From Syntrophales bacterium (lineage in GTDB: Bacteria; Desulfobacterota; Syntrophia; Syntrophales; CG2-30-49-12), in the NCBI GenBank assembly GCA_030018935.1, contig JASEGZ010000016.1, forward strand, positions 1-38,035: 38,035 nucleotides of DNA, in the 5' to 3' direction. The translations under genes and the position numbers were made by a program. Shown here in pieces: positions 1 through 38,035 of the stretch. Numbering within the stretch: position 1 is the stretch's first letter; each line of letters begins with the position of its first letter. Under the pieces are notes generated by a model. That model was not told the DNA's origin. It searched no databases and saw nothing but the letters and a program-made list of their open reading frames with translations.

Positions 1-75
1 TTGTTTTCAATATGTTACAAAACGCAGGCTAAAGCCTGCGGCTACCAGAATTGGATTTTTGCAAGAGCCTCTTAC
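1..75. repeat. right arm of a MITE-like foldback element, cut by the window edge
   Basis: The first 72 bases match 29862-29933 with two differences. That second site is the right arm of a complete 141-bp element with terminal inverted repeats at 29796-29936. The arm includes the self-complementary word GCAGGCTAAAGCCTGC and ends near a TTGCAAGAG motif. The left arm lies outside the window. The copy sits just beyond the 3' end of cdsA, where dxr is often found in this operon. Confidence 0.8.
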
Positions 76-108
76 TTTTTTCTGGGGGGATAAACGGGGG
101 GGCAATGC

Positions 109-915
109 TCACTTGAGCACAAATAGATAATAGTAATATACAAACGGGACAGTAAAGATAAGAGAGTCCAATCTGTCCAGTATTCCCCCATGCCCCGGCA
201 TCATAAAGCCGGAATCCTTTGCGCCGGATGCCCTCTTAATCAGGGATTCACAAAGATCACTTAGTTGTCCAAGGATACTCCCTCCCAGGCCTATGGTGAT
301 GGCATGAATGGGAGAAAGATCATGGAAAAAAACCCTTGCAAATAAAATACATCCCGCAACACTCCCGATAAACGATCCCACAGCCCCGGCCCATGTTTTT
401 CCTGGACTGATCAGGGGGGCCAATTTTCTCCTCCCCCATATTCTACCTACGTAAAAGGCGGAGATGTCACCGGAAAACACAAGGATCAAAATGAAAAAGA
501 CCCACAACTTTCCGTTTTCCAGATGACGTAGCAGGATAAAGTGGGATATCATCAGGGGGATGTACATAAACCCCAGTACCACTTTGCCGACAGGAGCGAT
601 ATCAATATGGTGATCTTTTATCCGCAGGAGAAAGATAACGAAGGCACCTGATACGGAAAAGGTTATCACAGTAAGAACAAGTTTGAGATCACCGAGGTAC
701 ACGGCAAGGGGGATCAATAGGGCAATAACCACCCCTTCCCCCTTTTCCCAGGAGACCCCCCTACCAAAGACCATCCTGTTGTATTCTGTAATAGCCCCGA
801 GGATAGAGAGGACAATCAGGAGGGAAAAGACAGCCTCTGAACCATAGAATATAATCACAAAGAGGACAGGTGCCGCGATAACCCCTGTGATCCATCGTTT
901 TATATGGGGACCCAT
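109..915 (-). CDS. cdsA: phosphatidate cytidylyltransferase (CDP-diglyceride synthase)
   Basis: Makes CDP-diacylglycerol from phosphatidic acid and CTP at the inner membrane, feeding phospholipid synthesis (pgsA is at 30077). The protein is hydrophobic, with about seven or eight membrane segments. The C-terminal third carries the family signature: an SPGKTWAG stretch, then QLSDLCESLIKR, then an LDRLDSL stretch. The open frame extends upstream to 954, but those 13 extra codons run into the inverted repeat of the element at 934-1073. I therefore start at the internal ATG (913-915), giving 268 aa beginning MGPHIKRW. The ribosome site before it is weak; TTG at 922-924 is an alternative. It is the last gene of the rpsB-tsf-pyrH-frr-uppS-cdsA cluster, separated from uppS by the inserted repeat. 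Confidence 0.93.
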   Translation of the reverse strand: MGPHIKRWITGVIAAPVLFVIIFYGSEAVFSLLIVLSILGAITEYNRMVFGRGVSWEKGEGVVIALLIPLAVYLGDLKLVLTVITFSVSGAFVIFLLRIKDHHIDIAPVGKVVLGFMYIPLMISHFILLRHLENGKLWVFFILILVFSGDISAFYVGRIWGRRKLAPLISPGKTWAGAVGSFIGSVAGCILFARVFFHDLSPIHAITIGLGGSILGQLSDLCESLIKRASGAKDSGFMMPGHGGILDRLDSLIFTVPFVYYYYLFVLK

Positions 916-933
916 CCTGTTCAACCATTTTCT

Positions 934-1073
934 TAAGCATTCAGCCGTCAGCAATCAGCGATCAGTAAGACAGGCTATAGGCTAGGGGCAAGAGGTTATA
1001 GGTTAGAATCTAAATTTTCTTGCCTCTAGCCTCTAGCCCATTGCCTCTTGCCTTGCTGATAGCTGAACGCTTA
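934..1073. repeat. TIR-bounded heptamer-array element between uppS and cdsA
   Basis: The 140-bp element has 21-bp terminal inverted repeats at 934-954 and 1053-1073 (18 of 21 match, consensus beginning TAAGCRTTCAGC). It is flanked by a near-perfect direct repeat (ACCATTTTCT at 924-933, ACCATTTCT at 1074-1082), which looks like a target-site duplication. The interior is a degenerate tandem of 7-bp words: a CAG-type series on the left (939 onward), then GCTATAG/GCTAGGG-type units, then TTGCCTC/TAGCCTC-type units on the right. On the minus strand its first three bases (TAA) form the uppS stop codon. No reading frame spans it. Confidence 0.8.
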
Positions 1074-1808
1074 ACCATTTCTTAACTGTTCACTTGTCAG
1101 GCCAAACCTTCTCTCTCTCGCCTGATATTCGGCGATAGCTTCGAGGAGGTCTCCCCGTCCGAAGTCAGGCCACAGGACATCGGTGAAATAAAGCTCTGTG
1201 TAAGCCGTCTGCCAGAGGAGAAAGTTACTTAACCGATATTCACCGCTGGTTCTGATCAACAGATCGGGATCGGGCATATGGGAGGTTTGTAGATAACGGG
1301 AAAATAATTCTTTTGTCACCTGGAAAGAGGTAATCCTGTCGGTCTCGCTATCCTTTAATATCTTCCTTACGGCCTCAACGATTTCATCCCTGCCCCCGTA
1401 ACTGAGGGCCAGATTGAAGATCATTCCCCTATTATGAGCCGTTGCCTCCATGGTTTTTCGGAGTATATTTTTTAGTGGTTCCCTTAATGCCTCGATGTTG
1501 CCAATGGCTGTCAAACGGATGTCGTTGTCGAGCATTTCTCGAAGCTCTGAATGGAGGAACTCCCCCAGTAGATTCATCAATCCTTCTACTTCCTCCCTGG
1601 GACGGAGCCAGTTCTCTACAGAAAAGGCATACAGGGTAAGGTACTCTATGCCAATCTCCCGACAGGTCCTTACCGTAACCCGGACGGCTTCGGCACCCTT
1701 CCTGTGTCCTGATATTCTTCCCAGGGCATGCTTTTTGGCCCACCTCCCGTTGCCATCCATGATGATAGCAATATGCCGGGGAAGTTTTTTAAGATCGCTC
1801 TTTTCCAT
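1071..1808 (-). CDS. uppS: isoprenyl transferase (di-trans,poly-cis-undecaprenyl-diphosphate synthase)
   Basis: A cis-prenyltransferase that condenses isopentenyl diphosphate onto farnesyl diphosphate to make the undecaprenyl carrier for peptidoglycan and surface glycans. The 245-aa protein shows the family pattern: HIAIIMDGNGRWA near residues 12-24 with the catalytic Asp18, GHRKGAE soon after, LTLYAFSVENW in the middle, and a C-terminal RTSGEYRLSNFLLWQ stretch followed by ELYFTDVLWPDF. It starts with ATG, 33 nt downstream of frr. The TAA stop is supplied by the first bases of the repeat element inserted behind it. The pre-insertion frame would have hit TGA at the same point, so the protein is probably unchanged. 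Confidence 0.96.
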   Translation of the reverse strand: MEKSDLKKLPRHIAIIMDGNGRWAKKHALGRISGHRKGAEAVRVTVRTCREIGIEYLTLYAFSVENWLRPREEVEGLMNLLGEFLHSELREMLDNDIRLTAIGNIEALREPLKNILRKTMEATAHNRGMIFNLALSYGGRDEIVEAVRKILKDSETDRITSFQVTKELFSRYLQTSHMPDPDLLIRTSGEYRLSNFLLWQTAYTELYFTDVLWPDFGRGDLLEAIAEYQARERRFGLTSEQLRNG

Positions 1809-1841
1809 ACGAAATCCGAGGAATGTTCTTTCCTCTACCTC

Positions 1842-2399
1842 TCATATCTCCATAATTTCTTTTTCCTTGGCTGCGAGGACGTTCTCGGCTTTTTCGATAT
1901 ACTTATCAGTTATCTTCTGGACCTCATCCTGCCAAGTATATAATTCGTCCTCCGAGATCTCATTATCTTTCTTCAGGGATTTCAACTGATCATTGGTATC
2001 CCTTCTGACATTCCTGAGAGCGATCTTGCACTCTTCCGCCATCTTTCCTACCACCTTTACCAGCTCTTTTCTCCTCTCTTCCGTCAAGAGGGGAATGGCA
2101 ATGCGTATCAATTTCCCGTCACTGGTCGGCACCAATCCGAGATCAGATTTCTGGATGGCCTTTTCAATATTCCCGATGATACTGCTGTCCCAGGGGGATA
2201 TGACGATCAGACGGGTCTCCGGTGTGGAAAGAGTAGCAACCTGGTTCAGCGGTGTGGGGACACCGTAGTACTCAACCTTTATGCCATCGAGAAGGGCAAG
2301 AGATGCCCGCCCTGTCCTTACCTTGTTAAAAGATTTTTCAAGGAAGTGGATCGCCTTTTCCATGTTTCCCTTTAGTTCCTCGAAAATCAAATCCTTCAT
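1842..2399 (-). CDS. frr: ribosome recycling factor
   Basis: Splits post-termination ribosomes together with EF-G. From the ATG at 2397-2399 the protein is 185 aa, the standard length, and begins MKDLIFEELKGNMEKAI. A longer frame reaches a TTG at 2420 inside pyrH, but it adds residues not typical of the family. Hallmarks visible are VRTGRASLALLDGIKVEYYG near the N-terminus, ISPWD in the middle, and LTEERRKELVK followed by ALRNVRRD in the second half. The GGAGG motif that probably drives it overlaps the end of pyrH, whose stop is at 2407-2409, so the two are tightly coupled. Confidence 0.96.
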   Translation of the reverse strand: MKDLIFEELKGNMEKAIHFLEKSFNKVRTGRASLALLDGIKVEYYGVPTPLNQVATLSTPETRLIVISPWDSSIIGNIEKAIQKSDLGLVPTSDGKLIRIAIPLLTEERRKELVKVVGKMAEECKIALRNVRRDTNDQLKSLKKDNEISEDELYTWQDEVQKITDKYIEKAENVLAAKEKEIMEI

Positions 2400-2406
2400 T
2401 GACCTT

Positions 2407-3132
<726 letters not shown>

Positions 3133-3141
3133 TTAATCGCC

Positions 3142-3738
3142 TTAATCTTCGCCAAGCTGGAAACGGGCAAATCTTCTGACAACAATATTTTCCCCCGTCC
3201 GGGCAATCATATTGTTGACCAGCGTCCCGACGGTTATCTCAGGATTCTTGACAAACTTCTGATCTAACAGGCACACATCCTCATAGTACTTCTTCAACTT
3301 TCCTTCGATAATCTTGTCCCATATCTTTTCCGGTTTGCCCTCGGCCAGGGCCTGGCTTCTGTAAATTTCTTTTTCCCTCGCAAGGACATGGGGAGGGACG
3401 TCTTCGGGCTTCACGTAAGAGGGATTTAATGCGGCGATATGCATTGCCAGGTCTTTTGCAAGGGCTTGGAAATCCTCGGTTCTGGCGACAAAATCGGTTT
3501 CACAATTGACTTCCACCATGACCCCGATCTTCCCACCCAGATGAATATAAGAGGCAACAGTACCATCCTTGGCCGTTTTTGAAGACCTCCTGGTGGCAGC
3601 CGACATGCCTTTTTTCCGCAGATAATCAATGGCCTTCTCAAAGTCCCCGTCAGATGCCATCAGGGCTTCTTTGCAATCCATCATGCCGGCGCCTGTTTTT
3701 ACCCTCAATTCTTTAACCATAACAGATGTAATGTCCAA
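3142..3738 (-). CDS. tsf: elongation factor Ts, short form
   Basis: The nucleotide exchange factor for EF-Tu. It is 198 aa, much shorter than the E. coli protein (about 280 aa) and of the compact Thermus-like type. Visible are the N-terminal UBA-like segment with KTGAGMMDCKEAL (residues 15-27) and the core motif VNCETDFVAR (about 77-86), followed by a single reduced core subdomain. The start codon is TTG at 3736-3738, not ATG. It is favoured because GAGGAGG within the end of rpsB lies about 9 nt upstream, and only one base separates it from the rpsB stop. An internal ATG six codons later would shorten the conserved N-terminus. Confidence 0.95.
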   Translation of the reverse strand: MDITSVMVKELRVKTGAGMMDCKEALMASDGDFEKAIDYLRKKGMSAATRRSSKTAKDGTVASYIHLGGKIGVMVEVNCETDFVARTEDFQALAKDLAMHIAALNPSYVKPEDVPPHVLAREKEIYRSQALAEGKPEKIWDKIIEGKLKKYYEDVCLLDQKFVKNPEITVGTLVNNMIARTGENIVVRRFARFQLGED

Positions 3739-3739
3739 T

Positions 3740-4597
3740 TTACTCTACCTCCTCAAACTTTCCCTTTTTTGCAGACCCTTCGGTATCATCATCAAGATGT
3801 TCCTCAAAATCGGGTATCTCGTCCTTCATCTCCAAGATTTCAGGAATACCAAACTCTGCACTCTTTTGAATCTCTTCGGCTTCCTTGTCACTTTCCCTTA
3901 GTATCGTCTCTTCGAGGCGTTTTTTGCCTTCCAGGACGGCATCTGCGAACTTCGAAGAAAACAGCTTGATGGCCCTTATGGCATCATCGTTCCCTGGAAT
4001 TACATAATCTATGTCATCAGGGTCACAATTGGTATCAACAATAGCGACAATAGGAATCCTTAATTTTTTGGCTTCATTGACGGCGATACTTTCCCTCTTC
4101 GTATCCACAACAAACAATCCACCCGGGAGACCTTTAATCTTCCTGATACCCCCTAAGACCTTTTCAAGTTTATCCCGTTCCTTCTTAAGCAACAGAATTT
4201 CCTTTTTGGGAAAGGCCTCGATACTGTCATCTGCTAACATCTTGTCCAGAGTGTTTAGTCTATCGATACTTTTCTTGATGGTACTGAAGTTGGTAAGCAT
4301 CCCGCCAAGCCATCGCTGATTTACATAGGGCATGCCGCATCTTTTTGCCTCTTCTCTAATTGATTCCTGGGACTGCCTCTTGGTACCCACAAATAAAAGC
4401 TCTCCCCTTGCCTCCACCATGTCAACGACAAAATTGTATGCAGTCTGAAACATCTCTACCGTCTGCTGGAGGTCTATGATGTAAATGTTATTTCTTGCCC
4501 CGAATATATAGGGCTTCATTTTGGGGTTCCATCTATTCGTCTGGTGACCAAAATGAACCCCCGCCTCTAATAACAACTTCATGGAAACATTTGCCAT
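3740..4597 (-). CDS. rpsB: 30S ribosomal protein S2
   Basis: A structural protein of the small ribosomal subunit. The 285-aa protein opens with [22 protein letters not shown] and contains [21 protein letters not shown] and the late [21 protein letters not shown], all S2 signatures. It is longer than the usual 240-260 aa because of an acidic C-terminal tail (from about residue 240) rich in Glu, Asp and Lys. It starts with ATG at 4595-4597 with AAAGGGG about 8 nt upstream, and is the first gene of the operon. The 195-bp leader after argJ should hold its promoter, but I could not single out one convincing site. Confidence 0.97.
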
Positions 4598-4735
4598 ACG
4601 ACTACCCCTTTAAAGTGTTTTTACCTCCATCCTTATCTTCTTGGCGGGAAACTTTTTAAAAAGCAACACCCCTGCCAATCCAAGGATGTGTGGAATTTGC
4701 AGGCAGATAGCACAAAGATATTTAATTAGCAAGTG

Positions 4736-4786
4736 AAAAACGAACAGGGCATGACAGGGCGGGTTTTAAACCTGCCCTGTCATGCC
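4736..4786 (-). terminator. Rho-independent terminator downstream of argJ
   Basis: A nearly perfect 19-bp stem spans 4748-4786 with almost no loop. On the minus strand it is followed a few bases later by five T residues (4736-4740). It begins six bases past the argJ TAA, so it most likely ends transcription of the argJ unit before the rpsB operon. The GC-rich outer stem is unusually long for a terminator. Confidence 0.85.
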
Positions 4787-4792
4787 GTTTCA

Positions 4793-5989
4793 TTACGTAT
4801 GATAGTGAGCGTTAATCCTGACATAATCGAAAGAAAGATCGGAGGTATGGATGGAGAACGCCTTATTCCCCATGCCCAGTTTGATTCTTACGCTGATATC
4901 TGTTTTGTCCATGATTTCTAAAAGCCTTTTTTCCTGACCGGCGATTCCCCGCCCGCCGGCAAAAACGGGAACCTCTTCCAGGTAGATGCGAACGGCATCA
5001 ATGGGAAGCGGTACTCCTGCGGAACCGACAGCCGCTATAATCCTTCCCCAGTTGGGGTCGCCCCCGAAAAAAGCGGTTTTGACCAGATTGGAGTTGGCAA
5101 CCTTATAGGCCACTTTCTTTGCATCGCCTGTGGATTTTGCCTCCTCGACGACAACCCCGATGAGCTTTGTTGCCCCTTCACCATCCTTTACTATGAATTG
5201 CGCAAGATAAGATGTGACACTGAAAAGCATTTCTTTAAAGATGGTCAGATGCCTTGATGGTCTTTTGATTGGATTGTTGCCGGCAATGCCACTGGCCAGG
5301 ATAATAGCCGTGTCATTGGTGCTCATGCACCCATCTACCGTGATGGCATTGAAGCTTTTGTTTACCGCCTGCCTGAAGATGGCATTTAAGGTATGATGAT
5401 CAATTGCGGCATCGGTCATAAAAAAGGCAAGCATAGTGGCCATGCTGGGTTCTATCATCCCGGCCCCCTTGGCTATGCCGCAGAGGGTAATTTCTTTTGA
5501 CCCGATCATCCCCTTTCGAGATGCTATCTTGGGGAATTTATCCGTCGTCATGATCGCCTCTTCGGCATCGGGAATCCCATTTGTATGCAATCCCCCGACA
5601 AGTCTTTCCATACCTGCCTCAATTTTTCCCATCGGAAGTCTGGGGCCGATCACGCCCGTCGAGGCTACTAAAACAAGCCCATCTCTAATCCCTAATTTTT
5701 CGGAAAACCCTCTGGACATGGCAAGGGCGTCTTCGTATCCTTCGTGGCCCGTGGCTGCATTTGCATTACCACTGTTGGCTAAAATTGCCTGGGCCATACC
5801 TGCTCCTATCCTCTCCATGTCAAGGAGAACCGGAGCGGCCTTGAAGCAGTTTCTCGTAAATACCCCTGCCGCCTTTGCCGGTGCCCTTGAGAATATCAGG
5901 GCGAGATCTTTCCTGCCACCTTCCTTGATGCCCACATGGATACCGTTGGCTAAAAAACCAGGAACGCTATATGCTTCACTTCCCCTCAT
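4793..5989 (-). CDS. argJ: bifunctional glutamate N-acetyltransferase / amino-acid N-acetyltransferase
   Basis: Transfers acetyl from N-acetylornithine to glutamate in the cyclic arginine pathway; some members also use acetyl-CoA. It is 398 aa. ArgJ proteins self-cleave before a threonine in an AT-M-L motif; here it is MATMLAFF, so the nucleophile would be Thr185, after the KGAGMIEP stretch. Other marks are NSGNANAATG near residue 72 and FGGDPNWGRI in the C-terminal half. The ATG at 5987-5989 has GGGAGGTG just upstream. It follows secA across a heptamer-repeat spacer and ends at a strong hairpin terminator. No other arg gene is in the window. Confidence 0.96.
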   Translation of the reverse strand: MRGSEAYSVPGFLANGIHVGIKEGGRKDLALIFSRAPAKAAGVFTRNCFKAAPVLLDMERIGAGMAQAILANSGNANAATGHEGYEDALAMSRGFSEKLGIRDGLVLVASTGVIGPRLPMGKIEAGMERLVGGLHTNGIPDAEEAIMTTDKFPKIASRKGMIGSKEITLCGIAKGAGMIEPSMATMLAFFMTDAAIDHHTLNAIFRQAVNKSFNAITVDGCMSTNDTAIILASGIAGNNPIKRPSRHLTIFKEMLFSVTSYLAQFIVKDGEGATKLIGVVVEEAKSTGDAKKVAYKVANSNLVKTAFFGGDPNWGRIIAAVGSAGVPLPIDAVRIYLEEVPVFAGGRGIAGQEKRLLEIMDKTDISVRIKLGMGNKAFSIHTSDLSFDYVRINAHYHT

Positions 5990-6007
5990 TACACCTCCCT
6001 CGGGAGC

Positions 6008-6070
6008 CTTTCTGCCCTCTGTCTTCCGCCTTCACCCTTCACCTTTCACCTTTCAGCCTTCAGCCTTCAG
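6008..6070 (-). repeat. heptamer tandem array in the argJ-secA spacer
   Basis: Read on the minus strand, this is nine consecutive 7-bp units directly after the secA stop codon plus one further heptamer. The units are close variants of CTGAAGG and GTGAAGG, degrading to CAGAGGG/CAGAAAG at the far end. The array is purine-rich on the coding strand and so offers several weak ribosome-site-like words ahead of the real argJ ribosome site near 5993-5999. I see no terminal inverted repeats on this copy. Confidence 0.8.
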
Positions 6071-6077
6071 CCTCCGA

Positions 6078-8597
6078 TCACACTCCACAGCACTTCTTAT
6101 ATTTTTTCCCACTTCCGCATGGACAGGGGGCATTTCTCCCCACTTTTTTGCCTTCCCTTCTGACGGTAGTAGATGTTGCCGGTTCTTCGCCCCGACTCAG
6201 GACATATTCCCGGCTGGATTGTTCTCGCATCTGTTCAACCTCTTCCTCCCGCTGGATTTTGACCAGGCACAGTTTCCCAAGGGTATCCTCCTTGATACGG
6301 TAGACCATGTCCATAAACATCTCATAGCCCTCTTTCTGATACTCCCTGACAGGGTCCTTCTGGCCATATCCTCGAAGCCCGATGCCTTCTTTAAGATGGT
6401 CCATGGCCAGCAGATGATCCTTCCAGTGTGTGTCAATGGATTGGAGCATGATCACCTTCATGAGATAATTCATCAGGGGTTCGCCAAAATCTTTTTCCTT
6501 GTTTCTCAGGAGGGTTTTGACACCCGAGGTGATTGCCTCCTCAATGCCTTCTCTATTAAGACCGTCACCTTGCTCACTGAGTTTCAATCTCAATGAAAAT
6601 TGCTTAAAGACCATATCATCCAGTCCCTTGAGGTCCCACTCCTCAGGATGGCGCCTTTCGTCTATATGCTCCGTGACTAAATCTTCCACAACCTCCTCCA
6701 GCATTTCTTCAATGTCTGACCACAGTTCCTCACCACGGAGCGCTTTTTTTCGCTGTTCGTAGATCACCTGTCTCTGTCTGTTCATTACGTCATCGTATTC
6801 AAGGAGGTGTTTACGCATCTCGAAATTCTGCCCTTCTACCCTCTTCTGGGCATTTTCTATGGCTCTGGAGATAAGGCGATGCTCGATCGGTTGATCTTCT
6901 TCTATGCCAATCCGTTCCATGATAGAGGAGATCCTCTCCCCGCCAAATATCCGGAGGAGATCGTCCTCGAGGGAGAGGTAAAATCTTGAAGAACCTTTGT
7001 CCCCCTGCCTGCCCGACCGTCCCCTGAGCTGATTGTCTATCCTTCGGCTCTCATGCCTTTCCGTTCCCAGGATGTGTAAACCACCAACCTCAGCCACACC
7101 ATCCCCAAGCTTTATATCAGTTCCCCTGCCTGCCATATTGGTCGAAATAGTCATCATATCCGGCTGACCGGCCTGGGCGACGATCTCTGCCTCTTTTTCG
7201 TGGTGTTTTGCATTCAGGACATGATGTTTAATCCCGGTACGGGTCAGGTATTTACTTAAAAGCTCAGATTTTTCTATGGATATCGTTCCTACGAGGACAG
7301 GTCTCTCTGCCCTGTGCAACTCTTTGATCTCCTCAATGATGGCATTGAATTTCTCCTTTTCCGTCTTGTAGATCACATCGGTATAGTCAGTTCTTATCAT
7401 CGGCTCATTCGTAGGAATGACAACGACATCGAGATTGTATATCTTTTTGAATTCGGCCGCCTCTGTATCGGCGGTGCCTGTCATTCCTGCCAACTTGCGG
7501 TACATCCTGAAGTAATTCTGAAAGGTGATGGAGGCGAGGGTTTGATTTTCCTGTTCTATCTTTACCCTTTCTTTTGCCTCGAGGGCCTGATGTAGCCCGT
7601 CGCTGTAACGTCTCCCCGGCATCACCCTCCCCGTGAACTCATCAACGATGATGACCTGACCATCCCTTACCAGGTAATCCACATCCCGGTTGAAAAGGGT
7701 GTGGGCCTTCAATGCTTGGTTCACATGGTGAAGGAACTCGATATTTTTTGGTTCAAAGAGATTGGCTACCTTGAGATAACTTTCCACATGGGAGACACCT
7801 TCTTCTGTCAGAACAACGGTACGGCTTTTTTCGTCCACCGTGTAGTCCTGATCCCTTCTGAGCCTCGGAATAATTTGATTTATCCGGTAGTACTTGTCGG
7901 TGGATTCCTCGGAAGGACCGGAGATGATCAAAGGCGTTCTCGCTTCATCAATCAGGATACTGTCCACCTCATCAACGATTGCATAATGGAATTCCCGCTG
8001 CACAAAATCTTCGAGGGCAAACTTCATGTTGTCACGGAGATAGTCAAAGCCAAATTCATTGTTGGTGCCATAGGTGATGTCCGCATGATAGGCGCCCCTC
8101 CTTTCGTCATCACTCATCCCGTGCACCACGACGCCAACGGACATGCCGAGAAATTCATAGACAGGGCCCATCCATTCCGCGTCCCTCTTTGCGAGGTAAT
8201 CATTCACCGTCACCAGATGGGCGCCCTTCCCGGTCAGCGCATTCAGATAGAGCGGCATGGTTGCCGCCAATGTTTTCCCCTCGCCGGTCTTCATCTCCGC
8301 AATTTTCCCCTCGTGAAGGACGAGGCCGCCGATGACCTGAACATTAAATGGCCTCATCTGTACGGTACGCCTGGCCGCCTCTCTCGCGACGGCGAACGCC
8401 TCCGGCAGGATATCGTCAAGTTCCGCCCCATTAGCGAGTTTTTCCTTGAAGTACGGGGTTTTGGCCTTGAGATCCTCATCGCTCGCCGCCGTCATTGCCG
8501 GTTCGAGATCGTTTGTCTCGTGAAGAATGACGGACAGCCGCCTCAATTCCCTGTCATTCTTACTTCCCACAACTTTTTTTAATATTGAACCCAGCAT
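6078..8597 (-). CDS. secA: preprotein translocase ATPase subunit SecA
   Basis: The motor ATPase that drives unfolded preproteins through SecYEG. The 839-aa protein has Walker A at residues 102-109 (MKTGEGKT), Walker B in [19 protein letters not shown] just after residue 200, the preprotein cross-linking region, motif [11 protein letters not shown], and [21 protein letters not shown]. The extreme C-terminus is a zinc-binding SecB/lipid-interaction tail with [13 protein letters not shown] (Cys825, Cys827, Cys836, Cys837). It starts with ATG at 8595-8597. It is co-directional with pycB upstream (63 bp) and argJ downstream, and both spacers are filled with heptamer repeats. Confidence 0.98.
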
Positions 8598-8613
8598 GGA
8601 TACACCTTTTACG

Positions 8614-8655
8614 TCATACGTCTTTTATATTATGACATACGACATACGACTTATG
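8614..8655. repeat. heptamer tandem array in the secA-pycB spacer
   Basis: Six contiguous 7-bp units on the plus strand: TCATACG, TCTTTTA, TATTATG, ACATACG twice, then ACTTATG. The middle 19 bases (8618-8636) are identical to 10635-10653 on the other side of pycB. The array is roughly self-complementary around the central AT-rich units and begins within a few bases of the pycB stop codon. Confidence 0.82.
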
Positions 8656-8660
8656 TTTTA

Positions 8661-10598
8661 TTACTTCCCGATGGTCATTAACGGATCGCCCACGGCGACC
8701 GTATCACCCGGAGATACAAATATCTCTCCCACTTTTCCATTTATTTCCGATATAATATTATTCAGCATCTTCATGGCCTCCAGAACGATCAGTAGCTGTC
8801 CCGCTGTTACCTCATCCCCTTCTGCCACGGGTATTTCCCTGACACAGGCGGCAATCTGTGACCGGATGTCGCCTGCCTTTGCCAGGGCGTCAATCTCTTT
8901 CGAGGATAATGTAACCTTTCTCTTGACCCCCTCTCCTTCCTCTCCAAGCTCTGTTAGTATCGGTTCCGGGTGGTGGTCAATGATCAGGTGTGTAACAACA
9001 TCTCCCGCCTTTGTCTTGCGCTGGTGACCAATTTCAATGGAATGCCTTTTCCCGGAAGCATCGGGAAACTCTAATCTTTCCCCGAAATCAAACCCTCCCC
9101 GCTTAAACCAGATAGAAGGAGGCAGTACCCAGGTCTTACCGTACTTCGCCTCAAATTTGAGGAAATCCACCGCATCATTGGGGTGCTGTAAATATAAAAC
9201 TAGTTCATCCTCCGTTGCGCCGCGTCTCAGACGATGTTCCAGTGTCTTCTTTTCTATCTCAAGGTCTGTGTCTTCAATCTTCTGGTAACCGCCATCGCGT
9301 TTCAGAATTTCTTTCCACGCCGGGCCGAAGATGGTCTGATAAATATCATCCGACGGACGGTAAAAGGGAAACTCACCATATCTGCCCAGCAGCAGATTCT
9401 TCAGATCGTCACTGGCGTCTTTATATCTCGCCTTCTTCAGGACGTTGTTGACCGCCGTTGTCCAGAGGATCTGGGAACCAGGTGTTACACTCCACCAGTT
9501 TCCCAGCTCTACTTGAACCTTCGGCAGTTCATTTTGCAGGATTTCCGGCATCAAGTGTAGGAACTCTCCCTTGAGGGCCTGTTCAAAACTTGAACCTGTG
9601 GCTCCCCCGGGGAGTTTATGTATCTGCACGGTGGGATCAAATCCGAAAAACTGGGACTCAAAATCCTTATAGTATTCCCTTTCCCTTCGTAAGACATTGG
9701 ACGTATCAATGACAGCCTGCCGGTCAAGGCCAGCGGCGTGGTATCTGTATTCATCAAGGGTATCCACCACGGTCAGTATGGGAGGGGGGCCGTAGAAACC
9801 GACGAAGGCATGGTCTCCTGCATCCACAATTTTGGCGCCGGAGAGCACCGCCTCCACAATTCTTCCGATATCATTGCCGTCTGTGTTGTGTCCGTGATAA
9901 TGAATAATAAGATCGGGGTATTTCCCCAGGATCGCCTTCACGAGATTGCCGATCCGTCTGGGTGTTCCCAATCCCCCGTGGTTTTTTATGCAGAGAATAA
10001 TATCGTCTCCGGTTACCTCGAGGATCTCTCCCACCTTTTTTACATAAAATTCGTCTGTATGCTCCGGTCCGGTGGAAAAGCATATCGCCGGTTCTAAGAT
10101 ACATCCTGCCGCCTTCACCTCTTCAAAGACGGGGATCATATTCGGTATGTAATTGAGAAAATCAAATACCCGCCATACATGGATATACCGGGCGAAACTT
10201 CGCACTGTTAAACGAATCACATTTTCCGGATAGGGCCGGTAACCGAACAGATTGATCCCGCGACAGAGGGTCTGAAATAATGTGTCAGGCATACTGGCGC
10301 TTAAGATCTGCAATTTTTCCAGGGGATTGATCTGCTTCCTCAGCATGTCCACGTGAACGGAGGCGCCACCGGATATTTCTATGGAAAAATAGCCGGCGTC
10401 GTTTCTCTGTTCGGCAACTAAGAGCTGGGTACGGGGCATGATCCGGTTTTTAAGATCTGACTGGGAGAGGTCCCTTTCCGTATTGGTAACATAGTAACCA
10501 TTTGTATTTCTGATCTTCTCGATAATATGACGAACCCCTTTTTCCTTCAATTCCTTGGGGGTTATTCTTTCATCGTAAGTCTGTCTTGATATTTTCAT
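8661..10598 (-). CDS. pycB: pyruvate carboxylase subunit B-like biotin-dependent carboxyltransferase
   Basis: Probably transfers carboxyl from carboxybiotin to pyruvate, giving oxaloacetate. Of its 645 aa, residues about 35-330 are an HMGL-like TIM barrel and about 575-645 a biotinyl domain with EAMKM (biotinylated Lys610). Expected metal and carbamyl-lysine positions are present: Asp43 in ERDLSQS, Lys205 in CIKNHGG, His235 and His237 in HYHGHN. The surrounding motifs differ from the textbook RDAHQS, KDMAG and HTHD forms, so this is a divergent branch and the substrate could be another 2-oxoacid. The partner pycA lies immediately upstream, across a repeat spacer. A sodium-pump decarboxylase alpha subunit is less likely because no beta or gamma subunits are nearby. 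Confidence 0.85.
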   Translation of the reverse strand: MKISRQTYDERITPKELKEKGVRHIIEKIRNTNGYYVTNTERDLSQSDLKNRIMPRTQLLVAEQRNDAGYFSIEISGGASVHVDMLRKQINPLEKLQILSASMPDTLFQTLCRGINLFGYRPYPENVIRLTVRSFARYIHVWRVFDFLNYIPNMIPVFEEVKAAGCILEPAICFSTGPEHTDEFYVKKVGEILEVTGDDIILCIKNHGGLGTPRRIGNLVKAILGKYPDLIIHYHGHNTDGNDIGRIVEAVLSGAKIVDAGDHAFVGFYGPPPILTVVDTLDEYRYHAAGLDRQAVIDTSNVLRREREYYKDFESQFFGFDPTVQIHKLPGGATGSSFEQALKGEFLHLMPEILQNELPKVQVELGNWWSVTPGSQILWTTAVNNVLKKARYKDASDDLKNLLLGRYGEFPFYRPSDDIYQTIFGPAWKEILKRDGGYQKIEDTDLEIEKKTLEHRLRRGATEDELVLYLQHPNDAVDFLKFEAKYGKTWVLPPSIWFKRGGFDFGERLEFPDASGKRHSIEIGHQRKTKAGDVVTHLIIDHHPEPILTELGEEGEGVKRKVTLSSKEIDALAKAGDIRSQIAACVREIPVAEGDEVTAGQLLIVLEAMKMLNNIISEINGKVGEIFVSPGDTVAVGDPLMTIGK

Positions 10599-10623
10599 TA
10601 CATTGATCTCCGTTTATGTCATG

Positions 10624-10686
10624 TCATACGTCTTACGTCTTTTATATTATGACTTATGACTTACGACATACGACATACGACATACG
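10624..10686. repeat. heptamer tandem array in the pycB-pycA spacer
   Basis: Nine contiguous 7-bp units on the plus strand: TCATACG, TCTTACG, TCTTTTA, TATTATG, ACTTATG, ACTTACG, then ACATACG three times. Compared with the array at 8614-8655 it differs mainly by whole units gained or lost, while a 19-bp core is identical. It begins immediately beyond the pycA TAG stop (10688-10690). Confidence 0.85.
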
Positions 10687-10687
10687 A

Positions 10688-12142
10688 CTAATAAGTGTAA
10701 GGGTTTGTTTTTCTTACATGAATTTCCGCAATCACCCTGGCAAGTTTAGCAATCTCCCGTTCTGGTTCCGGATAGTTGAAAATCTCCGGGTGCGTGTCCA
10801 GGTACCCCGTATCAAACCTTCCCGCTTTAAAATCAGGTTCATCACAGATGGCAAGATAAAAGGGAATTGTAGTTTTGGGACCGACAATCAAAAAATCGTT
10901 CAACGCCCTTTTCAGCCTCTGTATCGTCTGTTCCCAGTTGTACCCACGGATGGTCATCTTTACCATCAACGAATCGTATTCGGTAGGGATCTTGAATCCT
11001 TGATAGACACCGCCATCAAGTCTAACCCCCGGACCGCCCGGCGATTGATAGACTTCCACAATTTTCCCCCCCTCCGGCATAAAATTATTTTGGGGGTCTT
11101 CGGCGTTGATCCTTACCTGAATTGCCTTGCCCACCAGGTTTATCCGCTCCTGCGGTATATCGAGGGCATGACCTTCGGCAATTCGTATCTGTTCCCTGAC
11201 AATATCTATCAGGGTCAGTGCTTCCGTGATCGTATGCTCTACCTGTAATCTCGTGTTCACTTCCATGAACCAGAATTCGTTTGTGTGGGAATCAACGAGA
11301 AATTCAACCGTCCCCGCATTCGTGTAATTGGCCTCCCTAACAACCCTGATGGCATTTTCATACATGGCTTTCAGGACATCGTCGGGGAGTTCAGCCGGGG
11401 CAATCTCGAGCAGTTTTTGATGCCTCCGTTGAATGGAGCAGTCCCGGGAACCCAAATGGATAATGTTTCCATGACAATCGGCGAGGATCTGTATCTCCAC
11501 ATGTCGAGGAACCTCAATACATTTTTCCAGATAAATGCTGTCGTCATTGAAGGAGGAAAGGGCCTCTGATCTTGCCAGAGGTAACTGATTCAGAAGCTCT
11601 ATCTCATCGGTGACCTTCCTAATCCCTCTACCGCCGCCACCCGACGATGCCTTTAACATCAAGGGATAGCCGTATTTTTTGCCAAAGGCAATGGCTTCAT
11701 TTATCCCCGCTTCTCCGGGAGACAGGTTATCCGTACCGGGTATAAGGGGGATATTGGCCCTGGCCATGATCTTCCTTGCGGTTACTTTATTTCCCAGATC
11801 TCGCATGGCCTCGGGAGGAGGACCGATAAAAATGATCCCGGCCTCTTCACATGCTACGGAAAGATCGGGATTTTCGGATAAAAATCCATAACCGGGATGA
11901 ATGGCATCGGCGTTACTTTTTCGTGCCGCCCATATGACCCTGTCAATATCGAGATAATCTTTCCTCGGACCGTCACCGATCATGATCGCATCGTCGGCCG
12001 ACCTGATAAAATAGGCTTCACTGTCCGGTTTTTCATATATCGCCACGGCGGTAAGTCCCAATTCCCTGACTGTTCTTATGATACGCAGGGCGACTTCACC
12101 CCTGTTAGCTATCAATACCCTCTTGATCTTCCCTTTTGCCAT
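10688..12142 (-). CDS. pycA: biotin carboxylase, probable pyruvate carboxylase subunit A
   Basis: Carboxylates the biotin carried on the partner subunit using ATP and bicarbonate. The 484-aa protein has the biotin carboxylase layout: RVLIANRGEVALRIIRT at the N-terminus, HPGYGFLSEN, the glycine-rich ATP-grasp loop KASSGGGGRGIRKV, EVNTRLQVEH with the catalytic Glu/Arg region, and a C-terminal domain with RINAEDP. AccC of acetyl-CoA carboxylase and PccA-type subunits look similar. The assignment to pyruvate carboxylase rests on the adjoining pycB, which carries the biotinyl domain. ATG at 12140-12142 has GGGGG upstream, and a good promoter lies at 12192-12220. Confidence 0.88.
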   Translation of the reverse strand: MAKGKIKRVLIANRGEVALRIIRTVRELGLTAVAIYEKPDSEAYFIRSADDAIMIGDGPRKDYLDIDRVIWAARKSNADAIHPGYGFLSENPDLSVACEEAGIIFIGPPPEAMRDLGNKVTARKIMARANIPLIPGTDNLSPGEAGINEAIAFGKKYGYPLMLKASSGGGGRGIRKVTDEIELLNQLPLARSEALSSFNDDSIYLEKCIEVPRHVEIQILADCHGNIIHLGSRDCSIQRRHQKLLEIAPAELPDDVLKAMYENAIRVVREANYTNAGTVEFLVDSHTNEFWFMEVNTRLQVEHTITEALTLIDIVREQIRIAEGHALDIPQERINLVGKAIQVRINAEDPQNNFMPEGGKIVEVYQSPGGPGVRLDGGVYQGFKIPTEYDSLMVKMTIRGYNWEQTIQRLKRALNDFLIVGPKTTIPFYLAICDEPDFKAGRFDTGYLDTHPEIFNYPEPEREIAKLARVIAEIHVRKTNPYTY

Positions 12143-12191
12143 TGTCTACCCCCATCAAATTTTATTCATGGATTTGTAAGTGTCCGGTGAA

Positions 12192-12220
12192 TTATTACCT
12201 TTATCAAAGGCTTGTGTCAA
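12192..12220 (-). promoter_or_regulatory. probable sigma-70 promoter of pycA
   Basis: On the minus strand there is a perfect -35 TTGACA (12215-12220), a 17-bp spacer and a -10-like TAATAA (12192-12197). This would start a transcript near 12185, about 43 nt ahead of the pycA ATG. Confidence 0.6.
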
Positions 12221-12241
12221 TCACTTTATAATAGCCCAGAA

Positions 12242-12277
12242 GGGCAAAGGCTTGAGAGGCACAAAGTTGTCGTGCCT
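12242..12277 (+). repeat. 36-bp dispersed repeat word, 35/36 identical to 26424-26459 (reverse)
   Basis: Contains GGCAAAGGCTTGAGAGGC followed by a CACAAAGTTGTC stretch. The same 36 bases occur on the opposite strand inside the TIR-bounded element at 26357-26480 with one difference. It belongs to the approximately 8-bp-period class of spacer repeats and may be the broken outer part of the neighbouring element at 12329-12523. The 12143-12551 interval, 409 bp without a gene, is otherwise filled by the pycA promoter and that element. Confidence 0.75.
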
Positions 12278-12328
12278 GCCTGTGCGCCCGGAAAATTGTC
12301 TTGACGGGAGAAGAGAAGATAGGTTAAA

Positions 12329-12523
12329 GGTAATTGCTCAGGCACAAAGAGACAAAGGCACATAGGCACAAAGTTGTAGGAATACGATCGGAATAGAGGA
12401 CACAACCTGTCCAAATACCGCTTTGTAAACATTTTATGGGAACTTAAGCAACTCATTCTCTTCAGATCTCTCGACTCTGTGCCTTTGGTGCTCTCAAGCC
12501 TTTGTGCCTACCTGAATAGTTAC
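12329..12523. repeat. TIR-bounded octamer-array element upstream of the EF-G paralogue
   Basis: Bounded by GTAATTGCTCAGG on the left and CCTGAATAGTTAC on the right (10 of 13 bases match as inverted repeats). It is the same terminus type as the elements at 26357-26480 and 34678-34757. The left interior holds 8-bp units such as GGCACAAA and GAGACAAA (four in a row from 12341). The right interior has TCTGTGCC/TTTGGTGC-type units. I see no clear flanking duplication. Confidence 0.6.
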
Positions 12524-12551
12524 ATTTATTGTTATCCAGAAAGGAGTTTCC

Positions 12552-14627
12552 ATGGCAAAATACGAGGTTAAATCTTTAAGAAATGTGGCCATCGTGGGAC
12601 ATGGGGGAACCGGAAAAACATCCCTCTGTGAGTCTTTTCTTTACATCGCCGGTAAATCAGACCGGCCGGGGAGGGTAGACGAAGGGACTTCCTGCATGGA
12701 TTTTGAACCGGAGGAACAGAAGAGGCATATCTCGATCAGTGCGGCAACTAATTTCTTTGACTGGGAAAAGCACGGGATCAATATCATTGACACACCGGGG
12801 GATTCCAATTTTACCTATGATACCCAAAACTGCCTCCGTATTGTTGATGGCGCCATCATTTTAATAGATGCTGTCGGGGGGGTTGAATTTCAGACGGAGA
12901 CGGTGTGGAAATACGCTGATGAGTTTAAACTCCCGAGGATCGTTTATATCAATAGAATGGACAGAGAAAGGGCAGATTTCTTCAAGGCTGTTGAGGGCAT
13001 AAAGAACCGGTTGGGGATAAAAGCGACCCCTCTTTTTCTTCCCGTAGGTGTGGAAGAATCGTTTAAAGGGGTTGTAGACCTCATGGCGATGAAAGCCCTG
13101 GTCTTTGACGATCCAAAGGGAAGTTACAGGTTGGAAGACATTCCCGCCGATATGATGGACCGTGTTGAAAAATACAGAGAAACAATGGTGGAAGATATTG
13201 CTGAATCTGATGAAAAATTGATGGATAAATACTTAGAAGGGGAAGAACTCGGTCTCGACGACCTGAAGACCGGCCTGAAAAAAGGTGTCGTCTCAGGCGC
13301 CCTGATTCCGATTGCATGCGGATCAGCAATAAAAAATATCGGTGTTACACCGTTGCTGGAAATGATAGTCGCCTATCTCCCCTCACCGGTAGATCGTGGA
13401 CCGGTGGCAGGAAAGAAGCCGGATACGGGGGGGGTGGAAAAAAGGTCTCCTGAGGAATCTGCTCCTTTCTCCGCCATGGTATTTAAAACTATTGCCGATC
13501 CTTATGCCGGTCGCCTGACTCTATTCAGGGTATATTCAGGAACGGTAAGGTCAGACTCCAACATCTACAACTCGTCCCGAAAGTTCAGTGAACGGTTCGG
13601 AAATATCTTTTTTCTGGAAGGGAAAAACCAGCAACCTGCCGGCTCCCTTGTACCGGGAGACATTGCCGCCGTGGCCAAATTAAAGGAGACAGCGACAGGA
13701 GACACCGTCTGCGACGAAAAATCGCCTATCGTTTACGAAAAGGTCGTTCCTCCTCCTGCTGTTACCTCTTTTGCCGTGGAACCTAAAACGAGAGGGGATG
13801 AAGAAAAGATCGTATCTTCTATCAACAGGTTGATTGAGGAGGATCCCTCCCTTACCTTTCACAGGGACGAACAGACCAAGGAGATGATCCTCTCCGGGCT
13901 GGGGCAGGTTCACATCGAAGTGGCGGTGGAAAAAATGCGGAGGAAATTCGGTTTGGAGGTCAATTTAAAGACACCCAAAGTCCCCTATAAAGAAACAATT
14001 AAAGGAAAAACGAGAGTTCAGGGAAAGTATAAAAGACAATCAGGGGGAAGGGGGCAGTACGGTGATACCTGGCTGGAGCTTGAACCACTCCCAAGAGGGA
14101 TGGGCTTCGAATTTGTTGACAGGATCGTAGGAGGCATTATACCACAACAGTACAGACCTGCTGTCGAAAAGGGTATCATCGAGGCCCTGGGGGAAGGGGT
14201 CCTCGCCGGTTACCCCATTGTGGACGTGAGGGTTACCCTCGTTGATGGTTCGTACCATACTGTTGATTCATCGGAGATGGCCTTTAAGATAGCTGGATCG
14301 ATGGGATTCAAGAAAGGCGTTCTGGCATGCCAGCCAACCCTTCTGGAACCGATTGTCAATATCGAGATCGAGATCCCTGATGAGTATATGGGTGACGTCA
14401 TCGGTGATTTGAACAGCAGGCGTGGCAGGATCTCTGGCATGGATACGAGAGGAGCGCATCAGATAGTGAAGGGACAGGTCCCTCTCGCCGAGATTCTGAA
14501 CTATGCAGCAGACTTGAGATCAATGACCAGCGGGAGAGGGACCTTCACCTACCAGCACTCCCATTATGAAGAGGTTCCACCTCCTATTGCCGAGAGAATC
14601 ATCGCCGCCTCGAAGAAGGAAGAGTAA
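12552..14627 (+). CDS. elongation factor G-like GTPase (EF-G paralogue)
   Basis: A translational GTPase of 691 aa with all five EF-G domains. The G1 loop is GHGGTGKT (residues 16-23) instead of AHIDAGKT, switch II contains IDTPGD, and G4 reads INRMD where canonical factors have NKMD. These departures are typical of the EF-G2/FusA-like paralogue group rather than the housekeeping fusA of the str operon. The biological role of these paralogues is not well settled; ribosome recycling or slow translocation have been shown for some. The GTP-binding, domain IV (GGRGQYGD) and C-terminal regions are complete. ATG at 12552 is preceded by AAAGGAG. It is followed 4 nt later by mogA, implying co-transcription. 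Confidence 0.9.
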   Translation: MAKYEVKSLRNVAIVGHGGTGKTSLCESFLYIAGKSDRPGRVDEGTSCMDFEPEEQKRHISISAATNFFDWEKHGINIIDTPGDSNFTYDTQNCLRIVDGAIILIDAVGGVEFQTETVWKYADEFKLPRIVYINRMDRERADFFKAVEGIKNRLGIKATPLFLPVGVEESFKGVVDLMAMKALVFDDPKGSYRLEDIPADMMDRVEKYRETMVEDIAESDEKLMDKYLEGEELGLDDLKTGLKKGVVSGALIPIACGSAIKNIGVTPLLEMIVAYLPSPVDRGPVAGKKPDTGGVEKRSPEESAPFSAMVFKTIADPYAGRLTLFRVYSGTVRSDSNIYNSSRKFSERFGNIFFLEGKNQQPAGSLVPGDIAAVAKLKETATGDTVCDEKSPIVYEKVVPPPAVTSFAVEPKTRGDEEKIVSSINRLIEEDPSLTFHRDEQTKEMILSGLGQVHIEVAVEKMRRKFGLEVNLKTPKVPYKETIKGKTRVQGKYKRQSGGRGQYGDTWLELEPLPRGMGFEFVDRIVGGIIPQQYRPAVEKGIIEALGEGVLAGYPIVDVRVTLVDGSYHTVDSSEMAFKIAGSMGFKKGVLACQPTLLEPIVNIEIEIPDEYMGDVIGDLNSRRGRISGMDTRGAHQIVKGQVPLAEILNYAADLRSMTSGRGTFTYQHSHYEEVPPPIAERIIAASKKEE

Positions 14628-14631
14628 AGTA

Positions 14632-15123
14632 ATGTTAATTCATGCCGGGGTTATCACGATAAGCGACAGAGGGGCACGGGGAGAACGGGAAGATAAAAGC
14701 GGTCAGGAGATCATCAGAATGCTAACAGATGCTACCATAAATGTCACCCATACCATGATCATTCCTGACGAAAAAGAGCAGATTAAAGAAACGCTCATCG
14801 AATGTACCGATAGAAGAAAGCTTGATCTGATCGTGACAACGGGTGGCACAGGCGTCAGTCCCCGGGATGTAACGCCAGACGCCACCCTGGAGGTAATCGA
14901 AAGAGAAGTACCCGGTATGGCAGAAGCGATGCGGCGGGAAAGCGCAACGATTACACCGCATGCGATGATATCGAGGGCTGTAGTGGGAATAAGAGGCCAT
15001 TCGTTGATTGTTAATCTCCCCGGCAGCCCGAAAGGTGTCCGGGAAAATCTGGCGGTCATCCTCCCCGCCTTGAAACACGCCGTGGAGAAGATCAGGGGTG
15101 ATGAGGCTGAATGTGCGTCTTGA
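14632..15123 (+). CDS. mogA: molybdopterin adenylyltransferase / MoaB-Mog family protein
   Basis: Activates molybdopterin by adenylation before metal insertion into the molybdenum/tungsten cofactor. The 163-aa single-domain protein has the family fold signatures: ITISDRGARGEREDKSG at the N-terminus, TTGGTGVSPRDVTPDAT in the middle with the substrate-binding loop, and LIVNLPGSPKGVRENL near the C-terminus. MoaB and MogA are hard to tell apart by eye. The open frame extends further upstream inside the EF-G gene; I chose ATG 14632, which begins at the conserved region. The last 32 bp overlap the convergent Mut7-C gene. Confidence 0.88.
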   Translation: MLIHAGVITISDRGARGEREDKSGQEIIRMLTDATINVTHTMIIPDEKEQIKETLIECTDRRKLDLIVTTGGTGVSPRDVTPDATLEVIEREVPGMAEAMRRESATITPHAMISRAVVGIRGHSLIVNLPGSPKGVRENLAVILPALKHAVEKIRGDEAECAS

Positions 15124-15559
15124 AAAAATGATGGATATTATCTCTGTGAGTACCGGGCCAGAAGATCCCTCTGCATCGGGGACATCTGTGAAATTGGGAG
15201 CAATTTTCAAAAACGTAAGGAGGGACCATGCCGGCAATCTCCCCCTTGGGAACTTTTTCTAATTCCTCATTACATTTAAGGCAGATGGTGAACAACCTCT
15301 CCGGTTGAGGATGGAGGGAAAATTCCTCCATTACCTCTCTGATCTGATCCTGGACGTGGTCATTTTGAATGACAAACAACCGACCCGAAAATTCTCTTTT
15401 CGCCAGATCCCTTTTTCTTGTCAGGGCAATTCTTCCTTCCCTCTGGGCCTTCCTTAAAAAGTCTCGATCCGCATTGCCGGTATAGAAAGTGGTATCGTAC
15501 CCTAAGATCCGCAGCCACTTAGCCAGTTTTCCCAGGTTAGCATCTGTAATAAACTTCAT
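15092..15559 (-). CDS. Mut7-C RNAse domain-containing protein
   Basis: 155 aa. The N-terminal part (KFITDANLGKLAKWLRILGYD) with conserved Asp6, and ALTRKRDLAK further on, match the Mut7-C (formerly DUF82) PIN-like domain, presumed to be a ribonuclease. The C-terminal part is a zinc-ribbon-like segment with a CLKC pair and an HRCPRCRG pair. Many homologues carry an extra N-terminal ubiquitin-like domain, which this one lacks. Its function in bacteria is unproven. It is convergent with mogA, whose 3' end it overlaps by 32 bp. Confidence 0.85.
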   Translation of the reverse strand: MKFITDANLGKLAKWLRILGYDTTFYTGNADRDFLRKAQREGRIALTRKRDLAKREFSGRLFVIQNDHVQDQIREVMEEFSLHPQPERLFTICLKCNEELEKVPKGEIAGMVPPYVFENCSQFHRCPRCRGIFWPGTHRDNIHHFFKTHIQPHHP

Positions 15560-15662
15560 TGTAACTTAAGGGCAAACACAAGATTTTTTCGCATGAAATC
15601 ACTACTGTCCGGTTAAGTATCGAATAAAGTCAACTCGCGAAACCAGAGCATATATTGTGGGA

Positions 15663-16871
15663 TTAGAAACGGTAATTTATCTCAAAGCCCGGTACCGGTA
15701 CATTCCCCGATACTTCTCCATTGGGATACCCTACCAAGCTCTCCGTATTCTCTCTATCAATAACAGCCGTATAAACAAAGAAGAGATCGGCTTTCCAGTT
15801 GCCCGACTCGAAGCCTATGCCACCGAAGAACATGTGGAAATTCACATCGGCAAGGAGAGGGGAGAGATATTTCGAATCAACGGAGTGTTCATCATACTCA
15901 TAACCGGTGCGCAGGACGATCTTATCATTATACCTGTACTCCACCCCGGCGGAATACCTCATCGTATCCCTCGAATCCTTGACCAAGGGCTGATTCGGGA
16001 GGGGAAGGCCTCTGAACCGGAATTCTGATTTGTCGAGATATGTCCAATCCGCCCACTTTGCGGTGGCACTGAAGGTCAGCCTTGGATTCGGCTTATAGGC
16101 CAGGCCCAGGCTGACCATCTGGGGCCAGTAGAGATCGATATCTACACTGCCATCTATTCCCCCTAATTTGGCGTCCCCCTCTAGGGAAGTTTTCATGGGG
16201 CTTCGCCAGTTGAGACCAGCTGTTAATGAAGGAGTGAGTTCGTAAAGAAGCCCGATAGTGCAGCCATAGCCAAATCCGTCGGCTTCTGTTTCCAGGTACA
16301 TCCCCAGGGGAGTGCCGGTTACAGGATCCCGTAAAGGCTGGTTAAACTCCGCTGCTCCATACCCGATGTTCAGTTCAAACCCTACTGCAAGACGGGGGTT
16401 TATTCGGTAGGCGATGGTAGGTGCCAAATACATGACCCCTGCCGAGGATTCAATATCATCATAGATACCGTGGGCAGGATCCTTATAGAAATTAAATCCC
16501 ACCCCTAATGTGCTGTAGATTCCGATGCCGAGCACCACCGGCTTGGCCCTGTCGGTAGTATAGCCAAAAAACGGTATCGGCGCCGTCACGTGATTTCTTT
16601 GATTATATCCCTCCCTGTTCCGGTAATTCATGCGAACAAAAACAACCTCAGCTCCTCCTGCTATATTTTCGCCTTCGATCCTCGTAAGTCCTGCGGGATT
16701 ATAGTAGAAAGCGGCAATCGGATCGTCCGGGTTCGCCACCACGCTTGCCATACCCATCCCCCTTGCGCCAACCGCCCCGGGTTCCGTAATGTTGGCATGA
16801 CCGTTGCTGATGGGTAGCAGAAGTAAGATTGCGATGGGGCCGAGAACCCCACCAAACTTAAATCTTTTCAT
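15663..16871 (-). CDS. outer membrane protein of the OmpP1/FadL/TodX family
   Basis: A 402-aa outer membrane beta-barrel of the hydrophobic-substrate transporter type (long-chain fatty acids or aromatics). The N-terminus is a signal peptide (a lysine, a hydrophobic run, then cleavage after about residue 26, SNGHA). It is followed by AVGARGMGMASVVANPDDP and AAFYYNPAGLTRIEG, the hallmark FadL plug region. The remainder shows alternating barrel strands with aromatic girdles, and the protein ends in a strand with terminal Phe (NYRF), as needed for BAM assembly. The substrate cannot be told from sequence. It stands alone in a minus-strand block downstream of purL. Confidence 0.92.
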   Translation of the reverse strand: MKRFKFGGVLGPIAILLLLPISNGHANITEPGAVGARGMGMASVVANPDDPIAAFYYNPAGLTRIEGENIAGGAEVVFVRMNYRNREGYNQRNHVTAPIPFFGYTTDRAKPVVLGIGIYSTLGVGFNFYKDPAHGIYDDIESSAGVMYLAPTIAYRINPRLAVGFELNIGYGAAEFNQPLRDPVTGTPLGMYLETEADGFGYGCTIGLLYELTPSLTAGLNWRSPMKTSLEGDAKLGGIDGSVDIDLYWPQMVSLGLAYKPNPRLTFSATAKWADWTYLDKSEFRFRGLPLPNQPLVKDSRDTMRYSAGVEYRYNDKIVLRTGYEYDEHSVDSKYLSPLLADVNFHMFFGGIGFESGNWKADLFFVYTAVIDRENTESLVGYPNGEVSGNVPVPGFEINYRF

Positions 16872-16996
16872 CTGTCTTCTCCTTCCTCAAACCCCTCGTG
16901 ATTTTGTGGTAACTTTTGAAAGTGTCCAACAAGATTCTTTAAAAACGCTACTCAAGATTAAGTACAATAACGTGGTCCATGCCCGTAAGAATCACA

Positions 16997-19993
16997 TTAA
17001 AAAATGGCAGTGTCAAGTAAAAGCGGTTTCTGCCACAGAGCCTTTAAATGGACGATGTCCTCCTCGATAATCCGTCCTCCCCTGATGCCGCTTATCTTTA
17101 ACAGGCTTTCGGAAAGTACCACCCCGATCTGGCTTACAGTGGTGCAACTTTCCATCATCTCTTCGAAGCGTTCCTTTAAGGCGGGGGAGACCGTGACGAC
17201 AAATCTGCTCTGGGACTCCGAAAAGAGGAGGATGTCATCCCGGTCGATCCCCTCCGCAGGAACGAGGGCCAGGTCTATCGTCATGCCCAATCCGCCGGCA
17301 AAGGCAGTCTCGGCAAGGGCAACACCGAGCCCCCCATCAGAGATGTCATGACAGGAAGCCACAAGCCCCGCCTGGATAGCCCGGCTCAGGGCCTCATACA
17401 GCCTCTTAGCCTCTTTCGCCTTGACCTTCGGAACCCGATTCCCGATATAGCCGTGCATCGCGTACCACTCGGAACCACCGAGTTCAGGATAGGTAGTACC
17501 AAGGATATAGACGAGATGACCTGACTCCTTGGCATCCATCGTGATGGCCCGTCTCACATCCTCCATCTTTCCGATAACAGAGAACAGGAGGGTGGGAGGG
17601 ATCGAGATCTTTATCCCTCCGATCTGGTAGTCGTTTTTCATACTGTCTTTCCCCGAGATACAGGGGACACCGTAGGCTGTCGTGTAATCGTAAAGGGCCA
17701 TGTTCGCCCGGACAAGCTGGGCCAGCTTATACTCGCCGTCGGGCGTCTTTTCCGACTGGATCGGATCACACCAGCAGAAATTATCCAGCCCGGCCATCCG
17801 GTCGAGGGCGCCGCCCACGGCGAGGCAGTTTCTTATAGCCTCATCAATGGCACAGGCCACCATGTGATAGGTATCAATATCGCTGTAACGGGGACAGATA
17901 CCGTTGGCTACCACAATCCCTTCAAAGGAATCGAGAATGGGGCGGATCACCGCAGCATCGGAAGGCCCGTCATTGGCAACACCCACCAGGGGTTTGATCA
18001 CGCTACCTCCCTGGACCTCGTGGTCGTACTGTCTGACAACAGACTCCTTGCTGCATATATTCAACCGGGAGAGCATATCTTTCAGGGCCTGCCCCATATC
18101 CTCCGGCTCTGGAAAATCCGGCTCTTTGTGTTGGGGTGACAACCACTTTGCGTGCAACTGCATCTGGGGAAGCCCTTCATGGAGGAAATTCATCTCCAGA
18201 TAGGCTACCGTTTTATCCCCATACAGGACATGGAACTTTCCCGCATCGGTATATCTGCCGAGTACGGTAGCCTCCACATCCATCTTCCTGGCCAGTGCAA
18301 GAAATGCATTCACCTTGCTCGGGTCTACCGCTAAGGTCATCCTCTCCTGAGATTCGGAGATGAGGATTTCCCAGGGGTTCAAGCCAGCGTACTTCAGGGG
18401 TGCCTTTTTCAGGTCCATCTCACAGCCACCGGAGAGGCGGGCCATCTCACCCACCGACGAGGAGAGGCCGCCGGCACCGTTATCGGTAATACAACGATAT
18501 ATCCCCTGATCTCTTGCCACCAGGAGGAAATCGGTCATCTTCTTCTGGGTGATGGGATCACCGATCTGGACAGCGGTCACAGGGGAACCCTCATGCAGTT
18601 CTTCCGAAGAAAAGGTCGCCCCGTGGATACCGTCTTTGCCGATCCTGCCGCCGGTCATGACAATCAGATCGCCAGGCAGAACCTCTTTCGTGTGTGTTGG
18701 CTCTCCCCGGATACGGGAAGGCATGATCCCCCCTGTTCCACAATAGACAAGGGGTTTTCCCAGATAACGCTCGTCAAAGACAATGCATCCATTGACTGTG
18801 GGGATGCCGCTCTTGTTTCCCCCGTGTTCCACCCCTTCTCGAACACCTTCATAGATACGCCGCGGGTGGAGAATCCGCTTCGGCAGGGGTTTTGCATATG
18901 TGGGAGGGGCAAAGCAGAAGACATCGGTATTGAAGATCAGTTTTGCCCCCTTTCCCGTACCAAATGGGTCCCTGTTCACACCGACGATCCCGGTAAGGGC
19001 GCCGCCGTAGGGATCGAGGGCCGAGGGAGAATTGTGGGTCTCTACCTTGAAGACCAGGTTACGGTCATCATTGAATTTAATGATGCCGGCATTATCGGCA
19101 AAGACAGAGAGGCACCAGTCATTGGCGCCCAGACGCTCCCTGATTTCCGTCGTAGCCCTCTTTATATAACTGTCGAAGAGGGAATTAATCCTGATGATTC
19201 TGCCATGCTCATCTTTGTAAGTGATGAGACTGTTAAATATCTTGTGTTTACAGTGTTCGGACCAGGTCTGGGCGAGACATTCCAGCTCGGCATCGGTCAT
19301 TTTCTCACCGAGACCGACTTTTCTCCTCTCCCTCACGATCGCCTCATCTTTCAGGTAATCACGGAGAGCTTTCATTTCCTCGAGATTCAGGGCCAGGACC
19401 CTCTCGTTGCTGATCCGTAATAGCGACTGATCGTCCACATCCAGGCCAATCTCTTCCGTCTTCGGCAGGTCAGCGACCACCACTCGTGGCACATAAGGGG
19501 TCATCCCCTTCTCCCTATCCCATGTCCTGCCGTTTACAATTTCATAGCGTTCGATGAGTTCATTGGCAAGGAGGGCAGAGGCGATCTTTTCCGCATCAGT
19601 CCTGCCGATCGGACCTCTGATCACATACTGCCTGGAGGTATAAACCCCGGCAAGGTGCTCCGATGGCTTTCCCAGGAGAAGTTCTATGGCCTCCCTTGCC
19701 GTCTTTCCCACGTTATCTGTGACACCAGGCTTGAAACCTACCTCGATCAACCAGTCAAAACGGTCGGCCAGTCCCATGTTGATGGCAAAATCATGAATAA
19801 TGGGATCGGAAAGGGGGCCGGTAGCAACCTTTTTCAGCTCCTCCCCGGTGAGTTGGCCGTCAATGGTATAGACCTCGATAGTCTCCACCTCATCAATGTG
19901 GATCTGGAGATGCTCAACGATCCTTCTTCTGACCTTTTCACCGAGGGCATCCCTGACACCCTCTTTAAAACCGATTTCTATCCTGTCTGCCAT
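16997..19993 (-). CDS. purL: phosphoribosylformylglycinamidine synthase, PurL with N-terminal PurS-like repeats
   Basis: Catalyses ATP- and ammonia-dependent conversion of FGAR to FGAM in purine synthesis. From the ATG at 19991-19993 (preceded by GAGGAG at a good distance) it is 998 aa; an extra 21 upstream codons in the open frame have no ribosome site. The first about 170 residues hold two similar PurS-type segments (IEIGFKEGVRDALGEK, and later IEVGFKPGVTDNVGKT). The catalytic PurL body follows: TWSEHCKHKIFN, FKVETHNSPSALDPYGGA, and a second AIRS-like half with DISDGGLGVALAE near the C-terminus. There is no C-terminal glutaminase domain, so a separate PurQ should supply ammonia; it is not in the window. 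Confidence 0.95.
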   Translation of the reverse strand: MADRIEIGFKEGVRDALGEKVRRRIVEHLQIHIDEVETIEVYTIDGQLTGEELKKVATGPLSDPIIHDFAINMGLADRFDWLIEVGFKPGVTDNVGKTAREAIELLLGKPSEHLAGVYTSRQYVIRGPIGRTDAEKIASALLANELIERYEIVNGRTWDREKGMTPYVPRVVVADLPKTEEIGLDVDDQSLLRISNERVLALNLEEMKALRDYLKDEAIVRERRKVGLGEKMTDAELECLAQTWSEHCKHKIFNSLITYKDEHGRIIRINSLFDSYIKRATTEIRERLGANDWCLSVFADNAGIIKFNDDRNLVFKVETHNSPSALDPYGGALTGIVGVNRDPFGTGKGAKLIFNTDVFCFAPPTYAKPLPKRILHPRRIYEGVREGVEHGGNKSGIPTVNGCIVFDERYLGKPLVYCGTGGIMPSRIRGEPTHTKEVLPGDLIVMTGGRIGKDGIHGATFSSEELHEGSPVTAVQIGDPITQKKMTDFLLVARDQGIYRCITDNGAGGLSSSVGEMARLSGGCEMDLKKAPLKYAGLNPWEILISESQERMTLAVDPSKVNAFLALARKMDVEATVLGRYTDAGKFHVLYGDKTVAYLEMNFLHEGLPQMQLHAKWLSPQHKEPDFPEPEDMGQALKDMLSRLNICSKESVVRQYDHEVQGGSVIKPLVGVANDGPSDAAVIRPILDSFEGIVVANGICPRYSDIDTYHMVACAIDEAIRNCLAVGGALDRMAGLDNFCWCDPIQSEKTPDGEYKLAQLVRANMALYDYTTAYGVPCISGKDSMKNDYQIGGIKISIPPTLLFSVIGKMEDVRRAITMDAKESGHLVYILGTTYPELGGSEWYAMHGYIGNRVPKVKAKEAKRLYEALSRAIQAGLVASCHDISDGGLGVALAETAFAGGLGMTIDLALVPAEGIDRDDILLFSESQSRFVVTVSPALKERFEEMMESCTTVSQIGVVLSESLLKISGIRGGRIIEEDIVHLKALWQKPLLLDTAIF

Positions 19994-20062
19994 CTGTTCT
20001 CCTCTTATTTTATCACCTGTACCCATCTTCATAGCAAAATGCGTACGGCAAAGCAACCTGGT

Positions 20063-20091
20063 AGAGTACGATCAATAATTTTTGTTGACAA
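20063..20091 (-). promoter_or_regulatory. candidate purL promoter
   Basis: On the minus strand a -35 TTGTCA (20086-20091), 17-bp spacer and -10 TACTCT (20063-20068) precede purL by about 70 nt. The -35 overlaps the opposite-strand TTGACA of the candidate mgtC promoter, so the two genes may share a divergent control region. Confidence 0.45.
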
Positions 20092-20113
20092 TCCGGTAAC
20101 CTGGGCATAAGAA
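20085..20113 (+). promoter_or_regulatory. candidate mgtC promoter
   Basis: A perfect -35 TTGACA (20085-20090), 17-bp spacer and weak -10 TAAGAA (20108-20113) lie about 106 nt before the mgtC ATG. The transcript leader would include the degenerate repeat at 20152-20174. Confidence 0.35.
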
Positions 20114-20151
20114 AAAAATAGGAATCGGGTTTTTGCATCGCACATCCACAT

Positions 20152-20174
20152 CGCAGACTGAAGCCTGTGGTTAC
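20152..20174 (+). repeat. diverged remnant of the GCAGGCTAAAGCCTGC element
   Basis: These 23 bases match the core of the repeat at 29884-29906 (and at the window start) with four differences. An intact inverted-repeat element is not recognisable here. The remnant lies in the purL-mgtC spacer and explains why the upstream extension of the mgtC frame should not be counted as coding. Confidence 0.6.
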
Positions 20175-20219
20175 ATCATATATGAAAAACTTCTTTTATG
20201 GAAAGGAGTAACCTCAAAG

Positions 20220-20927
20220 ATGTTTGATTTTAACTTTCATGAAGCCTTAATGGAGTTGGGTAAATTAATCCTCGCCGCTCTAATGGGAGGGGCCATTGGC
20301 TTTGAGCGAGAGTCTCACGGCCAGGCCGCTGGTATCCGTACCAATCTATTGGTCTCTCTGGGGGCGTGTCTGATGATGATGCTCTCCCTCCATATGGAAG
20401 AACTCTTTCGCCACCTCAATGCTTATACCACTGTGCGTCTCGACCCTGGCCGGATAGCTTCTTACGCCATTGCAAGTATGGGTTTTCTGGGAGCCGGGGC
20501 CATCATCAAAGGAAAAGGTTCCGTCAAGGGGCTTACCACTGCCGCTGGTCTCTGGCTGGTGACAGGTATTGGTCTCGCCGTGGGCGCCGGTTATATCTTC
20601 CCCGCCCTTTACTGCACGTTGTTGAGCCTTTTGATCCTCTATGCCCTCCGCATAAAGACGTTAGTCCCCCATGATGAATATACAATTCTTATTTTAAAAT
20701 TCCGGGGGGTGCATCGTCATCTCGAGGAAATTAGAAAGATACTTTCCGCATACCACGAGTTCCACATCCAGTTTGTCAACTTCCAACAGAGTATTCCCTC
20801 CCGGACCAGGACCTATCGTTTGCGATTGCTCGGCAGGGAATCCAAGAACTGGGGAGATATTGTGAGAAAATTTCAGGAGCTTCCGGAAATAGAGGAAATC
20901 GCCTGGGAGGAGGGCGAGGTCCCGTAA
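20220..20927 (+). CDS. MgtC/SapB family membrane protein
   Basis: 235 aa with about four or five N-terminal membrane segments and a soluble C-terminal domain of about 85 residues. The membrane part shows GGAIGFERESHGQAAGIRTN, ASMGFLGAGAIIKGKG and GLTTAAGLWLVTGIGLAVG, all diagnostic of MgtC/SapB. MgtC of Salmonella is linked to magnesium limitation and F-ATPase inhibition; for most environmental homologues the role is unknown. I start at ATG 20220 because AAAGGAG lies 11 nt upstream and the preceding 29 codons of the open frame run through a repeat remnant. It converges with the mutase operon. Confidence 0.88.
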   Translation: MFDFNFHEALMELGKLILAALMGGAIGFERESHGQAAGIRTNLLVSLGACLMMMLSLHMEELFRHLNAYTTVRLDPGRIASYAIASMGFLGAGAIIKGKGSVKGLTTAAGLWLVTGIGLAVGAGYIFPALYCTLLSLLILYALRIKTLVPHDEYTILILKFRGVHRHLEEIRKILSAYHEFHIQFVNFQQSIPSRTRTYRLRLLGRESKNWGDIVRKFQELPEIEEIAWEEGEVP

Positions 20928-20983
20928 AACAAAGTTGCCGGCAACGGCTCCTAAGCCTTACTCACACCTCTCCGTCCTACTCC

Positions 20984-22672
20984 TCAATAAGCGTACCCCC
21001 AGCCGAATACCTCCTTCAAGATACCCTGCATCTCTCCCAGGGTGGCGTCTGCTTTTGCCGCCTCGATAATGGCAGGCATTAAATCGCCTCCCTGCGGCCA
21101 GTTTTCGTCCACCCTCCTGGCCGCATCCCTCAGTCTTTCCAAGGCTGCCTTTGTCCTTGCATTGTTCCGTTGCTCCCTGAATTTCTTTACCCTTTCCACC
21201 GCCGTCTCTTCTATCTTTGGATCAATCTTGAATACCGGCACCTTTCGTTCCTCGTCAGAGACGTATTTATTCACTCCCACAACGATCCTCTCACCGTTAT
21301 CCATCTCCTCGCGCCATTTATAGGCCGATTTTGCCAGCTCATCTTTAAACCAGCCCGTTTCCCAGGCATTAATGTATCCTATCTGGTCTATCTTCTCTAT
21401 AAGCTTGTTTGCCTCCTCCTCAATCTTACTGGTAAGCCATTCCACATAATAGGAACCGGCCAGGGGGTCGGAGACATTCGGGATGCTGGTTTCGTGAAGG
21501 ACGACCTGTTGTGTCCTTAAAGCGAGGGTAGCGGCCTCTTCCGTCGGCAATCCCAGCGCCTCGTCGTAGGCTGATGTATGAATGGCATTGGTGCCCGCCA
21601 GGATAGCTCCTAATGTGTGAAAGGCCGCACGCACGACATTAACCAGCGGCTGCTGCGCCATGAGAGAACAGCCGGAGGTATGGATGTGCATCCTCACCTG
21701 CAGGGATTTCGGGTCATTACATCCGAACCTCTCCCGGTTGGTTTTAGCCCATATTTTCCTTATCGCCCTGATTTTTGCTATCTCTTCAAGAAAATCATTC
21801 CCCTGGGCGAACTGGAAACCAAAGCGGGGCAGGAACTCATCGGGGTGAAGACCTGCCCGGATGCATTCTTCCGTAATGGCAATCCCCGTAGCTATGCTGA
21901 AGGCGGCTTCCTGAATGGCATTTCCGCCGGCTTCTTCCACAAAATAACCGCATATATTGGTCGTATTCCACCTGGGCATGTTGCTCCGGCAGAACTTTAT
22001 GAACTCCACCATCAGCTTAAAGGCGCTCTTCGGCGGGAACATGGCATAATCAACAAACGGCGCCTTGTAAAGCCAGTTCATACTGTTGCCGCCCAACTCC
22101 TCTCTCGAAAATCCCCTCCTCTCGGCATAGACAATAAACATGGCCAATCCCACCATGGTGGCGCTTCCTATATTCTGCACAATCTGGGTCTTATTTAGAG
22201 GGATATCATGAAAGAGCCTCTCCAGATCGTCAATAGTGCTTATGTTGACGCCGCCCCGTCCCACGAGGCCCCTCGCCTCGGGAGAATCCGGGTCAAGGCC
22301 CGCCTTGGAAACAAGATCATGGGGGAGATTATACGACTGCGCGCCGAAATACCCTTTCATCCCGGCATCTTTTAACATCTCCATCCTTTCCCTCGTCTGT
22401 TCAGGGAGACCGTAACCGAGGCTCATCTGATTTACCCAGGGTTGAAACTGGTACTGGAGGGGGTATATCCCCCGTGTGTAAGGATACTCTCCCGGCGCAC
22501 CGATCTCGCCGAAGGTGATATGCTCGATATCGGAGGGAGTATAGAAAGGTTTCACCGGGATTCCCGAGGCGGTGGCAGCCTTGAATTTCATGTCTTTATA
22601 CAGTTTTTGATATTTTTCCTTCCATCGCTCCTGTAATTCCCTGTCCTTTTCGAGAGTGTCTCTGGTAAACAT
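20984..22672 (-). CDS. B12-dependent acyl-CoA mutase, large (substrate-binding) subunit, atypical
   Basis: 562 aa, a methylmalonyl-CoA mutase-type TIM barrel: YPYTRGIYPLQY near residues 63-74, a WNTTNICGYF stretch around 235-244, and AIHTSAYDEALGLPTE near 363. The B12 domain is a separate protein (22698-23108), as in isobutyryl- and 2-hydroxyisobutyryl-CoA mutases. Aligned from memory to the Propionibacterium enzyme, key positions differ: Tyr89 is Ser84, Arg82 is Gln77, Thr77 is Leu72, Arg207 is Val207 and the general acid His244 is Phe244; Tyr75 is kept as Tyr70. A carbon-skeleton mutase fold is secure, but methylmalonyl-CoA as substrate is doubtful. GGAGG precedes the ATG. It is translated after the small subunit, 25 bp downstream. 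Confidence 0.85.
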   Translation of the reverse strand: MFTRDTLEKDRELQERWKEKYQKLYKDMKFKAATASGIPVKPFYTPSDIEHITFGEIGAPGEYPYTRGIYPLQYQFQPWVNQMSLGYGLPEQTRERMEMLKDAGMKGYFGAQSYNLPHDLVSKAGLDPDSPEARGLVGRGGVNISTIDDLERLFHDIPLNKTQIVQNIGSATMVGLAMFIVYAERRGFSREELGGNSMNWLYKAPFVDYAMFPPKSAFKLMVEFIKFCRSNMPRWNTTNICGYFVEEAGGNAIQEAAFSIATGIAITEECIRAGLHPDEFLPRFGFQFAQGNDFLEEIAKIRAIRKIWAKTNRERFGCNDPKSLQVRMHIHTSGCSLMAQQPLVNVVRAAFHTLGAILAGTNAIHTSAYDEALGLPTEEAATLALRTQQVVLHETSIPNVSDPLAGSYYVEWLTSKIEEEANKLIEKIDQIGYINAWETGWFKDELAKSAYKWREEMDNGERIVVGVNKYVSDEERKVPVFKIDPKIEETAVERVKKFREQRNNARTKAALERLRDAARRVDENWPQGGDLMPAIIEAAKADATLGEMQGILKEVFGWGYAY

Positions 22673-22697
22673 GGGATTCCTCCTTATCTGATTTCTT

Positions 22698-23108
22698 TTA
22701 GAGATCCTTGGCTACGCGGGTTCTTATGTGTTCAACGACCTCGCCGGCGCGTGATCCCGGGCCAAAGACACCGGAAACACCAATTCTTAGGAGTTCAGGC
22801 ATATCATCTCCGGGTATTATACCGCCGATGATAAGAGGGATGTTGCCCATCCCCTTCTCTTGCAGGGATTTAATCACCTTCCCGCTGATGACGGCATGTC
22901 CCCCCACGGAGAAACTGATCCCGATCGCATCAACATCCTCCTGCAGCGCCGAATTTACTATTTCACCGGGACTTCTGTATCTTGTAAAGATGACCTCTAT
23001 TCCGGCCTCCCTCAATTTCCTCGCGAGATACCTTACCCCGCGATCATGACCGTCCAGTTGAGATTTGGTAAGTAAGACCCTGATCTTTTTCCTGTCATCT
23101 GCCTTCAT
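22698..23108 (-). CDS. B12-binding small subunit of acyl-CoA mutase
   Basis: 136 aa. Carries the cobalamin-binding signature with the DxHxxG motif: LDGHDRG near residues 17-23 (the His is the lower cobalt ligand), then SFSVGGHAVISGKV and a GGIIPGDD loop. It supplies the coenzyme to the large subunit encoded just downstream. ATG at 23106-23108 has AAAGGAG 6 nt upstream, which is better than the TTG two codons earlier. A heptamer-repeat fragment begins 22 bp upstream of the start, and a promoter candidate lies further up. No MeaB-type chaperone or epimerase gene is in the window. Confidence 0.92.
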   Translation of the reverse strand: MKADDRKKIRVLLTKSQLDGHDRGVRYLARKLREAGIEVIFTRYRSPGEIVNSALQEDVDAIGISFSVGGHAVISGKVIKSLQEKGMGNIPLIIGGIIPGDDMPELLRIGVSGVFGPGSRAGEVVEHIRTRVAKDL

Positions 23109-23130
23109 TTTCAACTCCTTTAATTTTTTG

Positions 23131-23163
23131 TAAGCGTTCGGCTCTCAGTTGTCGGCTTTCAGC
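23131..23163 (+). repeat. left-end fragment of a TAAGC-type heptamer element
   Basis: Begins TAAGC followed by GTTCGGC and TCTCAGT, then two more units ending TTTCAGC at 23163. This is the same terminus and the same 7-bp period as the complete element at 934-1073. No matching right end is seen before the insertion sequence at 23383. The 23109-23421 interval also holds the mutase promoter candidate and otherwise nothing I can name. Confidence 0.65.
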
Positions 23164-23252
23164 CAAAACAGGTTATTACTCGATTGTCTTCCAGGTTTTT
23201 CGACGCCGATCCTGGGTGAGCATCGGGAAAGTTGACAAGCTCTGAAAGTTAA

Positions 23253-23280
23253 ACTATACAATAAAATTGAGGGTGTACAA
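23253..23280 (-). promoter_or_regulatory. candidate promoter of the acyl-CoA mutase operon
   Basis: On the minus strand a -35 TTGTAC (23275-23280), 16-bp spacer and -10 TATAGT (23253-23258) would give a leader of about 140 nt before the small-subunit gene. I looked for a cobalamin riboswitch in that leader and saw none. Confidence 0.45.
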
Positions 23281-23382
23281 GTAAAATTTTTGCGATAGGG
23301 TAAGTTGGACATTCAGTGCTCCCCAGCCTTTTATATATGCCCATGTATATCACCGCAACTCAGAGGAGGGGCTACGATGCCT

Positions 23383-25252
23383 CCACGTTGACATACTGTT
23401 TTTTTCTGATATATTTTACCTATGTTTATTCGCAAAGTCCCCCACACCGATCCAAAGAACGGATCCAGATATTATACGTACAAACTTGTTGAGTCCTTCC
23501 GTACAGAACGGGGACCGAGACAACGGGAGATTCTCAATCTCGGAACCGACTTCAACTTGCCTGAAGGGCAGTGGAGAGATCTGGCCAGGCGGGTTCCTGA
23601 GATCATCTCCGGTCAGGAGCGCTTATTCGATTGTCCTGAGGAGATTGAAACCCTTGCCAGGGTTTATGCGAGAAGGATTATTCGCCGGAGATCGTCTCTT
23701 GTCGGTGAAAAGAATGATTCTTATCATCTCCCTGATTACCAGATGGTTGATGTCAATAGCATCGGGGATGAAGATGTCCGTGAGGTTGGGGCTGAGCATG
23801 TGGTCTATGAGACCATCAGGGAACTTGAACTGAACCGAAAGTTTGAGGAATTAGGGTTCAGCAAACCCCGTATGGATGTTGCCATCGGGGTGATTGCCGG
23901 CAGATTGATCTATCCGGGTTCGGAAAGGGCCACCCATCTGTGGCTCAAGCATATCAGCGGTATCGATGAGCTTTTGGGGGCAGATTTCAGTACGCTGTCC
24001 CAGGATCAGGTCTATAAGGCAGCGGACATGCTTATCAGGTACAAAAGGGCTGTTGAGGAACACCTCTCTGTGAAGGAACGGAGCCTTTTTACCTTAAAAG
24101 AAAAGATCGTCCTGTACGATCTGACCAATACCTTTTTCGAGGGTTCCGGCAGATACAACGACAAGGCACGCTTTGGCTGGTCAAAGGAAAAGAGAAACGA
24201 CTGTCCCCTGGTTACGCTGGGGCTTGTCCTAGATGATGGTGGTTTCCCGAAGAGAAGCCAGATGTTTGAGGGCAATGTGAGTGAGCCAAAGACCATGCAG
24301 CGGATGATCCAGGGTCTTTCCTCCAATACCATGTTTAAACCGGTGGTTGTGATGGACGCGGGTATTGCTACAGGAGAGAATATCCGGTGGCTTAAGGATC
24401 ATCAGTACGACTACCTGGTCGTCCTGCGTGGTAAAAAGAAACCCCTTCCGGAAAACATGGTCACGGTGAAAGAAGATGGAGATCGGATAGTCAAGGCAGC
24501 CCTGGTGAGGCATGATGAAACAGGCGAAGTCGAGCTGGTATATCATTCCACAGGAAAACAGGAGAAGGAAAGGGGTCTAAGGAACCTCTTTCAGCAGCGC
24601 TTCGAGTTCGAACTCCAAAAGTTACAGGCAGCCCTTTCCAGGAAGAACGGCACCAAACGCTACGAGAAGGTGATAGAGAAGATTGGTCGTCTGAAGGAGA
24701 AGTTCAAAATGATCGCCCACAGGTATGACATCGCTATGGAGAAAGACGAGAAGAACAGGGTTACTGCCATCACCTGGCATCAGAAGGAAACGGAAGACAC
24801 CGATGGCATCTATTGGATCCGCACCAACAGGGAAGATTTCAGAGAGCAACAGATATGGAACATCTTCAACATGCTGACAGATGTTGAAGATGCCTTCCGG
24901 TGTATGAAATCGGAGTTAGGGTTAAGACCTGTCCATCACCAGAGAGAACACAGGGTTGATGGGCATCTATTTATTACCGTCCTTGCCTACCATATCCTAC
25001 ACACCATCAGGTTCAAGCTCCGGCAAAAGGGTATCCATGACTCCTGGAAGACCCTTCGTGAAGGTTTGTCCACCCATGTGAGAGTCACAACATTACTAAA
25101 GAGACAGGACGGCAGGGTGATCTATATCCGAAAATCATCCCGACCGGAGGCGTATCATAAGAAGATCTATGATGCCTTGAATCTCTCTTATCAAGTGGGC
25201 AGACGGATTAAGACTATCGTCTAAAAAATCAATCTGTAGTGTCAAAACGTGG
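23383..25252 (+). mobile_element. insertion sequence, IS1634 type (IS4 superfamily)
   Basis: One complete transposase gene occupies almost the whole element. Imperfect terminal inverted repeats are visible: CCACGTTGACATACTG at the left (23383 onward), and on the right the reverse complement reads CCACGTTTTGACACTACAG (25234-25252), differing by a 2-base gap. The exact ends and the flanking duplication could not be fixed by eye. It lies between the mutase operon and the rubrerythrin region. Confidence 0.7.
23422..25224 (+). CDS. IS1634-type transposase
   Basis: 600 aa, an RNase H-fold DDE transposase of the IS4 superfamily. A helix-rich N-terminal part has typical phrases (RKVPHTDPKNGSRYYTYKLV, GPRQREILNLGTD). 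Candidate catalytic aspartates are in YDLTNTFFEGSG (about residue 230) and VVMDAGIA (about residue 310). The YREK-like C-terminal region is around EDAFRCMKSELGLRPVHHQ, followed by HRVDGHLFITVLAYHI. The frame is intact from ATG 23422 to TAA, so the element may still be active. There is no strong ribosome site. Confidence 0.9.
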   Translation: MFIRKVPHTDPKNGSRYYTYKLVESFRTERGPRQREILNLGTDFNLPEGQWRDLARRVPEIISGQERLFDCPEEIETLARVYARRIIRRRSSLVGEKNDSYHLPDYQMVDVNSIGDEDVREVGAEHVVYETIRELELNRKFEELGFSKPRMDVAIGVIAGRLIYPGSERATHLWLKHISGIDELLGADFSTLSQDQVYKAADMLIRYKRAVEEHLSVKERSLFTLKEKIVLYDLTNTFFEGSGRYNDKARFGWSKEKRNDCPLVTLGLVLDDGGFPKRSQMFEGNVSEPKTMQRMIQGLSSNTMFKPVVVMDAGIATGENIRWLKDHQYDYLVVLRGKKKPLPENMVTVKEDGDRIVKAALVRHDETGEVELVYHSTGKQEKERGLRNLFQQRFEFELQKLQAALSRKNGTKRYEKVIEKIGRLKEKFKMIAHRYDIAMEKDEKNRVTAITWHQKETEDTDGIYWIRTNREDFREQQIWNIFNMLTDVEDAFRCMKSELGLRPVHHQREHRVDGHLFITVLAYHILHTIRFKLRQKGIHDSWKTLREGLSTHVRVTTLLKRQDGRVIYIRKSSRPEAYHKKIYDALNLSYQVGRRIKTIV

Positions 25253-25430
25253 CCCCAATGAACCATAACATGTTGATTTTACACAATTATTTTTTGCAGC
25301 CATGAAGTTGGGTTAAAAAAGATTAGGCGGGTAGATGATAATCTTCTGAAGGAAATCGTGAGTTGAATTGTGAATGCTGTCCGCCCGGATAAAATCGTCC
25401 TTTTGTTCCTATGGCTGGAGCGGTGAAGCA

Positions 25431-25583
25431 ATGGAGATCATTAACAGGGAATTGGAAGAGATGAAATTCGAACTCATTGATCCGGGTGTAAAAACTCAAT
25501 TTGTCCCTCATAAAGAGGCTCTAAAGGCGTGCTGTCAGCTTGGCAGGAAGATAGGGAAGCGCCTTGCCGCTTTAGAGGATTGA
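25431..25583 (+). CDS. small hypothetical protein
   Basis: 50 aa, not recognised. It is charged, with a central [19 protein letters not shown] stretch, a basic GRKIGKR segment and no membrane helix or signal. I chose ATG 25431, with GGAG about 10 nt upstream; an earlier in-frame ATG at 25374 lacks a ribosome site. It lies between the insertion sequence and the rubrerythrin gene on the same strand. It could be a small regulator, or a chance frame. Confidence 0.45.
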
Positions 25584-25681
25584 TCCGCAATGTCTGTTTG
25601 GCGGCTGGCTGTACAAAGAGAGAAAGGGGTTATAGGAAAGACCATTCAATTACGACTGTTTTAAAGAAAAGGAGGATGTAT

Positions 25682-26254
25682 ATGCAACTTAAGGGGAGCA
25701 AGACAGAGAAAAATCTGCTGACCGCCTTTGCCGGTGAGTCGCAGGCGCGCAACCGCTACACCTACTTTGCCAGCCAGGCAAAGAAGGAAGGATTTGAGCA
25801 GATTGCCTTCATTTTCGAGGAGACGGCCAATCAGGAAAAGGAGCACGCCAAGAGGGTCTTCAAGCTCCTCGAAGGAGGGGATGTGGAGATAACGGCGGCT
25901 TTTCCTGCGGGGGTCATAGGAAAAACAGCGGAAAATCTCAAGGCTGCCGCGGCAGGGGAAAACCATGAATGGACGGACATGTACCCCTCATTTGCCAGAG
26001 TTGCCCGGGAGGAAGGTTTCAAGGATATCGCCTCGATATTCGAGGCGATTGCTGTGGCCGAAAAGCAACACGAGAAACGCTACCTTGACCTCTTGGCCAA
26101 TATTAAAGGAGGCACAGTGTTCAAAAAAGCCAAGCCTGTGGTCTGGCGCTGCCGAAATTGCGGCTATCTCCATGAGGGAACTGAGGCACCAGATAAATGT
26201 CCCGCCTGTGACCACCCCCAAGCTTACTTCGAACTCCTGGCCGAAAACTGGTAG
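25682..26254 (+). CDS. rbr: rubrerythrin
   Basis: A non-haem diiron peroxidase that protects anaerobes from hydrogen peroxide, reduced through its rubredoxin domain. Of 190 aa, the N-terminal ferritin-like four-helix domain shows [16 protein letters not shown] and [14 protein letters not shown] in the first half and [13 protein letters not shown] in the second. These carry the Glu and His ligands of the diiron site. The C-terminal rubredoxin-like domain has a CRNCGY pair and a [11 protein letters not shown] pair. ATG 25682 is preferred over the ATG two codons earlier because AAAAGGAGG sits 6 nt before it. A cut-off desulfoferrodoxin start follows 35 bp downstream, suggesting a former oxygen-defence operon. 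Confidence 0.96.
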
Positions 26255-26289
26255 GAGACACGACATCAAAACACACAAGGAGAAGGGCA

Positions 26290-26361
26290 ATGACAAAGAT
26301 ATTAGAGATTTACAAGTGTGAGATCTGCTTATCTACACCGCTCAATCTTGATCCAGGGTAA
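26290..26361 (+). pseudogene. 5' remnant of a desulfoferrodoxin/desulforedoxin gene
   Basis: ATG at 26290 (AAGGAGAAGGGCA upstream) opens a 23-codon frame starting MTKILEIYKCEIC, which matches the start of desulforedoxin-type domains (MTKxLEIYKCxxCGN). Homology stops right after the second cysteine. The next residues are unrelated and the frame ends at a TAA lying inside the terminal repeat of the element at 26357. The rest of a superoxide reductase gene is absent. The position directly after rubrerythrin is a known neighbourhood for desulfoferrodoxin, which supports the reading. Confidence 0.6.
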
Positions 26362-26480
26362 CTGTTCAGGTAGGCACAGAGGTACAATGCTTAGCTGTTT
26401 AATCAGGAAATTAAGCAGCAAATAGGCAAGACAACTTTGTGCCTCTCAAGCCTTTGCCCCTATTAACCTGAGTAGTTACC
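26357..26480. repeat. TIR-bounded octamer-array element behind rubrerythrin
   Basis: Ends are GGTAACTGTTCAGG (26357-26370) and CCTGAGTAGTTACC (26467-26480), matching as inverted repeats at 12 of 14 positions. The interior contains 8-bp units (for example TTTGTGCC, TCTCAAGC, CTTTGCCC) and the 36-bp word shared with 12242-12277. Its left terminus supplies the stop codon of the truncated desulfoferrodoxin. No flanking direct repeat is evident. Confidence 0.75.
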
Positions 26481-26561
26481 CTTAATACCAAGGATATTTT
26501 GAACGAGGAGAGGGAAAGAAAAACTCTGAAGGGTGAAGAATTTTAAAGAGGGGGGGGAAAT

Positions 26562-27347
26562 ATGTCTCATCATGTTGATCTTTCATTTCTGGATACGCCA
26601 GAGATTCTGAGTTTTATCTTTTATCCCCGGAGAGATTTTTATGTACCCGGGATAGGTAGCACCCATTTTATTGAGGTCGGGGAAAAAATCGAAATCGGCT
26701 GCAGGTTTTATTTAAAGGAAAGAGACTTCCCCTCCCTCCTCTATTTTCATGGTAATGGAGAAACAGTAGGGGATTACGAGTGGGTTGCACCTCTTTTCAA
26801 CCAACGGGGGATCAATCTTTTTGTGGTTGATTACCGGGGCTATGGATTGAGTAATGGCCATCCGACAATCACCGATTTGATCAGAGATGCCCACCCTATT
26901 TTTGCGGGATTTAAAGGAATAATGAAAAGAGAGGGTTGCAGGGAAAACCTTTTCCTGATGGGTCGTTCCCTGGGAAGCGTCCCCGTAATTGAGCTGGCCT
27001 ACCATTACCAGGATGAGATTAAAGGACTAATTATCGAAAGTGGCGGAGCTAATATCTTCTCTCGGCTCTTTGATCTCTTCGGCATCGAGGTTGAGGAATC
27101 TTTAAGGAGTAAATTGGAAGAGGCCTCTAATAAGGCAAAAATTCAACAGGTATACATTCCCACCTTAGTTATCCACGCCGAATTTGACACACTTGTACCC
27201 CTTCAGGAGGGTATAGAGCTCTATGAAAATTCTGGAGCTGAGGATAGAGAAATTTTTATTATCCCCGGCGCTGATCATAACAACTTGTGGCAGATTGGCG
27301 GAGACCAGTACTACCAGAAAATCGAAGGGTTTGTTAAGGCCCACTGA
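26562..27347 (+). CDS. alpha/beta hydrolase
   Basis: 261 aa, a cytoplasmic serine hydrolase of unknown substrate. An oxyanion-hole-like stretch LLYFHGNGETVGDYEWVAP is followed by VVDYRGYGLSNG, the nucleophile elbow GRSLGS near residue 131, an acidic residue in HAEFDTLVPLQ, and the catalytic histidine in IPGADHNN near the C-terminus. The full triad is therefore present. There is no signal peptide. Closest in style are the prolyl-oligopeptidase-like/BEM46-type hydrolases. ATG 26562 is preceded by AGAGGGGG. It lies 83 bp before polX on the same strand. Confidence 0.85.
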   Translation: MSHHVDLSFLDTPEILSFIFYPRRDFYVPGIGSTHFIEVGEKIEIGCRFYLKERDFPSLLYFHGNGETVGDYEWVAPLFNQRGINLFVVDYRGYGLSNGHPTITDLIRDAHPIFAGFKGIMKREGCRENLFLMGRSLGSVPVIELAYHYQDEIKGLIIESGGANIFSRLFDLFGIEVEESLRSKLEEASNKAKIQQVYIPTLVIHAEFDTLVPLQEGIELYENSGAEDREIFIIPGADHNNLWQIGGDQYYQKIEGFVKAH

Positions 27348-27430
27348 GGAAAGATCCCCTTCTGGGGAAAGTTACGGGATGACATTTTTATCCAGAAAGG
27401 GAAGTTTCACAGGATTAAATCAAAAAGATA

Positions 27431-29143
27431 ATGAAAAACAGGGAAGTTGCTGAATTATTATACAATATTGGAGAGCTTCTTGAACTTAAAGGAGAGAACC
27501 CTTTTAAAATCAGGGCCTACAGTAAAGCTGCACGGGCTGTGGAAAATCTGAGCGCAGATATTGAAGAGATACGGGCGAAGAAAGAACTCCAGACAATACA
27601 GGGTATAGGAGCCGCAATTGCTAAAAAGATCGATGAATATCTGAGAACGGGAAGGCTTGAATACTATGAGGAACTCAGTAATGAAATACCGCGGGGCCTT
27701 AAAGAACTGCTGAAAGTACCAGGGATTGGACCGAAGACTATTCAGATAGTTTATCAGGAGGTAGGCACCACTGATATGGATTCCCTGGAAAAAGCTGCGA
27801 AATCCCATAAATTGCAGGGACTTCCGGGGTTCGGAGAAACAAAGGAAGAGAATATAATTAAAGCTATTAAAAGGTACCGGGAGAGAAGCGGCAGAATCCC
27901 CCTGGGAAAAGCTTATTCGTTGGTAGAGGAGATCTTCCATTTTTTGCAATATTATCTCACTACGGGGAAATTGGTGCCTGCCGGGAGTATGAGACGAGGT
28001 AAAGATACGGTGGGAGACATAGATCTTCTGGCCATCCATGATAATCCTTTCGGTTTAATAAATGCCTTTGTAAGTATGCCGCCGGTAGCACAGGTGCTGG
28101 GAAAGGGAACAACGAAAGCTTCTATTGTCACAAAAGAGGGGGTACAGGTGGACTTGAGAATACTCGAAGCAAGATCGTTCGGCACATCCATTCAGTATTT
28201 TACCGGTTCAAAGGAACATAACGTTAAATTAAGAAACCTCGCCCAGCAGAGGGGTTACAAGCTAAGTGAATATGAACTTGAAGATGTGAACTCCGGTGAG
28301 AAAATCTATTGTCTTGAAGAAGAGGAGCTCTATCGCCGTCTTGGTCTTCAGTACATCCCTCCAGAACTCAGGGAGGATACCGGAGAGATAGAGGCCGCAT
28401 CGCAAGAATCACTTCCTGATCTTTTATCGCTTCAGGATTTAAGAGGGGATCTCCATGTCCACACCAACTGGAGCGATGGGAAAGACTCCATGGAAGATAT
28501 GACAAAAGCTGCAAAAAATAGGGGATACAGTTACATCGGCATCACCGACCATTCAAAGTCATTGGGCATAGCGAGAGGGCTATCGGAAGAGCGGCTCCTC
28601 AAACAAATTGATGAAATTCACGAATTGAATGATAAACTAGACGGTTTTACGGTATTTGCTGGGATCGAGGTGGATATAAGGGCCGACGCTACTCTCGATT
28701 TCCCGGATAAGATCCTTGAAAACTGTGACTTTGTAGTAGCGGCGGTGCATTCGGCTCAGCAGCAGGATGAACGTACCATGACAGGCCGTATAATAAAGGC
28801 TATGGAAAACCCCAATGTGGACATCCTGGCCCATCCGTCAGGCAGGTTGATAGGAGAACGGGAACCGTACCTGGTAGATATGGAGGCGGTTCTTGAGGCC
28901 GCCAGACGTACGGGAACGATACTTGAGATCAATGCATTTCCTGCTCGCCTGGATCTGATTGATGTGTATGTCCGCAGGGCTAAAGATACGGGTATCAGGA
29001 TTGCCATCGGTACCGATGCGCATTCGTCCGAACAGTTAGACCTTATGAGGTTCGGAGTTACAGTGGCACGACGGGGCTGGCTTGAGAAAAAAGATGTCAT
29101 TAACACCCTTGAGGTGGATAAACTGCAATTCAAGCAATCATAA
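27431..29143 (+). CDS. polX: DNA polymerase/3'-5' exonuclease PolX
   Basis: A family X DNA polymerase with a PHP exonuclease domain, used in base-excision-type repair. Of 570 aa, helix-hairpin-helix segments lie near residues 55-70 and 95-110 (KVPGIGPKT). The nucleotidyltransferase motif GSMRRGKDTVGDIDLL is at 185-200 with its metal aspartates, and the palm is followed by FTGSKEHN. The PHP domain starts near 338 with DLHVHTNWSDG and continues with GITDHSKS and a late GTDAHS. Both activities look intact. The stop overlaps the start of the next frame (TAATG at 29141), indicating translational coupling to the broken gene at 29143. Confidence 0.96.
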   Translation: MKNREVAELLYNIGELLELKGENPFKIRAYSKAARAVENLSADIEEIRAKKELQTIQGIGAAIAKKIDEYLRTGRLEYYEELSNEIPRGLKELLKVPGIGPKTIQIVYQEVGTTDMDSLEKAAKSHKLQGLPGFGETKEENIIKAIKRYRERSGRIPLGKAYSLVEEIFHFLQYYLTTGKLVPAGSMRRGKDTVGDIDLLAIHDNPFGLINAFVSMPPVAQVLGKGTTKASIVTKEGVQVDLRILEARSFGTSIQYFTGSKEHNVKLRNLAQQRGYKLSEYELEDVNSGEKIYCLEEEELYRRLGLQYIPPELREDTGEIEAASQESLPDLLSLQDLRGDLHVHTNWSDGKDSMEDMTKAAKNRGYSYIGITDHSKSLGIARGLSEERLLKQIDEIHELNDKLDGFTVFAGIEVDIRADATLDFPDKILENCDFVVAAVHSAQQQDERTMTGRIIKAMENPNVDILAHPSGRLIGEREPYLVDMEAVLEAARRTGTILEINAFPARLDLIDVYVRRAKDTGIRIAIGTDAHSSEQLDLMRFGVTVARRGWLEKKDVINTLEVDKLQFKQS

Positions 29144-29539
29144 TGGGCAAAAAGGAAGCCATGGGGCAGCTTATTGAGCTTATTGAAAGGTGGGGAGGCA
29201 GATTTTCTGCCGACCTCGGTATTGACTTGGAATCAGGCAATGCGGAGGAGGTATTTAAATGGTTTCTCGCTTCGATTCTTTTCGGCGCAAGGATCAACCG
29301 AGAACATATTCCTCCGAGAACTCAGAGAAATATGGAGCAAGGCTGACCCCCTACCATCCCCTCTAGTGGTAGAAGCCGCCCGGAACCTGGGACTTACTGG
29401 ATTTAAGGAAAAGGAGGATGCGGAAGGGAGAAGGAAAATACTGATTGATCTTAAACGGATTTGGAAAAAGGAAAAACTCCCCTATCGTTTTTCCGACTTC
29501 GAAGCTGCCCTGGTCAAATTCGGGATTGAGCAGCGGTGA
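29143..29539 (+). pseudogene. frameshifted small gene coupled to polX
   Basis: The first frame runs from ATG 29143 and reads GIDLESGNAEEVFKWFLASI, then LFGARIN, before stopping at a TGA near 29343. The second frame, from about 29311, continues smoothly with LRELREIWSKADPLPSPLVV and ends FGIEQR at 29539. Joining them needs a +1 shift around 29310, giving about 131 aa. I do not recognise the family with confidence; the FKWFLASILFGARI phrase recalls helix-hairpin-helix repair-type proteins. A sequencing error, a real inactivation or programmed frameshifting are all possible. I see no slippery heptamer or pseudoknot. Confidence 0.6.
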
Positions 29540-29576
29540 AAGAGGCACAGATAGCCCTCGGCAACAAGCTTCCCTC

Positions 29577-29780
29577 TTATACCCTGTCTTTATAAATAGA
29601 GATAAACCGCTTGAGAGAACGATCAAAAGTCTTTTCAACTTCGGGAGGGAAAACGCATGCCGGCAATTGTTTCATCTTCCAGTGGTATGATAAACACTCA
29701 CAGCACTTTCCCTTTCTATCGCATGTCTTATAAGTGCAATTGCATCGTTCTAAGTTAGCTTTTAGATTCTGGCATTCCAT
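29577..29780 (-). CDS. small cysteine-rich protein, DUF6485-like
   Basis: 67 aa with cysteines arranged as MECxN, then CNCTYKTC and KGKCCECLSYH, followed by LPACVFPPEVEKTFDRS. This pattern is that of the small DUF6485 proteins of anaerobic bacteria, probably metal- or cluster-binding; no function is known to me. ATG at 29778-29780 has AGGGAG about 6 nt upstream. The inverted repeat of a MITE-like element begins 15 bp before the start codon, so the transcript leader must come from or cross that element. It converges with the frameshifted gene at 29143. Confidence 0.85.
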   Translation of the reverse strand: MECQNLKANLERCNCTYKTCDRKGKCCECLSYHWKMKQLPACVFPPEVEKTFDRSLKRFISIYKDRV

Positions 29781-29795
29781 CTCTTACTCCCTTTA

Positions 29796-29936
29796 TATAG
29801 AGGTAATTGCAAAAGTTTTGAAATTAAAATGTAGCCGCAAACTTTAGTTTGCGTGTTTTCTTTGTTTTCAATATGTTACAAAACGCAGGCTAAAGCCTGC
29901 GGCTACCAGAATTGGACTTTTGCAAGAGTCTCTATA
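29796..29936. mobile_element. complete 141-bp MITE-like foldback element
   Basis: The outer inverted repeats begin TATAGAG and share TTGCAAAAGT (17 of 21 positions match, 29796-29816 against 29916-29936). Inner arms also pair: GTAGCCGCAAACTTTAGTTTGC on the left against GCAGGCTAAAGCCTGC followed by GGCTAC on the right. Each arm is itself a short palindrome, so the whole folds into a cruciform-like hairpin. The right arm recurs at 1-72 and a decayed core at 20152-20174. It encodes no protein; a transposase would have to act in trans. Confidence 0.8.
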
Positions 29937-29969
29937 GTGAAAGTCATAAATAAGTTGACATAAATCAAA

Positions 29970-30068
29970 CTCTAAATTCTAATATCTAAATCCTAAACAA
30001 ATCCAAAATTCGAATGACTAAAATGTTTGGAACATTTGAATTTAGGGTTTCGGATTGCTGAACGCTTA
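29970..30068. repeat. heptamer-array element fragment with TAAGC terminus, behind pgsA
   Basis: The right end is CTGAACGCTTA (reverse complement TAAGCGTTCAG), the same terminus as 934-1073 and 23131. The interior has 7-bp units such as CTCTAAA, TTCTAAT, ATCTAAA and TCCTAAA. The right end falls 8 bp beyond the pgsA stop codon. No matching left end is found; the complete element at 29796-29936 lies just to the left and may have replaced it. Confidence 0.65.
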
Positions 30069-30076
30069 CCAAATTT

Positions 30077-30619
30077 TTATGGCATGTGGTTATTGATGAA
30101 CTTGACTCCCCTCGCTATGTAATTTAATCCGGAGATAATGGTAAACAGGGCTGTAAGCCAATACAGAAGCATAACCCACTTATAATCAAAGCTTCCCGGA
30201 AGGCACTTAAATGAAAGGGCAAAAAATACTGTAAGGATCTGCAAAACTGTTGTAACCTTACTGACAAAAGCCGGACGAATTTCAAAAGAGATCGCCATCA
30301 TAGAGAGAATAGAAACACCGAGCAGAATAATAAAATCTCTGCTGATGACGATGACTGTAAGCCAGCCGGGAATGATATCCATGATAGATAGAGCCAAAAA
30401 GCAACTTACAAGCAGGGCCTTATCCGCTATCGGATCGAGATACGAACCGATGATGGTTCGCTGATTTAATACACGGGCCAGAAATCCATCGAGGGCATCT
30501 GTTATTCCCGAGACGGTAATAAAAATAAGGGCTTTTAAAAAGGATCCCTGGATGAGAAAGATAACCACTACCGGTACAAGAATTATCCTCAAAAGCGACA
30601 AAAAATTGGGTATGTTCAT
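30077..30619 (-). CDS. pgsA: CDP-diacylglycerol-glycerol-3-phosphate 3-phosphatidyltransferase
   Basis: Makes phosphatidylglycerol phosphate from CDP-diacylglycerol (the CdsA product) at the membrane. The 180-aa protein has several membrane helices. It carries the CDP-alcohol phosphotransferase motif DGFLARVLNQRTIIGSYLDP followed by IADK (D-G-x2-A-R-x8-G-x3-D-x3-D). Length is typical. The start MNIPNFLSLLRI is the usual PgsA opening. It is 77 bp downstream of the FecR gene on the same strand. Other phosphotransferases of this family cannot be excluded entirely. Confidence 0.92.
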   Translation of the reverse strand: MNIPNFLSLLRIILVPVVVIFLIQGSFLKALIFITVSGITDALDGFLARVLNQRTIIGSYLDPIADKALLVSCFLALSIMDIIPGWLTVIVISRDFIILLGVSILSMMAISFEIRPAFVSKVTTVLQILTVFFALSFKCLPGSFDYKWVMLLYWLTALFTIISGLNYIARGVKFINNHMP

Positions 30620-30696
30620 GGATCAATTATTCTGACACATAATGGTAATGCGCATTTAATATTCCACATTTACCACCATAAACTCAACCCTGCGCC

Positions 30697-31470
30697 TTAT
30701 TGTTGTCTGGCCTGGTTGTCTCTCAACCTGTTCCAGTCAACCCACTCGTCCCGGTCTTCCGCTTCGGTAAAGTCTCGTGGTTTCTCCGCCGTCCCATCTC
30801 CCCTGATTACGATCTGTTGCATCGCCTTGATGATAAATGTCCACTCCTCCATGCTGACCTTTGTAGGCCCGGGAATCCGCTTTGGTCCAGCAATTTTCTC
30901 TGGAGGGCCAACCTTCTTCGGGGGTTCTAATATCTTCCCACCACCACTTACATAGACCGTCCCATCATAGACCCTGACCAGTGCTGATTTATTTTCATTG
31001 ACGTTCATGCGATAAATGGTCCCCCTGACACCAGCCACGGCATTCTCGCAGGACAGTGCAAAACTACTATTTCCTCTGAAGACACCGCTCACGTTAGCCC
31101 ATGTCCTGCCGACGGCCACATGAATCTTAACGTTTTTCGGTTTTGACTCATCACCGTAGTCAATCTGAAAAATTTTAAACCGGGAATCGTCTGCGAAACG
31201 AACATAGGAATTGTCGGGCAGTACAAGCTCCAGTCTCGACTCAGACCCGGTACTGACCTCATCACCTCCACGAAGCGCATCTTTAACCTTCAGGGGACGC
31301 CATTGTTTTTCCCCTTCCGGAAGGACCTGTACCGACCCGGCAAGGAAGTTCACCTTTGCTTCACCCTTTCCGATCCTCAATGTCATTACTCTTTTCGCTT
31401 CCGCCTGATGCGCACCAACTAAAACACAAACCGAGAGAAATGAAAAAACAAAAAAGATTATCTTCTTCAT
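30697..31470 (-). CDS. FecR domain-containing secreted protein
   Basis: 257 aa with a clear signal peptide (basic MKK, a hydrophobic stretch, cleavage near HQAEA, residue 25). The mature part has the FecR-type beta-rich domain: VLPEGEKQWRPLKVKDALRG, DEVSTGSESRLELVLPDNS, FRGNSSFALSCENAVAGVRG and LVRVYDGTVYV. The C-terminal segment is proline- and lysine-rich with short repeats around PKKVGPPEKI. Unlike the FecR of iron-sensing anti-sigma pairs it lacks a cytoplasmic domain and there is no sigma factor nearby, so a periplasmic or cell-envelope structural role is likelier. GGAGG precedes the start. Confidence 0.85.
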   Translation of the reverse strand: MKKIIFFVFSFLSVCVLVGAHQAEAKRVMTLRIGKGEAKVNFLAGSVQVLPEGEKQWRPLKVKDALRGGDEVSTGSESRLELVLPDNSYVRFADDSRFKIFQIDYGDESKPKNVKIHVAVGRTWANVSGVFRGNSSFALSCENAVAGVRGTIYRMNVNENKSALVRVYDGTVYVSGGGKILEPPKKVGPPEKIAGPKRIPGPTKVSMEEWTFIIKAMQQIVIRGDGTAEKPRDFTEAEDRDEWVDWNRLRDNQARQQ

Positions 31471-31547
31471 CTCGCGCCTCCACCATTCAGACAGGACATT
31501 AACTTACAAAATAAACCAAATTTTTGCATACTTGAATTTTTGTAACG

Positions 31548-32150
31548 CTATCCCAGGGAATCAGGACCATCAGGAAGGGTTTTCAGGGCCCTGTCCACAA
31601 TTTCCTGAATCGCCGGTTCGTATACCTGGCATGACTTCATTTCAAGGTCTTTCCGGGAAAAACCATAATTCCTTCTGACAGTTCGATACCGTGCCTGCCA
31701 GAGCGTTTCGCCAGTTTCTGCACTCCGCAGTTCAAAGTTAACAGAGATGACAGTAGAGGCCCAAACATAGGAATAAGAAGTCCTGCACTCATTCAGGGTG
31801 CAATACATCACAGCATCTATATTCAGCAGCTCACCCACGACCTTCGGAGAGACGTTTCCTCTTTTAGAGCCACTATTTTTTTTATGGACTTTAGAGAGTT
31901 TTTCTTCAATCACATCAAAGGGGATCTTTGGATAACCCTTAAAATACAGTTCGCAGAGGACCTTTTCTCGCAGCATCTGGCCTGCCCTTTCATTGCCTGC
32001 TTTATTATCCACAGACAATACGGCGACGAGCCTGGTACCCGTTTTACTATAGTTAGGAATGACCATGTGAGGTATTTTCGATCCACATCCTGCCCAAAAA
32101 GACAACGCTGACAACAATAAAAACAGTCGTACAAATTTGCACACTATCAC
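31548..32150 (-). CDS. putative lipoprotein, GNA1162/DUF799-like
   Basis: 200 aa. The N-terminus is a lipoprotein signal peptide with lipobox SFWAGC (lipidated Cys at about residue 22). The mature part has the features of the GNA1162/DUF799 family: LREKVLCELYFKGYPKIP, then LLNIDAVMYCTLNECRTSYS and LRSAETGETLWQARY. The function is unknown; such lipoproteins often sit beside outer-membrane or envelope genes. It precedes the FecR gene by 77 bp on the same strand, suggesting a joint envelope unit. Confidence 0.75.
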   Translation of the reverse strand: MIVCKFVRLFLLLSALSFWAGCGSKIPHMVIPNYSKTGTRLVAVLSVDNKAGNERAGQMLREKVLCELYFKGYPKIPFDVIEEKLSKVHKKNSGSKRGNVSPKVVGELLNIDAVMYCTLNECRTSYSYVWASTVISVNFELRSAETGETLWQARYRTVRRNYGFSRKDLEMKSCQVYEPAIQEIVDRALKTLPDGPDSLG

Positions 32151-32218
32151 TGAATTCCCTGACTTGAAGGAGTTACTTCGCTACAATTTTCATCAGACCA
32201 TCTCTTCCTATCCCTGTA

Positions 32219-32581
32219 CTATCTTCCATAATCATCGTCTTTTTTCAATTTCTCAATCTCTTCCCTTATTACCCGTTCAGCTATCTCCGGTATGATCTCC
32301 CGGGCAATCTTTTCCGCAATGTGAGAAACCCTTTCCACAATCTCCTCATTCAAACCCGAATAAAGGGAAGTTACCCCGGATCCCTCCTCCACAACATCCA
32401 CGAGGTCAAATATCTTATCACCTGATCTTAATAATCGCCCACCTATGATCCTGCCTTTATCCCCGTCACTACCAATATCTCTGCCACGCACCTCATCAGC
32501 AGGTATCGTAATATCTGCACTAGTATTTTCCACCTTTCTCTCACTCATATCTATGAGGTTATTCCCATCAATGGGAGGCAA
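32219..32581 (-). CDS. hypothetical protein with amphipathic C-terminal helix
   Basis: 120 aa, not assigned to a family. The N-terminal half is acidic and polar (PADEVRGRDIGSDGDKGRII). The C-terminal half is a long amphipathic helix with EIIPEIAERVIREEIEKLKK. Very similar helical tails are known to me from the ends of deltaproteobacterial response-regulator-like proteins, but no receiver domain is present. The start is uncertain: TTG 32579-32581 has GAGGG upstream, while ATG 32546-32548 (109 aa) has none. It lies between rsmI and the lipoprotein gene on one strand. Confidence 0.65.
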   Translation of the reverse strand: MPPIDGNNLIDMSERKVENTSADITIPADEVRGRDIGSDGDKGRIIGGRLLRSGDKIFDLVDVVEEGSGVTSLYSGLNEEIVERVSHIAEKIAREIIPEIAERVIREEIEKLKKDDDYGR

Positions 32582-32656
32582 AGTTTTCTACCCTCAGGCC
32601 GGGAATTTCCAAAATTTGGTGATGCGCAGCAGAGTTATCACACCTCTATAAACAGT

Positions 32657-33526
32657 TCAAGGAAATATTGGTTCTTTACCTTTAGCTTTAACCACCTCCC
32701 GGTATACCCTCTTTCTTGACACTCCCATTTCGAAGACGATCGTATCTATGATGTCACGCTGTGTGAGATCTGTATTCTCATGCAGTTGCTTGAATCGGGC
32801 GCGGATCTCGTCATCGGAACATGGCGACTTTTCCTTTCCTGCGATGAGCAGCGTCACTTCTCCCTTGACAACTCTATCCTGCAATAAGCTGATTACTTCA
32901 CCAACACGACCTCGCAATATTTCCTCAAAGACCTTGGTCAACTCCCTCGAGACGACGATTTTCCTGTCTCCCATAATCTCTTCCACATCGCGCAGTGTTG
33001 ACAGCAATCTTTTGGGAGACTCATAAAAGACCAGAGTCCTCGTCTCATCCCTCAGGGACATGAGAAATTGCCTTCGTTTGACAGGTCTTGAAGGCAAAAA
33101 CCCGTCGAACACAAAACTATTCATTGGCAAGCCGGAGACACTCAGCGCGGTGATAACGGCCGACACACCGGGAATGGGAACAACCCTGATGGCGTTCACA
33201 AGCGCCTGATTGATCAATACATATCCCGGGTCTGATATCCCTGGTGTCCCTGCATCTGACACATAGGCCACATCCATTCCCTCATTCATTTTAGAAATTA
33301 AAAAACTGCTTTTTCTGCCTTCATTTTGATCGTAAAGGCTGGTCAGGGGGGTATGGATTTCATGGGCATGCAAAAGCTTTTTAGTCCTCCGGGTATCCTC
33401 AGCGGCTATAAGTTGGACTTCCCTGAGAATCCTTATTGCCCGCAGGGTAATGTCCTCCAGGTTCCCGATGGGGGTCGCCACCACATACAAGGTACCTTTC
33501 CGTGGAGCCTTATCTGTTGCCTGCAT
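32657..33526 (-). CDS. rsmI: 16S rRNA (cytidine(1402)-2'-O)-methyltransferase
   Basis: Methylates the ribose of C1402 in 16S rRNA using S-adenosylmethionine. Of 289 aa, the N-terminal tetrapyrrole-methylase-fold domain has GTLYVVATPIGNLEDITLRA, AEDTRRTKKLL, YVSDAGTPGISDPGY and PIPGVSAVITALSVSGLP, all diagnostic. The C-terminal region has RTLVFYESPKRLL and ends with a helix-turn-helix-like segment (TQRDIIDTIVFEMGVSRKRVYREV). ATG at 33524-33526 has GAGGTGAG close upstream. The gene starts an apparent minus-strand run toward pgsA. Confidence 0.96.
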   Translation of the reverse strand: MQATDKAPRKGTLYVVATPIGNLEDITLRAIRILREVQLIAAEDTRRTKKLLHAHEIHTPLTSLYDQNEGRKSSFLISKMNEGMDVAYVSDAGTPGISDPGYVLINQALVNAIRVVPIPGVSAVITALSVSGLPMNSFVFDGFLPSRPVKRRQFLMSLRDETRTLVFYESPKRLLSTLRDVEEIMGDRKIVVSRELTKVFEEILRGRVGEVISLLQDRVVKGEVTLLIAGKEKSPCSDDEIRARFKQLHENTDLTQRDIIDTIVFEMGVSRKRVYREVVKAKGKEPIFP

Positions 33527-33678
33527 AAGCTCACCTCAGAGACCGCATGACCACCTGTCCAGGGGAACTACGATTTTTATTGACATATAGATATTTTTTA
33601 TATTTAAATTCTGTAACAGAAATGCAAAAAAATTACTACAAAAACAAATACCCTTGTCTTCTGTCATAGCGAGAGAGA

Positions 33679-33900
33679 GCTTTGCGAGACTGAAAATTGG
33701 CTTCAGAAAGGGTGAATTCACAGATTCAGCGTAGCTAATGCAAGATTTTTTCGCAACCATTCTTTGCGAAGCGAAACGTCCACAAAGGCAAATGTTTGAG
33801 TGCGCAGCGCGAGTTGTTGCCTTTGCAGTGGAGTAAGCGTTAGAATGGTCGAAAAAAGATTTTGAACCATTTCGAAGACAATTTTCAAAGGTCTCGCAAG
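33679..33900. repeat. large imperfect foldback (inverted-repeat) element
   Basis: Outer arms pair: left TTTGCGAGACTGAAAATTGG (33681 onward) with the right arm ending GTCTCGCAAG at 33900. Inner arms pair too: left AAGATTTTTTCGCAACCATT against right AATGGTCGAAAAAAGATTTT, then CACAAAGGCAA against TTGCCTTTGCAG around a loop near 33792-33815. The left arm carries about 27 unpaired extra bases. The right end lies five bases before the truncated UDP-glucose dehydrogenase frame. The rest of the 33527-33904 spacer is AT-rich and I see no gene in it. Confidence 0.75.
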
Positions 33901-33904
33901 AACA

Positions 33905-34678
33905 ATGATGAAACGAATTCTCATCACCTCTAACATCTGGAGCAGTGAGCTTTCCAAGCTGGTTGCAAATGCCTTCCTGGCACAGAGAATATCTTCCATC
34001 AATGCCATCTCCGCCCTCTGTGAGAAGACAGATGCCGACATCACCGAGGTAGCCAGGATAGTGGGAATGGACAGCCGGCTGGGTAATAAATTCTTAAACG
34101 CCAGTGTCGGTTTCGGCGGTTCCTGTTTTAAAAAGGATATCTTGAACCTTGTCTACCTTTGCAGGCATTACGGTCTTAACGAGGTTGCCGATTACTGGGA
34201 GGGCGTTGTTAAGATCAACCAATACCAGCAGGACCGCTTCATCTCGAACATGTTAAGCGCCATGTTCAACACCTTAACCGGAAAGAAAGTATGCCTTCTT
34301 GGTTTTGCCTTCAAAGCCAATACCGGTGATACGAGGGAAAGCCCCGCTATTTTCATTGCCAGGAGACTACTGGAAGAACAGGCAGAGATCGTTATTTCTG
34401 ATCCGAAGGCCCTGAAAAATGCCAGAACTGATCTGGAGGAAATTGCCGGAAAGGTCAGTTATATCGAAGATCCACACGAGGCGGCCCGAGGTTGTCATGC
34501 CATCGCGGCACTTACAGAATGGGATATCTACCGGGATCTCGATTTTCAGAAGATCTACGACAATATGGCCAAACCGGCTTTCATCTTTGACGGCAGGAAT
34601 ATCCTTGACCATAAAAGATTATTTGAAATAGGCTTCAACGTTTATCCTATCGGCAAACCTGCATTGACTCATTTTTAG
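33905..34678 (+). pseudogene. UDP-glucose 6-dehydrogenase, 5'-truncated
   Basis: 257 aa that correspond only to the middle and C-terminal domains of the enzyme. The helical hinge (WSSELSKLVANAFLAQRISS) comes first. Then come the catalytic cysteine loop SVGFGGSCFKKD, the C-terminal UDP-binding domain with CLLGFAFKANTGDTRESPA, and ending YPIGKPALTHF. The N-terminal NAD-binding domain (about 200 residues with the GxGYVG motif) is missing and not present in any frame upstream. Homology begins at codon 4-5, exactly where the foldback repeat at 33679-33900 stops. There is no ribosome site before the ATG. It cannot be an active dehydrogenase. Confidence 0.82.
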
Positions 34679-34757
34679 TAACTACTCAGGTGGATAGACT
34701 GAAGGTGGAAGACTGTTAGGACACTTCAGTCTCCAGCCTAAATACCTGAGTAGTTAC
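34678..34757. mobile_element. 80-bp TIR element with target duplication at the ugd stop
   Basis: Perfect 14-bp terminal inverted repeats, GTAACTACTCAGGT (34678-34691) and ACCTGAGTAGTTAC (34744-34757), are flanked by a perfect 8-bp direct repeat CATTTTTA (34670-34677 and 34758-34765). The interior shows 7-bp units (GACTGAA, GGTGGAA, GACTGTT). The insertion falls exactly on the stop codon of the truncated UDP-glucose dehydrogenase, which is rebuilt from the duplicated TA and the first G of the element. It shares its termini with 12329-12523 and 26357-26480. Confidence 0.85.
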
Positions 34758-34876
34758 CATTTTTAGAAGATTGGACAGGAAGGTAAGCCAGCCCTGTACG
34801 AAACTGACGCCTTCCCCCTGGAAGGGGGGGTAGATAAATCTTTCTGGTGTTCCCCTGCTGATGAAAAGAGAAGTAT

Positions 34877-35989
34877 ATGGATACCTTTGACACCACTATC
34901 ATTGGTGCCGGTGTGGTCGGCCTGGCGATTGCGGAGGAAATTTCTACCGCGTTTCGCCATGTTTTACTCGTGGAAAAAAACGCTACTTACGGCCAGGAAA
35001 CGAGCAGCCGCAACAGTGAGGTCATCCACGCAGGCATCCACTATCCTGCCGGGTTCCTGAAGTCAACTCTCTGTGTCCAGGGAAACCGTTTGCTTTATGA
35101 AATCTGTAAGAAACGAAATATCCAGCATAAGAGGCTCGGAAAACTGATCGTCGCTACCAGTGATAATGAATGCGATGCCTTGGGGAAAATCAAGGAGCAA
35201 GCGGAAGAAAATGGTGTTGACGACCTCACCTTCCTGGGGAAAAGGCAGATCCAGACCCTGGAGCCGGAGGTGAGAGCAAAGGCTGCCCTCTTTTCCCCAT
35301 CTACCGGTATCATTGACACCCATGGCCTGATGCGTTCCCTCTATCTCGGGGCAGAAAATAATGGGACCATTGTAGCTTTTCGCTCGGAAGTAACGGCCGT
35401 CCACTTTGACGGTAATGTGTACAACATAGAAATTAATGAAGGGGAATACCGTTTTCAGACTAAAGTCCTGATCAACAGCGCCGGTCTTTATGCCGACAGG
35501 ATTGCCGCGCTTGCCGGAATTGACAATGACCGGAAGGGATACCGTTTAAGATACTGTAAGGGAAATTACTTCTCCCTCTCTCCATCACCGAAACTTCACC
35601 ACCTGATCTACCCCATTCCTGCAGGGAACAACGAAAACCTTGGCATTCACGCCACAGTGGACCTCGGAGGCCGTGTCCGCTTTGGCCCGGATAGCCAGTA
35701 TGTCAATGCCCTCGAATACTCTGTTGATGAATCCAGAAAGACACTGTTTTATCAGTCCATGAGAAAATATTTGCCTGGCATCAGGATGAAGTCTCTCAGC
35801 CCTGAAATGAGTGGCATCCGACCAAAGCTACAGGGACCCTGTGATCCTTGCAGAGATTTTATCATTACGGATGAAAGAGAGGCAGGATTTCCCGGCCTGA
35901 TCAACCTCATTGGCATCGAATCCCCCGGTTTGACGTCCTGCATTCCCATCGCCAGGCACGTTTCCTCCCTGGTTCGGTCATACTTCTAA
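34877..35989 (+). CDS. lhgO: L-2-hydroxyglutarate oxidase / FAD-dependent oxidoreductase
   Basis: 370 aa, DAO-type flavoprotein. The N-terminal dinucleotide-binding fold IIGAGVVGLAIAEEIS is followed by VEKNATYGQETSSRNSEVIH and AGIHYP, the diagnostic signature of the LhgO/YgaF family. Later come VLINSAGLYADRIA, RYCKGNYFSL and a C-terminal GIESPGLTSC that closes the FAD site. It would oxidise L-2-hydroxyglutarate to 2-oxoglutarate, passing electrons to the membrane pool. A related 2-hydroxyacid is possible. A hairpin-forming CCTTCCCCCTGGAAGG lies about 50-65 bp upstream, near 34811. It stands alone on the plus strand after the 80-bp element. Confidence 0.88.
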   Translation: MDTFDTTIIGAGVVGLAIAEEISTAFRHVLLVEKNATYGQETSSRNSEVIHAGIHYPAGFLKSTLCVQGNRLLYEICKKRNIQHKRLGKLIVATSDNECDALGKIKEQAEENGVDDLTFLGKRQIQTLEPEVRAKAALFSPSTGIIDTHGLMRSLYLGAENNGTIVAFRSEVTAVHFDGNVYNIEINEGEYRFQTKVLINSAGLYADRIAALAGIDNDRKGYRLRYCKGNYFSLSPSPKLHHLIYPIPAGNNENLGIHATVDLGGRVRFGPDSQYVNALEYSVDESRKTLFYQSMRKYLPGIRMKSLSPEMSGIRPKLQGPCDPCRDFIITDEREAGFPGLINLIGIESPGLTSCIPIARHVSSLVRSYF

Positions 35990-36014
35990 AAATGTGAAAG
36001 GTAGGATAATATTC

Positions 36015-36050
36015 AAAAAAATAAGGGGTCAACCGCTTTTGGCTAACCCC
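36015..36050 (-). terminator. Rho-independent terminator of tRNA-Ala
   Basis: On the minus strand, 10 bases past the tRNA CCA end, a 10-bp stem (GGGGTTAGCC with GGTTGACCCC, two G-U pairs) with a 6-base loop is followed by TTATTTTTTT. On the plus strand there is no T run after the hairpin, so it serves the tRNA rather than lhgO. Confidence 0.8.
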
Positions 36051-36060
36051 ACGATTTCCC

Positions 36061-36136
36061 TGGTGGAGCTGAGGGGGATCGAACCCCTGACCTCATGACT
36101 GCCAGTCATGCGCTCTCCCATCTGAGCTACAACCCC
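36061..36136 (-). tRNA. tRNA-Ala (anticodon GGC)
   Basis: A 76-nt cloverleaf on the minus strand. The acceptor is GGGGTTG pairing with CAGCTCC, the anticodon stem is CATGA/TCATG around the loop CTGGCAG, the T-arm has GGTTCGATCC, and the CCA end is encoded. Anticodon GGC reads GCC/GCU alanine codons. Confidence 0.95.
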
Positions 36137-36149
36137 ATTTTCAATTTTA

Positions 36150-36178
36150 ATAATACATACGGTCTCATTACCTGTCAA
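36150..36178 (-). promoter_or_regulatory. tRNA-Ala promoter
   Basis: Near-consensus sigma-70 promoter on the minus strand: TTGACA (36173-36178), 17-bp spacer, TATTAT (36150-36155). Start expected around 36143, seven bases before the mature tRNA. Confidence 0.85.
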
Positions 36179-36181
36179 TAC

Positions 36182-36245
36182 ATTTTTCTTGACATATTTT
36201 TCTTGACATATTTTTCTTGACAATCAGCAGCCCTCCTAATATTTT
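36182..36245 (+). promoter_or_regulatory. tRNA-Leu promoter with triplicated -35 box
   Basis: Three tandem copies of a 14-bp unit (ATTTTTCTTGACAT) at 36182-36195, 36196-36209 and 36210-36222 each contain TTGACA. The last TTGACA (36217-36222) is 17 bp from TATTTT (36240-36245), placing the start a few bases before the tRNA at 36256. The other two copies are at unproductive spacing for that -10. Confidence 0.75.
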
Positions 36246-36255
36246 CCAAATGGAT

Positions 36256-36343
36256 GCCGGAGTGGTGAAACTGGTAGACGCAGGGGACTCAAAATCCCCC
36301 GGGCCTTGCGCCCATCCCGGTTCGACCCCGGGCTCCGGCACCA
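36256..36343 (+). tRNA. tRNA-Leu (anticodon CAA)
   Basis: 88-nt class II tRNA. The acceptor GCCGGAG pairs with CTCCGGC, the D-loop has CTGGTAGACGC, the anticodon stem GGGGA/TCCCC surrounds the loop CTCAAAA, a long variable arm is present, the T-arm has GGTTCGACCC, and CCA is encoded. Anticodon CAA reads UUG. No terminator is visible before the carboxyltransferase gene 37 bp downstream. Confidence 0.95.
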
Positions 36344-36380
36344 GGAATAAAGGGGGTAACCCGTTTAAGGAGAAGCTAAA

Positions 36381-37934
36381 ATGAGTGCAAATTTAGAAAA
36401 GTTGAATGACCTGAGAGAACGCAAGGGCAAAATCATGCAAATGGGCGGTAACGAACGGATAGCAGCCCAGCATAAAATGGGCAAGTTAACCGTTCGGGAA
36501 AGGATAGAAAAACTTCTCGACCCGGACAGCTTTAATGAGATAGACGCTCTGGCCAAGCATCGCTGTATCCAATTCGGCATGGCGGGAAAGGAAATCCCCG
36601 CCGACGCCGTAATCGTCGGTTACGGAACAGTAAAGGGACGTACTGTTTTCGTTGGTGGAGAGGATTTTACCACCTCTGCGGGAACCTACGGGGAGGTACA
36701 TGGCCATAAGCTGTGTAAAATACTTGACATGGCATTTACCGCCGGGGTCCCCTTTATTCAAATGATAGATTCAGGCGGAGCGAGGCTCCAGGAGGGGCAG
36801 GATTCCAGTGAGTGGTATGCCCAGTTATTTCGCCGCCACACCCTGTATAACGGGGTAATCCCCCAGATCTCCCTCTTGATGGGTCACTGCGGCGGAGGGG
36901 CCGCCTACGGTCCCGCCTTGACAGACTTCATCATTATGGTTAAAGGAACCGCCTTCATGTACATGGGGGGACCGGCATTCGTGAAGACGATGTTAGGATA
37001 CGATGCCATTGCTGAGGACCTGGGTGGAACCTCTGTTCATGGACCAATAACAGGACTGGCAGATATCATAGCGGAAAACGATGAGCATGCTTTAGAATTA
37101 GCAAGGGAATTATTGGATTATCTGCCCTCAAACAACAGGGGAAACCCTCCCCTTGTCACTCCCACCGATGTCCCCCACCGCAGGAATGAAAATATCCTAA
37201 ATATACTCCCCGAGGCTTCAAGGATCCCCTTCGACATGAAAAAGATAATCGCCGAGGTGGTAGATGATGGATATCTATTCGAGATCAAAGCCCAGTTTGC
37301 CCGGAACATGATTACCGGCTTTGCCCGGTTAAACGGGCGTGCGGTGGGAATAGTGGCCAACCAATCGTTGGTGAAAGGTGGTGTTATTGATGTGGATGCT
37401 TCCGATAAGCTGGCAAGGTTTGTCAGAATATGCGATTCTTTTAATGTTCCCCTCATCCAGTTTCAGGACTCTCCCGCAGTGATGATCGGCAAGGCCGAGG
37501 AATTGAAGGGTATAATAAGACACGGTTCGAAGATGCTTTATTCCTATACTGAAGCCACGGTACCCAAGATCACTCTCGTAGTGCGGAATTCTTATGCCGG
37601 CGCCCAGTTATCCATGTGCAACAAACCTATCGGGGCCGATATCATGTTTGCCTGGCCAACCGCCGAGATAGCCCTGGTAGGGCCGGAAACGGCAGCCAGT
37701 GTAATCTTTGCCAAAGAGATCGCCTCCGCAGAAAACCCCGGAGAGGTAAGGCAAAGCAGAATAGCGGAATATACTAAATTCTACGTAAATCCTTTTGTAG
37801 CTGCAGAAAGGGGATATATTGATGATGTCATCGAGCCTGAGGAAACCAGGATGAAATTGATTGCCGCCCTGGAGGTGTTGAAGAATAAGAAACAGGATAG
37901 ACCATACAAAAAGCACGGGAACCTTCAGATGTGA
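36381..37934 (+). CDS. acyl-CoA carboxylase carboxyltransferase (beta) subunit, PccB-like
   Basis: Transfers carboxyl between carboxybiotin and an acyl-CoA (propionyl-CoA, methylmalonyl-CoA decarboxylation, or a branched enoyl-CoA). Of 517 aa, two crotonase-fold halves are visible. The first has KLTVRERIEKLLDPDSF, MIDSGGARLQEG and a GHCGGGAAYGPALTDF oxyanion region. The second has QFQDSPAVMIG, GIIRHGSKMLYSYTEATVPK and a FAWPTAEIALVGPE segment. The usual VDVPGF of PccB is replaced by QDSPAV and CAGGAVYS by CGGGAAYG, so the exact acyl substrate is open. AAGGAG precedes ATG 36381. It probably shares a transcript with tRNA-Leu. The biotinyl and biotin carboxylase partners are not adjacent within the window. 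Confidence 0.9.
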   Translation: MSANLEKLNDLRERKGKIMQMGGNERIAAQHKMGKLTVRERIEKLLDPDSFNEIDALAKHRCIQFGMAGKEIPADAVIVGYGTVKGRTVFVGGEDFTTSAGTYGEVHGHKLCKILDMAFTAGVPFIQMIDSGGARLQEGQDSSEWYAQLFRRHTLYNGVIPQISLLMGHCGGGAAYGPALTDFIIMVKGTAFMYMGGPAFVKTMLGYDAIAEDLGGTSVHGPITGLADIIAENDEHALELARELLDYLPSNNRGNPPLVTPTDVPHRRNENILNILPEASRIPFDMKKIIAEVVDDGYLFEIKAQFARNMITGFARLNGRAVGIVANQSLVKGGVIDVDASDKLARFVRICDSFNVPLIQFQDSPAVMIGKAEELKGIIRHGSKMLYSYTEATVPKITLVVRNSYAGAQLSMCNKPIGADIMFAWPTAEIALVGPETAASVIFAKEIASAENPGEVRQSRIAEYTKFYVNPFVAAERGYIDDVIEPEETRMKLIAALEVLKNKKQDRPYKKHGNLQM

Positions 37935-37996
37935 TCACCAGGCACCGAGAATTTATCTGCCAAAGAAATTTATCTTTTTCATGTCAAGAGTAAATA

Positions 37997-38035
37997 GAAT
38001 TGTCCGCTTTTGTAGCAAATGAATTGTCCGCTTTT
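37997..38035. repeat. direct repeat of GAATTGTCCGCTTTT at the window end
   Basis: Two identical 15-bp copies start at 37997 and 38021 (24-bp period). The second is cut by the window end, so more copies may follow. Tandem terminal repeats of this kind occur at the ends of IS21- or Mu-like transposable elements, but no coding evidence is available here. Confidence 0.5.

Follow-up and report, generated by a model that had tools for sequence, protein, structure and literature searches.

What is left of a gene once most of it has been lost, and what removed the rest, is the question raised by a short open reading frame (ORF) in the genome of a Syntrophales bacterium (assembly GCA_030018935.1). The stretch of DNA analysed, here called the window, comprises positions 1 to 38,035 (38,035 nucleotides) of contig JASEGZ010000016.1. 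Within it, the ORF begins 35 bp after the stop codon (26252-26254) of an intact rubrerythrin gene and consists of 13 codons that read like the start of desulfoferrodoxin (Dfx), followed by codons for ten unrelated residues. The ORF is very probably the 5' stump of a dead dfx gene that was once paired with the preceding rubrerythrin gene, and it is referred to below as the relic. Table 1 collects the coordinates of the relic and its neighbours.

Table 1. Features of the window around the relic ORF
Feature	Position	Strand	Basis or remark
IS1634-family transposase gene	23422..25224	+	NCBIfam transpos_IS1634, 278 bits (cut-off 100); precedes the flavodiiron remnant
Flavodiiron protein (A-type flavoprotein) gene, 3' remnant	25386..25583	+	Residues 333-396 of 397 plus frame end
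Intact rubrerythrin gene, 190 aa	25682..26254	+	NCBIfam RuberyRbr and Pfam
Ribosome-site-like AAGGAG of the relic ORF	26277..26282	+	Read from the sequence
Relic ORF, 23 aa	26290-26361	+	MTKILEIYKCEICLSTPLNLDPG
Surviving dfx codons (13), MTKILEIYKCEIC	26290..26328	+	Pfam, position-specific score and DNA identity to a same-order genome (G018)
29 bp with no recognisable source, separating the dfx break from the repeat	26329..26357	+	Shuffle test and single-copy search
122-bp mobile repeat (MITE-like)	26358..26479	+	Inverted ends GTAACTRYTCAGGT, GTAACT...AGTTAC

The rubrerythrin gene scores 313 bits against NCBIfam RuberyRbr (cut-off 200), and Pfam recognises both a Rubrerythrin and a rubredoxin-like domain in its product. 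The AAGGAG sequence ends 7 bases before the ATG of the relic, and the relic's stop codon (TAA, 26359-26361) falls inside the left terminal repeat of the mobile repeat. The original prediction, that a desulforedoxin-domain start of 13 codons directly follows rubrerythrin, that its frame closes in the terminal repeat of an inserted element, and that a ribosome site and a 23-aa peptide are left over, is borne out, with the residues matching a Dfx start far above chance.

Similarity to desulfoferrodoxin

Relic residues 2-13 align with positions 1-12 of the Pfam Desulfoferrod_N model at 15.6 bits (E 0.012), a score that lies below the 23-bit cut-off and covers 12 of the 36 model positions. Such a score could in principle come from a random short ORF that happens to resemble a Dfx start, an explanation whose likelihood is close to nil, since the relic scores far above all other 13-mers examined, and its ATG, its ribosome-site-like sequence, its strand and its position behind rubrerythrin are all as expected for dfx. 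The scoring used a position-specific matrix for residues 2-13 built from the 56 distinct proteins encoded by 72 dfx genes of the loci fetched. The relic reached 30.0 against a Dfx family median of 36.0, and the next distinct 13-mer scored 9.5 among 253,038 six-frame 13-mers drawn from the window and from 30 loci of the same genome, some of which overlap the window. By this measure the relic belongs by descent to the Dfx N-terminal family. Twelve of its 13 residues (the exception being Ile 4) are found among the commonest residues at their position in the 56 Dfx proteins, and the best single Dfx starts are identical to it at 10 of 13 residues. The motif Y-K-C-x-x-C is kept; each of the two cysteines is present in 56 of 56 Dfx proteins, and the tyrosine and lysine in 54 of 56. 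Its DNA agrees with the dfx start of a genome of the same order (G018, locus L030) at 33 of 39 bases.

Residue 14 is glycine in 56 of 56 Dfx proteins and leucine in the relic, and the similarity to Dfx therefore ends at codon 13; relic residues beyond 14 bear no resemblance to Dfx. The dfx codons from 14 onward are gone from this site. Compared with the two-iron superoxide reductases (Dx-SOR; PF06397 plus PF01880), the relic shares the first 13 residues, the start, the ribosome-site-like sequence and the place directly 3' of rubrerythrin. It differs in having only the CxxC (C10, C13) of the desulforedoxin (Dx) site, without the CC that forms its second cysteine pair, and in having lost the entire superoxide reductase domain at the C-terminus (PF01880). 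The literature mentions superoxide reductases whose Dx site is incomplete (PMC3116461).

With its start codon and ribosome-site-like sequence, the relic could still be translated into a 23-aa peptide with one CxxC. Such a peptide should not be a superoxide reductase, because the second cysteine pair and the catalytic domain are missing. That it has instead taken on a function as a micro-protein, for instance as a dimer that partners rubrerythrin in metal binding or redox chemistry, is hard to credit.

Rubrerythrin and dfx as neighbours in other genomes

The arrangement of the two genes elsewhere was examined in loci obtained by scanning contigs of genomes with a match to the window rubrerythrin, taking the best 80 among the matches listed. 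An intact dfx gene lies directly downstream of rubrerythrin, on the same strand and at a distance of about 25-219 bp, in 29 of these 80 loci, and the rubrerythrins of these direct pairs are 73-81% identical to that of the window. In a further 16 of the 80, dfx is elsewhere in the locus, in 34 no dfx was seen within the locus DNA scanned, and in one the sequence is too short to judge. The rubrerythrins closest to that of the window among the matches listed (82-83% identical, at four loci, L127-L130) are not directly paired with dfx, which lies 4.7 kb downstream at one of these loci, 3.7 kb upstream at another and was not seen at the remaining two. With 29 of 80 loci directly paired and the four nearest without a direct pair, the rubrerythrin-dfx pair is common but not universal. 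Its order also varies within the Syntrophales: in one genome (G002) rubrerythrin is followed by a second rubrerythrin-like gene and then by dfx, and in another (G005) dfx comes before rubrerythrin. Across 41 genomes (the own genome, one of the same genus and 39 of the same order), PF01880 scored above its cut-off in 16.

An intact pair of this kind is what the original prediction proposed to look for, in its case among close relatives. The observation that would speak against it, the same short peptide in relatives that have no dfx at the site, was not made: no ORF shorter than 100 aa with a start like that of the relic turned up in the 109 loci scanned, made up of the 80 and 29 from a second search, some of which hold rubrerythrin-like genes only. 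The relic is most simply read as a dfx cut short where the gene usually sits, because an intact dfx directly follows rubrerythrin in so many of the best loci listed. The 35-bp spacing and the strand, typical of direct rubrerythrin-dfx pairs, argue for it as well; the four nearest rubrerythrin loci without a direct pair, the 34 of 80 loci in which no dfx was seen, and the other sequence that follows the flavodiiron gene of the one same-genus genome covered (G001) count against it.

The break in dfx

The original prediction linked the loss of superoxide reductase to a deletion mediated by the repeat. The loss itself stands, with a 5' stump of dfx at the site and no Dfx C-terminal domain found in the 96% complete genome; the repeat as its cause is partly supported. 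The break lies at 26328/26329, which is 29 bp before the repeat and not at its end. When compared with dfx genes and their 3' flanks, the intervening 29 bp are not recognisably dfx (62 of 100 shuffles align as well), and the 28-mer 26329-26356, allowing up to 3 mismatches, occurs once in the own genome (at the site itself) and is absent from the same-genus genome and from one other (G011). Because sequence that is single-copy and not recognisably dfx separates the break from the repeat, these are two junctions, and a single repeat-mediated deletion accordingly does not follow.

The same evidence bears on whether the locus is real, as opposed to two unrelated pieces joined at the repeat during assembly. 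The assembly is in 90 contigs and the repeat has many copies, conditions that invite such an error. However, this copy shares no exact match longer than 30 bp with any of the other copies examined in the own genome, and the break lies in single-copy sequence 29 bp off, a position that a mistaken join at the repeat would not explain. An assembly artefact is thus most improbable.

The mobile repeat

An inserted element was correctly predicted next to the relic; its exact ends lie one base inside the predicted bounds (26357-26480) on each side. The copy at dfx carries the inverted ends shared by a MITE-like family, GTAACTAYTCAGGT, which occur (with up to 1 mismatch) at 59 sites in the own genome and 175 in the same-genus genome, compared with 4 and 1, respectively, for the reversed pattern used as a control. 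To characterise the family, 59 stretches (39 from the own genome and 20 from the same-genus genome) were fetched, chosen for family ends or a repeat match, with one chosen for an IS66 fragment; they do not include every copy. These stretches and the window yielded 42 end pairs, of which two share one right end and a few have poor ends; none was dropped. In 13 of the 42 pairs the two flanking 8-mers are the same, and in 22 they agree at 6 or more positions out of 8, against 22 of 1722 mismatched control pairs, from which it follows that the family makes 8-bp target duplications.

At the copy beside dfx no such duplication is present, the flanks (GATCCAGG and CCTTAATA) matching at 2 of 8 positions. 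Recombination between two copies could account for such flanks, and so could a deletion that extends outward from one end; neither is proven, because 19 of the 41 other pairs likewise agree at no more than 5 positions, and an absent duplication is therefore common. Two further copies of the family lie in the window. One, of 80 bp (34678-34757), has a perfect 8-bp duplication, CATTTTTA, on both sides, and it begins on the final base of an ORF (33905-34678); the flanking 8-mers of the other (12330-12523) match at 4 of 8 positions. After the repeat at dfx, an open frame at 26481-26546, LNTKDILNEERERKTLKGEEF*, reads like the end of a gene without its start and has no Pfam match. The 82 bp that follow the repeat show no sign of an origin in dfx genes or their 3' flanks, with 53 of 100 shuffles aligning as well.

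IS66-type elements have ends that start with GTAA. The repeat resembles MITEs with IS66-type ends and 8-bp target duplications in being short, in having inverted ends that start with GTAA, and in its family-wide 8-bp duplications; the copy at dfx differs in having none. An IS66 parent was sought in both genomes. The own genome has no match to the IS66 transposase (PF03050), and the same-genus genome yielded only a broken fragment with 2 stops (contig C151); some 370 bases from this fragment there is a 25-base piece of the repeat, and no ends matching the repeat were found within the 3 kb read.

The region 26340-26500 is predicted to fold at -59.8 kcal/mol (z -6.64; this was the only copy folded). 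A fold of this strength, together with the start and ribosome-site-like sequence, would suit a stump that has been kept for a job, with the repeat hairpin at the end of the rubrerythrin transcript stabilising it or insulating it from the downstream hydrolase gene, and the 23-aa peptide as a by-product or leader. We regard this as very unlikely: the inverted ends by which the repeat family is defined are enough to give a hairpin, and a like peptide was absent from all 109 loci scanned.

A flavodiiron remnant upstream

On the other side of rubrerythrin lies a second broken gene. The flavodiiron remnant, a 64-residue C-terminal piece, is 83% identical by tblastn to a protein of the same-genus genome, and at the DNA level window positions 25399-25600 are 91% identical to the end of the corresponding gene. 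The homology starts sharply on the left, near CCTTTTGTTCC, and at E 1e-5 this C-terminal piece is all that the own genome contains of the protein. In the same-genus genome (locus L246) the gene is intact, encodes 397 aa and scores above the cut-off for PF19583; its best NCBIfam match, flavorubredoxin, is below the model cut-off. It is preceded by a rubredoxin-like ORF, named by motif only, and the sequence after it differs from the window. The sequence immediately left of the remnant, which by eye resembles a nucleotidyltransferase start joined at a shared stretch, had no Pfam match, and no claim is made for it. No terminal inverted repeats of the IS1634 element were found in the stretches searched.

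Given the intact gene in the same-genus genome, the remnant alone in the own genome and its sharp left end, this bacterium most likely once had flavodiiron protein, rubrerythrin and Dfx here, with rubrerythrin alone intact now; all three may have been intact at one time. Clusters of flavodiiron protein, rubrerythrin and superoxide reductase are represented by one genome (G015) with a flavodiiron-type gene, rubrerythrin and a gene with a superoxide reductase domain, in that order and on one strand. The same enzyme types adjoin in the window, which differs in keeping only rubrerythrin intact. The flavodiiron remnant next door, as another rearrangement, is a further point in favour of a dead dfx.

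Remaining oxygen-defence genes

Whether another dfx copy persists elsewhere, as the original prediction left to be checked, was answered by a search of the own genome (96% complete), in which the Dfx C-terminal domain (PF01880) has no match at E 0.01. The same-genus genome likewise has no match to this domain at E 0.01, nor one to the window rubrerythrin at E 1e-20, and therefore cannot date or order the loss of dfx. Two PF06397 matches on another contig of the own genome (C25; L240 889-1175, minus strand) were rejected as dfx. They are separate, adjacent short desulforedoxin-like ORFs of 46 aa and up to 66 aa, both with a complete CxxC...CC motif, the 46-aa one having been scanned with Pfam.

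The own genome also contains a superoxide dismutase ORF of 192 aa, of the Fe/Mn type (Sod_Fe_C, 91.9 bits), on a contig (C61) whose membership in this genome rests on the assembly; the same-genus genome has no match to this family (Sod_Fe_C) at E 0.01. Because this ORF is present, losing superoxide reductase need not equal losing superoxide defence, and the loss of Dfx is plausibly tolerated.

Interpretation and significance

If the relic is the stump of a dead dfx, a deletion is the most likely cause of the removal of the rest of the gene. The absent target duplication suggests that a rearrangement through copies of the mobile repeat may have taken place before, during or after that deletion, and the upstream flavodiiron gene would have been lost in a separate event. 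Superoxide dismutase and rubrerythrin would be the enzymes that now deal with superoxide and peroxide.

A literature search returned nothing tied to this locus, and no claim is made that it is absent from print. As a gene relic it is ordinary, if a clean example, the families involved are known, and it leaves the understanding of them unchanged. Its value is as a well-preserved loss of a superoxide reductase gene, adjoined by a broken flavodiiron gene, in a bacterium that keeps rubrerythrin and superoxide dismutase. As such, it suggests which enzymes of oxygen defence are droppable, and that mobile repeats adjoin the loss.
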